From the IMG/VR virus record IMGVR_UViG_3300015241_000149, positions 1 through 64,000 of that record: a DNA stretch of 64,000 nucleotides; one strand, given 5' to 3'. Of the stretch, positions 1 to 64,000 are shown piece after piece (within the stretch, counting starts at the first letter, position 1; every line of letters begins with the position of its first letter). Position numbers and translations under genes: made by a program. This DNA is from a virus. A model generated the notes under the pieces. That model had not been told where the DNA came from, ran no database searches, and was given only the letters and a program-made list of their open reading frames with translations.

Positions 1-56
1 GTCATGCGCCGTTTGGCGTCTAATTTTCGCGCTTCTCGGCGTATTACACCGGCGCC

Positions 57-85
57 TTTCAAGAATGGCGTCAACCTGGTAGACT
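57..85 (+). promoter_or_regulatory. promoter with embedded operator-like element, leaderless
   Basis: TTTCAA (57-62), a 17-base spacer and TAGACT (80-85) lie six bases before the ATG at 92, so transcription would begin at or next to the start codon. The element GTCAACCTGGTA (70-81), repeated elsewhere in the window, overlaps the -10 box and could let a repressor block it. Confidence 0.6.
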
Positions 86-91
86 CGAGCC

Positions 92-754
92 ATGAGTCAG
101 CACAGGGCCACCATTGCCAGGCCACCGATCTCTTCTGATGTTGATGTTGCCTGGCGTAAGAACATAGGTCATGCACACAGCCATGCGATGCCTGATCCTA
201 TGCCTGTGCACACACACCATGCGGCGGTGCGCACCCAGCCTGTCCGCACCCGCCATGCCCGTACTGCCACCACGACCGCCACCAGGTTCGAGGTGCTCAA
301 CGTGCTGCGTGCAGCCATGTACATCAGCGTCATCGTCGGTGCGCTGGCTGTCGTGTCGTGGGCCACGCACACCCACCTAGATCAGAAGGCCCCCCTCCCG
401 GTTGCACAGGTGGCCGCGTCTGACCCGAACCCGGTACGCGTCTGCCAGGACGACGGCTACCAGTACTGCACGCTGGCTCAGGCCGCTGTCTCCAACGCTC
501 ACGACCACGCTGCCCTACCTCAGCCTGCACCGCAGCCCACCATCGTCGTCATCGTCGTTCAGCAGGCCAAGCCCACCAAGGCCCAACAACAGCCCAAGAC
601 CGCCCAACAGCCCAAGCCGGCCACGTCGAGCAAGTCGAGCGGCGGCGGCAAGTCCGCGAAGGCACCCAAGGTCGCGGGCCTGTCCGGCGGTGGCGTCCCA
701 AATGTGAACTGGCCAGGACGCGGCCTCAGTGTCCGGCGTCTCGTCGGCCGATAG
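92..754 (+). CDS. single-pass membrane protein with His- and Pro/Gln/Lys-rich segments
   Basis: 220 residues of unknown function. The first 70 residues are rich in His, Arg and Thr. One membrane segment follows at about 70-90 (ISVIVGALAVVSWA). The rest is predicted to lie outside or to form a flexible stalk: a short CQDDGYQYC motif that could form a disulfide, then a run rich in Pro, Gln and Lys and a Ser/Gly/Lys tail. It is the first gene of the rightward early block and sits directly under a leaderless promoter. Low-complexity ends make homology searches weak. It might act at the cell envelope, but that is inferred from topology only. Confidence 0.7.
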   Translation: MSQHRATIARPPISSDVDVAWRKNIGHAHSHAMPDPMPVHTHHAAVRTQPVRTRHARTATTTATRFEVLNVLRAAMYISVIVGALAVVSWATHTHLDQKAPLPVAQVAASDPNPVRVCQDDGYQYCTLAQAAVSNAHDHAALPQPAPQPTIVVIVVQQAKPTKAQQQPKTAQQPKPATSSKSSGGGKSAKAPKVAGLSGGGVPNVNWPGRGLSVRRLVGR

Positions 755-794
755 AATCCACCGGGTTGACCCCAACCAAAGGAGCCCAACGCCC

Positions 795-1079
795 GTGACC
801 GCACTACGCAACCCTGGCCCACCGAGCCGCTACGTGCCGGCCTACCCCGGTGGCGAGCTGACCCGGATCAGCGTCAAGTCCCACAACGCGGCGCTACAGG
901 AGGCGTTGGCCGAGTACTACCGGGTCGACAGCCAGCTTCGCGAGATCGAGCTCGCCACCCACCTGGACCACGTGCGCTACACCGCCGTCGCCTGGGAACG
1001 CACGAAGGCCGCACACGTCATCGTCGGCATCGCCTCGGTGCTCACCGACCGAGTGGATGACCTGCTCGTCTTGTTCTGA
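795..1079 (+). CDS. hypothetical protein, helical
   Basis: 94 residues starting at GTG, chosen because AAGGAG (779-784) sits about ten bases upstream; a longer in-frame start at 729 would overlap the previous gene and its extra residues look like read-through. The middle is helical and charged (ALAEYYRVDSQLREIELATH), the end hydrophobic. Function is not recognised. It lies between the membrane protein and the RuvB-like gene and may be co-transcribed with both. Confidence 0.65.
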   Translation: MTALRNPGPPSRYVPAYPGGELTRISVKSHNAALQEALAEYYRVDSQLREIELATHLDHVRYTAVAWERTKAAHVIVGIASVLTDRVDDLLVLF

Positions 1080-1080
1080 T

Positions 1081-1102
1081 CCCCAACCAGCCGGACCAAG
1101 GA
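1081..1102 (+). promoter_or_regulatory. extended ribosome-binding leader, repeated
   Basis: CCCCAACCA, one extra base, then CCGGACCAAGGA just before the RuvB-like start. Nearly the same string precedes the gene at 3238, and a shortened version precedes the gene at 795. This resembles the start-associated sequences known from some actinophages. Confidence 0.4.
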
Positions 1103-1113
1103 AGGCCCCACCC

Positions 1114-2259
1114 ATGAGTACCGCCCTCGAACGGGCGGCTTTGACGCTTGGCATGCCCGCACCCGCCAAGGTTGAGCCGCCGTACCTGCGCATCGTCCGC
1201 GAGGCCGAGCCGCCACCCGAGCCGCCACCGGCACCCACCCAGCTCATCGACATGGTGGGCAACGCCAGCGCGCGAAGCCAGATCGGATTCCTGGTGAAGG
1301 CCGCGCTGGACCGGGGCGAGACACCCAAGCACATCCTGCTGCACGGCCCGCCGGGGCTGGGCAAGACGACGTTTGCGCACCTGGTAGGCCAGATGATCAA
1401 CGAGTGGCGGGCTGAGCGCGACATGGCGCCGATCACCGTGCACGTCACCTCAGCGTCGAACCTGCGAACCACGAAGAACCTCGCCAAGGTGCTGAGCAAG
1501 GTTCAGGCCGGCGATGTGCTGTTCATCGACGAATGCCACCGGATGACCTCGATGACCGAGGAGATGCTGGGGCTGGCGATGATGCCGCCCTACACCTTCG
1601 TGATCCCCCCGGCCTCGCAGCTCTCCGGCGCCGAGGAACGCCCGGTCACCATGGCGCCCTGGACCTGCATCGGCGCCACCACCGTCTACGGCAAGATCAC
1701 CAAGCCGCTGCGCGATCGGATGGCGCTGACCGTGCAGCTCAAACCCTACGGTGCCGCCGACATGTCCGAGATCCTGCGCAGGGCCGCCCAGCGGCTCGAC
1801 ATCGAGATCAACGAGGAGTCTCGGCTCGCCCTAGCCCAGCGCTGTCACGGCACTCCACGTGAGGCTGAGCGGCTGTTGGAGCGGGTCCGGGACTACGCAC
1901 AGCTGGAGTTCCCCGGCGAAGCGATCGAACCCATGATGGTTGAGCTCGCCCTGGAGCTCGGTGAACTGGACAGCGCCGGACTGACTGAAGCCCACCTCGC
2001 CGTGTTGGTACACATCTGTATCGAGCGTGGTGGCGGGCCGGTGGGGCTCAACCAGTTGTCCAACGCGATGGCCGGCGTGCTCGGCGAAGAGACCCGCTCC
2101 ACTCTGCTGGCCATCGAACAGCAGCTGTCGAGCAGCGGGTTCATTCGCTACACAGGCAACGGGAGGGTGGCCACACTGGCGGGCTGGCGTCACCTGCAAG
2201 CAGTGTGCCCGGACCTCAAGGTCGTGATCCCCGCGTTCCCGTCAGGCTATGGCACGTGA
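1114..2259 (+). CDS. RuvB-like Holliday junction branch-migration ATPase
   Basis: 381 residues, near the usual RuvB length. Walker A GPPGLGKTT has Lys84, Walker B is DVLFIDECHRM with Asp139, and the sensor/arginine-finger region reads GATTVYGKITKPLRDRM. The lid carries GTPREAERLLERVRDYAQ and the C-terminal winged helix begins GGGPVGLNQLSNAM. These follow the bacterial RuvB order, in which a hexameric ring pumps DNA through RuvA-bound junctions. No RuvA or RuvC gene is visible, but an endonuclease VII-type resolvase is encoded at 13551-13982. ATG at 1114 is favoured by AAGGAAGG eight bases upstream; an in-frame start at 1057 overlaps the previous gene. It may recruit host RuvA or act alone on phage recombination intermediates. 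Confidence 0.9.
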   Translation: MSTALERAALTLGMPAPAKVEPPYLRIVREAEPPPEPPPAPTQLIDMVGNASARSQIGFLVKAALDRGETPKHILLHGPPGLGKTTFAHLVGQMINEWRAERDMAPITVHVTSASNLRTTKNLAKVLSKVQAGDVLFIDECHRMTSMTEEMLGLAMMPPYTFVIPPASQLSGAEERPVTMAPWTCIGATTVYGKITKPLRDRMALTVQLKPYGAADMSEILRRAAQRLDIEINEESRLALAQRCHGTPREAERLLERVRDYAQLEFPGEAIEPMMVELALELGELDSAGLTEAHLAVLVHICIERGGGPVGLNQLSNAMAGVLGEETRSTLLAIEQQLSSSGFIRYTGNGRVATLAGWRHLQAVCPDLKVVIPAFPSGYGT

Positions 2260-2265
2260 AGAACG

Positions 2266-2304
2266 CACACGGGCGACCGTTCACGGCGAGCGGTCGTCTG
2301 TGTG
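2266..2304 (+). terminator. hairpin after the RuvB-like gene
   Basis: Fourteen-base arms (2266-2279 and 2291-2304), both ending in CGACCG/CGGTCG, with two mismatches. It follows the stop codon directly and precedes the next promoter. There is no strong T run, so termination is likely but not certain. Confidence 0.5.
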
Positions 2305-2324
2305 TAAGTATTCCGTCCACGGGG

Positions 2325-2354
2325 TTGACAATAATCCGTGGTGTCCAGTAGAGT
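2325..2354 (+). promoter_or_regulatory. strong promoter, leaderless
   Basis: TTGACA (2325-2330), 18-base spacer, TAGAGT (2349-2354), then seven bases to ATG at 2362. The -35 box is part of the GGTTGACA repeat. The same layout occurs at 3738-3766, down to the CTACCTATGACAAC that follows. Confidence 0.75.
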
Positions 2355-2361
2355 TCTACCT

Positions 2362-2580
2362 ATGACAACCAAGCACACATGCGGCGGGCCGGTCTTCGGG
2401 CGCAAGACCGAGGGTTGTCCCCGGTGCGACGAGCTCATCGCCGGAGAACCAGCAGTCACGTGGGCACCGAGCAGGGCAGTGCTGGACAAAATCGCGGCCA
2501 CCGAGATCCGCGCGCACTTCGCATCCGAGAAGCACCGTTCCGGCGGGTGTGGGCTCGTGTGCACCTACGGCGAGTGGTGA
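2362..2580 (+). CDS. small Cys-containing hypothetical protein
   Basis: 72 residues. A CPRC pair near residue 20 and two further Cys near the C-terminus suggest zinc binding. The ATG at 2362 is chosen over GTG at 2338 because the -10 box ends seven bases before it, which would make the message leaderless. First gene of a run of small early genes. Confidence 0.65.
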   Translation: MTTKHTCGGPVFGRKTEGCPRCDELIAGEPAVTWAPSRAVLDKIAATEIRAHFASEKHRSGGCGLVCTYGEW

Positions 2581-2589
2581 GGAGACACC

Positions 2590-2787
2590 ATGGACGCCCT
2601 CGACCTACACACCAACGGTGTCCACACCGAGTGCACGTTCCCAACCAAAAAGCGGGCCGGCGTCAAGTACATCGGCGACGGTTCGCACCGCGCCTGCACA
2701 CTCGCCGGCACGGTCGAGCAGTACCACACGCACAGCTTCGACGGCCCACTGTGGGCGGCGTGTGGTTGCCCGGAATACGCAGACTGA
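2590..2787 (+). CDS. hypothetical protein with Cys/His residues
   Basis: 65 residues, preceded by GAGGAGA at a good distance. Several Cys and His (TECTF, HRACTL, HTHSF, CGCPEY) suggest a small metal-binding fold. Function unknown; it lies within a tightly spaced run of early genes. Confidence 0.65.
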   Translation: MDALDLHTNGVHTECTFPTKKRAGVKYIGDGSHRACTLAGTVEQYHTHSFDGPLWAACGCPEYAD

Positions 2788-2798
2788 AGGAGACCACC

Positions 2799-3002
2799 AT
2801 GGCCCGCCAGACCACCAAAGCCCTGATCAGCCAGCACGCCAAGGTCTTCGACCACTACGTCGACTCGCCGGTACGGCTTGAGGTCACTGAGGTGGACCAG
2901 GCAACGCTCGACAAGCTGAGCGCCGAACTGGTTGACCGGGCGAACAGCGGCAACGACGGCCTTGCCTACAGGTGGCTCTTTCCCTACGACGACCCGCAGT
3001 GA
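2799..3002 (+). CDS. hypothetical protein
   Basis: 67 residues with a good GAAGGAGA ribosome site. Mixed alpha/beta composition, no membrane segment, no recognised motif. Its TGA overlaps the GTG of the next gene, so the two are probably translated together. Confidence 0.7.
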   Translation: MARQTTKALISQHAKVFDHYVDSPVRLEVTEVDQATLDKLSAELVDRANSGNDGLAYRWLFPYDDPQ

Positions 3003-3193
3003 ACGCCGGCGAGACCTACTGGGATGTCCTCCCCGACTACGTCGAGTGCACCGAGTGCGGCCATCCGATCGAATCGCACGACAGGAAGGGCTGTCTCGAG
3101 TTGGGAGCGGGAGCATGCAACTGCCCCGAGGGCTTCACCACCGAACAGATCCGTGCCATAAGGAAACAGGAGGGCAAGCCCGCCAAGTACTGA
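2999..3193 (+). CDS. zinc-ribbon-like small protein
   Basis: 64 residues from GTG, overlapping the upstream stop as GTGA. CTECGHPIESH, then C and CNC, give the four-ligand pattern of a zinc ribbon. Likely a small nucleic-acid or protein-binding factor; role unknown. Confidence 0.65.
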   Translation: MNAGETYWDVLPDYVECTECGHPIESHDRKGCLELGAGACNCPEGFTTEQIRAIRKQEGKPAKY

Positions 3194-3205
3194 CCGGACG
3201 CAATA

Positions 3206-3226
3206 CCCCAACCACCGGACCAAGGA
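3206..3226 (+). promoter_or_regulatory. extended ribosome-binding leader, repeated
   Basis: CCCCAACCA followed by CCGGACCAAGGA, matching the element at 1081-1102 except for one base. It ends in the Shine-Dalgarno AAGGAGAG for the gene at 3238. Confidence 0.4.
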
Positions 3227-3237
3227 GAGAAGCACCG

Positions 3238-3384
3238 ATGACGATGCCGTATGACCCCGCCGAGAACGAGTGGGTGGCTGAGGTCAATGCCGCCGAGCTG
3301 GACCCTGAGCACTATGAGAACTACGGCGAGCGAAACAACCTGTTCCTGCTCGCGCTCGGCACGGTCCTGCGAGGTGAGGCATGA
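3238..3384 (+). CDS. small acidic hypothetical protein
   Basis: 48 residues, strongly acidic, preceded by AAGGAGAG. Its stop overlaps the next start as ATGA. No family recognised. Confidence 0.6.
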   Translation: MTMPYDPAENEWVAEVNAAELDPEHYENYGERNNLFLLALGTVLRGEA

Positions 3385-3551
3385 ACGAATGGAAACCAGG
3401 TGACCCGTTGCCGGGCGTTGAGAGCCAAGGAAGCTGGAGCAATCAACCCATAGTCCAGATCAAAGACTTCGCCAATGACGTAAATACCGAGGTCTCCGGG
3501 TACCGCAACACTCAGGACTCGGCCGAAGATCGTCCTTGGTCGTGGCTATGA
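3381..3551 (+). CDS. small hypothetical protein
   Basis: 56 residues, coupled on both sides by ATGA overlaps, which is the main evidence that it is translated. Composition is polar with several Trp; it ends in RPWSWL. Function unknown. Confidence 0.55.
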   Translation: MNEWKPGDPLPGVESQGSWSNQPIVQIKDFANDVNTEVSGYRNTQDSAEDRPWSWL

Positions 3552-3724
3552 ACGGCCCGGTCCAGGATCTGCGCTTCGCCAGCGAGCACGACCTGTTGCG
3601 GCTGTACAGCGAGTACACGGTAGCTGTGTTCGACGACTCGCAGTCGATCGAGGAGGCGTTGGTGGCGGACCACCGGCTGCGCGCGGTCAACCACGAGCTG
3701 TACCGGCGCCGCATCCAGGTCTAG
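3548..3724 (+). CDS. small helical hypothetical protein
   Basis: 58 residues starting at the ATG that overlaps the previous stop. Predicted mostly helical (HDLLRLYSEYTVAVF, EEALVADHRLRAVNHELYRRR). No known domain. The following intergenic gap holds a new promoter, so this gene probably ends its transcription unit. Confidence 0.6.
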   Translation: MNGPVQDLRFASEHDLLRLYSEYTVAVFDDSQSIEEALVADHRLRAVNHELYRRRIQV

Positions 3725-3737
3725 TCTTTCAACACGG

Positions 3738-3766
3738 TTGACAGGTAGGGCTCTGTTCGGTAGAGT
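3738..3766 (+). promoter_or_regulatory. strong promoter, leaderless
   Basis: TTGACA (3738-3743), 17-base spacer, TAGAGT (3761-3766), seven bases, then ATG at 3774. Near-copy of the promoter at 2325-2354, including the downstream CTACCTATGACAAC. Confidence 0.75.
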
Positions 3767-3773
3767 CCTACCT

Positions 3774-3971
3774 ATGACAACGAAAAAGGGCCAGGACACC
3801 GGGCGCTGCACCCGCAACGCCACCGTCATCTACGTGGACGCCTACGGCGAGCAGACGGGCGTAGTCGCTGGCTACAACTACCGCTCCGACAACGGAAACC
3901 CCGAGTCGCTCATCCTCACCGATGGTCAGACGATCGGCCTGGAACAGGTTCGCAGCGCACGGTCGCGCTGA
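3774..3971 (+). CDS. hypothetical protein, beta-rich
   Basis: 65 residues. Short beta-type strands (ATVIYVDAYGEQTGVVAGYNY, SLILTDGQTIGLEQV) suggest a small barrel. It starts MTTK like the product at 2362, because the same promoter and start block was used. Leaderless by position. Function unknown. Confidence 0.65.
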   Translation: MTTKKGQDTGRCTRNATVIYVDAYGEQTGVVAGYNYRSDNGNPESLILTDGQTIGLEQVRSARSR

Positions 3972-4049
3972 CCGCTTGCATCGGCCCTGACTGCCACAGG
4001 GTTGGTGCTGGCTGCCAGAACTATCGAGAGGAACGGGAGGCAGAAGCTG

Positions 4050-4319
4050 ATGCCCCGTGACAAGTACGCCACAGGCCGAGCCAACATCCGCACTCGCGCG
4101 GTTGAACGCGCCCTCATTGAAGCAGGTGCCTCACCTTGGATGGGTGGCCGTACCAAGGATACGTACACGGAGCACGGTGCCTACGGTGAGAAGCAAGCCG
4201 TGGTGAACGCTGTGAGCGCGCTCGGGTGGAAGGGTGTCACGGTGGTAGACGGTGGAGAACAGTACAACCGGTGCAGCATGAAGAACGTGCACGTGTACTG
4301 GATTCGAGTTCCGAAATGA
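4050..4319 (+). CDS. hypothetical protein
   Basis: 89 residues, started at ATG 4050 because GGGAGG lies upstream; a longer form from 4002 is possible. Basic N-terminal half, then GEKQAVVNAVSALGWKG and a beta-rich end with one Cys. No family recognised. Overlaps the next gene as ATGA. Confidence 0.6.
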   Translation: MPRDKYATGRANIRTRAVERALIEAGASPWMGGRTKDTYTEHGAYGEKQAVVNAVSALGWKGVTVVDGGEQYNRCSMKNVHVYWIRVPK

Positions 4320-4531
4320 CCGAGCAGATCCCGGACGGTTGGGCTGACGCCGTCGCCAAATCAGCCGTGGAGGCGTATCGACGGGGCCGCATCGACGGAC
4401 TGATCGAGGCCGCCGACCACGTGGAGAACTTCCCGCACGCCAACGTGACCTACCGCCGACACCAGAAGCAGTGCGTCGAGCAGGTGTGGCGCCAGGTCGC
4501 GCGGCTCAAAGGACAGGAAAGCCCTTTTTAG
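4316..4531 (+). CDS. small helical hypothetical protein
   Basis: 71 residues, coupled to the upstream gene by ATGA. Helical, with Arg/Lys and Glu/Asp alternating (AVEAYRRGRIDGLIEAADHV). It converges on the HNH gene, whose stop lies four bases away on the other strand. Confidence 0.6.
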   Translation: MTEQIPDGWADAVAKSAVEAYRRGRIDGLIEAADHVENFPHANVTYRRHQKQCVEQVWRQVARLKGQESPF

Positions 4532-4534
4532 ACG

Positions 4535-4873
4535 CTAGCGGAAGCGGTTCCGCCCACCCTTGCGCGAGTTGCAGGCCCGGCACAGCACCGACGCGTTGGC
4601 CTCATCGCTGGAACCGCCCTCAGATCGGCTCACAACGTGATCCAGGGTCAAGCCGCCTGCTGGTACCGGGTGCGGGTCCACGCCGTGTCCGGGGCAGAGC
4701 CAGCCGTACGCAGCAACCCATCTGACGATGACGGTGGCGCGCAGCTTCTGGTGTGGCCGGCCTAGTCCCCGGTCGTTGGTCTTGGCCTGGTAGCCGGACG
4801 CGGCGGGGTGTGCGGCGCAGCGCGCGCCGGTCTTGGTCGGTGTGCCACACACCAGGCACGGACGCGCCGCCAT
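4535..4873 (-). CDS. HNH endonuclease
   Basis: 112 residues. An N-terminal CLVCG..C zinc knuckle is followed by the HNH core LTLDHVVSRSEGGSSDEANA and then LCRACNSRKGG: His in DHVV, Asn in the EANA loop, and paired Cys. HNH proteins cut DNA with one metal ion; in phages they may be free-standing homing enzymes or helpers of terminase. It is the only leftward gene in the early block, which fits a mobile or separately acquired gene. The start at 4873 is the first Met that leaves the zinc knuckle intact; a longer frame to 4948 would overlap the promoter at 4933. Confidence 0.8.
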   Translation of the reverse strand: MAARPCLVCGTPTKTGARCAAHPAASGYQAKTNDRGLGRPHQKLRATVIVRWVAAYGWLCPGHGVDPHPVPAGGLTLDHVVSRSEGGSSDEANASVLCRACNSRKGGRNRFR

Positions 4874-4932
4874 AGCGCCCTCTCCCGCCGTCGTCGGGCC
4901 AGAACCTCCCGGCGCAACCTGTGTCCACTGCA

Positions 4933-4961
4933 TTGACAACGACGCCACATACCGGTAGAGT
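4933..4961 (+). promoter_or_regulatory. strong promoter
   Basis: TTGACA (4933-4938), 17 bases, TAGAGT (4956-4961). Unlike the copies at 2325 and 3738 it has a leader of about 20 bases with GAGAGGACG before ATG 4991. Confidence 0.75.
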
Positions 4962-4990
4962 TCTACTTACCAGCCAGAGAGGACGGACCC

Positions 4991-5098
4991 ATGCTCACCG
5001 TTTTGTCCCTGCTCTGCTCTTGGGTCGTCCTGGGCTTGACGATGTTCGAGGTCCACGCCCTGCGCGCCCGGGTGAGCGAACTGGAAAGGAAAGTCTGA
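4991..5098 (+). CDS. 35-residue membrane peptide
   Basis: A hydrophobic segment (VLSLLCSWVVLGLTMF) followed by a charged helix ending in ELERKV. It is preceded by GAGAGGACG and lies directly downstream of a strong promoter. Role unknown; tiny membrane proteins of phages often target host envelope or secretion factors, which is inference here. Confidence 0.55.
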   Translation: MLTVLSLLCSWVVLGLTMFEVHALRARVSELERKV

Positions 5099-5099
5099 C

Positions 5100-5345
5100 A
5101 TGAAGACCCACCTGAGCTTCAAAGGCCGCATCACACACGCAGTAGCAATCCAATGGCTCACAGACCAGTTCGAGTACGAACTCTGCCCCTTGTGTGGGGG
5201 CGACACAGTAGATCACAGCGTAGGCATAGACATGTTCGGCAACTTCCACGCCTTCTGCGACACCACACCCCAGATCGACCCCAACGACCCCGAGTACACC
5301 CAGGACCCGGACGATCACTACGACCGCTCACGAGACGGGATCTGA
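5100..5345 (+). CDS. hypothetical protein with CPLC zinc-binding pair
   Basis: 81 residues. Residues around 28-32 read LCPLCGG and a later Cys and several His could complete a metal site. The C-terminal third is acidic. It starts two bases after the upstream stop. Function unknown. Confidence 0.65.
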   Translation: MKTHLSFKGRITHAVAIQWLTDQFEYELCPLCGGDTVDHSVGIDMFGNFHAFCDTTPQIDPNDPEYTQDPDDHYDRSRDGI

Positions 5346-5346
5346 G

Positions 5347-5697
5347 ATGGCTGGCGACGTGAAGGTCTCCGACTGGGCGGTCAGGGCCGCGCTCGCGGAA
5401 ATGCAGCGGTGGGGTATCCGTCCCTCATATCTGCTAGCCGCTGTGCGGGACGCGGTACAAGCGGCCTTTGAGGCTCAGGCGGCGTACGACAGGACGGTTG
5501 AGCGAGAAGAGATGTTCGAGCGGTGGAATAGCGCCGTGCTGCCGTACATAGTCAAAGAATCGTGGAGGCAGCAGGAAATGGCCATCTTCACCGGCAAGGG
5601 CGACTACAACAACCCGCGCACGCTCGAGGAGATCGAGGCAGAACGGCTCCAGGAGGAGATCGAGAAGGCGGCCCGTGAAGATGAGGAGGAGAGCTGA
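5347..5697 (+). CDS. hypothetical protein, long helical
   Basis: 116 residues. Helical throughout, with a strongly charged C-terminus (EEIEAERLQEEIEKAAREDEEES) that would form a coiled coil. No transmembrane segment or catalytic motif. Its stop overlaps the next ATG. Confidence 0.65.
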   Translation: MAGDVKVSDWAVRAALAEMQRWGIRPSYLLAAVRDAVQAAFEAQAAYDRTVEREEMFERWNSAVLPYIVKESWRQQEMAIFTGKGDYNNPRTLEEIEAERLQEEIEKAAREDEEES

Positions 5698-6002
5698 TGG
5701 CTATGGCGGCTGAACTGGTCCTTGATGTCTGTACCCCCGAGGGCAAAACCTGGCTGGCTCGGGTACTGCGGCGCGACGTGAGCCAGCCCGGCAACCTCGC
5801 TCGGGTGTTCATCAGGGTTGATGAGTACAACCTGTCCGGGTCTCGGAAGACGGGAAACGTGACCTACACAGAGTTGAGCGACGGCGTCTATGAGAGCAAC
5901 GAAGGTCGCCGTCGTCTCGGAAGGCGCTACTGGGTAGTCACCGGTGACGAAATCCGCGAGGTCGACCGCAAGGAAGCTATGGCCGCATTGGTGCAGAGCT
6001 GA
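5697..6002 (+). CDS. hypothetical protein
   Basis: 101 residues of mixed alpha/beta composition (LVLDVCTPEGKTWLARVL, ARVFIRVDEYN, RRYWVVTGDEI). No family recognised. Shares start/stop overlaps with both neighbours, so it belongs to the same operon. Confidence 0.65.
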   Translation: MAMAAELVLDVCTPEGKTWLARVLRRDVSQPGNLARVFIRVDEYNLSGSRKTGNVTYTELSDGVYESNEGRRRLGRRYWVVTGDEIREVDRKEAMAALVQS

Positions 6003-6229
6003 TGGCTATCGTGCGGCACGTCAGTCACGGCCAGCCGATCCGGGTCATCGTAGACGTGAACGGCGCGCTGGCCGAGGTGACCGGGTTCGTCACCATGATG
6101 CTCACCGAACCGGGCACCGCCGTGACCGTGAACTACCTCAACACGCTGGTCGTCGCCGGCACCGCCCGGCCCATCACCGAGCTGCCCACCGCGCCGGCAC
6201 AGCCCCAGGGAACGAGGTTCGAACGGTGA
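6002..6229 (+). CDS. small beta-rich hypothetical protein
   Basis: 75 residues, mostly predicted beta strands (IRVIVDVNGALAEVTGFV, TAVTVNYLNTLVVAG), compatible with an SH3-like or OB-like barrel. No catalytic residues visible. Coupled to neighbours by overlaps. Confidence 0.6.
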   Translation: MAIVRHVSHGQPIRVIVDVNGALAEVTGFVTMMLTEPGTAVTVNYLNTLVVAGTARPITELPTAPAQPQGTRFER

Positions 6230-6402
6230 GCGGCTGGTGCGTGTGGGCCCTACTGCCTGGGTACGAACGCGGCAACCAGACACAAGGCGCTGGCTGGTCC
6301 CGCATCGCTGCCGGCATAACTCAGGAACAAGCCGAGTGGATGGCCGGGGCTCTGCGCTTCTCAGCCCGCGCCATGCCCGATCGAGAGGCTACTGATGACT
6401 GA
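6226..6402 (+). CDS. small hypothetical protein
   Basis: 58 residues from GTG, overlapping the previous stop as GTGA. Contains WCVWALLPGYERGNQ and a helical second half. Function unknown. Confidence 0.5.
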   Translation: MSGWCVWALLPGYERGNQTQGAGWSRIAAGITQEQAEWMAGALRFSARAMPDREATDD

Positions 6403-6490
6403 ACAGAGAGTGCCCTGTCAGGGCTGCGGCCGGCTTATCCCGGTCAGCCAGGCCCCGTTGTGCAATGCCTGCATCGACGCGGGTGAGTGA
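6395..6490 (+). CDS. 31-residue zinc-knuckle peptide
   Basis: Two CxxC pairs, CQGCG and CNAC, spaced as in a minimal zinc ribbon, make up nearly the whole peptide. It overlaps the upstream gene by eight bases. The Cys pattern supports it despite the small size. Confidence 0.5.
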   Translation: MTEQRVPCQGCGRLIPVSQAPLCNACIDAGE

Positions 6491-6491
6491 C

Positions 6492-6800
6492 GTGACCGAC
6501 CCCGCAGAGATCCTGAACGTTCCTTGGCCGGCCCGAGACGAGATCCTGGATGAGCTGCGCGCGGCCCGGGAGCGTTGGGATGCCGCGCAGGCTGTGCACC
6601 TCGCCGCGCGAATCGCGTTCCAGGACGCCGCCCGCAAGGCCGTGCTAGCGGCCCGACGCAATGGGCACGCCCGGTTCTACTCCCCGCCCATGTCTGAGCT
6701 CGCGGTCGCCGCCGGACAGTCCGTGGAGTGGCTCGGCGACGTCAAGTACACGCCGATGGGCTCTCTTGTGCCCGGTCGAAGGTCAGCTCGCAGTGTCTAA
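6492..6800 (+). CDS. hypothetical protein, helical
   Basis: 102 residues from GTG 6492; GTG 6483 in the same frame is also possible. A long helix (DEILDELRAARERWDAAQAV) precedes a segment SELAVAAGQSVEWLGDV that looks like the second half of a helix-turn-helix. DNA binding is possible but not shown. Confidence 0.55.
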   Translation: MTDPAEILNVPWPARDEILDELRAARERWDAAQAVHLAARIAFQDAARKAVLAARRNGHARFYSPPMSELAVAAGQSVEWLGDVKYTPMGSLVPGRRSARSV

Positions 6801-6882
6801 GCAGCTGACGATCATCCAAATTCAGCTGCTCTGCGTTGTGGTGCTGCTCTCCGCCATCTTGATCCAGCTGTCGGGCAGGTAA
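6793..6882 (+). CDS. 29-residue membrane peptide
   Basis: Starts at GTG inside the end of the preceding gene and is almost entirely one hydrophobic helix (LLCVVVLLSAILIQL). Support is limited to composition and position. Confidence 0.4.
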   Translation: MSKQLTIIQIQLLCVVVLLSAILIQLSGR

Positions 6883-6886
6883 CCCC

Positions 6887-7138
6887 ATGCAGCCTGACCC
6901 AACGGACAAGAGGCTGGACACCGTCTCAATCAAGATCAGCGTGCCTGGTGTCCGCGCCCGGGTCCGCATGTTCCAGACCCGGCGGCGCTGGCTGTTCTGC
7001 GGTCCCCGGCGCTGGGCTGTGATGGGCCCGTCCCAGTTCGCAATCAAGTTCTTCGATGACTACAGCGAGGCGTTCGAGTACCTGATCCGGCGCGCCAAGT
7101 CAGCCGCCGACGGTGACGCCACCCTCAACGGCTCCTGA
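6887..7138 (+). CDS. hypothetical basic protein
   Basis: 83 residues, Arg-rich (RARVRMFQTRRRWLF), with a helical end. Last gene of the rightward early block; it converges on the tRNA-like sequence and cysteine peptidase on the other strand. Function unknown. Confidence 0.6.
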   Translation: MQPDPTDKRLDTVSIKISVPGVRARVRMFQTRRRWLFCGPRRWAVMGPSQFAIKFFDDYSEAFEYLIRRAKSAADGDATLNGS

Positions 7139-7142
7139 GCAG

Positions 7143-7210
7143 TGCGCCCGCCGGGACTCGAACCCGAAACCTCCGCCTTAGCGAGGCGGTGCTCTACCGG
7201 GCCGACGCGC
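7143..7210 (-). tRNA. degenerate tRNA-like sequence, probable anticodon GCT (Ser)
   Basis: Read on the minus strand it has a good anticodon arm (CCGCC, loop TCGCTAA, GGCGG) and a good T arm with GGTTCGAGTCCC. The acceptor stem pairs at only about five of seven positions, the D loop is short, position 33 is C rather than T, and the long variable arm expected of tRNA-Ser is missing. It could be a decayed phage tRNA, or the 3' half of a host tRNA kept as an attachment core. No integrase is visible to favour the latter. Confidence 0.45.
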
Positions 7211-7280
7211 CGTGCACAGCGATGCCGGTGGTGGTCCCCTTGAGCTACAGACGCGGTTATTGCGGGGAGCACCGTACCAT

Positions 7281-8171
7281 CTAGAACCCCTTCGCCTTCG
7301 CCCACGCCTGCGATGCCGCCCACAGGGTCGCGTCCGCGCTGGTAGGCGTAGGTGTGGGGGTCGGTGGGGGCGTCGGGGTGACCACGGGGAAGGGGCTGGC
7401 GTTCGTCCCGGTGAGCGCCTGATAGTCCGCGTTAGCGGTGGCACCGTCCAGGCCGCTCGGGGTCAACCCAGTCTTGGATTCCCAGTCCGCCGAGATCGGC
7501 ACCCACCACTCATCGAAGTAGCGGGTGTGGAACGCGGCGGTCATCGGCTGCGTCTTCGCCCAGGTCACGCACGTGTAGGTGGCGGCGTCGTAGCCGACCA
7601 GCGGAACGCAGTGCCCTCCGTCGATCGGGCTGCGCGCCACCACCGACCACGGCTGACCCGCATCGAACTGGCTCATCGCGCTCGCCGGCACGTTCAACCC
7701 GGCGTACACCACTCCGAACAGGGCGATGCAATTGCGCAACAGCGCCGTGTTGGTGCCGTCGATCTGCGCGTACGCGGCCAGTTTGTAGCCGTTCACCCCG
7801 ACCTTGGTCCAGTACTGCAAACCAGAGATCAAGGTGGCGCCGACGTCGGAGTTGGGGTTGGACGGGGTGTAGCCACTGATCGCCGAGTACATGGTCAGCA
7901 CCTGCGCGGTGGTGAACCCGGTGGTGACGTTCTGCGCGTCGTACTCCCACATCTGCTGAGAATGGAACGCGGCCGCCGCCACACAGTCCCCGACCTGGTC
8001 GTTGCCGAGCATGCCCCATGAACTCCCCGGCACCGCGCTCGACCAGTTCGCCGACGCGGGTGGGGTCAGGGTGGCCCCGGGCAACAGTGACAGCTTGACC
8101 CGGGGAATGGATCGGTCGTCTGGTTGGCGACCTAGCATCTTGCGCGCGGACGGCTTGGAGAACAGTGGCAT
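7281..8171 (-). CDS. papain/C39-like cysteine peptidase
   Basis: 296 residues. The catalytic Cys is likely the one in GNDQVGDCVAAAAFH and the His the one in DGGHCVPLVGYD, followed by the TWAK segment that usually carries the polar residue. This fold is widespread in actinobacteria and their phages. After the domain come a Pro/Thr linker of about 15 residues (PTPPPTPTPTPT) and a short helical tail (LWAASQAWAKAKGF). No signal peptide is evident. The gene stands alone, with a terminator upstream and a tRNA-like sequence downstream. It could cleave a host or phage protein, or be a cargo gene; the substrate is unknown. Confidence 0.7.
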   Translation of the reverse strand: MPLFSKPSARKMLGRQPDDRSIPRVKLSLLPGATLTPPASANWSSAVPGSSWGMLGNDQVGDCVAAAAFHSQQMWEYDAQNVTTGFTTAQVLTMYSAISGYTPSNPNSDVGATLISGLQYWTKVGVNGYKLAAYAQIDGTNTALLRNCIALFGVVYAGLNVPASAMSQFDAGQPWSVVARSPIDGGHCVPLVGYDAATYTCVTWAKTQPMTAAFHTRYFDEWWVPISADWESKTGLTPSGLDGATANADYQALTGTNASPFPVVTPTPPPTPTPTPTSADATLWAASQAWAKAKGF

Positions 8172-8203
8172 GGGGGTCCCGTTCGGGGTTGGGATGGGGA
8201 CGG

Positions 8204-8246
8204 CAAAGGACCCGCTGACTGTGGGGGTTAGTCAACGGGTCCTTTG
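8204..8246 (-). terminator. bidirectional hairpin terminator
   Basis: CAAAGGACCCG (8204-8214) pairs with CGGGTCCTTTG (8236-8246), and TGACT/AGTCA extends the stem inward. It lies between the leftward gene at 8551 and the peptidase start at 8171, so it would stop transcription coming from the replication block. Confidence 0.7.
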
Positions 8247-8550
8247 AGAAAACAAGGTCACTGTGAAGTTGGTCAACTAGAAGCAGCGGCCTGTCGTACA
8301 TGCGCAAGTGCTCCGACACCTGAGTTCCAGCTAAGGCGCCGGTATTACCGAACGGAACACATCAATCCGCATCACACCGTTGGATGTGATATCTCAACCA
8401 GGTGGTTGGGATGTACCCAGGTTGACAGAGATGGCCCGCGTTGTCAAGCCGGTGGACATAAAGGGAGTGTGGGACCGCGTCCCCGTTCGCTCCCCGCGTC
8501 GGACGGACAAGTCACCACACTCACGGGGTATGTTGCGCGCAGGTCAGGGG
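8247..8550. other. intergenic region with operator-like repeats
   Basis: No supported gene. It contains AGTTGGTCAACT (8264-8280 region), a CAACCA-gg-TGGTTG inverted repeat near 8397-8410 and TACCCAGGTTGACA (8414-8427), a variant of the window-wide element. No convincing -10 box follows the TTGACA. Confidence 0.4.
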
Positions 8551-8763
8551 CTATGTCAACTTGCGCCGATTCCTCGGGTGAATCGACCGTCCGTCTCGCA
8601 ACGCGATCAGGTGGTCCCGGTCATACATCGGCCGGCCACGCTCATCCAACCCGTACTCCCACAGTTTCCCCCGGGAGCGCCATGCTCTGATCGTGCCAGG
8701 GGGAATGCTCAGACGGCGCGCGGCCTCGGCGGCGGTGAACAGGTGCCGGACCTCTTTCGCCAT
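8551..8763 (-). CDS. excisionase/MerR-type HTH DNA-binding protein
   Basis: 70 residues. LFTAAEAARRLSIPPGTIRA is a clear helix-turn-helix, followed by WRSRGKLWEYG and a wing-like RPMYDRDHLIAL. This is the small winged-helix family that includes Xis/AlpA and replication or transcription regulators. With no integrase in view, a regulator role near the replication block is as likely as excision. Start at 8763 chosen as the first Met with a complete HTH; a much longer frame to 9078 is overlapped by another gene. Confidence 0.75.
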   Translation of the reverse strand: MAKEVRHLFTAAEAARRLSIPPGTIRAWRSRGKLWEYGLDERGRPMYDRDHLIALRDGRSIHPRNRRKLT

Positions 8764-8771
8764 GGCGAGAG

Positions 8772-9518
8772 TCACGCGGACCGCAGCAACAGCCCGAGGC
8801 GGCCCCACTCCGGTCGATCCCAGTCCCGCCCACACGCCGCGCACCCGATGATTGAAGAACTCGCCTGCGGGGGGTAGAGCGGGCCGCCACAGGTCCGGGT
8901 GTGCTCGCCCAGGTCGAGAGTGTTGGGGCAGCGCGCGAACGGGCGCGAACGGGGTTCCTCCCCTTCCAGCCGGGTCACCGAGGACAGCTGTCGGACCAAC
9001 GCGCGCAGCCGCCCGAAGTAGGCCCCGACGTCGGGTTGCCGGCACCACCAGTCCGTATGGCGGACCAGAAACTCGCACAGCACGGGCACGGCACCCCCCG
9101 GCAGGGCGCTCAGCTCGCGGCGCTCAGCGACGTCGGTGGCCTCGGTGACCAGAACCAGCCACACGCTCAGCGGCGGTCGCGTCGACTCGGTGTGTACCCG
9201 CCCGTCCCCGCCGAGCCAGACGTGTGCCTGTGAGCTCGAACGCCGGTCCCGCATGGCAATCACGTGGTCTTGCGCCGGCGAACGGGACCCGAAACCGGGC
9301 GCGCCGCGATGCCCGAGGTCTCCGTTGCCGCCCGGTCGCGCGGACAGCAGGGTGTAGCGGGCCGCGATTTCGGTGAGCAGCTCGGGGATGCGATCCGCGC
9401 AGGCTCCGCAGACATGTCCGATCTCGGCGCGTCGCCATGCCTGGGTGGCTTTCGGAGGTTTGCACGTGACACACGCGCTGCCCGGCCGGGCCAATGCTTG
9501 ATCGTCATCTTCATACAT
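8772..9518 (-). CDS. Cys-rich protein with terminal zinc motifs
   Basis: 248 residues. N-terminal CVTC...CGAC and C-terminal C...C...CAACG resemble two zinc fingers flanking a helical middle with LVLVTEATDVAERRELSALP. GGAGG sits seven bases before the ATG. Similar proteins are common in actinobacteria and their phages, but no function is established to my knowledge. It follows the prim-pol region in the same direction. Confidence 0.65.
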   Translation of the reverse strand: MYEDDDQALARPGSACVTCKPPKATQAWRRAEIGHVCGACADRIPELLTEIAARYTLLSARPGGNGDLGHRGAPGFGSRSPAQDHVIAMRDRRSSSQAHVWLGGDGRVHTESTRPPLSVWLVLVTEATDVAERRELSALPGGAVPVLCEFLVRHTDWWCRQPDVGAYFGRLRALVRQLSSVTRLEGEEPRSRPFARCPNTLDLGEHTRTCGGPLYPPQASSSIIGCAACGRDWDRPEWGRLGLLLRSA

Positions 9519-9605
9519 CAGCGACCTCCGGTTAGACTGCGGGTCGGTCGCCTACGGGATGGGGACCAGCGCCCTGCTGACGGGCGGACGGGCGTCGTCT
9601 ACGGG

Positions 9606-9806
9606 TCACTCCAGACGGCGCCCGTTCCCGTGTTGCGCGGTCCAGCGGGCCCGGCCGCCCCACACCAGGGCGATGCTGATCTGCCAACACAGCACCCGCC
9701 AGGTGAGCTCATCCATCACGTCCAAGCCGGCCTCGCGCGCGGCGTGGTAGTCGGCCACGGTGAACTCAGCCAGCAAGGTGATCATGCGGGGGTCAGGCAC
9801 AGTCAT
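9606..9806 (-). CDS. small hypothetical protein
   Basis: 66 residues starting MTVPDPRM, inside the end of the preceding gene. Helical and Trp-rich with a basic tail. A longer frame exists but would overlap more. Function unknown. Confidence 0.5.
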   Translation of the reverse strand: MTVPDPRMITLLAEFTVADYHAAREAGLDVMDELTWRVLCWQISIALVWGGRARWTAQHGNGRRLE

Positions 9807-10011
9807 CGCGGCACCGGTCATTCTCGTCATCGTCCCCATAGGGATTGTGGTCGGCGAAATGCTCAAATGCCCAACCCCACGCCGCCTCCCAGGTAAGAAA
9901 TGACGTGCAAATGTGTGGGCATTCCGCGCAATAGGCTTGATAACGGCAATTAACAGCCATCGCGGTATTACTCGGATAAAACACTCTCTGTACCAGGCAC
10001 CTATGATTCAT
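9793..10011 (-). CDS. small Cys/His-containing protein
   Basis: 72 residues from the ATG coupled to the previous gene as ATGA. YCAECPHIC gives a possible zinc site and the end is acidic. The local DNA is less GC-rich than its surroundings. An internal start at 9960 is an alternative. Confidence 0.5.
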   Translation of the reverse strand: MNHRCLVQRVFYPSNTAMAVNCRYQAYCAECPHICTSFLTWEAAWGWAFEHFADHNPYGDDDENDRCRDDCA

Positions 10012-10265
10012 ATGCACCGCCGCCGTCGGGAAGCAGCCAGTCCGCGCCGGGTCTTGCGCACCGATTCTGGGTGGTCCGTGATGCCCAGCGCGGCCATGAC
10101 GACCGAGGCGTCTTCAGTATTCCAACAATTGTCGATTGCCATCTTGGAAACCGCCCGCGCGGCCAGTGCCAGCTCCCGCTCGGTGGGTGGGCGGACCACG
10201 GCAATCAGTTGTTTCATCCGGTCGTGGTCACGGTCCTTCGTGCGGGCGGCCTGGGTGCGGGGCAT
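10008..10265 (-). CDS. small basic hypothetical protein
   Basis: 85 residues, basic at both ends, with a helical centre (ERELALAARAVSKMAIDN) and ALGITDHPESVRKTRRG. It reads away from the repeat-rich origin candidate, so any DNA-binding role could concern that region; this is inference from position. Confidence 0.6.
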   Translation of the reverse strand: MPRTQAARTKDRDHDRMKQLIAVVRPPTERELALAARAVSKMAIDNCWNTEDASVVMAALGITDHPESVRKTRRGLAASRRRRCI

Positions 10266-10349
10266 GGGGTCCTCCTGGAGTTATAGACGTTCGGGATGGG
10301 GGGTTGGTTGCTACCGGGTTGCGGTGTCCGCGCCGGATGCCGTCATGGA

Positions 10350-10422
10350 CTCTAATCCGGCAAGTAGTCCTTCCTCGTGCGCGCGTACGCGCGCGAGGGG
10401 ACAGGCACTCGCCGGATTAGAG
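10350..10422. repeat. nested cruciform-forming inverted repeat
   Basis: Outer arms CTCTAATCCGGC (10350-10361) and GCCGGATTAGAG (10411-10422) enclose a perfect 16-base palindrome GCGCGCGTACGCGCGC (10379-10394) with further pairing around it. It lies directly beside the direct repeats at 10423-10540, in a non-coding gap next to the prim-pol gene. Confidence 0.8.
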
Positions 10423-10590
10423 GTTAGGGTCCGCACGGTTCCCGGTTCCCGATGGTTCCGGGAACTAACGGGAACCAGTTTAGTTAGGGTAGGCACGGTT
10501 CCCGGTTCCCGATGGTTCCCGATGGTTCCCGATGGTTCCCGGAACCGGTTCCCCGGGGGTACCCTCCGAAGGAGGGGGTACCCCGGAACC
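10423..10590. other. candidate replication origin with iterons
   Basis: Two 37-base repeats (10423-10459 and 10483-10519) lie exactly 60 bases apart and differ at two positions. Then come three tandem GATGGTTCCC units (10511-10540) and a GC-rich inverted repeat containing two GGTACC boxes (10547-10590). Iterons plus strong secondary structure beside a prim-pol/helicase gene fit a replication origin. Binding by a phage initiator is inferred. Confidence 0.6.
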
Positions 10591-10618
10591 GACGTGGGCC
10601 CGATTGAAGATCATTTAT

Positions 10619-12646
10619 TCAAGATCCGGGAACCGATGGGGGGCTTGGAAGGTCATATCGAGCCGCTCGACCGTAGGACACGTTCACGAGCCGCTCAGTG
10701 GCCACGAGACGGTGCAGAGCCTCCAGAACGCTCGCCTTCTTCCGCCGGACGTTGGCCGACACGAGGGACGCGCTCACGTCCAGTCCCTTGCCGATGAGTT
10801 CGGCCGCCACCGCGTAAACCTCATCGTCCAGCTCGCCCTGGCGGCGGTCCTCACGCATCGACTCGAACTCAGGGTCGGGACCGTCGTCAGGGTTGGGGGC
10901 GTGCAAGACAAGCTCCCAGCGGTCCCCGGTGTCGTCGATGACCATCTCGGCAAGGTGGTATTTACGGGCAACATTGGTTGGGGTGGCAACGTTGCGAAGC
11001 ATCCCGGGACGATCCTTGACTACGTACACCCCAGAGTTGCCCTTCATCCCGATGCCGAATGCCTCTCGATTCTCGACAAGGAACGCGGCACCGGAGATGC
11101 CATTCAGTTTGTGTACCGACCCGAGTGCATATCCATGGCCGTTCTGGTTCGGGTCCTTCACGACGTGATCGGCCGACACCACCGCCGCGCCGTACCGGGT
11201 CCACGGCTTGACCAACCGCCGTCGGTAGTCGGCGGCACCGTCGGGATCATTTATCTTCTGGCCGTGCAATGCCATCGCCTCGTTCTGGCCATCGAGCACG
11301 ACAAGCACCGGAACACGTTCATCGCAGATCTCGTCAATGCGCCCCGGCGGAACCGGGTGCTCAGCACCGATGAACACCAGGTCGTCCACGATGCGGTGGG
11401 TGGGTACGTGGAACTGGTGCGCCAGGCGCCGCACCGTGGACGACGCGCGAGCCTCCTCGAAGTGCACGTACACCACCCGGTTGCCCGCAACGAGCTCATC
11501 GGCGGCGCAGGCGAGCAGGAACCACGTCTTTCCGCCCTCTGTCTCGCCGATGACGGCGTGTTCCAGTCCGGGGTAGAGGAAACGGACCCCATCGCGCCGT
11601 CGTGCGCCTACGGCCGTCTCAGGGCCCGTTTCGGCCCCTTCGATCGCGGCCCGGATCTCGTCACCACCTTCCGCCGTCCACCTCTCGTCCGCGTCCGGCG
11701 CGGCGGAGGTACCGGACGGAGACGAAAAAGGGTCGGCGGGGTCCACGAGCGTGTAGGGGTCCCTCATGCCTGCACGCATCCCCGAGCGGATGGTTGCTGT
11801 CGCTTCGCCGCGTTCCATGCCCAACGCGGCGGCTTCCTCGGCGAGCCTGCTCCAGGCGTAGTCCTCATCCCAGAAGCCGGGAACGAAGTGCCCGACCACC
11901 ACCGCCGCCTGGTTCAGCGCGGTATTGCGCGAGAGCCGCCCACTGGCCGCGTCGCCATGCTCCACGGCGGTGCGCAGTGGCCCGATGGCGTACCGCTCGA
12001 CCCAGCCGACCGCCTGGTCCATCGTGTACCGGCGCGTATTGCCCCCTGACTGCCCGTCTCCGGCCCGAATCAGCCCCGTCTGGCCGGAGACCCTGGGGAT
12101 GTCCTCCTCGGGCGTCAGCAGGGCACTCAGCCACGCTGGCAAGGGCACCGCGACCGCGTCGGGCTCCTCGGCCGTGTACCGGACACCGCTGGGATGCACC
12201 GAACCCGCGCCGACCACATACCCGCCGTCGCCCCGCCCGCCACGGACGTCGAACCCGTAGTCGGCCAGCACGCCGGGCGCGTTGCCGATCTCGACCCCGG
12301 CGGGCGCGGCGAAGTACCAGTGCCAGCCGTGCGCGGTCGACACCCGGTAGGTCTCCGGTGTTGACTGTCCGTAGTCATCACACAGCCGTTCCATACCGCC
12401 CAGGACATCCTCATCCAGGATCACCAGACCCGACCCCTTGGCCGCGATACCGACGTTCACCGGTTCACGGCCGAACCACATCTCCAGGGTCGCGGCGGTG
12501 GGTTCGGTCGCGGTCGCGGTGCCCCACTTGATCCCGACAGCTGGCCGTTTACCAGCATATTCCACCGGGAATGGCCGCCAGCCCCGAGCTACAGCGGCAC
12601 GTGCGCGCTCCAGCGGGGACGGTTCGATGAGCGGCATCGCGCTCAT
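10619..12646 (-). CDS. bifunctional prim-pol and RepA/DnaB-like helicase
   Basis: 675 residues. The N-terminal ~220 match the prim-pol (primase-polymerase) domain: RGWRPFPVEYAGKRPAV, a WGTATATEP loop, NVGIAAKGSGLVILDED (catalytic acidic pair) and STAHGWHWYFAAP. The C-terminal half is a RecA-fold ATPase with Walker A IGETEGGKTW, VVYVHFEEA and Walker B VLVVLDGQNEA. Fusions of this kind initiate replication of many phages and plasmids by making primers and unwinding DNA. No phage DNA polymerase is visible, so the host replicase may elongate. The start overlaps the upstream stop as ATGA. The origin candidate lies just beyond its 3' end. Confidence 0.9.
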   Translation of the reverse strand: MSAMPLIEPSPLERARAAVARGWRPFPVEYAGKRPAVGIKWGTATATEPTAATLEMWFGREPVNVGIAAKGSGLVILDEDVLGGMERLCDDYGQSTPETYRVSTAHGWHWYFAAPAGVEIGNAPGVLADYGFDVRGGRGDGGYVVGAGSVHPSGVRYTAEEPDAVAVPLPAWLSALLTPEEDIPRVSGQTGLIRAGDGQSGGNTRRYTMDQAVGWVERYAIGPLRTAVEHGDAASGRLSRNTALNQAAVVVGHFVPGFWDEDYAWSRLAEEAAALGMERGEATATIRSGMRAGMRDPYTLVDPADPFSSPSGTSAAPDADERWTAEGGDEIRAAIEGAETGPETAVGARRRDGVRFLYPGLEHAVIGETEGGKTWFLLACAADELVAGNRVVYVHFEEARASSTVRRLAHQFHVPTHRIVDDLVFIGAEHPVPPGRIDEICDERVPVLVVLDGQNEAMALHGQKINDPDGAADYRRRLVKPWTRYGAAVVSADHVVKDPNQNGHGYALGSVHKLNGISGAAFLVENREAFGIGMKGNSGVYVVKDRPGMLRNVATPTNVARKYHLAEMVIDDTGDRWELVLHAPNPDDGPDPEFESMREDRRQGELDDEVYAVAAELIGKGLDVSASLVSANVRRKKASVLEALHRLVATERLVNVSYGRAARYDLPSPPSVPGS

Positions 12647-12924
12647 CCCGTCCGCCGTTGTACCAGCCGCGCACCCAGCTGCTCCTGGCCTAGCTCTATG
12701 GCGTCACGCTCAGTGACGGGAACGAGTACCGCGATAGTGGCGTCGGGGTCCGGCCGCGACTCGTACGTTTGCCGTCCCCGCTCCGCGATCCAGGTCCCGG
12801 ACTCGTCTACTTCCGCGATGTGCCAGAGCGCGCCATCACCGCCGAGAACCACATCGCCGGCCACCACATGGCGCCACGCGATGAAGATCGGTACCCAGGC
12901 GCTGGGCAACTCCTCGGGGCTCAT
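12643..12924 (-). CDS. hypothetical protein
   Basis: 93 residues, beta-rich with VVAGDVVLGGDGALWHIAEVD and a helical end. No recognised family. Directly upstream of prim-pol and coupled to it by overlap, so it may be a replication accessory, but nothing in the sequence shows that. Confidence 0.6.
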   Translation of the reverse strand: MSPEELPSAWVPIFIAWRHVVAGDVVLGGDGALWHIAEVDESGTWIAERGRQTYESRPDPDATIAVLVPVTERDAIELGQEQLGARLVQRRTG

Positions 12925-13067
12925 CAGTCGTCCCCATCCGGGCCGGCCGGGCAGCGAACGTGGACATACCCGTCACGCAGGTCATCGACGATCCACTCAC
13001 CGACTTCGATCGGTTCCTCACAGTCCGAGCACAGACCTTTGAACTGAGCACGCCAGCCCTGTGTCAT
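12924..13067 (-). CDS. 47-residue Cys-rich peptide
   Basis: CSDCEEPIEVGEWI followed by VHVRC has the spacing of a small zinc-binding fold seen in phage and bacterial orphan proteins. Overlaps both neighbours by single codons. Function unknown. Confidence 0.55.
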   Translation of the reverse strand: MTQGWRAQFKGLCSDCEEPIEVGEWIVDDLRDGYVHVRCPAGPDGDD

Positions 13068-13453
13068 CACGCCATCTCCTTCATCGGGGCGCACGCGGCC
13101 AGCGCGGATTCGGGGTCCGGCGCGCCTGCGTACGCGGTGAGTTGCCGTGCGGTGATCGGGCGGGGCGCGAGCTCGCCGTGATGACGCGCCCGCCAAGCCA
13201 GGTCGAGCGTCCAGCCGGGTGCGCGGCGGCGGCGAATCCATAGCGCGACCAGCGCCCGGCCGTCTACGTGACGGGCCCGGATGAGTACCGAGTCCACGGT
13301 CTCGAGTACCTCGACCCGATGACGCTTGCCGTTGCCGTCGGTATCGGCGGACAAGGTGCCGAACGCGCACTGCCCGGTGGCGGTACGCAACTGTGTGGAC
13401 CAGCCGTCGAGCTTGCGCAACAGCACGGCCGCCGCGCGCGGGGTCGCCGTCAT
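13067..13453 (-). CDS. hypothetical protein
   Basis: 128 residues, Arg- and Ala-rich, beta strands in the middle (HRVEVLETVDSVLIRARHV, ALVALWIRRRR), and a helical tail. No known domain. Coupled to the 34-residue membrane peptide upstream by ATGA. Confidence 0.6.
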   Translation of the reverse strand: MTATPRAAAVLLRKLDGWSTQLRTATGQCAFGTLSADTDGNGKRHRVEVLETVDSVLIRARHVDGRALVALWIRRRRAPGWTLDLAWRARHHGELAPRPITARQLTAYAGAPDPESALAACAPMKEMA

Positions 13454-13554
13454 TGCCGCACCGCCCACACGATGAACGCGATGACCGCGATCAGTCCCAG
13501 AAAGATCAGTACAGTGCCCCACATCTGCACACCGGTGTAGTCCTGTGGCGTCAT
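13450..13554 (-). CDS. 34-residue membrane peptide
   Basis: A single hydrophobic helix (VLIFLGLIAVIAFIVWAV) ending in RQ. Start and stop each overlap a neighbour as ATGA, which supports real translation. Confidence 0.5.
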   Translation of the reverse strand: MTPQDYTGVQMWGTVLIFLGLIAVIAFIVWAVRQ

Positions 13555-13982
13555 GACGCCCTCCGCATCCGTGCCGCCGGGGGATCGTCGAGGTAGTCGG
13601 CCAACGCGCGCAGCTGGACGGCGGTGTAGCGGCCGAGCACTTCGCGGTTGCAGGCGCGGCACACCAGGCCCCGCACGCAGGCCCCGCACGACGTCGGCCC
13701 CGCGCAGCAGGCGTGATCATGATCGGTGTCAGGCATCCGGGTGGGCCGACGCCCGCAGGGGCAGTGCTCGCCCTGAAACGCCCACAGCGCGGCGTGCTGC
13801 GCGGCATCGACGTTGTATACGCGCTTGACCCGTACCAGCGCCGTACGCGCCTTCTGAGCCTTGCGGTGTACCCGCCAGTGCGTGGCGCAGCGCCGCGAGC
13901 GTGGACCACCATGCGGGGCCGCGCGGGGTGCACGCGGCGGGTCTGAGGACGCGGCGCAGTCCACGCAGATGTGCCTAGCCAT
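13551..13982 (-). CDS. endonuclease VII-like Holliday junction resolvase
   Basis: 143 residues from ATG 13982. Zinc-binding Cys pairs bracket the signature: CPCGRRPTRMPDTDHDHA, then CGACVRGLVCRACNREVLG and a helical end (QLRALADYL). This is the T4 gp49/recombination endonuclease VII family, whose His-metal core cuts branched DNA before packaging. It partners logically with the RuvB-like protein at 1114 and the helicase and nuclease genes upstream. A longer frame to 14051 exists, but the overlap pattern favours 13982. Confidence 0.8.
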   Translation of the reverse strand: MARHICVDCAASSDPPRAPRAAPHGGPRSRRCATHWRVHRKAQKARTALVRVKRVYNVDAAQHAALWAFQGEHCPCGRRPTRMPDTDHDHACCAGPTSCGACVRGLVCRACNREVLGRYTAVQLRALADYLDDPPAARMRRAS

Positions 13983-14256
13983 CCCAGACCCCCGCCCTGT
14001 CGTAACGACCCCGTACCGCACGCGGGTCGCCAGCGCGCGCCGCGCGCGCAAACGCCTGCTCCCATGCCTTGTAATTCATGTCCAGGCGCAGGTGGAACGC
14101 CTTGAACGGGACGATCCCCCGGAAGTGGTCCCACTCGTACATGAGCTCATCGCGGCTGTAACGGCCACCGGTCCGATTGGGCCTGTCCACATCTGGGGAC
14201 GGCTCTGTGGATGCGTAGCGGGCGGCCCACTCACGCATCATCTCGGTGGTACTCAT
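13975..14256 (-). CDS. hypothetical protein, possible HTH
   Basis: 93 residues. The stretch GIVPFKAFHLRLDMNYKAWE has helix-turn-helix character, and the protein ends in a basic region. It sits between the helicase and endonuclease VII genes, overlapping both, and may assist them; that is inference. Confidence 0.6.
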   Translation of the reverse strand: MSTTEMMREWAARYASTEPSPDVDRPNRTGGRYSRDELMYEWDHFRGIVPFKAFHLRLDMNYKAWEQAFARAARAGDPRAVRGRYDRAGVWDG

Positions 14257-15875
14257 CCGAGTACCCGTGTCGCCAGGGCGATGCTGATCTCATCGCTCAG
14301 CCTCGCCTTGTTCATGGTCTCCGGCGCGGGGACGCCCAACCTGGCCGCGTAACTGACCTGCGCGTCCGAAGCCACCTTGCTGCCCCTGCGCCAGCCCGAT
14401 GCTCGCGTAGTGACCCCGGAATCGAACGCAATCGCCCAGGACTCGGCGATCTCGCGGGCGGCGTGCAGTCCCATCGCCGGCCCGAGGGCGACCCCGTCGC
14501 GCCCGACGTAGACCCCGCCGGAGTAGCCCTTCACGCTGCAATGGCCGGGCCGGTACTCATCCCCGACCGGCAACAGCGCCGCCATCCGCTCTCCGGCCGG
14601 CAGGAATCGAATCCCGGACCGGGTGAACAGCCAGTTGAGTGCCGAGGTGGCGAACAGGTCCAGGTCTTCGTAGTCGGCGGGCCCGAGCAACCTGGCACGG
14701 CCACCGTCGGGGTCACGCTGTGCCGGGAGGCAGGCACACGGAGCGACCTGGCAGCGCTCGCAGGGCAGTGCGTCGAGCTCATCGGTGTCGTACTCGGCGC
14801 TACTGTGCAGGTCGGTCAGGGTGACCAGACGTTGGTGACGAGACGCCCCCACCACATCGAGCACCAGGCAGTCCCGCTTGCCGGGGCTGGTCCGCAGCCC
14901 GCGCCCAACGATCTGGGTGTACAGGCCGGCCAGGCGGGTCGGGCGCGCCATCAAGATGCAGGACACCGGGGGGCAGTCGAAACCCTCCGTCGTCACCATG
15001 ACAGACACCAGGACCCGGGTACGCCCGGCCGCGAGGCGGGCGTAAGTCTCCCGACGTTGTGCCAGGGACGTGGTACCCAGCACCGCCTCGCAAGGCACAC
15101 CGGCGGATTCGAATTCCAGGGCGAGCGCCTCGGCACTGGCCACGTTGGGGGTGAACGCGATGGTGATCCGGTCGGATGCGTGGTCCCACCATGCCTTGAC
15201 GATCTGGTCGACGTCTTGACTGACCATCCCCCCGAGCTCGTTGTCCTGGTAATCACCTTTGCTGATCTTGGCGCGTTCCAGGTCCAGGTGATCAACCACC
15301 ACCGCGCGCCCGCGCGGCCGGACCAGCCATCCCGCGTCGACCGCCCAGCTGATGGAGCGTTCGTACACCACTTCCTGCCATACATCGCCCAGGCCGCGCC
15401 GGTCACCCCGGACCATGGTGGCGGTGACCCCCATCGTCGGGGTGTGATCGAAACTGCCGGCCCAACGCAGGATGGCCATCTGGGACGGGCTGGCCGCGTG
15501 ATGTGCCTCATCAACGATCACCACGTCGGGTCGGGACAGCTTGGAGCGCCGCCGCTCGCTGGCCAGGGTGGGCGCCATCGCCACCGTGATCGGACGCCGG
15601 GCCTGGTTGCGCTCGGCCTGCACTCGACCCACCGCGATACCCGGCGCATGCATGGTGCAGCGCTGGGTGATCTGGTCGAGCAGCTCGCCCCGGTGCGCCA
15701 CCACGAGAGTCCGTTTTCCGGCCGACGCCGCGTCGGTGGCGATACGGGCGATGATGTCGGTCTTGCCGGTCCCGGTCGGCAACACGATGCCGACCCGCAA
15801 CATGCCTTCGCCCCAGGCGGACTCGACCGCGTCGACAGCTTCGGCCTGATAATCGCGTAGCTCGCGTACCCTCAC
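14253..15875 (-). CDS. superfamily 2 DNA helicase (DEAH, UvsW/RecG-type region)
   Basis: 540 residues. Motif I is PTGTGKT, II is DEAHH, III is GVTATMVR, and motifs V/VI are ATTEGFDCP-like VTTEGFDC and QIVGRGLRTSPGK. A Cys cluster (PCERCQVAPCAC) follows the helicase core and may bind zinc. Such helicases in phages remodel recombination or R-loop intermediates. The block order helicase, endonuclease VII and Cas4-like nuclease points to a recombination and replication module. Confidence 0.88.
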   Translation of the reverse strand: MRVRELRDYQAEAVDAVESAWGEGMLRVGIVLPTGTGKTDIIARIATDAASAGKRTLVVAHRGELLDQITQRCTMHAPGIAVGRVQAERNQARRPITVAMAPTLASERRRSKLSRPDVVIVDEAHHAASPSQMAILRWAGSFDHTPTMGVTATMVRGDRRGLGDVWQEVVYERSISWAVDAGWLVRPRGRAVVVDHLDLERAKISKGDYQDNELGGMVSQDVDQIVKAWWDHASDRITIAFTPNVASAEALALEFESAGVPCEAVLGTTSLAQRRETYARLAAGRTRVLVSVMVTTEGFDCPPVSCILMARPTRLAGLYTQIVGRGLRTSPGKRDCLVLDVVGASRHQRLVTLTDLHSSAEYDTDELDALPCERCQVAPCACLPAQRDPDGGRARLLGPADYEDLDLFATSALNWLFTRSGIRFLPAGERMAALLPVGDEYRPGHCSVKGYSGGVYVGRDGVALGPAMGLHAAREIAESWAIAFDSGVTTRASGWRRGSKVASDAQVSYAARLGVPAPETMNKARLSDEISIALATRVLG

Positions 15876-16960
15876 CCCGCCACCGCCGCCAGTTCCGCGA
15901 GCCGAGCGCGCACCATCCGGGTGGCGTCGTCGGTCCAGTTGTCCTGGTTGGTCCGCCAGAGCGCATCCAGCGCGGCCTCATCCGGTGCATTGCGCAGTGC
16001 CGCCATCAGGTTCAGCGAGGACACCGGTGCCGGCGACGATGCCAGGTCCGTCGGCCAGAACAGGTCTTGTCGCGCTGCCTGCCCGCGTACCAGATTGGCG
16101 AATTTGGCCAGCTCAAAGCCGTTGTACAGATCTACCCAGTGAAACCCCGAGTCAGCGGGACTCTCCAGCGGCACGTGCAGGATCAGTGCCCACTCCTGGC
16201 TCGGGGCGATCCCGTCCGGCCAAGTACCACGTCCACCGGCGTGGGTGTAGGGCACGCCGAAGCCGTAGACGGCCTGTTGACAGGCATACGTCGGCCCGAA
16301 ATAGCGGGAGTCCTTGTTCGTCTTGAGATCCAAGATCAGTCGCGTACCGGCCGGCAGGGTCTTGACCTGTTCAACGCCCTGGAGATCGGTGTAGCGCACG
16401 ATGGTGTCTCGGGGCAGTTCCACGAGTCGATCGAACGTGCCAGCGGCATCCAGGGGGTCACACACCACGAACGTCTCTGACGCGACAACACGCACCCTGG
16501 CCATCAGCGCGCGGTAGGCGGACAGCGCATCGCGCACGTCATGCGGCAGGTAGGCCAAGTCTTCGCCCGCGTCAACTCGCTCGGACAACACGTGCAGCGC
16601 GGTGCCCTTGGTGGCACCGGCGGTGGCCTTCGCCGCCTCCAGGGCTTCCTCCGCGACGGCGGAGAGTGCCTTCTTGTCCGCCTCCTCGATGACGCCCCGG
16701 ATGGTGGCGGCCTTCATCACAAGATCATGGCGTCGGGACAGGCCATGGACGATCATCCGCTGTTTCCACACCTGGATGCCGTAGTCCGATTCCAGGGCCT
16801 TGCCCAGTGTGCTGGCGCGGGTATAGGTGACGTACCGGGTGCGGGATTCGCGTCCCTCGATCAACTCCCGGATCTTCGGACGACCACCGGGCCCGCGCGG
16901 GATTTCGTCGGGCACCTCTTCCGCCATCGTGCTCGGCTTGGCGGCCTTCTGTAGGGCCAT
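15872..16960 (-). CDS. Cas4/RecB-like PD-(D/E)XK exonuclease
   Basis: 362 residues. GTALHVLSER (with the catalytic His), AGTFDRLVEL and RLILDLKTNK give motifs of the RecB nuclease family, followed by YACQQAVYGF, the usual QxxxY motif. Many actinophages carry a Cas4-family exonuclease of this type beside an ssDNA-binding protein, probably for end processing and recombination. ATG at 16960 is chosen because the frame before it runs through a terminator hairpin. Its first residues (MALQKAAK) nearly match those of the next gene. Confidence 0.8.
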   Translation of the reverse strand: MALQKAAKPSTMAEEVPDEIPRGPGGRPKIRELIEGRESRTRYVTYTRASTLGKALESDYGIQVWKQRMIVHGLSRRHDLVMKAATIRGVIEEADKKALSAVAEEALEAAKATAGATKGTALHVLSERVDAGEDLAYLPHDVRDALSAYRALMARVRVVASETFVVCDPLDAAGTFDRLVELPRDTIVRYTDLQGVEQVKTLPAGTRLILDLKTNKDSRYFGPTYACQQAVYGFGVPYTHAGGRGTWPDGIAPSQEWALILHVPLESPADSGFHWVDLYNGFELAKFANLVRGQAARQDLFWPTDLASSPAPVSSLNLMAALRNAPDEAALDALWRTNQDNWTDDATRMVRARLAELAAVAG

Positions 16961-16996
16961 GGGTTTAACCTTTCGGTGTGTGAGAAAAAGGGGTAC

Positions 16997-17023
16997 GGCG
17001 GCCCGGTTCGCACCCGGGCCGCC
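16997..17023 (-). terminator. intrinsic terminator or attenuator
   Basis: Ten-base perfect stem GGCGGCCCGG/CCGGGCCGCC with a short loop, followed on the minus strand by CCCCTTTTTCT. It lies between the possible ssDNA-binding gene and the Cas4-like gene, so it would lower expression of everything downstream. Confidence 0.75.
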
Positions 17024-17045
17024 GCTACTGAGACATTCGGCCCAG

Positions 17046-17534
17046 TCACCAGGGCCGAGCGCCACCCCCCGCGCTCACCGGAGCCTGCTCGGGCGCGTTC
17101 CATGCGGCACCGTCGCGATAGACCAGTTCCACCGCCGCCATTTCCGCGTCACTGGGCTCGTCACCAACCGCTCCGGCATTGGGCTTGCCGGCGTTGAGCA
17201 CCTTTACCCTGGCCACGATCTCATCGCCGACCTTGGTCACCGGCGGCTGCGGCTGCTCGCCCTTGGCCGCTCGGGGGTTGCGGACCCCACGCAGGATCGC
17301 GGTGATCGCGCCGATGAACCTTTCCTCCAGGTGTACCTCCCCGGTGGCCGCGCCGGAGCAGATCAGAACGTCGGCGATGACCGGCAGGTTGACTCCGTCA
17401 AATCCGGTCGCCTTCTCTGGCGCGTGAAACTCCTTGATCCGGAACACCAGGAGAACCGGGCCGTCGACGGCCAGTTCTTTCAGGTCCAGGAAACCGCCGG
17501 AGGTCTTGATTGCCTTCTGTAGTGCCATTCCCAT
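17046..17534 (-). CDS. possible single-stranded DNA-binding protein
   Basis: 162 residues. Beta-rich core (PVLLVFRIKEFHA, LPVIADVLICSG, DEIVARVKVLNAG) with an acidic, Pro/Gln-containing linker is compatible with an OB fold, and the gene lies next to the Cas4-like exonuclease, the usual partner position. No decisive motif. It is the first gene of a leftward unit and is well placed to be highly expressed. The N-terminus MALQKAIK resembles that of its downstream neighbour. Confidence 0.5.
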   Translation of the reverse strand: MGMALQKAIKTSGGFLDLKELAVDGPVLLVFRIKEFHAPEKATGFDGVNLPVIADVLICSGAATGEVHLEERFIGAITAILRGVRNPRAAKGEQPQPPVTKVGDEIVARVKVLNAGKPNAGAVGDEPSDAEMAAVELVYRDGAAWNAPEQAPVSAGGGARPW

Positions 17535-17572
17535 CTCTCTTCTCTTCTAGGTGGGTCATTGACCCGATCTGA

Positions 17573-17590
17573 CACGCTGATCTCAGCGTG
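17573..17590. promoter_or_regulatory. CACGCT palindrome, possible operator
   Basis: CACGCTGA-TC-TCAGCGTG, a near-perfect palindrome 38 bases upstream of the ssDNA-binding candidate. A related palindrome (CACGCT-GGGG-AGCGTG) lies at 25557-25572, upstream of other leftward genes. Both may bind the same regulator. Confidence 0.4.
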
Positions 17591-17643
17591 GGTCCTTTAT
17601 CGGCACACCGTGCCGCGTCCAGTCCTTGGACACCCCTTCGGGG

Positions 17644-17796
17644 CTAGTCAACGTCGTGTCCCGCCTCTCGAAGCCGGTCCTCAAAGTTGGCCAGGTCGTG
17701 AAGGTCATCCAGGCTGAAGAACCGGAGAAGCCACGCCGCCAAGGAATCGTCATCGTCGGGGTCCACGTGGGGTGCCGGCTGTTCGGGGTTAGTCAT
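17644..17796 (-). CDS. small acidic hypothetical protein
   Basis: 50 residues, acidic (DPDDDDS) with a helical end (FFSLDDLHDLANFEDRL). ATGACTAA overlap with the upstream gene supports translation. Function unknown. Confidence 0.55.
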   Translation of the reverse strand: MTNPEQPAPHVDPDDDDSLAAWLLRFFSLDDLHDLANFEDRLREAGHDVD

Positions 17797-18073
17797 GCTG
17801 TTCACCCCGGATCACACGCGCGGCAATCCAGGCAGCCCGGTTGGTTGTCGGCATGGCGCGCAGGACACGCTCGGCAAGGTGATTAGCGGGATCGCACATG
17901 GGACAGGGCAGTCCGGTACTGACCACCTTCGTTCCGCCGCAGTACTCGCACACAGAGGATTGCTCCTCTTCAGCTGACTGCCACGACGCGAACACCTGGA
18001 TGGCCGTTGAGCACGTGGGACAGGTCAGCTGGGCGAGCTGTACCGGGGGAGTTGGAATGTTGGGGCTAATCAA
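17789..18073 (-). CDS. zinc-ribbon protein
   Basis: 94 residues with CPTC, CEYCGG and CPMC: three pairs, enough for one or two zinc sites. The end is helical and basic. A likely nucleic-acid-binding accessory; its partner is unknown. Confidence 0.6.
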   Translation of the reverse strand: MISPNIPTPPVQLAQLTCPTCSTAIQVFASWQSAEEEQSSVCEYCGGTKVVSTGLPCPMCDPANHLAERVLRAMPTTNRAAWIAARVIRGEQHD

Positions 18074-18311
18074 GGCTGCTCACCCCCAGCCCGTCAGCGG
18101 TCCAGACCCGCGTCATCCGACCTCGGTGCACCGGGCACAGATCCAGCGAGTCGGTCTTGTGCAGCGCCTGAAACTCCCAACCCATCGCATCGGCCATGGC
18201 GCGCAGCTCGGGCGTGGTCATCCGCCAAGTCGCGTGGCTGCCCATCACCGCCGGGCAGTGCGGATAGTCGCAGGTGATCTCGGAGGTGTAGGTGACGATG
18301 GTGGCACTCAT
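18066..18311 (-). CDS. small Cys/His hypothetical protein
   Basis: 81 residues. CDYPHCP and a later CPVH form a possible zinc site around a helical centre (ELRAMADAMGWEF). The product at 18535 has a related layout (CDAPSCEHH, a helix, WCPGHK), so the two may be distant paralogues. Confidence 0.6.
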   Translation of the reverse strand: MSATIVTYTSEITCDYPHCPAVMGSHATWRMTTPELRAMADAMGWEFQALHKTDSLDLCPVHRGRMTRVWTADGLGVSSLD

Positions 18312-18538
18312 CCGGGAGGCTCCTCTGATACCGCGATTGCCCAGTACTGCACCGGGTGCGCGCGGGCTAGGGTCATGAGCACGTGAGGGCACGGGGCGTC
18401 GGGGATCTGGCGGTTCCGGTAGCGGTTGTTGAATGCCGCCGAGCAGGACTTGTCGCAGAATCGACGCTGGCGGTAGTTGGTCAGCTGCTCGCCCGGCCGA
18501 CGCTCCAGGGGGGCCAGGCACTGCGCGCAGATCTTCAC
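18308..18538 (-). CDS. zinc-finger-like small protein
   Basis: 76 residues beginning CAQCLAPLERRPGEQ, with FCDKSC completing a four-Cys site like that of small treble-clef fingers. Coupled to neighbours by ATGA overlaps. Function unknown. Confidence 0.6.
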   Translation of the reverse strand: MKICAQCLAPLERRPGEQLTNYRQRRFCDKSCSAAFNNRYRNRQIPDAPCPHVLMTLARAHPVQYWAIAVSEEPPG

Positions 18539-18768
18539 CGGGTCTCACCGCGCTGGTCCTTGTGGCCGGGACACCAGTCCAAGATTTTGCCGGCGAGGTT
18601 TCCGTGGTGGGCCCATCCCCAACCCATCTCGATGGCGTACTCCCGCAGGTACGAGACGTTTAAGTCTTCATGGGTGTCGAGGACGGTGTTCAGGTGGTGT
18701 TCACAGCTGGGCGCATCGCAATACAGGGTGACGTTGACGCCTACCAGATTCCGGGTGCAACGGATCAC
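18535..18768 (-). CDS. small Cys/His hypothetical protein
   Basis: 77 residues: CDAPSCEHH, then a helix with AIEMGWGWAHH, then WCPGHK. Likely a zinc-binding paralogue of the product at 18066. Overlaps both neighbours. Confidence 0.6.
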   Translation of the reverse strand: MIRCTRNLVGVNVTLYCDAPSCEHHLNTVLDTHEDLNVSYLREYAIEMGWGWAHHGNLAGKILDWCPGHKDQRGETR

Positions 18769-18986
18769 CGGGTCTCACCCCGCTCGAACAACGCGATGCA
18801 CTTCTGGAGCACCGTCCGGAGCGGGACGCCACAGTTCGGGCAGTTGATCTCCGCCTTAGTTGTTGCCTTGGCCAGTTCCGCCCGAGCCGCATCCCGCTGG
18901 GCCACCGCCGCACCCCACTCCTTCCTCAGCGCTATGACGGCGTCCGTGAGCCTCAAGATGGTCTGAGCGTCTTCCACGGTGGTCAT
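18765..18986 (-). CDS. coiled-coil protein with CxxC
   Basis: 73 residues. A long helix (RDAARAELAKATTKAEI) precedes CPNCGVPL and a helical tail. Both genes at 18535 and 18765 end in RGETR, where the DNA is nearly identical. Function unknown. Confidence 0.6.
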   Translation of the reverse strand: MTTVEDAQTILRLTDAVIALRKEWGAAVAQRDAARAELAKATTKAEINCPNCGVPLRTVLQKCIALFERGETR

Positions 18987-19234
18987 GCCGCCCTCCTACG
19001 CCCACGAGCTCGCCCGGCCCGCACATGGCCACTGCGCGGGCGTTCGATGGAGATGGGCACCCGTTCGGCGTCGCGCTTCTCGATGATCACCGCGAGCACG
19101 CCCACCATGAAGTCCATGCCGGTGGCCAGGGCGTAGCCGTGCGCGCAGTCCACGCAAAGCTTCTGCCAGTCGTCCATCGAGAACAGCTGGGCGGTCGATC
19201 CGCACCGGTGGCACGGGCTGTCGAACGCGATCAT
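18983..19234 (-). CDS. zinc-finger-like small protein
   Basis: 83 residues. CHRCG and CVDCAHGY flank a short linker, then a helix and a basic tail rich in Arg. The ATG at 19234 overlaps the upstream stop as ATGA and is preferred over a start further upstream. Confidence 0.6.
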   Translation of the reverse strand: MIAFDSPCHRCGSTAQLFSMDDWQKLCVDCAHGYALATGMDFMVGVLAVIIEKRDAERVPISIERPRSGHVRAGRARGRRRAA

Positions 19235-19440
19235 CGCTTGGCCTCCTCCCATGTCATGGCCTTCCCGAGTACGACCTGCAACCGGTGCTCGGCCACGTAC
19301 TCCTCAAGAACCTTAAGAAACAGATCCGACAGGCTCACTCCGTAGGCTTTGGCGACGGCGGCCGCGTCGGTCCACACGGCGGCCTTGCCCACCGGCACAT
19401 AGATCGTCTTCTTCACGGTGTCCTTGCCGATGCCGGGCAT
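19231..19440 (-). CDS. possible ribbon-helix-helix DNA-binding protein
   Basis: 69 residues. The order strand (KKTIYVPVG), helix (DAAAVAKAYG), turn, helix (SLSDLFLKVLEEYVAEH) fits the RHH fold used by Arc/ParG-like regulators. The longer frame upstream is covered by the gene at 19440. A regulator of this operon is possible. Confidence 0.55.
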   Translation of the reverse strand: MPGIGKDTVKKTIYVPVGKAAVWTDAAAVAKAYGVSLSDLFLKVLEEYVAEHRLQVVLGKAMTWEEAKR

Positions 19441-19922
19441 CAGAGGGTCCGCCGGTACGGGGTCGGGGGCTTGGGCTGGACAGGTGGGTCCAGGGCCGCC
19501 GCGATCTGGTGGGGTACGGCCTGCATGTCCGCTTCGAGCCTTCCCAGCCGACGCGACAGCGTAGAGATCTCGGCGTCGGCGTGCGCCCACCGGGCTTCGA
19601 TGGAGACGATCCGTCGGGTGTAGAGCACGCCGGCGTGATAGGACAGCGACCGCAGCTCCATGATTTTGCCGCGCAGCCGAAGTAGCTCCCACCAGGTCAG
19701 CAGTACCCCCGACCAGATGACGCTACTGATCAGGTTTTTTAGGTCTCCGTACACGAACCACAGACCGATCGAAAAGACGAGATAGGCCAGGGCGAGGGCC
19801 AGCAGGAACTTGTACGGGATCCTGATCAGGTAGTAGCTCAGGGCTCCGAGCAGGCCGTTGAGTCCGTCGCGGATGTCGTGGAGTAGGCGGTTGCAGCGCT
19901 GACGCAAGTGGTTGGGGATCAT
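19440..19922 (-). CDS. membrane protein with coiled-coil tail
   Basis: 160 residues. Two or three hydrophobic segments lie between about 22 and 80 (YYLIRIPYKFLLALALAYLVF, LISSVIWSGVLLTWW), followed by a long helix and a Pro-rich end. Unknown role at the membrane. Confidence 0.6.
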   Translation of the reverse strand: MIPNHLRQRCNRLLHDIRDGLNGLLGALSYYLIRIPYKFLLALALAYLVFSIGLWFVYGDLKNLISSVIWSGVLLTWWELLRLRGKIMELRSLSYHAGVLYTRRIVSIEARWAHADAEISTLSRRLGRLEADMQAVPHQIAAALDPPVQPKPPTPYRRTL

Positions 19923-19926
19923 GATG

Positions 19927-20001
19927 TCAGCGCCTGGTGTTCAGGACGGCGCGCACCGAGCGGGTGAACTCAGCGGCGAACTCCTGGAAGAATTTGATCA
20001 T
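19927..20001 (-). CDS. 24-residue peptide
   Basis: An amphipathic helix (MIKFFQEFAAEFTRSVRAVL). ATGA overlap with the upstream gene is the only strong support. Confidence 0.35.
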   Translation of the reverse strand: MIKFFQEFAAEFTRSVRAVLNTRR

Positions 20002-20225
20002 GCGTCTCCTTCGGGTGGGGGAGCGTCCGCCGTAGTAGCTATGACGTCCCGGGTGGGGTTGGGGTTGCTCGGGGGTCCGACGTCGTGACAGCGGCACACG
20101 CACCGGGCATCGCAGAACTTGCAGCGCGCGGGCCGTTTGGCGCCTTGCTGGCCTGTCATGGCGGCGCAGTAGGGGTGGTAGTTGTGCAGGCAGGCGGTGG
20201 ACAGGTAGACGTGTGTGTCCCTCAT
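19998..20225 (-). CDS. Cys/His-rich small protein
   Basis: 75 residues with CLHNYHPYC and CKFCDARCVCRCHD, a dense set of metal ligands, then a Pro-rich tail. Probably binds zinc; no known family. Confidence 0.6.
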   Translation of the reverse strand: MRDTHVYLSTACLHNYHPYCAAMTGQQGAKRPARCKFCDARCVCRCHDVGPPSNPNPTRDVIATTADAPPPEGDA

Positions 20226-20244
20226 CGCCGAACCTCCGCATCAA

Positions 20245-20499
20245 TCACTGCAACTGCCTGAGAATCGCTTCGGCGAACCCGCACAAGAACACTTTCTCTC
20301 GAGGGCCAACGTTCTCTCGCAGTAGGCCGGACTCCAGCAGGCGGTCTAAAGGGATGAATCGATCACCGGGGCCGATAAACCACAGGTGTTCCTGGTTGTC
20401 GGAGTTCCACCAGGACTTGCGGTTGATGGGTTTGTCCCCGGGTCCAATTGGTGGGAGTGAGGGCGTTGTCAGCCAGTCCTTTTCGAGGTTATCCATCAT
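20245..20499 (-). CDS. hypothetical protein with GPGD repeats
   Basis: 84 residues. IGPGDKPINRK and IGPGDRFIPLD show an internal repeat, followed by a helical end with FAEAILRQL. Function unknown. Confidence 0.55.
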   Translation of the reverse strand: MMDNLEKDWLTTPSLPPIGPGDKPINRKSWWNSDNQEHLWFIGPGDRFIPLDRLLESGLLRENVGPREKVFLCGFAEAILRQLQ

Positions 20500-20502
20500 G
20501 CT

Positions 20503-20757
20503 TTAGTCCCACACCCTCCCGTTGATCCATTTGTCGCCCCGCTGTCGGGCTGCGTACAGCCGAGCGTTCCCGTCCACTACCCTGCCGCGCCGGATGTGGA
20601 TCGGATCGTCCTCGTGGCCCTTGATCGGGTTGCGGTGCTTGTCCGGGGTGTGCCCGTGGGAGAGGCTGTCGACCCGCAGCTTGCGTACCGGCGGCGCATT
20701 GTCGGGCATCCGGTACTCGGGATTGTTCGCCGCGCCCCAGTAGAAGAAGGCCATCAC
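20503..20757 (-). CDS. ParB/sulfiredoxin-fold-like protein
   Basis: 84 residues. HRNPIKGHEDD followed by HIRRGRVVDGNARLYAA resembles the ParB N-terminal motif in which the G-R-x-x-D-G-N-x-R segment binds nucleotide. It is shorter than ParB and lacks the HTH part, so it is a stand-alone version of the kind seen in phages. Role unknown. Confidence 0.55.
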   Translation of the reverse strand: MMAFFYWGAANNPEYRMPDNAPPVRKLRVDSLSHGHTPDKHRNPIKGHEDDPIHIRRGRVVDGNARLYAARQRGDKWINGRVWD

Positions 20758-21263
20758 GCTTTCTCCTGCCCACTCAGCTCCGCGCCGATCCGCTCAATCT
20801 CCGACCGGCGCGCGTGCACCATCCGACGTGCGATCGCGTGGGCGGCGGCGGAATCCACGTTCGGGCCGTACGACGCGATGCGGGCGGCGTCGCCCTTGGT
20901 GGTGGGCTTGTTCTCTCCGTAGATCATGTTCGTCGCCTGTGTGCCGGCCGCCGCGACGATGCAGTCATCCAGTGGCGTGCGGGCGGGGCGGTGGTAGGTG
21001 AAGCCGGACCAGTCGTGATCATGGCTGCCTCGGTCAAGCACAGCGCGTACCCCGCCGATATTCAGGTCCCGAGCCACTACGACGTGGCCTCCCTCGTGGA
21101 TGGCGGTGTGGTGCTTGGTGCCGAAATCTGACCGGTACGCCGCCCGTGACTGGCCCTTGAACCACAGGATGGTCACCACGAGCACGCACACCACGGCGAG
21201 GGTCTTGCCCGGCGCGAGGAGAAATGAGATCAGGAAGGCTCCGGCGAGCAGGGTGGCGGGCAT
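20754..21263 (-). CDS. membrane-anchored M41-like zinc metallopeptidase
   Basis: 169 residues. One or two hydrophobic segments (residues 4-34) are followed by HEGGH (56-60) within TAIHEGGHVVVA, and later by IVAAAGTQATNMIYGENKPTTKGDAARI. This is the layout of the FtsH protease domain: HExxH-like zinc site, then an AG..A..... region and a D-containing helix supplying the third ligand. There is no AAA domain. It might cleave a membrane protein of the host or act only when paired with host FtsH. ATG at 21263 avoids overlap with the upstream gene. Confidence 0.7.
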   Translation of the reverse strand: MPATLLAGAFLISFLLAPGKTLAVVCVLVVTILWFKGQSRAAYRSDFGTKHHTAIHEGGHVVVARDLNIGGVRAVLDRGSHDHDWSGFTYHRPARTPLDDCIVAAAGTQATNMIYGENKPTTKGDAARIASYGPNVDSAAAHAIARRMVHARRSEIERIGAELSGQEKA

Positions 21264-21265
21264 GG

Positions 21266-21565
21266 TCAGTCGTCCTGTTCGTTGTGTAAGGGGTTGCAGA
21301 TTCGGCATTCAGCCCACCACTCGTCATCCGTGACAGCCCTGATCATGAGCTGGCTCGGGCCCAACGACGGCCGGGGTCGCACGAACACCAGCGCACCGCG
21401 CGCGGATGCCCCTTCGATGTGGGCCGACCGCACGTGTATGCCTTCATCGTCGTCATAGCTCCGGTACATCTTGATCATGTTCGGCTCAATCAAGATGACT
21501 TCCCACTCGGTTTCGCCCTCACCCCTGATCTGGACGATGTCACCGACTTTGATCTCCCGCTGCAT
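21266..21565 (-). CDS. hypothetical protein with shared EQDD tail
   Basis: 99 residues. Beta-rich start (IKVGDIVQIRGEGETEWEVI) like an SH3 barrel. The last 20 residues, TDDEWWAECRICNPLHNEQDD minus one, closely match the end of the product at 21567. Start 21565 follows the previous gene directly. Confidence 0.6.
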   Translation of the reverse strand: MQREIKVGDIVQIRGEGETEWEVILIEPNMIKMYRSYDDDEGIHVRSAHIEGASARGALVFVRPRPSLGPSQLMIRAVTDDEWWAECRICNPLHNEQDD

Positions 21566-21566
21566 G

Positions 21567-21839
21567 TCAGTCGTCCTGTTCGAAATGCAAGAGGTTGCAA
21601 CATTGCGCCCATTCATCATCTGTAAGGAATCTGCCCAGTGTGTCGCGGCCATCGTGACCCAACCCCTTACACATGCCTTCCGCGTAGGCCCGATTCATCT
21701 CGTCTCGGATCTTCATGGCGCGGTCGATGCGCCGCCGTGTCCACCAGTCAGGCTCGAACCAGCGAGGTTTCCCTACCCACTTCCAAGCCTGGTCGACGCT
21801 GATGTATTCGAGTGACGCACACTTTCGGCAGGGTGTCAC
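21567..21839 (-). CDS. Cys-containing protein with shared EQDD tail
   Basis: 90 residues. CRKC near the N-terminus, a basic middle (RRRIDRAMKIRDEMNRAY), then TDDEWAQCCNLLHFEQDD. The tail matches that of the neighbour at 21266, as if one module had been copied. The role of the tail is unknown. Confidence 0.6.
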   Translation of the reverse strand: MTPCRKCASLEYISVDQAWKWVGKPRWFEPDWWTRRRIDRAMKIRDEMNRAYAEGMCKGLGHDGRDTLGRFLTDDEWAQCCNLLHFEQDD

Positions 21840-22075
21840 CCTCGTTCCTCCCCAGCCTTGATTCGGAATGCGCAGCGCCGGGTCCGCGAGAACTCTGTGA
21901 CCATGCTGGCTATCGCTGCCCAGTCCGCGTTGTCCAGCGCGCGCGGATCGTTGGGGCCGAGCAGTTGGCCTATCACGTAGGTGGCCACTTCCCCGGTGGT
22001 GTTCTTGACGCGGATGTTGATGCCGAGGCTCTCGTCCGGGCTGTAGTGGGGCCAGTCGCCCGATTTCTTAGTCAT
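21836..22075 (-). CDS. small hypothetical protein
   Basis: 79 residues, alpha/beta, with NIRVKNTTGEVATYVIGQLLG and a helical second half. No known domain. Coupled to both neighbours by overlap. Confidence 0.6.
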   Translation of the reverse strand: MTKKSGDWPHYSPDESLGINIRVKNTTGEVATYVIGQLLGPNDPRALDNADWAAIASMVTEFSRTRRCAFRIKAGEERG

Positions 22076-22544
22076 CCTCGCTCACCTGCCCCATCTCGGT
22101 CCACACGAAATACGGAGTTGGACCGGATGCGTTCACCGACAGCACCCACTTCTTCCCGCATGGGCAACGCCACGTCCCCGAGCTTTTCAGGTTAATCTCT
22201 ATGGGCGGTTCACACTGCCGCCACGGATGAGCCGCCGCGCCCTGCCATGGCCTATCTACTGCTGTGACCAAATCGTCCAGCAAATCGACAGCTATGGCCA
22301 AGTCATCCAGCAAATCGGGCAGTTCTACCTTGGCGGCCCTTTCAATGCGAATGAGTTGGGCATCGTCAAGCCCACGCCAATGCTTCACCACTTCGGTCGC
22401 GGCCTTCTCTATCCGACCGCGCCGGTCGTACTCCGTCATGACCAGCCAGATGTCCCGCGTATCTGTCTCACCGCTCACGGGTTTTGAGAGCTCCGACATC
22501 TCGCTTCGCAGGAACCGCTCGGCCTCTGCCAGTTCGTCGCTCAC
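22068..22544 (-). CDS. hypothetical protein with C-terminal CPCG
   Basis: 158 residues. A helical, acidic N-terminal two thirds ends in a duplicated LLDDL(A/V)(I/T)AVD segment; the C-terminus has CPCGKKWVLSVN and WTEMG. Possibly zinc-binding. No family recognised. Confidence 0.6.
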   Translation of the reverse strand: MSDELAEAERFLRSEMSELSKPVSGETDTRDIWLVMTEYDRRGRIEKAATEVVKHWRGLDDAQLIRIERAAKVELPDLLDDLAIAVDLLDDLVTAVDRPWQGAAAHPWRQCEPPIEINLKSSGTWRCPCGKKWVLSVNASGPTPYFVWTEMGQVSEDD

Positions 22545-23293
22545 GGCTCAGCCCTTTCAATATCAGGAAGTTGCCTATTCCGCATCCGGCACCACTTCCA
22601 GACGGGGGGCCGATCGACCGGCCGGGCCATAGCGAGCCACCAGACGCCGCACATCGGGCAGTCCCAGCGGCGGTCGCTGTAGCTGCTGTTCTCGCGGATC
22701 GTGCCGACGTCCGGCGGCTGGCAGATGTGAGGCTGATCCCCGGGAGTCTCGCCAGCAGCCAGCAGGGCACGGACCTTCTCGTCCCATATTCGTCCTGGAA
22801 GGTCCTGGCTCAGCATTTCGGTCAGCGCGGCGGTGAGCTTCTCGACCCGTACCGGCGCCTGGTCGTGATGGGTGACGAGCGCGCGCAGGGAAGCGTCCTT
22901 TGACTCCAGGATGGCGGTGAGTTCCTCGACCCGGGCCTGGAGTTCGACCTTCTCGCTCTGCCGCAGCTCGACCACCGCGCGGGCTTCGACGTAGCTACTC
23001 TCGGCGCGCTCCAACGTTGCCTCCAGCTCCACGACCCGGGCCTGGCGTTCGACGCCCGTGGCGCGCAAGCGTTGGTTCAATAACGCCACGCGGAGGTGCC
23101 TCTCAGCTTGGGCCTGGAGCGCATCCCGACTGGCCAGCACCCCCGCCACCGCATCGACATCACGGCGCCACCGATTGCGCTGAGGCTCGTCCAGGTCGTC
23201 CCAGGTGACGTCGCTGCCGTATGCAGCCGGTTGGTGGGCCTTGAACACAGCTTGGGCAGCGTGGTCCCGAAGCTCAGCCGGCAGGTCAGTCAT
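22541..23293 (-). CDS. coiled-coil protein with C-terminal zinc-like site
   Basis: 250 residues from ATG 23293. A long central coiled coil (about 60-160) is Glu/Ala/Leu/Arg-rich with repeats of LQARVEEL type. The tail has HICQPP, CPMCG and WKWC. An upstream in-frame extension overlaps the next gene. Role unknown; it could be a scaffold or DNA-bridging protein. Confidence 0.6.
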   Translation of the reverse strand: MTDLPAELRDHAAQAVFKAHQPAAYGSDVTWDDLDEPQRNRWRRDVDAVAGVLASRDALQAQAERHLRVALLNQRLRATGVERQARVVELEATLERAESSYVEARAVVELRQSEKVELQARVEELTAILESKDASLRALVTHHDQAPVRVEKLTAALTEMLSQDLPGRIWDEKVRALLAAGETPGDQPHICQPPDVGTIRENSSYSDRRWDCPMCGVWWLAMARPVDRPPVWKWCRMRNRQLPDIERAEP

Positions 23294-23457
23294 CGAGCTC
23301 TCCCCGCGTCTGACCGGATCGACCTGAACGACTCCAGGGCTCTGCGCCAGCATCCGTAGTGATAAACGTTGCCGCTCTGGACCCGAACTGCGTCGTCATC
23401 CAAGTCAGTGATCGGAGTGGAACAACCGGGACAGACCTCGGCCGGCAAGTCAGGCAT
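23290..23457 (-). CDS. small zinc-ribbon-like protein
   Basis: 55 residues with CPGCSTPI and YHYGCW. Its first residues MPDLPAE resemble MTDLPAE of the product at 22541, and both DNA copies carry CCGGC nearby, so a local duplication is possible. Confidence 0.55.
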   Translation of the reverse strand: MPDLPAEVCPGCSTPITDLDDDAVRVQSGNVYHYGCWRRALESFRSIRSDAGRAR

Positions 23458-23656
23458 CGGGCTTCCCCTCTGCTCGGTGATCACTCATCGCTGTCTGTCT
23501 CAATTCCGTCGCCTTCTCAAGGCACTCACGCGCCGCGTCCAGGCGCCGCTCCGCCAAATCGGTGCACCGCCCATACCGGGCCGCCGCCGCCGTGTGGCTC
23601 TTGGCATCTGACTCTAAACTCCGCGCGCGCAGCTCGTTGTCCTCAGACTTACTCAT
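23450..23656 (-). CDS. small helical protein
   Basis: 68 residues, Ala/Arg/Glu-rich helix with one CTD segment. ATG 23656 follows the upstream stop; a longer frame is less likely. Function unknown. Confidence 0.5.
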   Translation of the reverse strand: MSKSEDNELRARSLESDAKSHTAAAARYGRCTDLAERRLDAARECLEKATELRQTAMSDHRAEGKPDA

Positions 23657-23832
23657 CGCCGCGCCTCCAACCTGTCCGCCTTGCGGTTGCAAATCCCAGC
23701 GGCCCACTCGCATTCATCCCGGGTGTAACGGTCCACTCCAATGTGGGCACTCGCGGCCGCCTGTAGGAACTCATCTCGCAGCTCCCGCAGGATTGCTACC
23801 TGGGCTCGGACCACTAGATCCGCGTCATTCAT
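23653..23832 (-). CDS. small helical protein
   Basis: 59 residues. ATGA overlaps at both ends support it. Helical (VVRAQVAILRELRDEFLQAA), with two Cys in the second half. Function unknown. Confidence 0.55.
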   Translation of the reverse strand: MNDADLVVRAQVAILRELRDEFLQAAASAHIGVDRYTRDECEWAAGICNRKADRLEARR

Positions 23833-24164
23833 CCGTAGAAGCCGTTCTCGTCCCGGATCTTGCGCTCGATACCCAGCTCATCCAACCTGCGCACGAATTC
23901 GCCCATCCGCGCCCCCTCAATGCGGTGCACGCGTTCCTTGCCGTTGGTGGTGACGTACCAGATGTGGATGTCGTCGTAGGAGTCGCCTGGGGTGTACTCG
24001 CTGTAGCCCGCCGACCACCCACTGTTCTGCTGCACGCTCTTGACCCTCTCGACCGGGCCAACGGTGGTGTGCTGCTCAAGGTACTGCTTCACCACGTCTA
24101 GCCAGGTGTAATCACCGCCATGCCCATCACTCTTCGCTCCCGCTCCTAGCCGTACGTCACTCAT
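23829..24164 (-). CDS. hypothetical protein
   Basis: 111 residues, mixed composition with VDVVKQYLEQHTTV and beta strands (IHIWYVTTNGKERVH) before a helical end. No recognised family. Overlaps the genes on both sides. Confidence 0.6.
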   Translation of the reverse strand: MSDVRLGAGAKSDGHGGDYTWLDVVKQYLEQHTTVGPVERVKSVQQNSGWSAGYSEYTPGDSYDDIHIWYVTTNGKERVHRIEGARMGEFVRRLDELGIERKIRDENGFYG

Positions 24165-24276
24165 CGTCGGCCTCCAACCTAGCTAGTTCTGCTTCGATGA
24201 CCGAGATCATGTAACAGTCGGACATGTGCGGCTCGTCGGCCGGTGTACCGCAGCACTTCCTCACCCAATCAGTCAT
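24157..24276 (-). CDS. 39-residue Cys-containing peptide
   Basis: VRKCCGTPADEPHMSDCY is followed by an acidic helix. It overlaps the downstream gene by eight bases. Support is position and Cys content. Confidence 0.45.
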   Translation of the reverse strand: MTDWVRKCCGTPADEPHMSDCYMISVIEAELARLEADDE

Positions 24277-24284
24277 CGGCTCAC

Positions 24285-24545
24285 TCACGTCGGGTCCTCT
24301 TCACCGTCAAGGCAGGCCGGCAAACCGAAGAGTGGTGTCGGCAGATTCCAAATCTTGATTCCGGTGTCTTTCCGCCACTTCAACGGGAGTTCAGTCTTCC
24401 TGGACTGGCCGGTCGAGATACTCATCCTCTCCAGGTTGACTCCGCACAATTTACAGAAAGTCCAGACCCAATATCCGTTGCCTGACTTTTCCGTCTTGCT
24501 GTGGGGGCAGTTCCTGATTTGCGCGTCCTTGGCTGACTCGCCCAT
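24285..24545 (-). CDS. Cys/His-containing hypothetical protein
   Basis: 86 residues. CPHSKTEKSGNGYWVWTFCKLCG forms a possible zinc site. The start overlaps the upstream membrane peptide as TGATG. Function unknown. Confidence 0.55.
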   Translation of the reverse strand: MGESAKDAQIRNCPHSKTEKSGNGYWVWTFCKLCGVNLERMSISTGQSRKTELPLKWRKDTGIKIWNLPTPLFGLPACLDGEEDPT

Positions 24546-24679
24546 CACGCCGCCCTTGTCTTGTAATGGATGACCGCGCCGACCAGCGTCTTGGCCAGGA
24601 TGTAGGCGCCGGCCGCCAGCCCCAACCCCAGGCCAACCCCGACCGCGATCCCGACGTGGGTCCAGCCGTAGCGGCTCAC
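24545..24679 (-). CDS. 44-residue membrane peptide
   Basis: GTG start overlapping the previous stop. One Gly-rich hydrophobic helix (VGIAVGVGLGLGLAAGAYIL) with a basic end. Forms a pair with the next membrane protein. Confidence 0.5.
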   Translation of the reverse strand: MSRYGWTHVGIAVGVGLGLGLAAGAYILAKTLVGAVIHYKTRAA

Positions 24680-24858
24680 TGGCGCGCCAACCACGTGCCC
24701 AGCGGCGCACCGATCAAGGCCCCGAAGAACACGCACGCAATGACCCCCTCGGGTGAGTTCCATGCCGGGCTGGGGAACAGGTGCTGAAGGAACAGCTGGG
24801 TGCCGGCGACGCCCACGAACACGCCCAACAGCACAGCCACCTTGATCAAAGTGATCAT
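24676..24858 (-). CDS. small membrane protein
   Basis: 60 residues, two predicted membrane helices (VAVLLGVFVGVAGTQLFL and VIACVFFGALIGAPLGTWLA). Overlaps neighbours at both ends. Function unknown. Confidence 0.55.
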   Translation of the reverse strand: MITLIKVAVLLGVFVGVAGTQLFLQHLFPSPAWNSPEGVIACVFFGALIGAPLGTWLARQ

Positions 24859-25220
24859 CTGGCACCCAGTTCGAGGTAGTCGATGTGGCGGTGACCCACG
24901 CCGGGGTGGTAGTAGGTCGGTACGCCCTGGCCCTGGCCGGCCCGAATCTGCACCTCAGCGCGCCCGTCGGCGCCGAACCCGCAGCCGGTGTAGCGATGGG
25001 TGAGCCGGCCGCCGACGGTGTGGTAGGTCAGCAGGTAGTAGCCCAGGTGCTTGCCGTCGATGTCGATCTGGGACTCGAACAGCATCGGCTCGTCCAGCGC
25101 GGCGACGGCGACGGTAACCCAGCGGGGCTCGAACGCATCCCGCAGCTTGGCCACCAGCACGGCCAGCAGGAACAGCACGGTCGGGATCAGGGCAACGACG
25201 AGCAGCACGTTACGAATCAT
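24855..25220 (-). CDS. membrane-anchored hypothetical protein
   Basis: 121 residues. One N-terminal membrane helix (VLLVVALIPTVLFLLAVLVA), then a beta-rich soluble part (WVTVAVAALDEPML...FESQIDIDG). ATG 25220 has GAGG upstream; an earlier ATG at 25244 is possible. First gene of this leftward run. Confidence 0.55.
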   Translation of the reverse strand: MIRNVLLVVALIPTVLFLLAVLVAKLRDAFEPRWVTVAVAALDEPMLFESQIDIDGKHLGYYLLTYHTVGGRLTHRYTGCGFGADGRAEVQIRAGQGQGVPTYYHPGVGHRHIDYLELGAR

Positions 25221-25424
25221 GGCGAGCACCTCGTGTACGGCCATCTTGAGTACCCCGCTGGTAGCACGACGGCGCCAGGCAGTCTTGTGGCGTGCACGAC
25301 TGGCTGGAGCGGGGTATTCGCTCGAGAACGCTACGGAGTTGAGCTACGGATCTCAACGAGTCCGCGCGCGCAAGGATGCGTTCGGGCATTAGGATGTCCC
25401 TTGGTCCTCTGGTTGGGGATCTTT

Positions 25425-25473
25425 GGTAGCCCCCTCCCGTTGAGCTTGTCTCCAGGAGGGGGCTACCTCTTTT
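25425..25473 (+). terminator. strong intrinsic terminator
   Basis: GGTAGCCCCCTCC (25425-25437) pairs perfectly with GGAGGGGGCTACC (25455-25467), followed by TCTTTT. It would stop rightward transcription and may work in reverse. Confidence 0.85.
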
Positions 25474-25556
25474 ACTCACCGCCCAGGGTCTGGAGGCGGC
25501 CTAGCCAGGCTCATCAGCTGTTCAGTCGGGTTCGACTTGTTCAGTGACGAGCATCT

Positions 25557-25586
25557 CACGCTGGGGAGCGTGGTGTCAACCTAGTA
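25557..25586. promoter_or_regulatory. palindrome and operator-like element
   Basis: CACGCT-GGGG-AGCGTG (25557-25572) followed by TGTCAACCTAGTA (25574-25586). On the minus strand this gives TTGACA with a weak -10 about 17 bases on, so it may be the promoter of the leftward run. Confidence 0.5.
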
Positions 25587-25678
25587 CCGCCTGGTCCTTC
25601 CACAAGATGCGCGCGCCCGACGGTCGGTATGAGCCGACGGCCGGCATCAGGGTACGGCTGTGTGGGTGCGGAGAACGA

Positions 25679-25879
25679 TTACCTAGGCCGACGGGGAGTG
25701 CGCTTAGGCGGCGCTAGCTGGCGTTTGAGGTCCGCGACGTCCCAACGGGCGAATCCCCCCGGGGTAAACCCGGCTGGCCGCACCCGGCCTTCCACATACC
25801 AGCGCCGCAAGGTCTGGGGGGCGACACCAATGGCTCGCGCGGCGGTCTGGGTGTTGACCCAGGGAGCGGGATCTGTCAT
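25679..25879 (-). CDS. MerR/excisionase-type HTH protein
   Basis: 66 residues. NTQTAARAIGVAPQTLRRWY is a clear helix-turn-helix followed by VEGRVRPAGFTPGGFARWD, a wing. Small DNA-binding proteins of this type act as Xis or as local regulators. Sits alone between two operator-bearing gaps, which fits a regulator of the divergent blocks. Confidence 0.7.
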   Translation of the reverse strand: MTDPAPWVNTQTAARAIGVAPQTLRRWYVEGRVRPAGFTPGGFARWDVADLKRQLAPPKRTPRRPR

Positions 25880-25937
25880 GGAGCCTCACGGTGACAGGTG
25901 GCGTGCGAGTTGTGCAACCTTAGCGTGTGTTGTGCGG

Positions 25938-25943
25938 TTGACA
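25938..25943 (+). promoter_or_regulatory. TTGACA element before the terminase block
   Basis: GCGGTTGACA matches the core of the shared element. No good -10 box lies 16-18 bases downstream (the best is TACCCT at only ten bases), so it may serve as an operator rather than a promoter. Confidence 0.35.
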
Positions 25944-26002
25944 CACTGCCCGGTACCCTCGGCGAAAACCCCCATCCCGATCCTCTGAGGAGCATTACTC
26001 CC

Positions 26003-26224
26003 ATGGCTTCGCGTCCCTCTGTCCCGCCGCTGCTCGCCAACCCCGACTCGGCCAAGCTCATCGCTACTCTCATCGACACCCAGGCGCACATCATCGAGCG
26101 CGATGGTGACGCCGTCGGTACCGGCCTGGCGATCCTGCTCAAGACGCTCTCTACCCAGATCCTGGACATGCACAACGTCAAGTCCTCAGGCAACGGCGCG
26201 TCGGCGCACTCCTGGGAGAACTGA
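26003..26224 (+). CDS. hypothetical protein, first of terminase block
   Basis: 73 residues started at ATG 26003 behind GAGGAG. Helical, with AKLIATLIDTQAHIIERDGD. No recognised family. Its stop overlaps the next start. Confidence 0.6.
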   Translation: MASRPSVPPLLANPDSAKLIATLIDTQAHIIERDGDAVGTGLAILLKTLSTQILDMHNVKSSGNGASAHSWEN

Positions 26225-26379
26225 TGGGCTTCTGGTCCAAGACGGTCCGCAGTACGCACCGGATGAACGAGCGCGTCCCCACCGGTGAGACCGGGCGCAA
26301 CCTGACCCAGGCATCCAGCGGCTACGTCATCCGCAAGCCCCGGTCCAAGCCGGTGAAGGCCCACAAAAGGGAGAAGTAG
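26224..26379 (+). CDS. small basic hypothetical protein
   Basis: 51 residues, very basic, ending in RSKPVKAHKREK. Could bind nucleic acid. Coupled to the upstream gene by overlap. Confidence 0.55.
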   Translation: MGFWSKTVRSTHRMNERVPTGETGRNLTQASSGYVIRKPRSKPVKAHKREK

Positions 26380-26381
26380 CC

Positions 26382-26774
26382 TTGTCCCCAACCAAAAGGA
26401 AGAAGCCCCCCGCGTCGCCGACCACGCCCGTCAACTGGTCGGAGCTCTCAACCGGTGAAATCCTGGCGCGGTACCCGGAACGGTTCTTGGCGTGCCGCGT
26501 CCAGCACGCGTGGAACCCTGAGCCGATCTGGGACCTACTCACCCCGACGGTTAAGGAGCGCCAGCAGATCTGTACCCGGTGCGCGTCGGTGCGCAAGCAA
26601 CCCCTGGACTCCCAGTTCCGCCCGATCCAGGCCGCCACCATCGACTACGCGCCCGGTTACCTCACCCCGAAGACCGGTCTGACCCGGGGTGATTTCCAGG
26701 CGACGCACTGGGAACGGGACTTCCTCAAGGCTTTCGATGCCGGCCGGGTGCACGCGCAGGGATCCTTGGAGTGA
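26382..26774 (+). CDS. hypothetical protein with CTRC
   Basis: 130 residues from TTG, preceded by AGGGAGAAG. Basic N-terminus, CRVQHAWNP and ICTRCASVRK in the middle (possible zinc site), helical end. The start codon is unusual but fits the ribosome site and the preceding stop. Confidence 0.6.
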   Translation: MSPTKRKKPPASPTTPVNWSELSTGEILARYPERFLACRVQHAWNPEPIWDLLTPTVKERQQICTRCASVRKQPLDSQFRPIQAATIDYAPGYLTPKTGLTRGDFQATHWERDFLKAFDAGRVHAQGSLE

Positions 26775-27079
26775 CCGGCCCCCGACCCGATGCCCAACTG
26801 CGAGCCGTCGTAGTGGAGCGCACCAACCGCCTGAGTCTGGAATTCGTGCGGTTCTGCCTGTATGGCGCGGTCATCCTGCATTTCGCCGTTGTCGGGCTGC
26901 TCGGCTACTGGATCTACGTCCACATCGGGCCGGGGCTATTTTTTGGCTACGGCGTCATCGTCACGGTGGCGTGGGTGACCTGGCTGCGCGCCGTCGAGTT
27001 CCATCGAGCTTTCCCCGGCGCCGAAGACCAGATGCAGGTCCGCTCGGACGGCCCGGCCCGGCTGCGGAGAGGCGAATGA
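26771..27079 (+). CDS. two-helix membrane protein
   Basis: 102 residues from GTG. Hydrophobic segments at about 28-50 and 55-70 (YGAVILHFAVVGLLGYWI, FFGYGVIVTVAWVTWL) and a charged tail. Lies immediately before TerS and overlaps it as ATGA. Confidence 0.6.
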   Translation: MTGPRPDAQLRAVVVERTNRLSLEFVRFCLYGAVILHFAVVGLLGYWIYVHIGPGLFFGYGVIVTVAWVTWLRAVEFHRAFPGAEDQMQVRSDGPARLRRGE

Positions 27080-27591
27080 GCTCTCTGGCGAACGAGGACG
27101 GCACCCCGCCGCGCGACGGCCAAGGCAAGTTCATGATCTCTCCGGAGTCCCTGGAGCGCGATGCCCAGGCCGCCCGGCTGCGAGCCTCTGGTTGGTCGGC
27201 AACCCGGGTTTCGAATCACCTGGGCTACGGAAGTCGACAGAACGTGGACCGGGCCGTCCGGCGCGCCATGGACCGCATCATCGTGCCGGCGATCGAGGAG
27301 GCCCGCAAGTTGATGCTGGATTCCATCGCCGAGCAGGCGGAGACGCTCCTGGAGATCCAGCAGGCGGCCATCGCCGACGGCGACCTGACGGTGTGGCTGC
27401 GTTCGGTGGACCAGTTCGGCAAGTTGGATGACCGCAAGGCCCGCCTGCTCGGCCTGTTCGCCCCCGACAAGATCATGAACCTGAACGGCCGGGGTGAGCC
27501 TGAGGTGCCACCGGCACTGATCGAGAACGCCCGCAAGATCGAAGAACAGGCCGCCAAAGAGGAAGCCGAGCTGAATGGGCGCTCCGACTGA
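27076..27591 (+). CDS. terminase small subunit-like protein
   Basis: 171 residues. AARLRASGWSATRVSNHLG is a helix-turn-helix, followed by a long helical region (IIVPAIEEARKLMLDSIAEQ) suited to oligomerisation and an acidic tail. The position, overlapping the start of the TerL gene by 17 bases, supports a TerS that recognises DNA and hands it to TerL. The sequence alone is not diagnostic, since other HTH proteins look similar. Confidence 0.65.
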   Translation: MSSLANEDGTPPRDGQGKFMISPESLERDAQAARLRASGWSATRVSNHLGYGSRQNVDRAVRRAMDRIIVPAIEEARKLMLDSIAEQAETLLEIQQAAIADGDLTVWLRSVDQFGKLDDRKARLLGLFAPDKIMNLNGRGEPEVPPALIENARKIEEQAAKEEAELNGRSD

Positions 27592-29170
27592 GTACGTACC
27601 CGCGCTGTATGGGCCGCCAGGCTCCCCAGAGATCGACCGGATCCTGGACAAGATCGGGTACGGGCTGCTCGACCTGCCCCACTACCGGCGGCTCTACACC
27701 AAGCATGATCCTTTGCTATTCCACATGTTGTACCTCACTCCGCCCAATGACGAGCACACCTTCATCTCGCCAGAGACCGGGCGCGACATCCACCTGAGCC
27801 AGTTCCACATCGACGCCTGCCAGCGCGCGCTGGGTTGGCGGGGCAATTTGGGGTTCGCGCAGCATCGGCATTTCGATGTCGCGCCCCGTGGCGCCGGGAA
27901 GTCCACGCTGCACTTCAAGGCCAATCCGCTCTGGGCTCTGGCGCACGGGCACCGCCGGTTCATGTTCGCGTGCGCGTACAACGACACCCAGGCCGCCCGG
28001 CACCTGCGCAACCTGCGAAACCTATTCACCGGCAACGAACTGCTACAGCGGGACTATCCCGAGCTCTGCACGCCGCGCAAGTCCACCGACAACGAGTACC
28101 ACGCTGAGTCGGGCGCGGTGATCATGGCGTACGGGATCGGGTCAACCAACCTCGGTGCTAACGTGCGCGGCCGGCCTGATTTGATCTTGGTTGATGATCT
28201 TGAACCGGCGGAAGGCAGCGTTGGCTACTCGGCGTACCAGAAGTCGCAGCTACAGTCCGCGCTGGTCAACGGTGTGTTCGGGATGAATCCCAACGCGGCT
28301 GTGCAGATGTGCGGCACGGTGACCATGTACGGCTCCATGGCCCATGAGGCGGTCTGGCATGCCCACGGCCAGGAACAGGACTGGATCCGCGAGCAGAACA
28401 TCGACGTGCACTACTACTCCCCCATCGTGTTGGGCGCCGACGGGCGCGAGGAGTCGTTCTGGCCGGCCCGCTACTCCCTCGATGAGCTCAACCGGATGCG
28501 CTACGGCGCTAAGGACGGTGGCCCCACCCGGGATTGGCTCCTCAACTTTCAAAATAACCCGCGCGCTGCCGAGGATGGTCTGTGGGCTCCTGGTGACGTG
28601 ACCGTGGTTGAGGACGCGCCTGAGGGCTTGGACGCCGGTTCGGGTGGGGTGACCGTGGTGGACGCGGCGAACCGACCCAGGGTGACATGGCGGGTGCTCT
28701 CGATAGACCCGTCGGTGACCGATGGCAAGCGCTCCGACTACACCGGCATCTCCACGGTCGGCGCGACCATCCACGGCCGGGCGATCATCGAAGACGCCAT
28801 CGGGATACGCGGCACCCCGACCGACCTCAAGGCGATTCTGTCCCGGGCGCTGCGGGAGAACGGCACCATCTCAGACGTCGTCGTGGAGACCACTCAGGGC
28901 GGCCATTGGGTGCTTGAGGCAATCGTGGGGATCTGCCGGGAGTTCGAGGTGCGGCTCTGGGAAGTCAAGCCGTCGCTGAGCAAGCACTCCCGTTACAAGC
29001 GCTGGGTGGATCTCTACCAGACCGGGCGTTGCCTGCACGACGGGGAATTGCCGGAGCTGACCGTGCAGCAGAATAGCTACCCCCGTAATGAATTCGATGA
29101 TGTCATGGACGCTAGTCTTATCGGAGTAGAGAAGGTTCTTGGCCTCACCGAGGGGGTGCGGGTCTTATGA
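27575..29170 (+). CDS. terminase large subunit, intact ATPase and nuclease
   Basis: 531 residues. Walker A is APRGAGKST (Lys109), Walker B LILVDDLEP (Asp207-Asp208) and the coupling motif GTVTMYGS. The RNase H-fold nuclease has VLSIDPSVT (Asp378), VVVETTQGG and NEFDDVMDASL (Asp508, Asp509, Asp512). This is the T4 gp17-like packaging motor, which pumps DNA into proheads and cuts it. It is preceded by a TerS-like gene but is 34 kb from the portal, protease and capsid genes, on the other strand, and a second TerL lies beside the portal gene. A phage satellite, a duplicated motor or a specialised DNA-processing enzyme are possible explanations. Confidence 0.9.
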   Translation: MGAPTEYVPALYGPPGSPEIDRILDKIGYGLLDLPHYRRLYTKHDPLLFHMLYLTPPNDEHTFISPETGRDIHLSQFHIDACQRALGWRGNLGFAQHRHFDVAPRGAGKSTLHFKANPLWALAHGHRRFMFACAYNDTQAARHLRNLRNLFTGNELLQRDYPELCTPRKSTDNEYHAESGAVIMAYGIGSTNLGANVRGRPDLILVDDLEPAEGSVGYSAYQKSQLQSALVNGVFGMNPNAAVQMCGTVTMYGSMAHEAVWHAHGQEQDWIREQNIDVHYYSPIVLGADGREESFWPARYSLDELNRMRYGAKDGGPTRDWLLNFQNNPRAAEDGLWAPGDVTVVEDAPEGLDAGSGGVTVVDAANRPRVTWRVLSIDPSVTDGKRSDYTGISTVGATIHGRAIIEDAIGIRGTPTDLKAILSRALRENGTISDVVVETTQGGHWVLEAIVGICREFEVRLWEVKPSLSKHSRYKRWVDLYQTGRCLHDGELPELTVQQNSYPRNEFDDVMDASLIGVEKVLGLTEGVRVL

Positions 29171-29373
29171 GGAGGGTCCACCCGCGCGACGGTACCGACG
29201 CCTTCTGCACCTGCCCGGCCTGCGGATTGCTAGGTAGCCACCTGATCATCAAGCGCGGCTTCCACGTCGGGGGCCTGCGGATTCGGCCTCACGACGGGGC
29301 GCTGGTTTCCGAGGCTCCCTACACCCAGCGCCAATGCCTGTTCTGTGAGCGGAAGTGGGAGACCCTGTGGTGA
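29167..29373 (+). CDS. zinc-finger-like small protein
   Basis: 68 residues. FCTCPACGLLG and RQCLFCERKWE form a four-Cys site of treble-clef or zinc-ribbon type. Directly after TerL, overlapping it as ATGA; might assist DNA recognition, but the function is unknown. Confidence 0.65.
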   Translation: MRRVHPRDGTDAFCTCPACGLLGSHLIIKRGFHVGGLRIRPHDGALVSEAPYTQRQCLFCERKWETLW

Positions 29374-29747
29374 TAGACGTCTATATAGCTCTGATGACGC
29401 TATCCCTTATAGCAATGTTCTGGGCCGGTTACCTGATCGGGCAGAAGCACTCGGCCGTCACTCCCCCACCAGAATCTAAGTCAGAGCCTAAGATGGTGTC
29501 CGTCCAGAGCCTGTATAGAGGAAGACTGGTGTGGTACCCCGTAAAGGGCGAATGGAATTCTGGGTATATCTATGAGCAGACTGACCCAACATGCCAATAT
29601 TACACGGTGGAACCCAAGCCCAGAGGCCGGGGCCCCTGGCCCCGAGTGGCGCGCGCTGATTTACGACTACAGGGCATTCACCCATTGTTTGAGCCGGCGC
29701 CCGCATTGAGCCTAGTGGAGTTCGAAGAAGAAATGGACAAGCCGTGA
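29370..29747 (+). CDS. membrane-anchored hypothetical protein
   Basis: 125 residues from GTG. N-terminal membrane helix (IALMTLSLIAMFWAGYLI), then a soluble part with VSVQSLYRGRLVWYPVKGEW. No recognised domain. Confidence 0.55.
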   Translation: MIDVYIALMTLSLIAMFWAGYLIGQKHSAVTPPPESKSEPKMVSVQSLYRGRLVWYPVKGEWNSGYIYEQTDPTCQYYTVEPKPRGRGPWPRVARADLRLQGIHPLFEPAPALSLVEFEEEMDKP

Positions 29748-29935
29748 GCAGGTCAACGAGCAAGGTAGTCAAGTCCCTACGACGCAACGTGACCGAGCTG
29801 AACCAGCTCAAGAACCGTCCACCGGCGGGCCGGGATCCCCAGGAGTGGCATCGGGAGTGTCAGCGCGAGGCTGTGCTGCACGCGTCGGCGGTACTTCTGA
29901 TCGCGTGTCCGGACGCGTTGGGCACCCGCTACTAG
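29744..29935 (+). CDS. small basic hypothetical protein
   Basis: 63 residues from GTG, basic and helical with NRPPAGRDPQEWHRECQREA. Last gene of the rightward terminase block. Confidence 0.5.
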   Translation: MSRSTSKVVKSLRRNVTELNQLKNRPPAGRDPQEWHRECQREAVLHASAVLLIACPDALGTRY

Positions 29936-30017
29936 CCAGCCAGCGCTCCCGGGCCGCGCGGATGGCCTGCATGGGCGTCACGAGGCTGCCTTGCGGTGCC
30001 GGCCGCGCTGTCCGCGC

Positions 30018-30268
30018 TCAGACGTGCTCGTCGTAGGCGGCCCCACAGCCGGCGGCGCAGACGTAGTGGTGGATGAGGTATCCCTTGCGGTCGTAGCTGG
30101 ATCCCGCCAGACGCCAGATGTGGTCATCGTTCGGGCCGCGATTCGGGCAGAGCGCGTCCGCCGGAGCCAGCGTTCCGTCCGCCACTTGAGGTAGTAGAAC
30201 GCGATGATGTCCCTGTTGCTCGGGAGGTCCGCGTAGTACTGTCTGCGGCTGCGCTGTTGACTCATCAT
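30018..30268 (-). pseudogene. possible frameshifted small gene
   Basis: The first 37 residues in one frame (MMSQQRSRRQYYADLPSNRD...) and the last 45 in the -1 frame (CPNRGPNDDHIWRLAGSSYD...) each look like real protein, while the alternatives are low-complexity. One frame change near 30160 would join them. It could be a decayed gene, a sequencing error, or two overlapping genes, the second starting at a GTG. Confidence 0.45.
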
Positions 30269-30294
30269 CCCGCAACTCCCGTCCTAACGGAAAA

Positions 30295-30489
30295 GTGATC
30301 ATTATGGGCTCCACAGTGCCAAAGGCCGAATGTCCGGACGCGTTACGCGTGTTCTACGCCGCGTACCCCGAGACAGCCTACCGAGCGGCACGGGACCACC
30401 AGTGCGACTCGATCAATCTGTGTACCCACTGCTACCAGCCCTTCCCCTGCTCGACCCGACAGTGGGCGCTGGAGTACCTCGGCGACTAA
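30295..30489 (+). CDS. small Cys-containing protein
   Basis: 64 residues (GTG 30295 or ATG 30304). CDSINLCTHCYQPFPC gives a four-Cys site. Overlaps the end of the leftward HTH gene by four bases, so the two converge. Confidence 0.55.
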   Translation: MIIMGSTVPKAECPDALRVFYAAYPETAYRAARDHQCDSINLCTHCYQPFPCSTRQWALEYLGD

Positions 30490-30755
30490 GCCTTTCCCTC
30501 GCGCGGCTCCACGGTGCGGCTCACCATCTCCCGACTGAGCAGCGCCGCGCGGGCCAGGGCGGTCTGGGTGAGGTTGTCCGGTCGCCCCGTCTGCTGCCCG
30601 AGGTGGTACGCCTGGATCAGTAGCGTGTAGAGCTGGCCGCGCTCCGAGGTGACCTTGCGCTTGCTGTTCCGCAGTGACCGCCCCACCTTCGCAATCTCGG
30701 TCAAGAGCTGCTCGGCGAGCGCTGCCGGCTCTTGGCCTTCGCTGTTCGTGCTCAT
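30486..30755 (-). CDS. HTH protein, candidate phage repressor
   Basis: 89 residues. LTQTALARAALLSREMVSRT is a clear helix-turn-helix, preceded by a long amphipathic helix region with QLYTLLIQAYHL. The start at 30755 sits seven bases after TAGACT (minus strand, 30768-30763), so its message would be leaderless. The divergent promoter at 30787 shares the operator CACCAGGTTGACA (30780-30792), which is consistent with a repressor that controls its own gene and the opposing transcript. A role in immunity over the other GGTTGACA sites is inferred. Confidence 0.6.
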   Translation of the reverse strand: MSTNSEGQEPAALAEQLLTEIAKVGRSLRNSKRKVTSERGQLYTLLIQAYHLGQQTGRPDNLTQTALARAALLSREMVSRTVEPREGKA

Positions 30756-30762
30756 ATGGGTG

Positions 30763-30815
30763 AGTCTACCCTGACCTACCACCAGGTTGACAAGACGCTA
30801 CTCGGTTGACAGTAT
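30763..30815. promoter_or_regulatory. divergent promoters around a shared operator
   Basis: Rightward: TTGACA (30787-30792), 17 bases, CAGTAT (30810-30815). Leftward: -10 TAGACT (30768-30763) for the HTH gene. Both overlap CACCAGGTTGACA (30780-30792); a second TTGACA (30806-30811) lies in the rightward spacer. Confidence 0.7.
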
Positions 30816-30819
30816 GAGT

Positions 30820-30878
30820 GGGGCGGCTCGGATGCCGAGGTTTCTCGGTCTTGGGATGGCGCCCATCCGAGCCGCCCC
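30820..30878 (+). ncRNA. structured leader or small RNA
   Basis: A perfect 15-base stem (30820-30834 and 30864-30878, both ending in GGATG/CATCC) encloses a second hairpin CCGAG-GTTT-CTCGG (30835-30848). The rightward promoter just upstream would place the start of the RNA at its first bases. It could be an attenuator, an mRNA-stabilising leader or a small RNA. Only TTcaccCTT follows, so termination would be weak. Confidence 0.55.
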
Positions 30879-30909
30879 TTCACCCTTGCGGACCATGGAG
30901 CACACACAC

Positions 30910-31251
30910 ATGAGCACAACTGATCTGCGCGTGGGGAGTTCGATGACTGAGCAGGAGTATTGGAACCAACAGCTCGTTGAGGCCGAACAGGCCATGGCGC
31001 ACGTGCCTAGGGACTCTCAGTCCTTCGTGCGGGCGTACGACCGCTGGAGTCGGGCCACCGCCGAGCTGACTCAGGACAAGAAGGAGGGAGAGCTCCGCAA
31101 GATCCTGCCGCTGACCGACGACGCTCCTGAGCTGGATGAACTCGAAATCATGCTCGAGGTGCAGCGCCAGCTTGAGGTGCTCGACCCCGAAGGGACCCGC
31201 CGCGTCCTGACCTACTTCATCAGCCGCTACCTGCTCCCCTCGGAGGGCTGA
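30910..31251 (+). CDS. hypothetical protein, helical
   Basis: 113 residues. Charged helical protein (YDRWSRATAELTQDKKEGELRKILPL, EIMLEVQRQLEVLDPEGTRRV) with a hydrophobic end. Lies directly after the structured leader; no family recognised. Confidence 0.6.
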   Translation: MSTTDLRVGSSMTEQEYWNQQLVEAEQAMAHVPRDSQSFVRAYDRWSRATAELTQDKKEGELRKILPLTDDAPELDELEIMLEVQRQLEVLDPEGTRRVLTYFISRYLLPSEG

Positions 31252-31252
31252 G

Positions 31253-31615
31253 GTGTTCCGCGACGCGATCGGCGCGCTGTCCTTGATCCTGCTGGGTGTG
31301 TTGGTCCTGGCCGTGGTCATCTTCGGCGGCTGGAAACTGCATTGGTGGTTCCGTGGCCAGGAGGCTCAGCTGGGCGGACAGACCAACCGGGGCAGCTACG
31401 GATTCCAGCAGGCGCACATGGACCAGACAACCAGCCTGATCTCCGACATCTCCCGGATCGACGCCCAAATCGCGGCGGCGGACCCCGCCCAGAAGCCCAC
31501 GCTGGCGGCTCAGCGCACCGCCGAGGTAGCCGAAACTTGCCGGCTGGCCCGCGACATCCAGAACCCTCCGGCAGACATTCTCAGCTGGCACACCCTGAAC
31601 TGCTCCGCTCCGTAA
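31253..31615 (+). CDS. exported or membrane-anchored protein
   Basis: 120 residues from GTG. N-terminal membrane helix (ALSLILLGVLVLAVVIFGGW) and a helical, Cys-containing exterior part (SDISRIDAQIAAADPAQKP). No lipobox. One of several envelope-directed products in this block. Confidence 0.6.
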   Translation: MFRDAIGALSLILLGVLVLAVVIFGGWKLHWWFRGQEAQLGGQTNRGSYGFQQAHMDQTTSLISDISRIDAQIAAADPAQKPTLAAQRTAEVAETCRLARDIQNPPADILSWHTLNCSAP

Positions 31616-31636
31616 CCCCAAGGACCAGGCCATCCA

Positions 31637-32197
31637 ATGATCAAAGCCCTAGTGTCTGCCGGCATTGTCATCAGTGTGGGATTGCTCGTCGGCTGTGACG
31701 CCACCCCCTCAGGCCAACGCCAGGAGAACGCTGCTCAAGCCGGCATCACCACACAGCTGGTCACCAACCAGCCAATCCCTAATATCGGGTACAGCCAGAT
31801 GCGACAGAACCTGATCGAGATCGAGACGGCCGAGGACAAAGGCGTACAGACCACCTCGTTCATCTTCGGCAACTTCTCCGCAGACCCGGTGCAGATCTGC
31901 CCGTCAATCGGCGTCCCGATCCCGAACACGGCGAGCCTGTCCAACCCGGAACAGGCCACCTATACCGGCAGCGCTACCTATACCACCCCGCAGATGGACC
32001 CGAACGGGGTGTACGCGCCGAGCGCGTCGAGCGGCACGTTTGTGATCTGCGTAGGCGCGGACGGCAAGCCCAACCCGGTCTACGCCGAAGGCAACGTGCA
32101 CACCGTGTTCGGTCCGGCGGTGTGGAACCGACAGACCCACTCGGTAGAGATGACCGGCCCGGCATCGTTCAAATTCACCGCAAGCCAGGGACGCTGA
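31637..32197 (+). CDS. lipoprotein
   Basis: 186 residues. Signal peptide with lipobox LLVGC (lipidated Cys20). The mature part is beta-rich and Thr/Ser/Pro-rich (TYTGSATYTTPQMDPNG, SGTFVICVGADG) with Cys that may pair. Phage lipoproteins of lysogens often sit in the outer face of the membrane and block entry of related phages; that role is inferred here from type and context. Confidence 0.7.
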   Translation: MIKALVSAGIVISVGLLVGCDATPSGQRQENAAQAGITTQLVTNQPIPNIGYSQMRQNLIEIETAEDKGVQTTSFIFGNFSADPVQICPSIGVPIPNTASLSNPEQATYTGSATYTTPQMDPNGVYAPSASSGTFVICVGADGKPNPVYAEGNVHTVFGPAVWNRQTHSVEMTGPASFKFTASQGR

Positions 32198-32198
32198 G

Positions 32199-32426
32199 AT
32201 GGCCTTCGGACGGCGTCAGACCCGCGAGGAGTTCATCGCCCCGAGCGCGCACCACGTCGAGTTCCATGAGGCCAAGCGGGCGAAGGCAGCCCAGGACGCC
32301 GCCGACAAGGAAGCCAAAGCCGCCAAAGCCGCGCTCAAGGCTGCCCAGGTCCGGGAGCAGGAGGCGGAGCGGCAGCGTCGAGCCCTGGCCAAGGCAATAG
32401 CCGATGAACTCGAGGGCAGGTTCTGA
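32199..32426 (+). CDS. small coiled-coil protein
   Basis: 75 residues, Ala/Lys/Glu-rich helix after a short N-terminal part (AKRAKAAQDAADKEAKAAKA). Between the two lipoprotein genes. Function unknown. Confidence 0.55.
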   Translation: MAFGRRQTREEFIAPSAHHVEFHEAKRAKAAQDAADKEAKAAKAALKAAQVREQEAERQRRALAKAIADELEGRF

Positions 32427-32461
32427 GACCGGCCAATTCGACCTACCGACCGGGGACGCGA

Positions 32462-32599
32462 ATGACGCCTGACGACATGACTCCTGATGAGCTGCTCGAC
32501 TACCGGGAACGGCTTCTCGATGAGACGGATCAGGACCAGCTCTGGCGCAACTTCCAGCACATCGCCACGTTCGAGCACAAGGTGGATGAAAGGCCCTGA
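32462..32599 (+). CDS. small acidic hypothetical protein
   Basis: 45 residues, starting MTPDDMTPDE, helical. Overlaps the next gene's ATG as TGATG. Confidence 0.5.
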   Translation: MTPDDMTPDELLDYRERLLDETDQDQLWRNFQHIATFEHKVDERP

Positions 32600-33222
32600 T
32601 GACTGACACCCGTGTGTTGTTCGCCTGCGTGTGGGCTACGGCGCTGATGGTCGCCGGTGGTTGTGGTTCCGCGTCCACTCCGGTGCAGGACAATGCCGCG
32701 CCCGTCGCACCGCAGCCGCACACCATCAAGACCCTGCCGCCGAGCTCGCACGTCACCGGCCTGCCCTACCCGCCGCGCTGCGTCATCGAAACCTCGAACG
32801 GTCACGCACTTCCGGATGTCTCGTGCACCCCCGGCGCGGTTACTTCGGGCGTCACCCAGGCGAACATGCATTCGACGATCTGCAAGACCGGCTGGACCGC
32901 GACCGTCCGGGCGCCGGAGTCGGAGACCGGGCCGGTCAAGAAGACCGCGATCACCTCCTACAGCGAGACAGCCCTGAGCTCAACGGCAATCGAGCTCGAC
33001 CACCTGGTTCCCTTGGAGCTGGGCGGCAGCAATGACACCGCCAACTTGTGGCCAGAACCGAGCGACCTACCAGGCCAGGGCTTCCGGAACACCAAAGACA
33101 ACGTCGAGAACGACATGCGCAAGGCGGTGTGCTCAGGGAAGGTTAGCCTGAGCGCGGCACAGACCGCCATCTCGAACAACTGGGGAACAGCTGAAGCGAC
33201 GGTAGGCATCGGGGGGCACTAA
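32599..33222 (+). CDS. lipoprotein with HNH nuclease domain
   Basis: 207 residues. The lipobox AGGC (Cys22) ends a signal peptide. The C-terminal domain has IELDHLVPLELGGSNDTANL followed by WPEP and KDNVENDMRKAVCSGKVSLS, the pattern of a family of secreted actinobacterial HNH nucleases: DH for metal and general base, N in the loop, KD and C-x-G later. A Pro/Thr/Ser-rich spacer lies between lipid and domain. Anchored outside the membrane, it could cut DNA of infecting phages at the cell surface. Enzyme activity is inferred from the motif. Confidence 0.75.
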   Translation: MTDTRVLFACVWATALMVAGGCGSASTPVQDNAAPVAPQPHTIKTLPPSSHVTGLPYPPRCVIETSNGHALPDVSCTPGAVTSGVTQANMHSTICKTGWTATVRAPESETGPVKKTAITSYSETALSSTAIELDHLVPLELGGSNDTANLWPEPSDLPGQGFRNTKDNVENDMRKAVCSGKVSLSAAQTAISNNWGTAEATVGIGGH

Positions 33223-33371
33223 TGGAAGCGCTGGATGTCCTGGGCTCCTCGCTGGTCTACCCCGCTGGTAGGTGTGGGCGTCGCTGCTCTCACGTATCCA
33301 TGTGGGTGCCATCGTGTGCATTGTGCAGGTCAGGCGCCCGCACCTATCGGAAAGTCCCTGAGGGCAAATGA
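33222..33371 (+). CDS. small Cys-rich protein
   Basis: 49 residues: CGRRCSHVSMWVPSCALC is the Cys-rich part. The first codons (GAAGCGCTGGATGTCCTGGG) match those of the gene at 33368, so part of this stretch was duplicated. May be a relict. Confidence 0.45.
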   Translation: MEALDVLGSSLVYPAGRCGRRCSHVSMWVPSCALCRSGARTYRKVPEGK

Positions 33372-33712
33372 TGGGAGCGCTGGATGTCCTGGGCGCCGTG
33401 ACGGCCTACCTGCTCGTTGGGGCTGTGTTCGCGCGCAACCAGTCCCGCCGTTGCTTCAGCGCGGCCTGCGCCAGATGGAGCGGTTCAGACCAGGCAGCAA
33501 GACGGAGCCGAGTGACCCAGCGCTCCTACCAAGAACGGCTTGCGCTGTGCGTGTTGGGTTGGCCTGTGGTGGCGCCGGCCCGGCTGATCTACCACTTCGC
33601 CTCGGCGCCGGTAGGAGACCTGGAGGCGGCCGCGATGTTCTATGAGATCAACAAGCGGGTAGAGCGGGATGCCTTGCGCCAGCGGCTTCAGATCATGAGG
33701 GAGATCAGCTGA
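33368..33712 (+). CDS. hypothetical protein, likely membrane-associated
   Basis: 114 residues. N-terminal hydrophobic stretch (VLGAVTAYLLVGAVFA) and basic helical remainder with RLALCVLGWPVVAPARLIYH. Shares its first codons with the upstream gene. Function unknown. Confidence 0.55.
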   Translation: MMGALDVLGAVTAYLLVGAVFARNQSRRCFSAACARWSGSDQAARRSRVTQRSYQERLALCVLGWPVVAPARLIYHFASAPVGDLEAAAMFYEINKRVERDALRQRLQIMREIS

Positions 33713-34065
33713 TGGTCACACTTGGCGAGTACGAGGAATACCGACTCGTGCTGAACAAATCAGACCTTGTTGAGCCTCACCCGCCGTCATTCGAGGGATA
33801 CCAACACGTGCTGAACAGGCCAATCAACGTCGGCCGGTCAGAGACCCCAAACGAGGAAAAGGCCCCCAAGACCCTAGGCTCGCACATCCTCTGGGCAGGC
33901 GCCCTGTCCTTGGCCATATTCGTCGGGTTGGTGGGTGTTATCGGTGCCATCGGCGGGATCTTCTTCCTTTTCGCGCACGTGAGTTGGGTGTGGGGAACCC
34001 TGGCACTGATTGGGGCTCTGTCGATCGTGTCGGGCGTTTCCGCGTACGCGGCCCTGGAGCTGTGA
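33712..34065 (+). CDS. membrane protein, two helices
   Basis: 117 residues. Soluble N-terminal half containing two similar EYxxVLN segments (YRLVLNK and YQHVLNR), then two membrane helices (ILWAGALSLAIFVGLVGVIG, VWGTLALIGALSIVSG). Function unknown. Confidence 0.6.
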   Translation: MVTLGEYEEYRLVLNKSDLVEPHPPSFEGYQHVLNRPINVGRSETPNEEKAPKTLGSHILWAGALSLAIFVGLVGVIGAIGGIFFLFAHVSWVWGTLALIGALSIVSGVSAYAALEL

Positions 34066-34129
34066 TGACGGCGCACGCTGGGACAAGCCCTGACCAGGAC
34101 GCATGACCAGCGTTTATCCCCGGATCTGA

Positions 34130-34146
34130 TGTCAACCTGCTACCGT
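34130..34146 (+). promoter_or_regulatory. operator-like element with -10 box
   Basis: TGTCAACCTGCTA (34130-34142) overlapping TACCGT (34141-34146), the same arrangement as at 70-85. It lies upstream of the secreted His/Gly-rich protein. Confidence 0.5.
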
Positions 34147-34181
34147 TCATGAACCTGTCCCCGATCACAGGAGATCGCACC

Positions 34182-34622
34182 ATGGCGAACCATCGCCTTC
34201 GCAAGTCCCGCCACCGCTCCGTTGGACGCTTCGCGCTGGCCTTCGCCGGCATCGGCGCCGCCGGTGTACTCAGCGGAATGAACGCTCCCGTAGCCCACGC
34301 CGCGACCCCCACCGCCACCGTGACGCTGACCAGCTTCCACACCGCGCTGGCAGATCCCCCGCACCGTGGTGGCGACCGTGACCGCGACAACTGCCGCGAC
34401 GAACGGCACGGTTTGGACAACGACCGGTTCTGCCTGCCTCAGCGCCGTCACATTCGCCACCACCACCACCACTTCGGAGGTTTCGGCGGTCACTTCGGCG
34501 GGTTCGGCGGCCACCACTTCGGGGATCACGGCGAGCACGGACACCCGGGCCAGCACGACGGTGACGGTCACGGACACCCGAGCGGTCACGGCGAGCACCA
34601 CGAAGGACCGCACGGCCACTGA
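34182..34622 (+). CDS. secreted His/Gly-rich protein
   Basis: 146 residues. Signal peptide (RFALAFAGIGAAGVLSG, cleavage near AHA), a Thr-rich strand region, then an extremely His/Gly/Phe-rich tail with HHHHHF and repeated GGFGGH. The composition suggests metal binding or a sticky surface protein. ATG 34182 follows AGGAGAT; an upstream ATG at 34149 is less likely given the -10 at 34141. Confidence 0.6.
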   Translation: MANHRLRKSRHRSVGRFALAFAGIGAAGVLSGMNAPVAHAATPTATVTLTSFHTALADPPHRGGDRDRDNCRDERHGLDNDRFCLPQRRHIRHHHHHFGGFGGHFGGFGGHHFGDHGEHGHPGQHDGDGHGHPSGHGEHHEGPHGH

Positions 34623-34633
34623 ACGCAAGAAAG

Positions 34634-34686
34634 GGCCCCTACCAGCGAGAGCGCACCCGAAGGCGTCTCAATCGCTGGTAGGGGCC
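34634..34686 (+). terminator. hairpin terminator, rightward block
   Basis: GGCCCCTACCAGCGA (34634-34648) pairs with TCGCTGGTAGGGGCC (34672-34686), a perfect 15-base stem directly after the secreted protein gene. Few T residues follow. Confidence 0.7.
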
Positions 34687-34781
34687 GATTCCACGCACCC
34701 CCGAGCAGTGGGGCGGTGGCCTGTGGTGGGCGTTACAGTTACTTCTCTCGAGTCTCCTCGTTGAGCAGGCGGGGAGCAGAG

Positions 34782-34830
34782 AACACCCCCGGTTGAGCCA
34801 GAGTTGTCACTGAGCTCCCGGGGGTGTTTT
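34782..34830 (-). terminator. hairpin terminator, leftward late operon
   Basis: AACACCCCCGG (34782-34792) pairs with CCGGGGGTGTT (34818-34828); it lies just past the stop of the repeat protein and has TTTT on one flank. Together with 34634-34686 it separates the two converging blocks. Confidence 0.7.
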
Positions 34831-34836
34831 CGTCTT

Positions 34837-36840
34837 CTACCCCAATATCCTCGGCGCTCCGGCGTGCACCCCGACTAGTTCCGTTGCCCACGGCGCGTGC
34901 GGCACACCGTGAGTCGTTGGGACGCCGGCATGCACACCGGGGACGGCGCTGGGCGGTCCGGGATAGGGCTCCCAGTCGAGGCGGACCATCACCGAGATCG
35001 AACCGACGGCGCCCAAGGTCGCACTGGCCGCAACGTTCAGGGTGGCCAGTGCGGTCACCGTGGAGAACGCGTGCAGTGACGCGGCCCCCAACGCGGTAGC
35101 CAGGGCCGTAGCGGAAACCGAACCTGTCGCGGAGAGGGTGGCGGCGCTGTGTTGGGTGACGACGGCCAGCGCGGTGATCGAACCAGTACCGGCCATGCTC
35201 GCCGCGCCGGCTTCTGTGTCGAGCGCTGCCGCTGCGAGGGTGCCTGTGCCGGCGAGGGTGGCTGTGCTGGGAACTGTGTTGCTGGCGGTGGCTGTGATGG
35301 AACTGGTGGCGGCGAGTGCGGCTGTGCAGGGGACTGTGTTGAGCGCTACCGCTGTGAGGGTGCCCGTGCCGGCGAGGGTGGCGGTGGCGGGCTGGATCAC
35401 GGTCGCGCTGGCGGTAAGGGTGCCGGTACCTGCCAGGGTTGCCGAGGCTACGTCGGTGTTGAGCGCGGCCGCTGTGATCGAGGTGCTGGCGGCGAGGGTG
35501 GCTGTGCACTCGACCGTGTTCTCTATCGACGCGGTGACCGAACTCGTGGCCGCCATGCTCGCCGACACCATCTCGGTATTGAGCGCTGCGGCTGTAACTG
35601 TGCCTGTGCCGGCGAGGGTAGCTGTGCACGGGACTGTGTTGTCCGCGCTGGCCGTGACAGAGCTCGTGGCGGCCAAGGTCGCTGAAGCGCTGGCGAAGCC
35701 GCCTGTGTCCGCCGTGAGGGTGCCGACGCCGTGCAGGGTGGCCGTGCAGGGGACTGTGTTGAGCGCCGCCGCTGTGAGGGTGCCGGTGCCAGCGAGGGTG
35801 GCTGAGGCTATGTCGGTGTTGTCGGCGGCGGCTGTGAGGGTGCCCGTGCCTGCCAGGGTTGCGGACGCTACAACCGTGTTCTCTGCCGTCGCGGTGACTG
35901 AGGTGGTGGCGGCGAGCGCTGCCGAGCAAACCACCGTGTTGTCGACGCTGGCGGTGACCGAGGTAAGGGCGGCTATGGTCGCGGCGCCGGTGGTGGTGTC
36001 CAGGATGTTGGCCGCGACGGAACCAGCGCCGGCCAACGTTGCCGAGGCGAAGTACGTGGCTGTGGCGTTGGCTGTGACTGTGCCTGTGCCGGCGAGTGTG
36101 GCCGACGGGTAGGTGGTGTTGTCCGCCGACGCGGTGAAGGTGCCAGTGCCAGCCAGCACCGCTGAGGCTACGTCGGTGTTGCTGGCGCTGGCCGTGACCG
36201 AACCTGAGGCCGCCAGGGTTGCTGAACACACAACCGTATTGGTCGCCGACGCGGTGACTGAGCTCGTGGCGGCCAGTGAGGCGGAGACCGGGACCGTATT
36301 GAGAGCAACGGCGGTGACTGTGCCCGTACCTGCCAGGGTTGCCGCGCCGGCTTCGGTATCGAGCGCTGCCGCTGTGACTGTGCCCGTGCCGGCGAGCATT
36401 GCCGAACACACAACCGTATTGCTGGCGGTGGCTGTGACTGTGCCTGTGCCGGCGAGAGTGGCTGTGCATACAACTGTGTTGCTAGCGACGGCGGTAACTG
36501 TGCCGGTGCCGGCGAGCGTGGCTGTGCAGGGAACTGTGTTGCTGGCTACCGCTGTAACCGAACCAGTGCCGGCGAGGGTGGCTGTGCAGGGAACTGTGTT
36601 GCTAGCTACCGCCGTGACTGTGCCGGTGCCGGCAAGGGTGGCTGTGCATACAACTGTGTTGCTAGCGACGGCAGTAACTGTGCCGGTGCCAGCGAGGGTG
36701 GCTGTGCAGGGAACTGTGTTGCTAGCTACCGCTGTGACTGAGCCGGTACCAGCGAGGGTGGCGGACGCGGCTATGTTCTGCGCGGCCGCGACAATCAGCT
36801 GCGGATGACGGTTCGGGAAGCTTCTGCCTAGGCGTGCCAC
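34837..36840 (-). CDS. repeat-rich surface or fibre protein
   Basis: 667 residues from GTG. After about 24 residues come roughly thirty 20-residue repeats of the form (S/T)ATLAGTGTVTAVASNTV, then a distinct end (ISVMVRLDWEPYPGPP...). The Ser/Thr/Gly/Val strand-turn pattern suggests a beta-solenoid or beta-strand repeat. Position beyond the tail and lysis genes, with two fibre-like genes beside it, suggests a tail fibre or virion decoration. The opposite strand is also open through the repeats but lacks ribosome sites and sense of direction. Confidence 0.75.
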   Translation of the reverse strand: MARLGRSFPNRHPQLIVAAAQNIAASATLAGTGSVTAVASNTVPCTATLAGTGTVTAVASNTVVCTATLAGTGTVTAVASNTVPCTATLAGTGSVTAVASNTVPCTATLAGTGTVTAVASNTVVCTATLAGTGTVTATASNTVVCSAMLAGTGTVTAAALDTEAGAATLAGTGTVTAVALNTVPVSASLAATSSVTASATNTVVCSATLAASGSVTASASNTDVASAVLAGTGTFTASADNTTYPSATLAGTGTVTANATATYFASATLAGAGSVAANILDTTTGAATIAALTSVTASVDNTVVCSAALAATTSVTATAENTVVASATLAGTGTLTAAADNTDIASATLAGTGTLTAAALNTVPCTATLHGVGTLTADTGGFASASATLAATSSVTASADNTVPCTATLAGTGTVTAAALNTEMVSASMAATSSVTASIENTVECTATLAASTSITAAALNTDVASATLAGTGTLTASATVIQPATATLAGTGTLTAVALNTVPCTAALAATSSITATASNTVPSTATLAGTGTLAAAALDTEAGAASMAGTGSITALAVVTQHSAATLSATGSVSATALATALGAASLHAFSTVTALATLNVAASATLGAVGSISVMVRLDWEPYPGPPSAVPGVHAGVPTTHGVPHAPWATELVGVHAGAPRILG
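34990..36768 (-). repeat. about 30 tandem 60-base repeats
   Basis: Coding repeats with a 60-base period, each one 20 codons. Most similar at the right end (36420-36768), where several neighbouring units are almost identical, and more diverged to the left, which fits recent expansion at the N-terminal side. Confidence 0.85.
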
Positions 36841-36899
36841 AGGTCAACTCCCCTCTCGTCTCCACCCATTACATCAACGACCCTCCCATGATCTAATCC

Positions 36900-37412
36900 C
36901 TATTCATCCCACAATATCCACGCGTAAGTGCCGACGTTGACAGACGTAGTCACTCGGATTCGCAGGAAATGCGACACGGGAACAAGAAACTCCCGGCCAA
37001 GCGACCATTCCCACTCATACGACACCGCACTGATAGGCAAGATCTTGGTCTTTGCTGTACGGACAGAGGTAATGGTCCCCTCGGTTTGCCCAGTCTTCCA
37101 CCACCCCGTGGCACCAGTGCCCAGCGTCATAATTGACGTCCCACCTTGTGCGTCCGCACCATAAGGCTGCACCCCCGCCGCGACATGTGCATTCATGCCA
37201 GTACACGCGATTGCAGCGGTGTCGACCAGCTCTACTGTTGCGGCAGCGGTGAGCGCATTAGCAAACTCAATGCCAAACGCGACAACCTTCAGCGTGCTTG
37301 TGGATGGAGTGGCGATTTGCAGTAGTGTGTTGACGGTGGTAGGCGTGGGTGTAACAGTTGCGGGTGCCGCTGTAGTCGGCATAACAGCGCTTGCCGCCCA
37401 AAAGAGTGCCAT
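36900..37412 (-). CDS. structural hypothetical protein, tail-associated
   Basis: 170 residues from ATG 37412 (AGGGGAAAA upstream). Beta-rich with APATVTPTPTTVNTLL and VAFGIEFANALTAAATVEL; no known family. Lies between the repeat protein and another beta-rich gene in the late operon. Probably a virion or baseplate component. Confidence 0.55.
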   Translation of the reverse strand: MALFWAASAVMPTTAAPATVTPTPTTVNTLLQIATPSTSTLKVVAFGIEFANALTAAATVELVDTAAIACTGMNAHVAAGVQPYGADAQGGTSIMTLGTGATGWWKTGQTEGTITSVRTAKTKILPISAVSYEWEWSLGREFLVPVSHFLRIRVTTSVNVGTYAWILWDE

Positions 37413-37419
37413 TTTTCCC

Positions 37420-38127
37420 CTACCAGGAACTTGCGCGGATAAACCGGGCACGGTTTGTCAACGGTTGGATAATGGGCGCGGCCGCGATGGCTACGTCGAT
37501 GACGATCCAGCCGCCGGTAGCACTGCACGTACAGGTCTGGTTGTCGGTCCCGTTGACCTTGTCCTGCATGACGATCCCGCAGTTGAACAACGTGCCAGAA
37601 CTGACGTTGGTGAGGGCATTCATACGGGTATTCCAACCCGAACCCGGCGGGGTGAAAGAACGGCCCGTCCCGTTGGCGTCTTCCGCCCATAGGAAGAACC
37701 GAGCCACCATGTCGTTGGCGCCCGGCACCGGACTCAGAGCCGTTCGGGCGGGTGAGCTGGTACTGGCGGTGCTGGCCGTTACCGCAATCTCAGAGTCACC
37801 GATCGGAGAGCCCGAGTAGTTCGTGTACCGCACCATGCACGCCATGCACATGTTGTTGGTACCCGACTTGGTGACGGACAGGCTCCCACTCTCCGTGCCG
37901 TCCGCGATTTTGGTGTAGACCGCACCGCCGGTGTCGTTGATGACGCTTGAGTTCCCCTTCGCCAGCGTCCACCCGGTCGGCGTGGTGAAACCCGTCGGGT
38001 CGCCGTTGACGGCCGCCAAAAGCAGCGGATCACCGGCCACGATCCCCGACGGGTATGGCACGCTGACCGGGCTGTTCGCCGCTGAGGGGGTGGTGGCGAT
38101 GCCGATCGCGCCAAACGCAACCGCCAT
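37420..38127 (-). CDS. tail-fibre-type protein
   Basis: 235 residues, beta-rich: PSGIVAGDPLLLAAV, TPTGWTLAKGNSS, and ARFFLWAEDANGTGRSF. GWT/W-rich loops of this kind are frequent in fibre or adhesin domains. Function inferred from composition and position. Confidence 0.55.
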   Translation of the reverse strand: MAVAFGAIGIATTPSAANSPVSVPYPSGIVAGDPLLLAAVNGDPTGFTTPTGWTLAKGNSSVINDTGGAVYTKIADGTESGSLSVTKSGTNNMCMACMVRYTNYSGSPIGDSEIAVTASTASTSSPARTALSPVPGANDMVARFFLWAEDANGTGRSFTPPGSGWNTRMNALTNVSSGTLFNCGIVMQDKVNGTDNQTCTCSATGGWIVIDVAIAAAPIIQPLTNRARFIRASSW

Positions 38128-38130
38128 AGG

Positions 38131-38532
38131 TCAGGCGAGCGTGATCGTGATGGCCGACGTGGCGAAGGACAGCGTGTCGCCGGAGTTGGTGGTCTTGTTC
38201 GCCGACAGGTTCCCCCACCACCGGCGGATCGGGGTGCCGGCGCTGTCCCACAGCTCCATACCTACGACGGTGACGGCCGGCATGTTGGTGAAGGTGACCG
38301 CCCCCGAGCTGTTGGTAATGGAACCCGAGGACGCGGAACCCCAGATGGTCGCGGTGGTGGTGTCCTGCGGTGTGTAGGAACCGCCGGTGACCTCGGTGCC
38401 CGCCGCCGTCGCTGAGCCAATGACTGTAACCAGACGCAATTTCACGGGGGTGGTAGCGGCTGTGTACGCGGTGCCCTTCACGCTCGAATCCAGCAGGTGA
38501 TTTGCCTCGACCTGAACCAGCCCACTAGCCAT
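38131..38532 (-). CDS. small virion-associated beta protein
   Basis: 133 residues. All-beta with a conserved type seen in many actinophages near the tail and lysis genes (TAYTAATTPVKLRLVTVIG, ELWDSAGTPIRRWWG). Likely a minor tail or decoration protein. Confidence 0.6.
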   Translation of the reverse strand: MASGLVQVEANHLLDSSVKGTAYTAATTPVKLRLVTVIGSATAAGTEVTGGSYTPQDTTTATIWGSASSGSITNSSGAVTFTNMPAVTVVGMELWDSAGTPIRRWWGNLSANKTTNSGDTLSFATSAITITLA

Positions 38533-38533
38533 G

Positions 38534-38746
38534 TCAATTACCCTTCGTGATGTGTTTGCGGAGGTCGTCGCCGGTCAGTCCGTGCGCGCCTTCTATCTGT
38601 TGGGCGCATACGGTGCAGCCGGTTACGGAAAGGTGGCAGTCCATATGCCAGGGAACCTCAGCCATGTCCGGCGGGACCGCCACGACGTGCTTGGGGTGGT
38701 CGTCGGTGAGTCCGCAAGCAAGGCAAGTGCGCAGCAGTCCGGCCAT
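38534..38746 (-). CDS. small zinc-binding protein
   Basis: 70 residues from ATG 38746, overlapping the previous stop. CLACGLTDDHPKH and CTVCAQQ form a likely zinc site. Unusual neighbour for structural genes; function unknown. Confidence 0.6.
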   Translation of the reverse strand: MAGLLRTCLACGLTDDHPKHVVAVPPDMAEVPWHMDCHLSVTGCTVCAQQIEGAHGLTGDDLRKHITKGN

Positions 38747-39129
38747 CAGTAGTGGGTCACTTCCAGGTCGAGGTAAACGGCTCCGTCCGCGATCCGGAAT
38801 GTGCGTTGCCCGACCGGCGCGGAAGGATTGGTGAGATTGATGTCGTAGCGGCTCGATGACCACGTCCACAGGCCCCACGCCGCCGACTCCACGCCCAGGA
38901 CGCGTACGGTCAGCAGGTTTCCGGACAGCGTGATCAGGCCCTGGCCAGAGGTGGGGCTGGTCGACCAGGTGAACAGCGACGGCTCGGTGAACGGGGTCTG
39001 TCGAATCATCCCGAGCGCGGTGCACCCGGCCAGGTCATAGGGCGCGCCGACGGAGTCGAAGATGGGGAACGCCAGACCGGGCCAGTCCGCGCCCTGCTCG
39101 ATGTGCAGGTCAACGCTGATTGCGCCCAC
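38746..39129 (-). CDS. tail-associated beta protein
   Basis: 127 residues from GTG (TAGTG overlap). Starts ISVDLHIEQGADWPG and continues as beta strands (AVYLDLEVTHY). Proteins with this QGADW pattern are common near actinophage tail genes. Function unassigned. Confidence 0.55.
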   Translation of the reverse strand: MGAISVDLHIEQGADWPGLAFPIFDSVGAPYDLAGCTALGMIRQTPFTEPSLFTWSTSPTSGQGLITLSGNLLTVRVLGVESAAWGLWTWSSSRYDINLTNPSAPVGQRTFRIADGAVYLDLEVTHY

Positions 39130-39278
39130 TAGCGAAAGCTCAGGGAAGATGAGCTGGCCAACAGCGCCACCGCCAGCAGGATCACCGAGACGGCCAGTAG
39201 TGGGTAGTTGTGCGCCAGCGGAATCAGGCTGAAGATCGCCAGGAGCAGCGCGATGACGACCAGAATCAGAACTACCAC
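39129..39278 (-). CDS. second small membrane protein of lysis cassette
   Basis: 49 residues from GTG with two hydrophobic helices (VLILVVIALLLAIFSLIPLA, LLAVSVILLAVALLA). Directly after the r1t-like holin; it may be a second holin or an antiholin. Its stop overlaps the GTG of the next gene. Confidence 0.55.
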   Translation of the reverse strand: MVVLILVVIALLLAIFSLIPLAHNYPLLAVSVILLAVALLASSSSLSFR

Positions 39279-39283
39279 GGCAC

Positions 39284-39538
39284 TCAGCCCTTCTCGTGTT
39301 CGTTGCGGTAGACCACCGGGCCGGGAACCAACGACGGGCTGTCCGCCGGGCCGATCGGCGCGGAGATGATCGAGGTCAGCACCGACAACGCCCCGGTCAT
39401 CAGCGCGGTGGCCAGCACGACGCTCCAGTTGGCCGTGAGCAGGTTGAACGCGCCCGCGCCGAACACGGCGACCAGTGACTGCGCCACGGTCTTAGCCGCG
39501 CGCTCAAGGGCGTTACGCCAGAAAACCCAGGACCACAT
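39284..39538 (-). CDS. r1t-like holin
   Basis: 84 residues. RAAKTVAQSLVAVFGAGAFN followed by LATALMTGALSVLTSIISAP matches the r1t-type holin family in layout. A holin opens the membrane to let the endolysin reach the cell wall. Directly downstream of the endolysin. Confidence 0.8.
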   Translation of the reverse strand: MWSWVFWRNALERAAKTVAQSLVAVFGAGAFNLLTANWSVVLATALMTGALSVLTSIISAPIGPADSPSLVPGPVVYRNEHEKG

Positions 39539-39542
39539 TCCG

Positions 39543-40577
39543 CTACTCCTTCGTGTCCTTGAGCAGCCCAGCGAGGGTTGCCGCGATGCTTTTGATCTCG
39601 GTAGGGCTCAGGCGTGACTGCGCGGCTTTGGCGGGAACCGGCGGTGCTACGACGGGCACAGCGGCCGGCGGCGCCACGACAGGCGTCGGGGTGGTTGGGG
39701 ATTCCAGGGCCCGCACCGCGTTCCAGGTCTGGCGCACCTCGACGTTGGCGCGCTGTAGATAGCCCAGGGGGGTCAGGTGCTCGGGGGCAGCGGACTCGAA
39801 GGGGTCATCGCTGCCGTACGGCCAGGTCTGCACCGGGGTTGAGATCCAGTTGTGCAGGTCCACCAGCATGTTGTGCTCATCCGGGGTCAAGTCCATCTCC
39901 AACTCATGCAGTGGCATCAAGGCGAAGTTCAGGTCGCAATGCCCAGCGACCCCGGCCACCGCCCCCGTCTGGCTGTACTGGTGGATCGCCACGCGCGGAG
40001 AGGTGTACCCGGGCTGTCCGGGCGTGCGCCCGTAGTGGGCCAGCCAGAGCAGCACGTCGTTGTCCATCCAGGACTCACCGATTTGGTCGGTGAAGAACGA
40101 CACGGAGGAATAGACCATCACCCGGCGCGCGGCACTCACCGAACGCAACCTGTCCAGGAACGCCTTAGCCCAACCGCCGAGGTGCCCGTCCCCGACCTCG
40201 AGATCCAGCGCCGGCGGCAGGTGCCCTTGGATGGCGTCGTAGCGCTCAAGTACCGAGGCGAACACGTCGGCCTGCTCGTGGGCGCTGCCGACCGACGGGT
40301 CCGCGTAGTGGTAAAGACCCACCGAAAGCCCAGCCGCCGTCGCGGACTCGAACTGAGCTTCGGTGGTCGGATAGTTCGAATTGGTGTTGTTACTGGCTTT
40401 GATATAGACGAACTGGTGGCCGGACGACGCGACAGCTGAAAAGTCGGGGGTGCCCTGCCAGGAGGAGGTGTCTACCCCGGATGCGCCGGAATCGCTCTGA
40501 CCTGGGTGAAGTTCACCGAACAGAGCGTCGTAGATGGGGGTGTCCAACGTATGCTCGAAAATCCATGAGCCCGTCAA
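39543..40577 (-). CDS. GH25 endolysin (muramidase)
   Basis: 344 residues. SGVDTSSWQGTPDFSAV, FVYIKASNNTNS, YHYADPS and PALDLEVGDG are the conserved parts of glycoside hydrolase 25, with the catalytic Asp/Glu pair in DLEV and the opening GVDTSSWQG. About 120 residues of Pro/Ala-rich and helical sequence follow. TTG 40577 is favoured by AAGGGGGG seven bases upstream; GTG 40631 in the same frame is possible. It degrades host peptidoglycan at lysis. Confidence 0.85.
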   Translation of the reverse strand: MTGSWIFEHTLDTPIYDALFGELHPGQSDSGASGVDTSSWQGTPDFSAVASSGHQFVYIKASNNTNSNYPTTEAQFESATAAGLSVGLYHYADPSVGSAHEQADVFASVLERYDAIQGHLPPALDLEVGDGHLGGWAKAFLDRLRSVSAARRVMVYSSVSFFTDQIGESWMDNDVLLWLAHYGRTPGQPGYTSPRVAIHQYSQTGAVAGVAGHCDLNFALMPLHELEMDLTPDEHNMLVDLHNWISTPVQTWPYGSDDPFESAAPEHLTPLGYLQRANVEVRQTWNAVRALESPTTPTPVVAPPAAVPVVAPPVPAKAAQSRLSPTEIKSIAATLAGLLKDTKE

Positions 40578-40661
40578 CGTCGAGCCCCCCTTGTCGTTGA
40601 TAGGGCGTTGTGGGGCCGGGGCGCGGGCCACCAGGAAGTAACCCGCGCCCCGGTGCTCATA

Positions 40662-41060
40662 TCAGCTGGTCGCCGGGGGAACGAGCGCCGCCGCCGAGGC
40701 AACAGCGGCCTGCACCGCGTCGGCCAGGGTCTGGCTGGTCGCCACCTCGGCCTGAAGCGCCGCCAGGTCCAGCTGAGCCGGGGGAACCGCCAACAGCGCC
40801 GCGATCGCCGCGACGGACGCCTGTAGGTCAGACACGGCGGTATTGAGCTCTGCATCCTCGGCCACCAGTGCGGCGGTGAGGGCGTCGACGTCGGCCTGGG
40901 TTGCCATGTTGCTCCTTATGTCGTGGAGTGCCTTCTCGATCGCCGCAAGCCGACGGTCGATGTGTGTGGCGGCCGCCGTGAACTGGTCCTGAGTGACCGG
41001 TGTCCAGGTGAACGGCCAGGGGGAAGGGCTCGGGTGCGGTGGGAAAGCCTGCTCAGTCAT
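40662..41060 (-). CDS. coiled-coil hypothetical protein
   Basis: 132 residues. After a Pro-rich start it is a long helix (DRRLAAIEKALHDIRSN, ALTAALVAEDAELNTAVSDL) with hydrophobic heptads, then a Pro/Ala tail. Similar small coiled-coil proteins lie upstream of lysins in many phages. Role unknown. Confidence 0.6.
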   Translation of the reverse strand: MTEQAFPPHPSPSPWPFTWTPVTQDQFTAAATHIDRRLAAIEKALHDIRSNMATQADVDALTAALVAEDAELNTAVSDLQASVAAIAALLAVPPAQLDLAALQAEVATSQTLADAVQAAVASAAALVPPATS

Positions 41061-41314
41061 GGCGCCTGCCTCACGGGTGGAAGTCGGTAGAGCAGAGCCT
41101 CATCGGCCAGGTAGCGGATCTCGCAGGGCCAGGGCGGTGGCCGGCGCTGGGAGTTGCAGCCCAGACACGAACCGTCGCCGTCGGGGATGTGTGAGTTCTG
41201 TAATCGCACGATCCGCATCTCGTCGTCGAGCAGGAATCTGATGACCGCGATCTCGGCGTCGTTGAGCCCCGCGCGGCGTCCCAGTAGCGGGCGCTCGCGC
41301 GGGGCCGGGATCAC
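41057..41314 (-). CDS. hypothetical protein with Cys residues
   Basis: 85 residues with SCLGCNSQRRPPPWPC, a possible metal site, in a protein rich in Arg and Leu. Between the sortase and the coiled-coil gene. Function unknown. Confidence 0.55.
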   Translation of the reverse strand: MIPAPRERPLLGRRAGLNDAEIAVIRFLLDDEMRIVRLQNSHIPDGDGSCLGCNSQRRPPPWPCEIRYLADEALLYRLPPVRQAP

Positions 41315-42225
41315 TAGTTGACCGACCTGCCGACCTGGGAGGCAAAAACGATCACGTTCTGGGTGTAGCTGCGTTTGCTCGGGTCGAACGGGCCGCCGCA
41401 GGTGATCAGCCGCAGTTCCGGGGCGTCGGTGGCGCCGTAGACCGCCTGGGTGGGAAACGAGTCCTTGTCGGCGTAGGCAACCTGGGTGACAGCGAAGTTG
41501 ACCTGGGTGCCGTTGGCGCGCCGCACCACGATCAGGTCACCGGGCTGGAGCTGGTTGACCTTGGCGAACACACCCAGCACGTGGTTACCGTCGACGTGCC
41601 CGATCAGTACCGCCGGGCCGGGCTCCCCAGGCATCGGCGCGCCGCAAGGAGCCTTACCCGCCGGGCACAGCCAACCGACGCGCGCCACCGCCGACAGTGG
41701 TGGGGTTTGCACCGTGTGGTTCGGGTTGAGTCCGAGCCGCATGAAGTCCCCGGTGGACAGCCCGAGCGTGGGGATGTCCAGGCCGACCGGTACGTCACCG
41801 CCTGAGATGGCGTCTACCGGGTTGGGTCCCCAGCTCAGGGCGATGGGTGCGGCCGGCGGCGGGGGGAGTTCCTGGGGGGCGCTGGGGGCAACGGGGGCGC
41901 TAGGAGCTCGGGGTGCGCTGGGTGCATGAGGTGCCGGCTGTAGTGCGTGCGGTTTCGTCGGAGGTGCGGTCCCCGAGCCGGTGGGCGGTAGGTCGGGTTG
42001 TGGGGCTACGCAGGTCGGGCAGTTCATCGGGGTCAGCGCCGGCATCGGGTCAGCACTTGGCGCGGTGTGATGATGGTTGACCCACACCGCCCCGCTGACG
42101 CCGGCGCCGGCCGCGAGGATGAACGCCGTGATCAGCCCCAGCCAGAGGGGGAACCGGGTGCCTCGGATTCGCGCCGAACGGTAATCAGCGCGCGCAAGAT
42201 CCGCTGCACGTCTGCTGGAGAGCAC
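41314..42225 (-). CDS. sortase (class E/F-like)
   Basis: 303 residues. One membrane helix (26-49), then a long Pro/Ala linker, then a sortase domain: GHVDG (His210), ITCGG (Cys276) and KRSYTQN (Arg285). These are the catalytic triad of sortases, which cut LPxTG-like signals and join proteins to the cell wall. The linker holds LPPTG (79-83), without a following hydrophobic segment. GTG 42225 is used because GAGGGAG lies five bases upstream; a longer frame overlaps another gene. Sortases in phage genomes are uncommon to my knowledge. Confidence 0.8.
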   Translation of the reverse strand: MLSSRRAADLARADYRSARIRGTRFPLWLGLITAFILAAGAGVSGAVWVNHHHTAPSADPMPALTPMNCPTCVAPQPDLPPTGSGTAPPTKPHALQPAPHAPSAPRAPSAPVAPSAPQELPPPPAAPIALSWGPNPVDAISGGDVPVGLDIPTLGLSTGDFMRLGLNPNHTVQTPPLSAVARVGWLCPAGKAPCGAPMPGEPGPAVLIGHVDGNHVLGVFAKVNQLQPGDLIVVRRANGTQVNFAVTQVAYADKDSFPTQAVYGATDAPELRLITCGGPFDPSKRSYTQNVIVFASQVGRSVN

Positions 42226-42365
42226 GTGACTCCCTCGCCGGCCTCGGGCCCGGACAATCGCAACCGCACGACTGAACCCGAGCCGGTCGCCACCGTCACC
42301 GAGCCACCGACGCAGTCGACCGTGATCTGAAGTGGCCGGCCGTGGTGGCTCGGTGACGGGGGCAT
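42132..42365 (-). CDS. small hypothetical protein overlapping sortase
   Basis: 77 residues. The beta-rich core (QITVDCVGGSVTVATGSGSV) and a helical end look like a genuine protein. It overlaps the sortase start by about 94 bases. Function unknown. Confidence 0.5.
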   Translation of the reverse strand: MPPSPSHHGRPLQITVDCVGGSVTVATGSGSVVRLRLSGPEAGEGVTCSPADVQRILRALITVRRESEAPGSPSGWG

Positions 42366-42376
42366 TCGTCATCGGA

Positions 42377-42889
42377 TCAGAAGTGCCAGTGCACCCGGCG
42401 GGGGCTGCCGAAGTACGAGAAGCCCCGGTTGAGCAGGGTCGCGCAGGAACCGTCGCCGGCACTCACCGCGCCTACCGGAACCTCAATGTACTGCGGGGCC
42501 GGAACCAGCTGGTAGCCGTAGGAGACGGGGTCTCCCGAGCAGCCACACGAGGTGGCCACCTGGCTGTAGGGGAGCACGACGCCGCGCGGGTCACGCCAGT
42601 AGGTACCGCCGTAGCCGCCGGGGAAGCCGCCACCGTAGAACCCACCGCCGTAGCCGCCGGGGAAGTGCCCACCGGGCAGACCCGGGTGTCCGTGGTGCAG
42701 CGGGTCGGGCACGCAGGTGCCACCCACTCCGCCCACGGCGCCGATCAGGTCGCCGACAAGGCCGCCGGAGGTCGTACAGGGAGTTTCGGCCTTCACCGCG
42801 TGAGCGGGAGTACTCGCGTAAGCCATCCCCACGGAGCCGGCCCCGAGCAGCGCCATGGCGGCCCCGACGGTAACGATCTTACGTAGCAT
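42377..42889 (-). CDS. secreted Gly/Tyr-rich protein
   Basis: 170 residues from ATG 42889 (AAAGG upstream). Signal peptide (KIVTVGAAMALLGAGSVGMAYA), four or more Cys in the mature part, and GGYGGGFYGGGFPGGYGG, resembling a low-complexity adhesive or surface protein. No LPxTG motif of its own. Next to the sortase, so a surface role is plausible but not proven. Confidence 0.6.
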   Translation of the reverse strand: MLRKIVTVGAAMALLGAGSVGMAYASTPAHAVKAETPCTTSGGLVGDLIGAVGGVGGTCVPDPLHHGHPGLPGGHFPGGYGGGFYGGGFPGGYGGTYWRDPRGVVLPYSQVATSCGCSGDPVSYGYQLVPAPQYIEVPVGAVSAGDGSCATLLNRGFSYFGSPRRVHWHF

Positions 42890-42970
42890 GATCAAACCTT
42901 TCGTGTGCTCAGGCGTCCCTCGCCAGCCACCGGATCCGCCGGTTGCGGGTCGTGCACCGGGCCTAACGAG

Positions 42971-43717
42971 TCAGATCCCGGCAAGTAGCGAGCCAATTGC
43001 GGGTAGTAGAGGGACACCTGGCGCTGTGTTAGACGCGCCACCCACCTGTTGGGTTGCTTGCTGCGTCGGATAAGGGTTGGGGGCCGTTACCGTTTGGGTG
43101 ACCGGTGGGGGCGCTGTGACGGTGGTAGTCGCCGGTGTGGGAGCCGTGACCGTTTGGGTGAGGGTCACGGTGGGAGTGGGCCGGGCGGTTTCGGTCACCG
43201 TGAGCCGTTCGCGTTGGTACGGGCTCGGAGTGGGTGTGGGCAGGATCGAATCCGAGCGCGGGAACGGTGCCTGTGGGGTGAGGGTCGCCGGCCCTGGGGT
43301 GAGTGGGACCGGTGGTGGCGGGGTGAGGGTGACCGTGGCCGGCGCGGGTTGACGGGCCAGCTCGTCATGAATCATCTTCTGGATGTCCTGGGCGTTGAAC
43401 GCCGGCGCCGATGCGTAGTGCTGGGTTTGCACCTGGCGCGCCGCCGGGCACAAGCTCTGCCCGTCCGGAGTGTGCGCGCTGGCCAGCTCGGCGGCGATGG
43501 TGGCGCCTTTGCTGCCCGCGCACATGTCCGCGATCGGGCCGGCGATGGAGTCGGCTTCGCTGTGCGCGGCGGCCAACTGCTGTTGCGCGGTACTGGTCTG
43601 GCGTTGCGCCGGTAGCGCCACCATCAACGCGGCGCCGGAGACCAGCCCGACCATCAGGAAGGTGGCCATCCGGTACCGCGCGGGTTCGCGCAAGGCGTGC
43701 CGGCCAGGGCTGGCCAT
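42971..43717 (-). CDS. membrane-anchored protein with Pro/Thr-rich exterior
   Basis: 248 residues. One membrane helix near the N-terminus (MATFLMVGLVSGAALMVALP), a helical region with two Cys, then a very long Pro/Thr/Val stalk. Coupled to the upstream gene by TGATG. Might be a surface stalk; function unknown. Confidence 0.55.
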   Translation of the reverse strand: MASPGRHALREPARYRMATFLMVGLVSGAALMVALPAQRQTSTAQQQLAAAHSEADSIAGPIADMCAGSKGATIAAELASAHTPDGQSLCPAARQVQTQHYASAPAFNAQDIQKMIHDELARQPAPATVTLTPPPPVPLTPGPATLTPQAPFPRSDSILPTPTPSPYQRERLTVTETARPTPTVTLTQTVTAPTPATTTVTAPPPVTQTVTAPNPYPTQQATQQVGGASNTAPGVPLLPAIGSLLAGI

Positions 43718-44199
43718 CAGTTGCCTGGTGTCGGCGATGGCGGCGCAGAGGGTGGCGCGGCGTGCGGGATGGCCGGGGGGACGATCGGGGTGGTGCACGC
43801 CAGGATCCGGTAACCCTCCCGGATGATCACGTAGTCGTCTTCGTAGGTCTGGCGGGGCTGCCCAGCGGGGCGCGTGTCCGGGTTGTAGGCCCCCAGGAAG
43901 ATCGAGTACAGCGGGCACAGCACCTTGGACTGGGTGGCATCGAGCTGGCGGTTGGTCTGGAACTCCCGCCAGTACAGCAGGGTGACGAACAGTGTCATGG
44001 CGATGTCGAACACCAACAGCGCGCGCAGGAAGTTGGCCTTGGACTCGTTGCGCTTGACCCGCCGATTGGTGCCGCCCTGGTCCTCTTCGACCTCGGTCAG
44101 ACGTTCCTTGAGCGTCCCCACGACCGCCAGGAGCTCGGTGACCTGCCCGGTGAGCTTGGCGGCAGCCACCGCGAGGGAGTCAGCGCGTTGCTCCGGCAC
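43717..44199 (-). CDS. membrane protein with coiled coil
   Basis: 160 residues from GTG 44199 (GGGGGAG upstream). Coiled coil (VAAAKLTGQVTELLAVVGTL), a membrane helix (RALLVFDIAMTLFVTLLYW) and a Pro-rich end. Function unknown. Confidence 0.55.
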   Translation of the reverse strand: MPEQRADSLAVAAAKLTGQVTELLAVVGTLKERLTEVEEDQGGTNRRVKRNESKANFLRALLVFDIAMTLFVTLLYWREFQTNRQLDATQSKVLCPLYSIFLGAYNPDTRPAGQPRQTYEDDYVIIREGYRILACTTPIVPPAIPHAAPPSAPPSPTPGN

Positions 44200-44365
44200 C
44201 TGGCTCCCCCTCTTCCTGTTCGTCCAACTCGTTGTTGAGCGTTTCCACGAACGAGTTGAGTTCGGCGATGAACGCCAGCAGCTCGACCCTGGTCTTCTCG
44301 GCCCGGTCGATGATCTTCGCTGTTTCCGGGGCATCTCGCCGCAGTGAGGTCATCTCATCCGTCAT
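44180..44365 (-). CDS. small helical protein
   Basis: 61 residues, one long helix (RVELLAFIAELNSFVETLNN) with an acidic end. Overlaps its neighbours; function unknown. Confidence 0.55.
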   Translation of the reverse strand: MTDEMTSLRRDAPETAKIIDRAEKTRVELLAFIAELNSFVETLNNELDEQEEGEPGAGATR

Positions 44366-44642
44366 CCCGACGTGCGATCAGCTTGAGCGCCCGCTCGACG
44401 GTCTGTTGAGAGCGCTCCAGGGCAGGGACGAACCTGTCTTGGATGGTGGCGTTGAGCTTACGGAGCTCCTCCTGGAGCCGGTCCGCGCGCTCGCGTTCCA
44501 GATCCAGCGATTTGGCTTCCCGGCTGAACAGCACCCGCACCGCCGCCAACGCGACCACGGACAGGAACACCAGGCCGCCGTACTGGTAAAGCAACCCGAT
44601 GTCACCCGCGCTGGCCACGCCGCCTTGCGCTAAGAACAGCAC
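44355..44642 (-). CDS. membrane and coiled-coil protein
   Basis: 95 residues. Membrane helix (IGLLYQYGGLVFLSVVALAA) followed by a charged coiled coil. The layout of a holin or tail-associated membrane protein, but unproven. Confidence 0.55.
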   Translation of the reverse strand: MLFLAQGGVASAGDIGLLYQYGGLVFLSVVALAAVRVLFSREAKSLDLERERADRLQEELRKLNATIQDRFVPALERSQQTVERALKLIARRDDG

Positions 44643-44663
44643 CGACCCCCCTTAGCCGAGCTG

Positions 44664-45002
44664 TTACGGGCTGATCGCCGGAGTGGCTATCCGGTGCTTG
44701 CCAACCAGCACGATGTCGTTGCCGTTGACGATGGCCCACGCGGTGTCGCCGGCGACCGGGACGGTGTAGTGCTCCATCGCCGACACCCCAGCCACCGCGT
44801 TGGAACCTAGCTGGATGTTGGCCGAGAGCCCTTGGGACGACCAGGAGTTGATGGTGACCTGGCGCAGGGTGGCGGTTGGCTGCGGGGGAACCCGGGTGAC
44901 CACCTCGCGGCCCCGGGCCATCAGCGCGCGGGTCAGGCGGCCCACGGACGGGTCTTCAAAGCGGAACCCGAGCAGAAGCAACACGACAAGGCGATAGATC
45001 AC
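44664..45002 (-). CDS. tail-tip-associated hypothetical protein
   Basis: 112 residues. Hydrophobic N-terminus, then beta-rich with WSSQGLSANIQLG and TVPVAGDTAWAIVNGNDIVL. Follows the tail-tip protein in the same operon; likely structural. Confidence 0.5.
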   Translation of the reverse strand: MIYRLVVLLLLGFRFEDPSVGRLTRALMARGREVVTRVPPQPTATLRQVTINSWSSQGLSANIQLGSNAVAGVSAMEHYTVPVAGDTAWAIVNGNDIVLVGKHRIATPAISP

Positions 45003-45011
45003 GGCGACCTC

Positions 45012-47108
45012 CTAGGCGTTGGGCGCGCCGGGGCTCTGGCGGTAGCAGACCAGGGTTTGGGCCTGACCGGGCGCGAGCGGGGTGGACATCGAGTTGACCA
45101 GGAAGGTTCCTTGAATGATCTTCTGACCGTTGAACGTGCGGTACACCGCGATCACGTCGCCAGGTTCGATCGCGGGATTGGGCACCATGTCGATCTGTAC
45201 GGTCTCCGACGCGCCTTTGACCAGGTTCAGCAGTGCGTCGGCGACCTGCTGCGCCTGGTCCACGGTGCCGATCAGAGCACTGGTGAAGATCGTGGTGACG
45301 ACGCCGTACGGACCCTTGGTGTAGGTCGGGCTGGCCGGGTCCAGGTCTTCGGCGGTGGCGGTCACCGGCGCGGCATTGCCCGTCGACTCGCCCTGCACGA
45401 TGACCTTGTTGTAGGTCGTCGCGTCGGTCAGGGACCGGGTGTAGGAGACCATCGTGGGGTTGGCGGTGTCTTCCACCACCCACACCGTGGGGCTCAGCGC
45501 CGGGTTCGGGATCGGGCGCAGCACCGGCACACCGTTGGGGTCGAAATACGTTTCGTATCCGATCGCGGTCGCCATGTCCTGGGCGTCCTGCCAGGCATCA
45601 TTTCCCTGGGTGGTCCCAAACAGGAACAGGGACTGAGTGAGATGCTCGGTGGAAGCGAAGTTGAAGCTCAGGCCGGGGAGCCGATTGGCGATGATCTCCT
45701 CGATCGCATCGGCGTAGTTGGTGTTGCGTGGCACGTAGAAGATCTCATCCCAGGTGTTTCGGGAAACCTGGTAGCTCAGGTCGATCCCGGACAACGTCAC
45801 CGACAACCCCCCGCCGGTAGACGTCCCGCCCGAACCAGTCACCCCATTACCCGAGCCGCCGCCGGACGCGCCCCCACCCGAGGTGCCCCCCGATTCGATG
45901 ATGTCCACCTGAGTGATCAAAAAGGTGCCCAGAGACACCATCTCGCTGTAGGAGGAATCAACCGCCACATCGACGTCGAGCACGCTCACCGTGGGACTGG
46001 CGTCGGTGGCCAGCACCCGGGTCAGCGTCGCCCTGCTCATCACCGAGGGTGCACTGGTATTGCCGGGCAGCAGGTTCGGTATGGCGGCGCCGTTGATGGC
46101 TACCTGCCAGGTCAGGCCCGCGTTGATGGACGTTTCGACCTTCACCGTGGAGCCCGGCGCGGGGGTGCTGGCCTGCCAGGAGATGCGGCTCGAGACGACA
46201 GGGCCGCCACTGATCGGTTTGGGGTCTGACACCCGGGTACCGGTCAGCGGGGTGAACAGCTCGGCGGCGGCGTCAGTTTCGGTGGCGGTGCCAATGGTGA
46301 AGTGCGTCTGCGTGTTCGGGATGGTCGGGGTCAGGACGGCGGCGGCGTCCGGGGTTTCCGACGCGGTACCGATCGTCGCCGTGACGTCTGGATTTTGCGA
46401 AAGAACTATCGAAATGGCGGAGTACGTGACAGTCTGGTTGTTAGGCGCCCCGAAGTAACTGATTGTAAAGGGGCTGTTTATGGTACCTGTCGTGCCAGCG
46501 GATGTATAAGTCTTAGCAGCGAACTCAATTAGTGCATCGTTAGTGCCGCTAGTAAAGCCTCCCTGGGCACACAGTGGAGTGTAACCAGTGGGCGACGTAA
46601 GCGTCTTGACAAAGAACTGGTTAGTCGCGGAGACCGCCCAGTCACAGACCAGGTGAACGCTGCCAGCCGCCACCGACACCGACAAGTTGGGGAGGCTCTG
46701 GGTGTTAGCTGTAAACGTACCATTGGCGTAAGTGAAAGAAGCGGAAGACCAAACCTGCGCGGGATTCCAGTTGCGCATTGTGAAATTGAACTGCATGTAG
46801 CTGGCCGTGCCTGCGCCGTTCGTGGCCACGAAAATACCGTCAGTAGATGAACTACTGATGACCTGTGTTATAACGCAGGCGTTACCGGCGAGGTTGGCCA
46901 TGGCAAACACGCCGGACGATGTCCACCCGGCGGGAATGCTGCTAAATGCCCAGCTCCCTCCGAGGAGGAGAAGGACGCAGACCCGCTTGTCACCTATCTG
47001 CCCACTGCCACCGATCGGCAAATTTCCCGCAATAGCAGCACCGGCGGCGGAGATCGTATAGTTAGAGTCATCAATCGAACAGTCGAGAAACTCTACGGGG
47101 TAGGGCAT
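45012..47108 (-). CDS. minor tail protein, tail-tip/baseplate
   Basis: 698 residues. The N-terminal ~350 are beta-rich, Ser/Thr-rich domains; a Gly/Ser linker (GGTSGGGASGGGSGNGVTGS) leads into a C-terminal part (SVTLSGIDLSYQVSRNTWDE..., YNKVIVQGESTGN) of the tail-hub type found in siphophages. The 3' neighbours are membrane proteins, the 5' neighbours other tail genes. Confidence 0.7.
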   Translation of the reverse strand: MPYPVEFLDCSIDDSNYTISAAGAAIAGNLPIGGSGQIGDKRVCVLLLLGGSWAFSSIPAGWTSSGVFAMANLAGNACVITQVISSSSTDGIFVATNGAGTASYMQFNFTMRNWNPAQVWSSASFTYANGTFTANTQSLPNLSVSVAAGSVHLVCDWAVSATNQFFVKTLTSPTGYTPLCAQGGFTSGTNDALIEFAAKTYTSAGTTGTINSPFTISYFGAPNNQTVTYSAISIVLSQNPDVTATIGTASETPDAAAVLTPTIPNTQTHFTIGTATETDAAAELFTPLTGTRVSDPKPISGGPVVSSRISWQASTPAPGSTVKVETSINAGLTWQVAINGAAIPNLLPGNTSAPSVMSRATLTRVLATDASPTVSVLDVDVAVDSSYSEMVSLGTFLITQVDIIESGGTSGGGASGGGSGNGVTGSGGTSTGGGLSVTLSGIDLSYQVSRNTWDEIFYVPRNTNYADAIEEIIANRLPGLSFNFASTEHLTQSLFLFGTTQGNDAWQDAQDMATAIGYETYFDPNGVPVLRPIPNPALSPTVWVVEDTANPTMVSYTRSLTDATTYNKVIVQGESTGNAAPVTATAEDLDPASPTYTKGPYGVVTTIFTSALIGTVDQAQQVADALLNLVKGASETVQIDMVPNPAIEPGDVIAVYRTFNGQKIIQGTFLVNSMSTPLAPGQAQTLVCYRQSPGAPNA

Positions 47109-47573
47109 TTACGCGGCGGTTGCGGTGGCGATGTTGTTGGGGCCGGCGATGGACACGATCAGGTCAGACCCGGTGGTGGTCACCGTCAGGTCGTGCGCGA
47201 ACAGCGGGATGCAGCCGGAGTCCGCCGTGCCGGAGGTGGGCCGCCAGCAAACCAGCAGCTTGCCCAGAGCATCGTTGGACGCACCGCCCGCCGCCGTCCA
47301 GGTCCAACCAGCCAAGGCCACCGTATTCTTGTGGTTGGTCGTGTCCGTCGTGACGGTGATACCGCTGGTCACCACCTTGCGCGCATAGTTCGTAAACGTC
47401 GCCTCAGTATTGGATCCGAGCAGGGTAGACAGCGCGGTGTAGTTGCGCAGGGTCGCGTCAGCCTGCAAGCCGGCAGCCTTGAGCAGCACGATGACCAGCT
47501 GGTCGGTACCCAACGCCAAGTCGCAGTAGCGGACGAACCTTCCCGTCACAGATGAGAAAACAGGATTTGCCAT
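47109..47573 (-). CDS. small tail protein
   Basis: 154 residues from ATG 47573. Helical then beta-rich (TTNHKNTVALAGWTWTA). Between tail-tip genes. Probably a minor virion protein. Confidence 0.55.
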   Translation of the reverse strand: MANPVFSSVTGRFVRYCDLALGTDQLVIVLLKAAGLQADATLRNYTALSTLLGSNTEATFTNYARKVVTSGITVTTDTTNHKNTVALAGWTWTAAGGASNDALGKLLVCWRPTSGTADSGCIPLFAHDLTVTTTGSDLIVSIAGPNNIATATAA

Positions 47574-47950
47574 CAGGGACCAATCCTCAGAACGCCGGTC
47601 GAGACGTCGGCTACCGTGCCCATGTGCGTACCGCCGCTCCACGTCGTGAAATTGTTGTCCAAGTCCTGGATGATCGTGGTGCTCAGAATCCGCACACCCC
47701 GCTTCAGCCTGAATCGCGTACCGAACGGGGCCAGCATCGACGACATGTCGACGGGGGTCAGCGTGCCGGTGGGATCCCCGAAAGACACCGTCGCCGAACG
47801 CATCTGCGCGGCCGTCCGATCGGCGGTGGCGGCCCCGTCATACGGTTGCAGCTGCGCGACAACCTTGCCGTTCTGGATGATGTCAACCTCGCACACCGCC
47901 GTGTGGTCCGTCTTGACGGCGGCCTGGAATGCGTCCGATACGCCTTGCAT
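47573..47950 (-). CDS. minor tail protein (DUF5047-like)
   Basis: 125 residues. The start MQGVSDAFQAAVKTDHTAVC and the pattern ATADRTAAQMRSATVSFGD match the DUF5047-type proteins near the tail tip of many actinophages. Overlaps the next gene by a TGATG. Confidence 0.65.
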   Translation of the reverse strand: MQGVSDAFQAAVKTDHTAVCEVDIIQNGKVVAQLQPYDGAATADRTAAQMRSATVSFGDPTGTLTPVDMSSMLAPFGTRFRLKRGVRILSTTIIQDLDNNFTTWSGGTHMGTVADVSTGVLRIGP

Positions 47951-49590
47951 TAGCTCGTCACCGCCGGCATGTCTACCTTAACGTAACTTACCTGTAGTTT
48001 ACGATACTTGACACCGTTGAGCGCCGGATTCAGATCCCAGGTGTAACTAGTGTCCGAACCAACCGAACCAGGGCCAAACACCATGTAGTGCTGTTCCCCG
48101 GTGGGATATTGCAGCAACAACACATGCGTTGATTCGTCCGCTTGCCGGAATGCCGTGTAGATGGCGGCACCATCCTGAGCTTTGTAAATCAGCTGGAAGG
48201 TGCCTTGACGCCCGTAGGTGACGCCCTGCACGACGATGGCGTTCACCTTGGTTGTACCGGCCAGTGGCAGGAACGTGCCTTGCGATTTCTGAATGGTGAC
48301 CTGATCGCCCAGGTAGGCCACCGGCAGCATGGTGTTGTTCAGCGGGTTCAGCGGGTCGATCAGCCAGAACCCGATGCGGGTGGGGGTCGCGGACAAGGTG
48401 GCGGAGAACGACGTCGCGGGCACCGCCGGAGCGGAACTGGCGTAGGACAGCACCTTGTACTGCGAAGCCACGTTCGGAGGAGCCTCATAGTCATACGCGG
48501 TAATCGTCGACATGCCGCTGGCCGCCACGGACATGTAGTTGCGGACGAACCCCCACGTCGCGCCCAGGTCCCGGGAGACGTAGAAGGCGAACAGGGTGGT
48601 CACCGGCGAGCTCGAAGACGGTAGGCAGTCCAGCTGCACCCGGTTGTTGGTGACGTCCCAGAACGCATCTGTCAGGGTCGCGGCTGGCGGCGGCGCGGCT
48701 ACCGCTTGGGTCCAGCTGGTCGACGCCGGTGCCGAGGTGAACGTGCCCAACCCGGCCCACGCCTGCTGCACCTGCACATAGCCGACATAGCCGCCGTTGA
48801 TCAGGTCGACGTTGGTGGTGGCCTGGAGGATCTCGGAGAAGACGTAGCCGCCGCTGGAGTCAGACGACGGGCTCACGAACGGGGTGAACCCACCGATGCC
48901 GGCCTGCGCGGTGGTATAGACGGCCCACTGGTACGCCTGCTGGGCGTCGTTCTGGGAGTTGGCGTAGGTCCAGGTCAGCGTGGGGCGCGCGGTGGTGGTG
49001 ATCGAACCGGTGGGCGCGGTGACCGTGATGGAGCTCTGCACGCTGTAGGTGATGTTGACGTAGAGCTCGGAAATCCGCGACGCGTTGCCGTTGAGGTCGT
49101 CGCGGCCGATCTGCTGTTGGTAGTTGTTGAAGCTCCCCACCGTCCACGGGTTGCCCTGCGGGTCCGTGGTTTCGGTCGGCAGGTCTTGCAGCACCCACGT
49201 CGCGGTGGTCGGGTTGCTCGGGGCCGTCCAGCCGAACAGCAGTTCGAAGATTCCTTGCAGGATCGTGGAGATGATGTTCTGGGACTGGGTGCAGTGGTGC
49301 CACCCGACGTGCACCGGTTGGGGCGCCGGCGCGATCACCGACTGAATCCGGACCTGCACCCCGACGGAGAAGATCTGCGCACCGGCCGGGATGCTCGGGG
49401 CCGGGAACGACACTTTGACCTTTTGGCTGTCGATCCGGCACCTGGTGGTGAACTGCACGTAGCTGGCATCGGTGTTGTCCGACCAGGCAGTGTGCGCGTT
49501 CGCCGCGCCGACCACCGTTGCCCCACCGAGCGACACCGTGGCGTTCGGGCGGATCGTCGTCGTCTGATAACTGGGTGGGGGACTGGTCAC
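47950..49590 (-). CDS. distal tail protein
   Basis: 546 residues. Beta-rich with fibronectin-like segments (TGSITTTARPTLTWTYANSQ) and a C-terminal domain with YGRQGTFQLIYKAQDGAAIY. Directly downstream of the tape measure, where siphophages encode the distal tail protein that joins tube and tip. Confidence 0.7.
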   Translation of the reverse strand: MTSPPPSYQTTTIRPNATVSLGGATVVGAANAHTAWSDNTDASYVQFTTRCRIDSQKVKVSFPAPSIPAGAQIFSVGVQVRIQSVIAPAPQPVHVGWHHCTQSQNIISTILQGIFELLFGWTAPSNPTTATWVLQDLPTETTDPQGNPWTVGSFNNYQQQIGRDDLNGNASRISELYVNITYSVQSSITVTAPTGSITTTARPTLTWTYANSQNDAQQAYQWAVYTTAQAGIGGFTPFVSPSSDSSGGYVFSEILQATTNVDLINGGYVGYVQVQQAWAGLGTFTSAPASTSWTQAVAAPPPAATLTDAFWDVTNNRVQLDCLPSSSSPVTTLFAFYVSRDLGATWGFVRNYMSVAASGMSTITAYDYEAPPNVASQYKVLSYASSAPAVPATSFSATLSATPTRIGFWLIDPLNPLNNTMLPVAYLGDQVTIQKSQGTFLPLAGTTKVNAIVVQGVTYGRQGTFQLIYKAQDGAAIYTAFRQADESTHVLLLQYPTGEQHYMVFGPGSVGSDTSYTWDLNPALNGVKYRKLQVSYVKVDMPAVTS

Positions 49591-52500
49591 CGCTTCTGCC
49601 GCCCGACAGAGTTAGCCAGCTTGTCGTTGTTCCGCTTGATCTCCACGCGCATGGTGTGGGTGATGTCGCGGCCGTCGATGTAGCAATGCACGTGCGTTTC
49701 TCCGCCTCCCTGACCGCCTTGGTTCGCCGGCCCGGACGCCGGGGTGATCGGGGGTGTGCCGGCGATGATCGAGGTGCCACCACCGGCCTGGCCGAGCACC
49801 CCCATCTTGGCGAGCATGGCGTCCGCTTCCTTGGTCGCCGCGCTGGCCAGCGACAGAGCCGACGTGGTGATGAACCCCAGGGATGAGGTGATGCCGGTGG
49901 CCAGGCTCTTACCGAACACCTCCCCGGCACTGGTCGCGGACCCAGCCGCCGCCGTAGCGCCCTGCGCGGCCGCCTCAACAGTGGATTTGCCCAGGTCAGA
50001 TGCGGCTTTCTGAGCGCCCTTCGAGCCGTCCTTGATGCCGTTGGCCAGGCCCTGATCGAAGTCCATACCGGCCTGATGCATGATCACCGATGGGGATTGG
50101 CAGCCGAGGGCGCTCTGCGCGGCCTGCGACACCTGATCGCCCATGGACTGCGCGGCGCTCACCGGCGCCGGGGTGTTCTGCTGGATGCCGTCGGCGCAGC
50201 CCTGCGCCATGTCCGAGCCGGCTTGGGTCAACGGCGCCTTGGCGCTCTCCGCCGCTGACACCGCACCCTGACAACCCGACTCGATCCCGCTCTTGATCTT
50301 TTGCCCGCCGGACTGCGCGGCGTCGCCGGCCTGCTTACAGCCGTCCCCGATGCCTGAGGCAATCTGCTGTCCGCTGGACTCGGCGGCCTGGCCGGCCTCC
50401 CGCATGCCCCCTTCGGCCTGTTTCATGATGTCCTTGAGCTGGTTGGTGTCCAGTCCGGCCTTCTTCGCTTGCCGGCCGAGGCTCTCGAAGTGGTTGCCCG
50501 CGTTGCTGGCGGCGTCGCCCGCGCCCTGGAAGCCGCTCTTGGCCGACTGCGCCGCCTGAGCCGCCTGACCCAGGCCCTGCGCGGCGGATTGCCCGGCCTT
50601 ATCGGCGCCTTGCTTGACCTTGTTGCCCATCGACGTGCCCGCGTTACCCAGGTCGTTGAGCGACCCGATCCCCACCCGAGCGCTGCTGGAGATCTTGTTC
50701 ATGCCCGACTGAACGGAGTTGCCGGCCTTGTCCATGCCCTGCTTAACGCCATTTGCGGCCTTATCCGCGCCCGCGCTGGCAAGACCGCTGAACTTGTTCA
50801 TGCCCGACTGCATAGAGCCGTTCATCTTGTTCAGGCCCTGCTTGGTGCCCGAATCCATCTTGGCCCAAGCATCGGTTTCGTGGTGCCACATCTTGTCCAT
50901 GGCCGCGCCGAAGTTACTAACCGCCTTGCCCATCCCCGAGGCAATTTCGGACGCTATCTTGCCTACCCCACCATGGGCGGCCGCTCCCATTTTTTGGAAT
51001 CCACGTTCCACGTTGGTCGCCATGCCGTCCATGGTGTCCCTGGCAATGTCGCCAATCCCGGAAAACCCAGTCTTGGCCCACGCCGACATCGCGTCCATAT
51101 TGGTTTTCGCATCGGCGGCCATGCCACGGAACACCTTGCCGACAGCGGCCCCCATCTTGCCGACCTCGCCGACGACATCGGACGCGGCCTTACCGACTGA
51201 CTTAGCCGCGTTGGCGACCGACTGGCCGAACTGGTCCGCCGCCTGTTTACCTACCCCGAAGCTCTGGGCGGCCTTCGAGACGGCCTGGGCCATCGCGTCG
51301 TACGCGGTACTGGCCTGCTTGCTAGCGTCGGCGCCCTTCTTCATGTCGGCGTTGAAGTTGTTCTGCTCGCGGTCGGCCTCCAGGATGCTGCGCGCGTCCT
51401 TGGCTACGGCGGCGGCATGGTCGCGGGCGGCGGCGGCGGCCTTCTGCTGCTCGGCGGTACCGCTCTCCATCGCCTTGTTGAGCTCATGCTGGGCGTCGTT
51501 GAGCTCGGTTTCGCGTTGGTGCAACTGCTTCAGATCCTCGTTGAAGCCCTTCACGGAGTTGCCGAGACTGTCGACGGCGCCCTGACCCTGCTTAGCGCCG
51601 CCGCCCAGGCCGCCCGGCCCGTTGCCGAGCCCCTTGCCGGCGTCCCCACCCGCTTTGCCGGTGTCGTTGAGGTCCTTCTGCTTCTGCTTGAGCTCCTTGT
51701 CCAGGGCTTGCAGGTTGCCGTCTAGGCCCTGCACCGATTTGCTCAGGTTGTCGGTCTGGCTGGCCGTCGCCGACATGTCGGAGCCCATCTTGGAGATGGC
51801 TTGCCCGGTCGAGCCGGCGGCCTGCCCCAGCTTGGAGATGTCGCCGGTGGCCTTGGCGACCGCCTTGTCCAGGGCTTCAATGCCGGCGATGGCGGGCTGC
51901 ATGTCGGCGGCCATGGTCTTGACGCCGCTGTCCAGCGCGGTCAGGTCGCCGGTGAGGGTCTTAACGTCCTTGTCGAGCTGAACGACGTCCTTGTCGAGCT
52001 GGACGACCAGCTTGTCCAGCGCGTCAGTGTCGGTGGCGAGCGCCTTCTCCTCGGCGTCGAAGTCCTTCAGCGAGGTCACGATCGTCTTGAGCGACGCCAC
52101 CAACTTCGTGCCCAGCGCGGTGGCCAGGTCGTTCACGGCCTTGACGAGCACGTTCGTGATGTCGCCAGCCAGCGTCTTCACCATGTCGTCGAGCGACTTG
52201 AGCTCGGTCTTGAGCGTGGTGATGGACTGGACCAGCTTGTTCCGTATATCCCCGTCGACCATCGTCAGAGCACCGTCGAGCTTGGTCTTCAGATCGTCGC
52301 CCAAGGTGGTGATCTCGGTGCCCAAGCTCTGCGAGGCGGTGCCCAGGGCATCCATCTGGCCAGCGGTGTCCTGCGCGGCACCGCCAGCACTTGCGATCGA
52401 GCCTGCCGCCGCCTGGTGCTGAGTACCTGAGGTGGCGGCGGCCGATCCCGCGCCCTTGTGTGCCTGGGCGGCTTGCTGGTTAGCGGCCGTGTTCTGCTGG

Positions 52501-54656
52501 AGTGCTTGGGTGTGTTGTTTGGTCGGAGGGACCGCGCCGAGGAAGTCTGAACCGTTCTTGGACACCTCGGGGGACAGGTTCTTGATTGCGTTGGTGGCGT
52601 CGTCGACCGGCGGCGTGACAGCCTGCATTGAGCCGCCGAACTGCTTCGCGGCCGCGCCGGCATCGTCAAGCGGCGGTGGGATGCCCTGAACAGTGTTGGA
52701 CAGGTCTTTGGCTGCGTTGCCGAGCGCACCCATAGCGTCGTTGGTGCCCTTGGCACTGTCGGTGGCGTCATGCTGCGCGCTGGTGGTACCGAGTAGGCCG
52801 TCCTTGAGCCCCTTGAGCGTGTTCACGGTGCCCGACACTGCACCGCCCAGGTCAGACAACCAGTGCACCCCGACGGAGATGGCGTCCCAGACGACCTTGA
52901 ACACGTCGGCGAGCTCGTGCATCAACGTGATAAGTCCGGTGATGATGCTAACAAGCGTATTTATCGAACCAGCCATAAGCGAGAATGCACCCTTGATCAA
53001 TCCCGCGTTTTGCGCCACTGTCGACGCAATTTCGTCAAAGGCAGGCTTGATCTGAGCCAATGCGTTAACAAATGCACTGCCGAACGTTGTCGCTATCGAG
53101 ATGACGTCTTGCAACTCGCCCGAAACAGCCCTAGAAGCCCCGGACACCACGCCGGAGAACGAGGTAATCTGCTTCTCGCTGTTCCCGATCGCGGCCGTGA
53201 CCGCCAGCGCCAGGTTGGTGAAGGCAGTCATGGCGGGTTGCACTGCCGGCGCGAGCTTCTGCGCCATCCCGGTGGCGGCATCCAGGATCTGCGTCATGTC
53301 CCGGGAGAACGCCTGGAAGCTCTGACCCCCGATGGTGATCAAGACGGCGCCCATCCGGCCCACCGCGCCGATCATGGTGGACACCCCGGCCAGGGCTTTT
53401 GTCTGGATGTCGCTGCCCAGATTGGCGAACGCTGTGCTCATTTGCTTGATCGCGCCTATCCCGGCTTGAACAATGCCGGGCATAGATTGGAAAAACACCT
53501 TGAAGCTAGGCGCGAGCGTGTTAGTGATGTCGCGGAAACCATTCGCCAGCTCGATCAGGGAAGTGACCGCCGGTTGAATGCCGGTCTTGGCGGCGGCGGC
53601 GATAGTTGCAAAGGCTTCCTTAAGCGGCGCGGCAATCTGTGGCAAAGCAGCCCGTACCGTTCGAATCATCTCATTGATGACCTCATCGAACGGCTTCGCT
53701 ATGTCGGTAAAGTCCTTCTTGGCCTCGGCGACCAGGTCTTTCCAACCCTGGGCAATCTGCTTGTTGCCCTTTTCCGCCATGATGGCGAACCCGGTGATCG
53801 CCGCGCCGGCCGCCAACATGAGCGCGCCAAAACCGCCGAACGCCACCGCCGCGATGACGCCCAGCGCACCAACAGCGGTGCCGAGAGCGCCCATCACCAA
53901 CGCAGCGATACCACCAACAGTGGCGAAGGTCGTCATTATCCCAATGAGCGCCTGGAAACCGCCTACCACAGCTCCAATGATGTCGCCGATCGGGCCCAAC
54001 GCACTCTTCAGGCTGTCAAAAGCATCCACGACCGGCTTGATAACCTCTTGCAAGTCCTGGAAGACCGCCGTCGTGTTGCCTATCAGCTGGTCCATCGCGG
54101 TGACGGTGGATTCGGTGGCTTGAATGCCCGATTCCATGTCCCCGATGCCTTGGGTGACGTCGGTGATGGCCGTTTCACCCGCGATAAGCCCCTGGTCGAA
54201 TGCTCCGATGGCCCCAGATGCCGCACCCGCGACAGATACCAGATCTCCGATAGCGGTGCCCGCGATATTCAGGTCAGACCCGAGCGTCTTGCCATCGTTG
54301 TCTAGATTTTTGACGTCATTGGAGAGATTGCCTATAGATTTTCCAGCGGATTCAGAGTCTCTCTCAGCGGCAGCGACAGCTTTATCAAACTCAGTATTAA
54401 AGTCTTGCAGAGCTGTTTTCGCTTCATCAAGTTGCGACTTATCCGTTGTGATCTTTATCGTTTTATCGCCAACGGCGTCTTCGGCGGTCTTGACTTCGGC
54501 CAGCTTAGCGTTGAGGTCGTCCAGCCCCGACGTTTCAACCTTGATGAGGATTGTCTTGTCGTTGAGCTGGTCGATGGCGGCATTCAGCGCTTCTATCTGC
54601 GCGATCGCGTCGGCGGCGTCGGCGTCAATGTGGATGGACATTGAAGAGCTCGCCAT
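49587..54656 (-). CDS. tape measure protein
   Basis: 1689 residues, the longest protein here. Long helical regions, a Gly/Ala-rich hydrophobic stretch near residues 210-300 (membrane-inserting in related phages), many Lys/Asp/Gln repeats and a C-terminal part with SPSVIMHQAGMDFDQGLANG, as usual. At roughly 0.15 nm per residue the tail would be near 250 nm. It begins just after the tail-assembly chaperone reading frame with GGAGG before ATG 54656. Confidence 0.9.
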   Translation of the reverse strand: MASSSMSIHIDADAADAIAQIEALNAAIDQLNDKTILIKVETSGLDDLNAKLAEVKTAEDAVGDKTIKITTDKSQLDEAKTALQDFNTEFDKAVAAAERDSESAGKSIGNLSNDVKNLDNDGKTLGSDLNIAGTAIGDLVSVAGAASGAIGAFDQGLIAGETAITDVTQGIGDMESGIQATESTVTAMDQLIGNTTAVFQDLQEVIKPVVDAFDSLKSALGPIGDIIGAVVGGFQALIGIMTTFATVGGIAALVMGALGTAVGALGVIAAVAFGGFGALMLAAGAAITGFAIMAEKGNKQIAQGWKDLVAEAKKDFTDIAKPFDEVINEMIRTVRAALPQIAAPLKEAFATIAAAAKTGIQPAVTSLIELANGFRDITNTLAPSFKVFFQSMPGIVQAGIGAIKQMSTAFANLGSDIQTKALAGVSTMIGAVGRMGAVLITIGGQSFQAFSRDMTQILDAATGMAQKLAPAVQPAMTAFTNLALAVTAAIGNSEKQITSFSGVVSGASRAVSGELQDVISIATTFGSAFVNALAQIKPAFDEIASTVAQNAGLIKGAFSLMAGSINTLVSIITGLITLMHELADVFKVVWDAISVGVHWLSDLGGAVSGTVNTLKGLKDGLLGTTSAQHDATDSAKGTNDAMGALGNAAKDLSNTVQGIPPPLDDAGAAAKQFGGSMQAVTPPVDDATNAIKNLSPEVSKNGSDFLGAVPPTKQHTQALQQNTAANQQAAQAHKGAGSAAATSGTQHQAAAGSIASAGGAAQDTAGQMDALGTASQSLGTEITTLGDDLKTKLDGALTMVDGDIRNKLVQSITTLKTELKSLDDMVKTLAGDITNVLVKAVNDLATALGTKLVASLKTIVTSLKDFDAEEKALATDTDALDKLVVQLDKDVVQLDKDVKTLTGDLTALDSGVKTMAADMQPAIAGIEALDKAVAKATGDISKLGQAAGSTGQAISKMGSDMSATASQTDNLSKSVQGLDGNLQALDKELKQKQKDLNDTGKAGGDAGKGLGNGPGGLGGGAKQGQGAVDSLGNSVKGFNEDLKQLHQRETELNDAQHELNKAMESGTAEQQKAAAAARDHAAAVAKDARSILEADREQNNFNADMKKGADASKQASTAYDAMAQAVSKAAQSFGVGKQAADQFGQSVANAAKSVGKAASDVVGEVGKMGAAVGKVFRGMAADAKTNMDAMSAWAKTGFSGIGDIARDTMDGMATNVERGFQKMGAAAHGGVGKIASEIASGMGKAVSNFGAAMDKMWHHETDAWAKMDSGTKQGLNKMNGSMQSGMNKFSGLASAGADKAANGVKQGMDKAGNSVQSGMNKISSSARVGIGSLNDLGNAGTSMGNKVKQGADKAGQSAAQGLGQAAQAAQSAKSGFQGAGDAASNAGNHFESLGRQAKKAGLDTNQLKDIMKQAEGGMREAGQAAESSGQQIASGIGDGCKQAGDAAQSGGQKIKSGIESGCQGAVSAAESAKAPLTQAGSDMAQGCADGIQQNTPAPVSAAQSMGDQVSQAAQSALGCQSPSVIMHQAGMDFDQGLANGIKDGSKGAQKAASDLGKSTVEAAAQGATAAAGSATSAGEVFGKSLATGITSSLGFITTSALSLASAATKEADAMLAKMGVLGQAGGGTSIIAGTPPITPASGPANQGGQGGGETHVHCYIDGRDITHTMRVEIKRNNDKLANSVGRQKR

Positions 54657-55487
54657 TGTCGCCTCCTTCCGCGATGGATGTTGAGAAGAAACCCTCAGGG
54701 ACTTCTACTTCTTCGGCCGCCGGGTCCGCCATGCCGTAATTGCTCAGATCCGCAACCCCAAATGTGCCGAACAGCAACGTCGGGTCGTCGGCGTCGAGCT
54801 CTGTGCGGTCCTCGGCGGAGTGCTCGTACTTGATCAGATAGTCCTTGAGCCTGGCTGGGATCTCGGGGTCCTTGCGGTACGGAGCGACCGCGTGCAGGGC
54901 TATCCAGCCGGCGTTGTAGTCCGCGCGCCGGTCCCCGATCGGGCCTTCGAGCTCCTCGAACTCAGCCCACTCCGCCAGCTCCGTCGCCGAGATGCGCCTG
55001 AGCAGCTCGGCGACGGTCCCGATCTTGAGATGACCGGCTAGTCGGAAAACGAATCGTCGGTCGGGTCGGTGCTGGAGACTTTTCCCGCCTTCGCTTCCTC
55101 ATCGTCGTCAGACAGCCCAGACAGCCGCCGCGCGGTCTTGGCCAGCAGTTCCGAGCCGCCCGAGGGCAGTTTGCCGAGCTCGGCGACGCCGCGTTTGGTG
55201 TTGGGCCAGAGCCTGTCACCCTGCTCGGTACGCAGCGCGTAGGCCAGCAGGCGCAGGGTGTTCTCGGTCAGGGACAGCGTCAGCTTGGTCTCTTTGACCT
55301 GGTACATCGGCTGGCGGTAGAGATCGAGCTCTTCGCCGGTCAGCTCGTGCACCCACACATGGCACTTCCACTGCGGGACGAACACCTTGACGCGCTCCAC
55401 GACGGCGCGGATCTGGTTGGGGTTCGACAGCGTGGGGTACTCATCCGCGCCGGTTACTTCCGGGGTTCGATAGTCCAGTTCAGTCAA
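54625..55487 (-). CDS. tail-assembly chaperone, frameshifted long form
   Basis: Made from the short chaperone by a -1 slip at GGGAAAA (55086-55080). The new frame is open without stops from the slip to 54625 and encodes AELLRRISATELAEWAEFEE and DRRADYNAGWIALHAVAPYR, matching the C-terminal half of actinophage chaperones. It overlaps the first bases of the tape-measure gene. Both forms are normally made at a fixed ratio and help the tape measure fold or recruit tube subunits. Confidence 0.85.
55038..55487 (-). CDS. tail-assembly chaperone, short form
   Basis: 149 residues ending in an acidic tail (DDDEEAKAGKVSSTDPTDD). Typical position between connector or tail genes and the tape measure. The N-terminus has YPTLSNPNQIRAVVERVKVF. 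Shares its start with the frameshifted long form. Confidence 0.8.
   Translation of the reverse strand: MTELDYRTPEVTGADEYPTLSNPNQIRAVVERVKVFVPQWKCHVWVHELTGEELDLYRQPMYQVKETKLTLSLTENTLRLLAYALRTEQGDRLWPNTKRGVAELGKLPSGGSELLAKTARRLSGLSDDDEEAKAGKVSSTDPTDDSFSD
55080..55086 (-). promoter_or_regulatory. -1 ribosomal frameshift site
   Basis: On the minus strand G GGA AAA in the zero frame of the chaperone, a perfect X XXY YYZ heptamer. The -1 frame after it has no stop for about 450 bases, while the zero frame ends at 55038. Confidence 0.85.
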
Positions 55488-55511
55488 CGGGGTGTGCTCC
55501 TACCGGGGTTA

Positions 55512-55997
55512 CTAGCCTTCGATTGACGCGTTGATGTATTCCATGACAGCCATAGCCGCCTCCTGCTCTCCTGCTTCGAAACCGAGCTCCATGTAGTTCT
55601 TCCCCACATGCTCGGTTACAAATGTTTGGGTCCAATCCCCAGCGGATCCACCGCGTAAGTCTGGGAAACTCTGATAACCGCTAGCGGTACCGCCCTCATC
55701 GAGCACCCGGGCGTATTTGTAGACTTCTTCACTGGCATTCACGTAAGGGTTGACCGACCAGCCGGTAGGGCTGTCATCCAGCTCGACCGCGCCCACTGAC
55801 GCTTTCAACGCGCCCGGGTGCATACTGTCCACGCCCCCGACGGGCACAAATCCCCGGACCGAATCCACCAGGATCTCAGCACCTTTATGCGTGGCTTCCC
55901 GCAGATTGTCAGGAGAGAGGGCGTCCACGGCACGCTGTAGCATGTCCTGGACGCCCCCTTTCCCTTCGACCGTGATGGTGACGCGCACATCAACCAT
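55512..55997 (-). CDS. HK97 gp10-like tail or neck protein
   Basis: 161 residues. MVDVRVTITVEGKGGVQDML, HKGAEILVDSVRGFVPV and YKYARVLDEGG fit the HK97 gp10/neck family that joins head and tail. Its place after the tail-tube gene is a small departure from the commonest order. Confidence 0.7.
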   Translation of the reverse strand: MVDVRVTITVEGKGGVQDMLQRAVDALSPDNLREATHKGAEILVDSVRGFVPVGGVDSMHPGALKASVGAVELDDSPTGWSVNPYVNASEEVYKYARVLDEGGTASGYQSFPDLRGGSAGDWTQTFVTEHVGKNYMELGFEAGEQEAAMAVMEYINASIEG

Positions 55998-56015
55998 GAC
56001 GGTCGCCTCTCCGGT

Positions 56016-56774
56016 TTAGGTGTAGACCACGCTGCGGCTGAAGCCGATCAGGGCGTTGAACGCCGGGGTGGTCCCCGAGATCGTCCAGCTGGCCCGGACA
56101 TGCGAATTCACCGTGATCCCGTTGACCGCCGTCAGGCGCTGATTCGAGTTGGCGGTGGTGATCGCGGCGAAGGTCAGCAGGTCGGTCCAGGTGGTGCCGT
56201 CCGGGGAATGCTGGATCTTCGCCGTGAAGCTCGGCGTGGTGCCGGTGACTCCGAATACGTGGACGTGCGCGGCGGCGCCGCCGGTGGTCGCCCCGCCGGT
56301 GTCCACCCCAGCGGTGAACAGGTCCGTGGAGTTGCCGGTGGTGGTGGTCGTCCCGATTGGCGAGTTGAGAATGAACCCCTGGTCCAGCGCGCCACGGGCG
56401 TCGAACTCAGCGTCCAGGTCGATGGCGCCCTTGAGCTTGGCGTCCAGGTCGTACTTGGTGATGACCGACGGCATGAGGATGGCCGGACCGAGCACCGGGT
56501 AGCCCGCCGGTGCAACCAACACGTTGACGTCGTTGGTCTGGCCGAACCGCTGGTTGATGATCTGGTCGATCTGGGAGTAACCGTAGGAGTAGAACCCCTT
56601 GAGCTCCAGAGACGCCTTCTGGATGCCGGCCAGGTCGTAGCTGAAGTGCTGTCCGAACACGGTGGCGTCGATCTTCGCCGCGTCTCGCTTCAGCTTGATC
56701 TCGTTGCCATTACCGGTGAAGTCGTAGCCGTCAACGGCGACCGCGACGTTCCTACCAACAAGTGGGATAGCCAT
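56016..56774 (-). CDS. major tail tube protein
   Basis: 252 residues. The N-terminus MAIPLVGRNVAVAVDGYDFT, VFGQHFSYDLAGIQKASLEL and a C-terminal beta-sandwich extension with PDGTTWTDLLTFAAI fit siphophage tube proteins. Placed before the chaperones in the transcription order. Thought to polymerise around the tape measure. Confidence 0.75.
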   Translation of the reverse strand: MAIPLVGRNVAVAVDGYDFTGNGNEIKLKRDAAKIDATVFGQHFSYDLAGIQKASLELKGFYSYGYSQIDQIINQRFGQTNDVNVLVAPAGYPVLGPAILMPSVITKYDLDAKLKGAIDLDAEFDARGALDQGFILNSPIGTTTTTGNSTDLFTAGVDTGGATTGGAAAHVHVFGVTGTTPSFTAKIQHSPDGTTWTDLLTFAAITTANSNQRLTAVNGITVNSHVRASWTISGTTPAFNALIGFSRSVVYT

Positions 56775-56777
56775 TGC

Positions 56778-56996
56778 TTATGCCCCTTCATCCTCTGAGC
56801 CAGGTTGGCCAGACCCGGCGTCTGCCGGGACGACTAGTTGCCATTCCGCGTACTGCTCGAGATCGGGGCCGTCATAGGGCTCCCCGACTTCATACGCGGA
56901 TTCTTGGTGAGGCCAATCAGGCTCACGGCGCTCGAACCGCACAGCCACGACGTACTCAGTTACCGGCTCGGGGACCGCTTTAGGTTTGGGGGGCAT
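56778..56996 (-). CDS. small acidic hypothetical protein
   Basis: 72 residues, Pro/Glu-rich with WPHQESAYEVGEPYDGPDLE. Lies between a connector gene and the tail tube gene. Function unknown. Confidence 0.55.
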   Translation of the reverse strand: MPPKPKAVPEPVTEYVVAVRFERREPDWPHQESAYEVGEPYDGPDLEQYAEWQLVVPADAGSGQPGSEDEGA

Positions 56997-57004
56997 GGAA
57001 ACTC

Positions 57005-57439
57005 CTAGGCCAGTACGCAGACGGAGAGTTGGACACCGAAATAGTCAGTTCCGCCGATCTTGTATGCGCCGTAGCGCATGGCGGAATTGACCGTGACATT
57101 GCGAGTCAGGTGGCCCAGGGTGTCGTCGATGGTGACGTCTTGCAGCGCGGCGACGATGGGCCCGTTGGGTCCGATGTGGTCATCAATCTCTTCTTGCGCG
57201 GTTTCGATGTCCTGGCGGTTGACGACCAGGGTCACCAGGAGCCGAAACTCCGAGTAGAAGCCTGTGGGGTCGTAGCCGGACCGGTTGTTGTTGACGTAGT
57301 TGATGACCGGCCGGTCGGCATTCACCCAGAGCGCCGGCGCGGACACCGAGTCTGGGGTGAACGCGTACCCCTGATACCCGGGGATGTTGTCGAGCCGTTC
57401 CGCGACCGCGCGCCGCACCTGAACCAGGCCGGCGGCCAC
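57005..57439 (-). CDS. tail completion/terminator-like protein
   Basis: 144 residues from GTG 57439, which overlaps the upstream TAG. Pattern AVAERLDNIPGYQGYAFTPD, VLVNRQDIETAQEEID-like region and a beta-rich end agree with the neck or tail terminator proteins near the tube gene. Exact role inferred. Confidence 0.65.
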   Translation of the reverse strand: MAAGLVQVRRAVAERLDNIPGYQGYAFTPDSVSAPALWVNADRPVINYVNNNRSGYDPTGFYSEFRLLVTLVVNRQDIETAQEEIDDHIGPNGPIVAALQDVTIDDTLGHLTRNVTVNSAMRYGAYKIGGTDYFGVQLSVCVLA

Positions 57440-58167
57440 TAGGCCACCACGATGTCGCGCAGGCCGCAGAGCAGCTGTAGGGCCACCGGGTTCATCAACG
57501 AGGGCGCCATGGTCATGCCCCGCTGCGGGCCGAACGAACCGGTAGAGATGCCGGTGCTGCCGGCGACCCCGTTGGTCAGGTCTTTCGACTTCCAGGACTC
57601 GATGGACAGGATCTGGCACGCCTGGATGACCTGTGGCGGCGGCGCGGCCCATCCCCAGTTGGCGGTGACTTGCACGCGGGGGCGCTTAGACCGCCAGATG
57701 TAGCCGTTGCCGTAGGCCGGCCCGTAGAACCCCGGCGTGTAGCCGTACGCCTGCCACAGATACGGCTGCGGCGCGCCGGGGAAGAACCGAGCTCCGAGAG
57801 GCTCAATGCGGCGGTAAGGCCAACCAGGAGTGGGGTTGTACGGGAACACCTGGTAGTCGGTGCCCAGCACCCAGGGCGTCTCATAGACCCCGTCGTCATC
57901 CATGTCCACCGCGACCGACAGACCGGTCACCGAGGCGAACGAACCCACTTCCAGGCCGCGAGGCTTCTCCGGACGGAACACCCGCACGCTGGGCACGCCG
58001 GAATTCCAGAACTGGTCATCGCAGTATTGGTCGATCTGCCGGCTCGACGACTCGATAGCCATGGCGTAGGCGTCATCCCAGGGATTCGGCGTCGGCCGCT
58101 TGTCACCCAGGGCCGCTTTGAGCTGGTCCAGGGTGATGTAGGCGTTGGTCAAGACCGGAGTCGGCAC
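57439..58167 (-). CDS. head-tail adaptor protein
   Basis: 242 residues. Helical N-terminus (AYITLDQLKAALGDKRPTPN, SSRQIDQYCDDQFWN) and IQACQILSIESWKSKDLTNG match connector proteins of the gp6-like adaptor type. It would sit on the portal ring. Confidence 0.75.
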   Translation of the reverse strand: MPTPVLTNAYITLDQLKAALGDKRPTPNPWDDAYAMAIESSSRQIDQYCDDQFWNSGVPSVRVFRPEKPRGLEVGSFASVTGLSVAVDMDDDGVYETPWVLGTDYQVFPYNPTPGWPYRRIEPLGARFFPGAPQPYLWQAYGYTPGFYGPAYGNGYIWRSKRPRVQVTANWGWAAPPPQVIQACQILSIESWKSKDLTNGVAGSTGISTGSFGPQRGMTMAPSLMNPVALQLLCGLRDIVVA

Positions 58168-58169
58168 AG

Positions 58170-58376
58170 CTACCTCCGAGTGGTGTTCCGGGCGCGATGG
58201 CGCACCTCAGGCCGCTGCACACGCCGTTCCGGGGTTTCCACCCGCTCCTCAGTGACGAGCTCCGCGCTGCCGCTGGCCAGGAAGGGCGCCAACATCTCGT
58301 GTGGTCCCTCGACCTCCTCGCCGTACCGGTAGGCGAAGTACTTGCCGGCCACCGAGGTCGTGAATCGGACCTTCAT
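58170..58376 (-). CDS. small hypothetical protein
   Basis: 68 residues from ATG 58376, coupled as ATGA to the previous gene. N-terminus KVRFTTSVAGKYFAYRYGEE, C-terminus very basic. Position suggests a virion protein, possibly a head-neck component. Confidence 0.55.
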   Translation of the reverse strand: MKVRFTTSVAGKYFAYRYGEEVEGPHEMLAPFLASGSAELVTEERVETPERRVQRPEVRHRARNTTRR

Positions 58377-58660
58377 CGCGGGTAGTACTCGATCGCCTGG
58401 TCCTTGGGCGGCAACGCACCGCCCATATTCCAAGCGGCCTTCAGTTCGTCCTCGGTCGGGTTCTCCGGCACGAGCAGCACGAAATTGCGGTGGCGGGGGG
58501 TGTCGGCGGCGTCGCGCACCACGCCGAACACCTTGCTCACGGCAACCTCAGGGACCTCGATGGCCGTCTCCCGGATGCTGGCCAGGATTTCGTCGATGTC
58601 GGTGGTCTGGGACTCCTTGAGCGCGGGCTTGTCCACAGGCTTTCTGGCGGCGGCGGGCAT
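58373..58660 (-). CDS. small head-associated hypothetical protein
   Basis: 95 residues, Lys/Glu-rich, helical with NFVLLVPENPTEDELKAAWN. Just downstream of the major capsid gene; might be a decoration or assembly factor. Function not shown. Confidence 0.55.
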   Translation of the reverse strand: MPAAARKPVDKPALKESQTTDIDEILASIRETAIEVPEVAVSKVFGVVRDAADTPRHRNFVLLVPENPTEDELKAAWNMGGALPPKDQAIEYYPR

Positions 58661-58692
58661 GACGGGCTCCTCTCTTGGACAGCGGGGGACGA

Positions 58693-58731
58693 ACGCAGCC
58701 GCGCGGAACCCCGAAAACCGCGCGGCTGCGT
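58693..58731 (-). terminator. hairpin after capsid gene
   Basis: Perfect 14-base stem ACGCAGCCGCGCGG/CCGCGCGGCTGCGT, just beyond the capsid stop. No T run. Likely stabilises the capsid message or lowers expression of downstream genes. Confidence 0.6.
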
Positions 58732-58748
58732 CGTCGTCTAGTGGCGGA

Positions 58749-59996
58749 TCAGGTCGCCGGGCTCTTGAACGCCTTCACAGCGGCCGGGTCGTCCGGACGG
58801 GCGTCCAGGCGCAGGAAGCCCAGGAATCCGACCTGTAGGAAGTCGGCGTAGCGCTCCGTGAGCCGCAGCATGTGCACGTCCAGCACCTGACGGATGATGT
58901 AGGCGCGCTGGAAGTCGCCGAACAGGATCGACAGGCTGTTCGCCGCCAACGACGGCATGCCCTGATCGATCGCGTAGGGCTGGCCGTTGATCGTCGGGCT
59001 CATGCCCGGTACCGGAATCGGCACCCAGAGCGGCCGGCCGAACCCGTCAACGATCTTCCTGATCACCGCAAGGGTGTTGTCGTTGAGCAGGAAACGGCAG
59101 TTCTGCCGGTAGGCCGGGTCGAGCGCGTGCTCCAGGTCGATCAGGTTGTTGTAGGTCAGCACCCCGATGTTGCCGGCAGTGGGCTGCACAGCGACCGTGA
59201 CGCCGGTGGTGACGCCGGTGGGCTGACCGCTGCCGGTCCCGTTGATGAAGTGCTGCGACACCGCGCGACCCAGCCGGATACCGAGGTGCGTCGGCAACCA
59301 GGTGTCCAGGTCGAACACCGAGTCCTGCAAGATCTGCAAGGAGGCCAGAACCAGGTTCGAGGAGTACATGTAGGCCCCGATGGTCCGGGTGCCGAACGTG
59401 GTCTCAACCTCGGCGACCTGCGTGTTCTCCCCGATGATCTGGCCAACCTCGGAGGTGCCGTCGTGGGTGGGCCACTGGAGCGGGTTGCCGGTCGCGGTCT
59501 GGATGACGTTGGCGAAGTTGATCAGACCGCCGTACGCCTTCATCGTCTCAACCAGCACCTGGCGGTAACCCGGCGGAACCAGGTAGCCACCGACGGCGCC
59601 CGAAGTGGTGCCCTGCGCGGCGCGGGCATCCATGTAGTGGTTCGCCAGCAGTCCCCGACGCTCGGGGTTCAGCCCTTCCAGGCCGCCGCGCATGTAGGTG
59701 CGGAAGGCGTCCTCGTACTCCACGCCGCGCCGGGCTTCGAGCTCCTCGCGGGTTTCCTTGCGCTCATCCACGCCGTTGGCGTTGAGCACCCGGGAGTAGT
59801 CCGGCGAGTCGAGCTCGGCCATCCGCCGGTTGCGCTCGATCGTGGCGAGCACCTTGTCCAGGTCAGCGTTGGCCGCGTTCCAGTTGGCGTCCTCCTCGGC
59901 GGTGAGATCCCGACCTTCGGCCTTGGCCGTGTCGACGATCTCCTTCATCCTGTTCCAGATCCGGTGCTGGGGATCCAGCTCGTCGCGCTCACTCAT
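58749..59996 (-). CDS. major capsid protein (HK97 fold)
   Basis: 415 residues. Coiled-coil N-terminal delta domain (EEDANWNAANADLDKVLATIE), a maturation segment, then the HK97 core with GGYLVPPGYRQVLVETMKAY, GTRTIGAYMYSSNLVLASLQ and FGDFQRAYIIRQV. Follows the protease in the same operon, as in HK97-like phages. The delta domain acts as scaffold and is normally removed. Confidence 0.9.
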   Translation of the reverse strand: MSERDELDPQHRIWNRMKEIVDTAKAEGRDLTAEEDANWNAANADLDKVLATIERNRRMAELDSPDYSRVLNANGVDERKETREELEARRGVEYEDAFRTYMRGGLEGLNPERRGLLANHYMDARAAQGTTSGAVGGYLVPPGYRQVLVETMKAYGGLINFANVIQTATGNPLQWPTHDGTSEVGQIIGENTQVAEVETTFGTRTIGAYMYSSNLVLASLQILQDSVFDLDTWLPTHLGIRLGRAVSQHFINGTGSGQPTGVTTGVTVAVQPTAGNIGVLTYNNLIDLEHALDPAYRQNCRFLLNDNTLAVIRKIVDGFGRPLWVPIPVPGMSPTINGQPYAIDQGMPSLAANSLSILFGDFQRAYIIRQVLDVHMLRLTERYADFLQVGFLGFLRLDARPDDPAAVKAFKSPAT

Positions 59997-60061
59997 GGCT
60001 GTCCTTTCTCGGGCATGCCACAGGCCCCGCTGGTGTGGCGGGGTAGATGGGTGTGGGTTGG

Positions 60062-61270
60062 CTACTTCGGAAGGCGGAGCGCGACGCTCAGGGCGCGCAT
60101 GCGTGCTTCCGCCATCTCCAGCGCCATATGCCGAGTGGTCACGGCCGGCTCGGTCGGTGCTGGTTGGTGCCCCTGGCCAGTGGTCTCACCCGGCTGGTCA
60201 GAGTTCTTGTCGTCGGCGTCGTCATCTGAGACTTGGACACCGAAACGTTTGAGAGCGGCCTGGATCTTGTCCTTGATCGAAGCAAGCTGCTCAGCGGTGT
60301 ACAGAGCCGCGTTGCTGGCCTTGTTGATATAGCTCCAGGCCGCCTTGGCGTGCTCCTTGGTGTCGATGGGGTAGCGTTTTTTTCCATCGGACTGAAGTCC
60401 CGGGTCTGCGTAGGCGACATCGCCATAGGGTTTCTTCGGGTCGCGCTCCTCGATGCCCAACTCGTCAGCGTTGTCCTCAACAGGCTCAGCGCCGGCGGTC
60501 GCGGTGGCCACCAACACGACGGCGTCGGCGTGCGCCCGCTCCACGACGCGCACCTTGTCCTTGATCTTGTACCGCAGGTCCAGCTTCCGGGTGAGCCACT
60601 CGGGCAGCTCGGGGTCGTCGCCCCGGTCTTCCAGCATCAGTAGCCACTCGGGCTTGTACCGCTCGATCAGGCTGCGAACGCGTTCCCCACCGGCGGCGTA
60701 ACGACTGCGCAGCGCGCGCAAGCCGGCGTCGGTCTCCTCATAGGCCGGGAAAGTCACCGGCGACACCTCGAGGAGCTGCACCTCGTTGACCCGACGCACC
60801 TCAACCTCGTGCTGGCCGTCGTCACGGGTGATGGTTTCAGTGGTCCAGGTGTCCTTGCCGGCCGGCACCCGGAACCCGAAGCTCATCCCGGTGATGTTGC
60901 CGTTGCGCAGGTTGATCTTCAGGTCGTTGACGTAGCTCAGCTCGGAGTCTAGATCGGCATCGACAGCCAGCCCGCGCACGTCTTGAGTCAGCCGCAGCGT
61001 GCCGGCGGAGCGTCGTGCGACCACCTTCGAGCTGTCGTGGTCTATCAGCATCCGGGCGTCGCCCTCGGAAATCGTCTTAGTGAACGCACCGGGAGCGATT
61101 TCCTCGTAAAAACCCCAGGTCAACGGGTTCCCGATGGCGGTCCGGGAGTTGAATACCGCCGCATGGCCGCCGAACCGGGGCACAGCGCCCTCGGTGGGGA
61201 TGATGGCCAGGGCGGCAGCGTCCAGAGACAGGCCGCGACGCTCGTCGGCTACCGGAAGGCTGCGAGACAT
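60062..61270 (-). CDS. HK97-type prohead protease with C-terminal extension
   Basis: 402 residues. GGHAAVFNSRTAIGNPLTWG, MLIDHDSSKVVARR (catalytic His) and ITGMSFGFRVP (catalytic Ser) mark the U35/S78 protease. The remaining ~200 residues contain LLMLEDRG..., YGDVAYADPGLQSDGKKRYP and a helical domain, a fusion found in other actinophages. It cuts the capsid delta domain. ATG 61270 is favoured by AGAGGAA; ATG 61294 is also possible. Confidence 0.85.
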   Translation of the reverse strand: MSRSLPVADERRGLSLDAAALAIIPTEGAVPRFGGHAAVFNSRTAIGNPLTWGFYEEIAPGAFTKTISEGDARMLIDHDSSKVVARRSAGTLRLTQDVRGLAVDADLDSELSYVNDLKINLRNGNITGMSFGFRVPAGKDTWTTETITRDDGQHEVEVRRVNEVQLLEVSPVTFPAYEETDAGLRALRSRYAAGGERVRSLIERYKPEWLLMLEDRGDDPELPEWLTRKLDLRYKIKDKVRVVERAHADAVVLVATATAGAEPVEDNADELGIEERDPKKPYGDVAYADPGLQSDGKKRYPIDTKEHAKAAWSYINKASNAALYTAEQLASIKDKIQAALKRFGVQVSDDDADDKNSDQPGETTGQGHQPAPTEPAVTTRHMALEMAEARMRALSVALRLPK

Positions 61271-61290
61271 CGCCGTTCCTCTCGTATGGG

Positions 61291-62538
61291 TCATGAATTC
61301 GCTGACGACGGTCCGAGTGAGGTGCTGGTCAGCGCGTTCTCGTTGGCTTGCTGCGCGGTGACCGAATCCAAGTACTTGTCCCCGCCCTCACGCGGCGGAA
61401 GATCTTCATCCTCGCGGATCTCGTTGGCGTTCAAGACACCCATCTCGAACATGACCCGGCTCCACTCGGCGCGGGCAATTGAGTCACCGCGCAGCAACTG
61501 GCGAATCGAGTACCGGGCTATCAACCCGTCGCCGAGGAGCTCTTTGGTGACCCGCTGCTCGGTGGTGGCCAGCCAGGTGGGGTGCAGGTCGTACATGACG
61601 AACCCCAAGCCCTGCTGCTCCAGGCCGGTACCCCAGGTCGTCGACTTCTCGTGGTCGAAAAGCAGGAATGGCGGAACGCCGTAGTAGCGCCCGAGCTCGG
61701 TGAGCTGGAAACGCCGGCTCTCCAGAAGCTGCGCGTCGTCGTTGGGCATCGTCAGGCTCTGGAACTTCGCGCCGGAGTCCAGCACGGCCACCCGATGCGC
61801 CCGAGCCAGCCCGCCGAGCTTCTCCTGCCATTGCACTTGCAGCTTCTCGGCCTGCTGTTGGGTCAGCCGCTGCTCGGTCTGCAAGATGCCCGAGGTCAGG
61901 TTGCCCGAACCGAACAGGGTTGAGGCGTACTTCTCCGCGCCCAGAGCCAGCCCGATGCCTTGGCGGGCCATCTTGATGGGGCTCATCCCGCACACGCCGT
62001 CGTATCCCAGGCCCGGGAGGTGGAAAATCTCGTTCGAGGTCATCGCGTGGGTGCGGCCGGCATCGTCGGTGACCTGAAAGACCTTCCCGGACGGGTTCGC
62101 CGGCGTCGGCTTGGCCTTTCCGGGGATCACGTGGTTCGGCATGATCGGCATGAGGTACTGGATGGTGCCGTTGCCCCGTTTGAAGATCTTTTGAGCGTAG
62201 AAGTTGCCCCACAGGGTGCGGTGGACGTAGCTCAGCTTCCAGAACTCCAGTGGGGTCAAATCTGGGTGCGGATTGTCCAGAAGTGAGTGCTCGACGGGCT
62301 GTTTGGTGGTCTTGTCGTAGACATTGAGCGGCAAAGCGCCGCCCAGACCCGAAATCAGGCTCACACAGCGCCATACCGCCGAGAAATTGAGCGAAGTGAG
62401 CTCGGTGACGGCCATCCCGGCGTCGGTTGGTGACCCTCCGAGCACCGAAAGCAGGCTCAGATCGGTCAGCGGGACGGCCGGATTCTCGATGTTGAGACGC
62501 TGCTCGGCGTCGCGCGGGGCCCAACGGAACAGGCTCAC
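61291..62538 (-). CDS. portal protein
   Basis: 415 residues from GTG. LNFSAVWRCVSLISGLGGAL, LDNPHPDLTPLEFWKLSYVH, FQVTDDAGRTHAMTSNEIFH and AYCGVPPFL-like YYGVPPFLLFDHEKSTTWG are typical of HK97-type portals. Twelve copies would form the DNA entry ring. Overlaps the upstream membrane peptide by GTGA. Confidence 0.9.
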   Translation of the reverse strand: MSLFRWAPRDAEQRLNIENPAVPLTDLSLLSVLGGSPTDAGMAVTELTSLNFSAVWRCVSLISGLGGALPLNVYDKTTKQPVEHSLLDNPHPDLTPLEFWKLSYVHRTLWGNFYAQKIFKRGNGTIQYLMPIMPNHVIPGKAKPTPANPSGKVFQVTDDAGRTHAMTSNEIFHLPGLGYDGVCGMSPIKMARQGIGLALGAEKYASTLFGSGNLTSGILQTEQRLTQQQAEKLQVQWQEKLGGLARAHRVAVLDSGAKFQSLTMPNDDAQLLESRRFQLTELGRYYGVPPFLLFDHEKSTTWGTGLEQQGLGFVMYDLHPTWLATTEQRVTKELLGDGLIARYSIRQLLRGDSIARAEWSRVMFEMGVLNANEIREDEDLPPREGGDKYLDSVTAQQANENALTSTSLGPSSANS

Positions 62539-62678
62539 CGGCGGGCCGCCGCTTCACACAGCGCAAGACCCAGTAGTCCAACCAGAGCAATGGCCGCATA
62601 CGGGCTGATCAACGCCACACCACCCAGCGTGAGCACCACGAAGAACCCTTGCAGCACGGTCAGGGCCCACTCAGGCAT
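62535..62678 (-). CDS. 47-residue membrane protein before portal
   Basis: Two hydrophobic segments (LTVLQGFFVVLTLGGVALIS, YAAIALVGLLGLAL) and a short basic end. It overlaps the portal start. Unusual in a head operon, whose first gene it appears to be; role unknown. Confidence 0.6.
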   Translation of the reverse strand: MPEWALTVLQGFFVVLTLGGVALISPYAAIALVGLLGLALCEAAARR

Positions 62679-62708
62679 GCGCTGGCCCCTTCCATGATCG
62701 AGTTGTAC

Positions 62709-62721
62709 TACCAGGTTGACA
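62709..62721. promoter_or_regulatory. operator-like element upstream of head operon
   Basis: TACCAGGTTGACA, the clearest full copy of the shared motif. Minus-strand TAGTAC (62710-62705) follows directly and may be the -10 of the portal operon; on the plus strand TTGACA is followed 18 bases on by CATGCT, which could start a short RNA ending at 62823. Confidence 0.6.
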
Positions 62722-62792
62722 AATGGGGCCTGCGGACCGCATGCTGTACAAGATTTCCTTGGTCCGAAATCAACTGAGTGATGTGCAGACAG

Positions 62793-62823
62793 ATGGCCCC
62801 CGCTGGCTCTGGGCGGGGGCCAT
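62793..62823. terminator. bidirectional hairpin terminator
   Basis: ATGGCCCCCGC (62793-62803) and GCGGGGGCCAT (62813-62823), perfect 11-base stem. It sits between the terminase and portal genes. Confidence 0.75.
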
Positions 62824-62839
62824 CTTCTATCCTCGGCTC

Positions 62840-62896
62840 CGGAAAACCCCTGATCGGGGATCTCGGGCTACCCGTCCGCCGATCAGGGGTTTTCCG
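62840..62896. terminator. perfect 18-base hairpin
   Basis: CGGAAAACCCCTGATCGG (62840-62857) and its exact complement (62879-62896). A second, related hairpin follows at 62927-62981. Confidence 0.7.
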
Positions 62897-62926
62897 CTGT
62901 CTCTGAGTGGGGACTATCCTCGACCT

Positions 62927-62981
62927 CGGAAAGCCCCTGATCGGGTTCTTGGACGCGTCGATCCCGGTCGGGGGTTTTCCG
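62927..62981. terminator. long hairpin beside the TerL stop
   Basis: Nineteen-base arms (62927-62945, 62963-62981) pair fully if three G-T pairs are allowed. Its sequence resembles the hairpin at 62840, so the two look duplicated. Three bases from the terminase stop codon. Confidence 0.7.
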
Positions 62982-62983
62982 CG

Positions 62984-64000
62984 TCACCAGATGTTGAAGC
63001 CGCCAGTGTCGCCGAACCCGTGACCGTGCTCCAGGGCCCAACCCCGGCCTTCCAGGGCCAACAACGCGGCCACGAACGGGGAAATGGTCCGCGCGTCCTT
63101 GCGCACCACCCGCTGGTAGTACTCCGGCATCCCCGCCGCGCGTTCCTCGGCCGACGGGCGGCGCTTGCCGTGCGCCAACGCGGTGGCCGCCGCCGCCCTG
63201 GACAGCTCCTCGCAGCCATCGTGGGTGAACATCTCGTTCTCACCCTTGGCCCGATGCGCGGTGGTGAACCGCTCGATCACCGCGTCCATCCGAGCTTCGC
63301 TGTTCAGCGGGAAGCTCATGATCCGGATCCGCTCCTCGCCCTGGTAGGTGGGCGGCTGGTCGTAGAGCCCAGACCAGGTGTCGAGCTCGTCTTGCCAACC
63401 GTGCGGCGCGGCGAACATCACGATGACGTCGTAGGCGGTGAACGCGTCCTGTACCGCCTCGTGCACCTGCGGACGTGGGATAACCCAGTCGGAGGGAGCG
63501 CCGATTGGCTTGTCCCACGTCCGCAAGTGGGTGGTGAACCCGTCGGAGAGCCTTGCCGCCACCAGGGACGTCGAATCCCGGTTCTGCGAGCCGTGAAAGC
63601 CGAGCGCGACCTGATCCCCGGGCTTGAGGCTCAACTCGCCCCGGGCCTGCGCCACCCACTTGATCATGTCGACCGCGTCGCTACTGCCGACGCTGATTTC
63701 GTTGAGGAAGAACCGCCGTGCCTCACCCTCGCCGGTCGCCGGGTCCCGGATCTCGGCGATGATGCGCTCAGGGCGCACCCAGCCGCCCCGGGAGATGGAC
63801 GAATCGCCGTAGACGTACTCGACCTCGCGCGACAGGGCCGCGTCGTCATCCAGGTCGATGCGGCCTCGCGGCGGGCGGTAATCGATGTAGACCCCGGGGG
63901 CCTTCGCCTGATACGTCAGCTGCGCGACCGAGCCCTGCCCGGGGTCCCAGGCGTTGGTGATCTCCAGCCAGCGGCCGTCCATGCCGGCGGCGTTACGTTT
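62984..64000 (-). CDS. terminase large subunit, C-terminal part, nuclease motifs altered
   Basis: The visible ~338 residues are the RNase H-like nuclease half; the ATPase half lies beyond the right edge. EIRDPATGEGEARRFFLNEI, LSLKPGDQVALGFHGS and RDSTSLVAARLSDG identify the actinophage TerL family. The first nuclease Asp, normally GFDGS, is His (63593-63595); the second, normally F(A/C)DxxxW, is Ala in MFAAPHGW (63407-63412); the third, normally (K)(I/V)DAAVA, is TISPFVAA (63077-63082). All three metal ligands are therefore missing. Adjacent to the portal, its usual place. Motif comparison is from memory and needs alignment. Confidence 0.85.
   Translation of the reverse strand, partial: KRNAAGMDGRWLEITNAWDPGQGSVAQLTYQAKAPGVYIDYRPPRGRIDLDDDAALSREVEYVYGDSSISRGGWVRPERIIAEIRDPATGEGEARRFFLNEISVGSSDAVDMIKWVAQARGELSLKPGDQVALGFHGSQNRDSTSLVAARLSDGFTTHLRTWDKPIGAPSDWVIPRPQVHEAVQDAFTAYDVIVMFAAPHGWQDELDTWSGLYDQPPTYQGEERIRIMSFPLNSEARMDAVIERFTTAHRAKGENEMFTHDGCEELSRAAAATALAHGKRRPSAEERAAGMPEYYQRVVRKDARTISPFVAALLALEGRGWALEHGHGFGDTGGFNIW

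Follow-up and report, generated by a model that had tools for sequence, protein, structure and literature searches.

The window is the stretch of 64,000 nucleotides that was analysed, and it comprises positions 1 to 64,000 of a source record of 66,853 bases. The structural genes of this phage are encoded on the minus strand near the end of the window and continue beyond it in the record, with the following features:

66312-66767, minus strand: TerS1, which lies upstream of TerL1 in the clade described below
62984-64000 in the window, on to 64618, minus strand: TerL1, an HK97-type large terminase with a predicted nuclease-dead RNase H domain
63593-63595, minus strand: H342 codon, at the first of the three metal-ligand positions, where intact relatives have Asp
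63407-63409, minus strand: A404 codon, at the second of these positions, likewise Asp in intact relatives
63080-63082, minus strand: S513 codon, at the third of these positions, again Asp in intact relatives
61291-62538, minus strand: portal protein (phrog_12), adjoining TerL1
60062-61270, minus strand: head maturation protease (phrog_80)
58749-59996, minus strand: major head protein (phrog_10)

TerL1 is a protein of 544 aa with a GTG start, and its frame runs past the window end at 64000 to position 64618. It has the two domains of an HK97-type motor, an ATPase and an RNase H-like domain, and the record holds the order TerS, TerL, portal, protease and capsid that is typical of this type, with small genes between TerS1 and TerL1. 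No portal other than the one listed above was found in the record. Sequence searches of the PDB gave no match, and nothing above cut-off was obtained for TerL1 against Pfam and NCBIfam. The TerS1 family, PHROG 226, carries the label 'minor tail protein'; this label may be wrong, since position and similarity suggest that TerS1 is a small terminase subunit.

The initial annotation read the three nuclease motifs of TerL1 as GFHGS, FAAPHGW and TISPFVAA, and all three are indeed present in one uninterrupted minus-strand frame. It also claimed that all three nuclease acids are absent, which proved correct and applies more widely than was noted, as a whole clade shares the loss. The alignment was built from 9 IMG/VR relatives, 80 relatives found by profile, the better of 18 sequences from genome assemblies and 7 named actinophage terminases. 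Among the 99 aligned sequences, Asp is found at all three columns in 84 and at none in 15, and no sequence has one or two. A 16th protein without the acids, L178 of G058, came to light through the second terminase described below. Acids at the three columns are thus seen in 0/16 members of this group, here called the dead clade, whereas Asp is found in each of the 66 intact subfamily proteins and in all outgroups that were checked. The dead-clade proteins have H, L or T at the first column, A, S, T or N at the second and S at the third, and the alignment shows no acids in register that a shifted motif could provide. In a tree that included the three ligand columns, the 16 proteins form one branch (SH-aLRT 99) within the subfamily that holds the 66 intact proteins, with L032 and L056 as the nearest intact rows. 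A sequencing error or frameshift is ruled out because the same loss is observed at 15 further loci, most of them 60-66% identical, and because the frame is uninterrupted. A DNA pattern scan for a dead-clade motif returned known members together with contigs in which no TerL1 was found by profile search. In addition, TerL1-like proteins are present in 1,986 named phage records, a sample of which was inspected. The phages with a nuclease-dead TerL1 are uncultured and probably actinobacterial, and one of them (G046:C361) was binned with a Nocardioides MAG.

The AlphaFold model of TerL1 (mean pLDDT 90.9) places H342 and A404 where beta1 and beta4 end, respectively, and S513 where the last helix begins, and these are the canonical ligand places. 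The best PDB match of TerL1 is HK97 TerL (6Z6D). The three metal-binding acids that are expected in an active RNase H/RuvC-like nuclease are therefore missing from TerL1. Each of D294, D347 and D429 is indispensable in the G20c terminase nuclease (PMC5389553). Together with the clade-wide loss of the ligands and the conserved fold, this strongly supports the prediction that the TerL1 nuclease is inactive. The annotation's proposal of an inactive nuclease with preserved surroundings is likewise strongly supported by the loss of the ligands in 16/16 members and the conservation of the fold. Residues that are conserved specifically in the dead clade are E411 (Tyr in intact proteins), A490-E491-[ED]492-R493, E499 and S513. 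By the Nei-Gojobori method, in which dS exceeds 1 in many pairs so that close pairs should carry weight, close dead-clade pairs have dN/dS values of roughly 0.01-0.16 for the nuclease half, and the median is 0.157 in the dead clade (65 pairs) versus 0.309 in intact relatives. These ratios indicate that purifying selection is acting on the dead nuclease domain, and the ATPase half is also under purifying selection, its dN/dS being far below 1 as well.

The initial annotation had suggested inspection of the ATPase half beyond position 64000, and there TerL1 keeps Lys83 of Walker A and Glu189 of Walker B. Walker A usually has Ser or Thr after the Lys and Walker B usually has Asp. In TerL1, the Walker A Ser/Thr is replaced by Asp84 and the Walker B Asp by Thr188 (GKD..TE), which differs from the HK97 type. 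The same pattern is common to 66/66 intact relatives, and outgroup terminases have Ser/Asp or Gly/Asp at these two positions. Judged from the alignment, it looks as if the two Mg2+ ligands of this packaging ATPase have reciprocally swapped places. The possibility that the Walker B 'TE' marks a dead ATPase was rejected, since it is common to the 66 intact relatives; the swap alone is no proof of a dead ATPase because intact swapped relatives without a PHROG 38 terminase exist. The D84 and T188 codons are located beyond the window end (L003:485-2119). In two dead-clade contigs, L011 and L012, an intein is found inside the Walker A of TerL1, between RPQK and SGKDP.

A second terminase cassette is encoded on the plus strand of the window:

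26224-26379, plus strand: small basic protein, a possible cassette member, with weak likeness upstream of TerL2 in other dead-clade genomes
26813-27079, plus strand: small membrane protein 5' of TerS2, a possible cassette member, with weak likeness in other dead-clade genomes
27076-27591, plus strand: TerS2, an HTH small-subunit-like protein directly 5' of TerL2 (PHROG 645)
27575-29170, plus strand: TerL2, an intact PHROG 38 large terminase of 531 aa
27881-27907, plus strand: TerL2 Walker A, APRGAGKST
28193-28198, plus strand: TerL2 Walker B Asp207-Asp208 (LILVDD)
28706-28708, plus strand: TerL2 nuclease Asp378, end of beta1
28886-28888, plus strand: TerL2 nuclease Glu438, end of beta4
29099-29110, plus strand: nuclease acids Asp509 and Asp512 of TerL2, where the last helix begins

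TerL2 matches the PHROG 38 profile with an E-value of 7e-52, and both Walker motifs and the nuclease acids are present. In its model (pLDDT 83.8), D378, E438 and D509/D512 are predicted at the same topological places as the canonical ligands. TerS2 would be the small terminase subunit, as suggested by its position and fold type. Its family, PHROG 645, is labelled 'RNase E', and this label may be wrong, as position and similarity point to a small terminase subunit here as well. A portal of the kind that directly follows a sole terminase does not lie beside TerL2 in the window's record, and a second portal or capsid set for TerL2 was not found with Rooney and MiniFlayer proteins as queries. The residue before the Walker A Lys is Ala instead of Gly in 4/6 dead-clade TerL2 proteins (G005, G046, G058, L149), and nearly all other TerL2 proteins keep GK. 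From this substitution, it is possible that the TerL2 ATPase is relaxed in the Ala-bearing members. The tree hinted at a polyphyletic origin of the dead-clade TerL2 proteins; since a single clade is compatible with the AU test (p 0.54), this is not claimed.

TerL2 is present in all five near-complete dead-clade genomes, namely the window's own record, G005 (68.7 kb), G006 (71.1 kb), G046:C361 (69.4 kb) and G058 (62.3 kb), and is absent from all 19 contigs of at least 37 kb in the same subfamily that have an intact TerL1. The single weak PHROG 38 match in this comparison, from a shorter contig, covers about 65 profile positions, and this stretch of the profile is also matched by the intein-bearing L011 and L012. 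G058 was found via its TerL2 and is therefore a biased draw, while the other four genomes were found via TerL1. The Fisher p of 2e-5 for the association is naive, as shared ancestry may leave one independent event, and the association of TerL2 with a dead TerL1 may rest on one ancestral event. TerL1 and TerL2 have an antisense arrangement in each of the five and lie 33-40 kb apart on a circular map.

The two terminases do not follow each other in sequence. Between G046 and G058, TerL1 is 95% identical but TerL2 only 38%, and between G005 and G058, TerL2 is 91% identical and TerL1 74%. The inspected translations show that the TerS2 type tracks the TerL2 type. TerS2-TerL2 is thus replaceable as a unit and was never found missing, which supports the view that TerS2 and TerL2 act together and suggests that TerL2 needs no finely tuned contact with TerL1. 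Relatives of TerL2 in viral contigs were not recovered with a single-protein query, and an alignment query gave 25 TerL2 contigs. These include five more distant uncultured phages in which TerL2 accompanies an intact TerL1 (G055, G056, G060, G062 and G063; L179-L182 and L190), with both nucleases intact. The presence of TerL2 beside an intact TerL1 implies that TerL2 is not solely a replacement for a lost nuclease. The favoured order of events is that TerL2 came first and permitted the loss of the TerL1 nuclease, as opposed to an independent role of TerL2. In G005 and G058, the TerS2-TerL2 cassette is located near integrase-like genes. Cargo genes are often found near integrase genes.

Several known systems share parts of this arrangement. 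HK97 TerL (6Z6D) and the HK97-type TerL proteins of the actinophages Kromp, Gretchen and KeAlii (PHROG 9-like) have the two-domain fold and the TerS-TerL-portal order of TerL1; unlike these, TerL1 does not have the three nuclease acids, and its Walker motifs carry the Asp84 and Thr188 exchange. The gp16 of phi29 resembles TerL1 as a packaging ATPase with an RNase H-like domain without catalytic residues, which in phi29 has been explained by unit-length genomes (PMC7672431). In contrast to gp16, TerL1 is a full-size terminase with a TerS, an HK97-type module and a second, intact terminase. Split terminases, with the ATPase and the nuclease on different genes as proposed here, are found in Gordonia phage Ewald and phi-PDS1, the latter being similar to that of Ewald (PMC10773633). 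In Ewald, one terminase is split into adjacent genes and the acids are present, whereas here TerL1 and TerL2 are each complete, lie far apart, and one of them is nuclease-dead. The nearest named relatives of TerL2, with about 30-33% identity and the same motifs, are found in Streptomyces phages (Rooney) and in the satellites MiniFlayer and Mulchroom. There, the PHROG 38 terminase is the only terminase found and its portal follows it; here, it is a second terminase without a portal. Also, in several viral contigs with TerL2 as the apparent sole terminase, a portal or portal-sized gene follows directly. The open-licence literature that was searched contains no description of a nuclease-dead HK97-type terminase or of two different terminases in one phage.

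The best explanation, which is considered reasonably likely, is that TerL1 is the translocating motor with a dead nuclease, and that TerS2-TerL2 recognises and cuts the concatemer. The nuclease chemistry of TerL1 would have been lost once, in the ancestor of the dead clade, and the domain kept as a structural part. The nuclease domains of HK97 sit under the portal and contact DNA (PMC10359639), and the vestigial nuclease of phi29 still binds DNA (PMC7672431). TerL1 would dock on its portal and pump DNA, and the cuts at the start and end of packaging would have been passed to the separately acquired TerS2-TerL2 in the non-structural region, with TerS2 choosing the cutting site. The loss of the ligands, the selection on the dead domain, the intact TerL2 motifs and the co-occurrence are read from the sequences themselves; translocation by TerL1, packaging cuts by TerL2 and site choice by TerS2 are the roles we infer. 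The division of labour is further favoured by the all-or-none ligand loss in one clade and by the retention of TerS1 and the portal with TerL1. On the other hand, TerL2 keeps an ATPase motif and so could do more than cut, and it has been swapped against a near-constant TerL1 with no sign of direct co-evolution. The initial annotation had suggested a split-function packaging arrangement with a second terminase as the cutting enzyme. The intact TerL2 and its distribution, present in all near-complete dead-clade genomes and absent from the near-complete genomes of the intact sisters, are as this arrangement predicts; its occurrence beside intact TerL1 in the five more distant phages means that TerL2 probably preceded the loss or has a further task. 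The wider description, a two-terminase system in which a dead HK97-type motor is combined with an interchangeable TerS2-TerL2 for site choice and cutting, has slightly more than an even chance of being correct.

Alternatively, these phages could package unit-length genomes, so that TerL1 needs no nuclease and TerL2 is unrelated, for example as an integrase-adjacent accessory cassette. The vestigial nuclease of phi29 gp16, which has this cause (PMC7672431), the TerL2 genes beside intact TerL1 and the integrase-like neighbours in G005 and G058 agree with this. It is nevertheless unlikely, as four near-complete records had no match to a protein-primed DNA polymerase (PF03175), the window's record gave no Rfam match, pRNA included, and there was no protelomerase match (PF16684). 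Moreover, TerS1 is retained, and the contrast of 5/5 and 0/19 in the distribution of TerL2 is left unexplained. It is rather improbable that TerL2 performs both translocation and cutting, with TerL1 kept for another purpose, for instance in assembly or regulation while bound to the portal. TerL2 does have both Walker motifs and the nuclease acids, and elsewhere its relatives are the only detected terminase. Yet the portal is part of the TerL1 module and none accompanies TerL2, TerL1 keeps Lys83 and Glu189 in an ATPase half under purifying selection, and four of the six dead-clade TerL2 proteins have the Ala before the Walker A Lys. Very improbable is cutting by TerL1 through an unusual metal site rebuilt from clade-specific acids: the dead clade, unlike the intact relatives, does conserve E411, E491/E492 and E499, but with H, L or T at the beta1 position and Ser at the last-helix position there is no conserved carboxylate at either, and each of the three Asp is indispensable in G20c (PMC5389553). 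That TerL1 is a decaying remnant can practically be dismissed, for although the catalytic residues are gone, dN/dS is far below 1 in both halves, none of the full-length dead-clade proteins examined has a stop (the sole stop is in the partial, intein-bearing contig L011), the TerS1-TerL1-portal order is retained and an intein is carried in the Walker A of L011 and L012.

Translocation and cutting are normally coupled within one packaging protein, and the dead clade appears to be a naturally occurring exception of the HK97 type. Should TerL1 move the DNA and TerL2 cut it, the motor and the nuclease could be studied separately without engineered mutants. Cutting specificity would then be replaceable while the motor and portal are untouched, and the interchangeable TerS2-TerL2 would be a natural experiment on the evolution of packaging specificity.

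Some other genes were observed in the window. The protein encoded at 32599-33222 (plus strand) combines a lipoprotein-like signal with an HNH-like motif (DHLVPLELGGSND) and has a weak Pfam HNH_5 match below cut-off. It was considered as the missing packaging nuclease and set aside because the lipoprotein-like signal at its N-terminus suggests otherwise. Long proteins of many short ATLAGTGTVTA-type repeats are encoded at 34837-36840 (minus strand) of the window and at 52002-54788 (plus strand) of G005, and these are probably minor tail proteins. The window also contains one tRNA gene, tRNA-Ser(gct), at 7142-7217 (minus strand).
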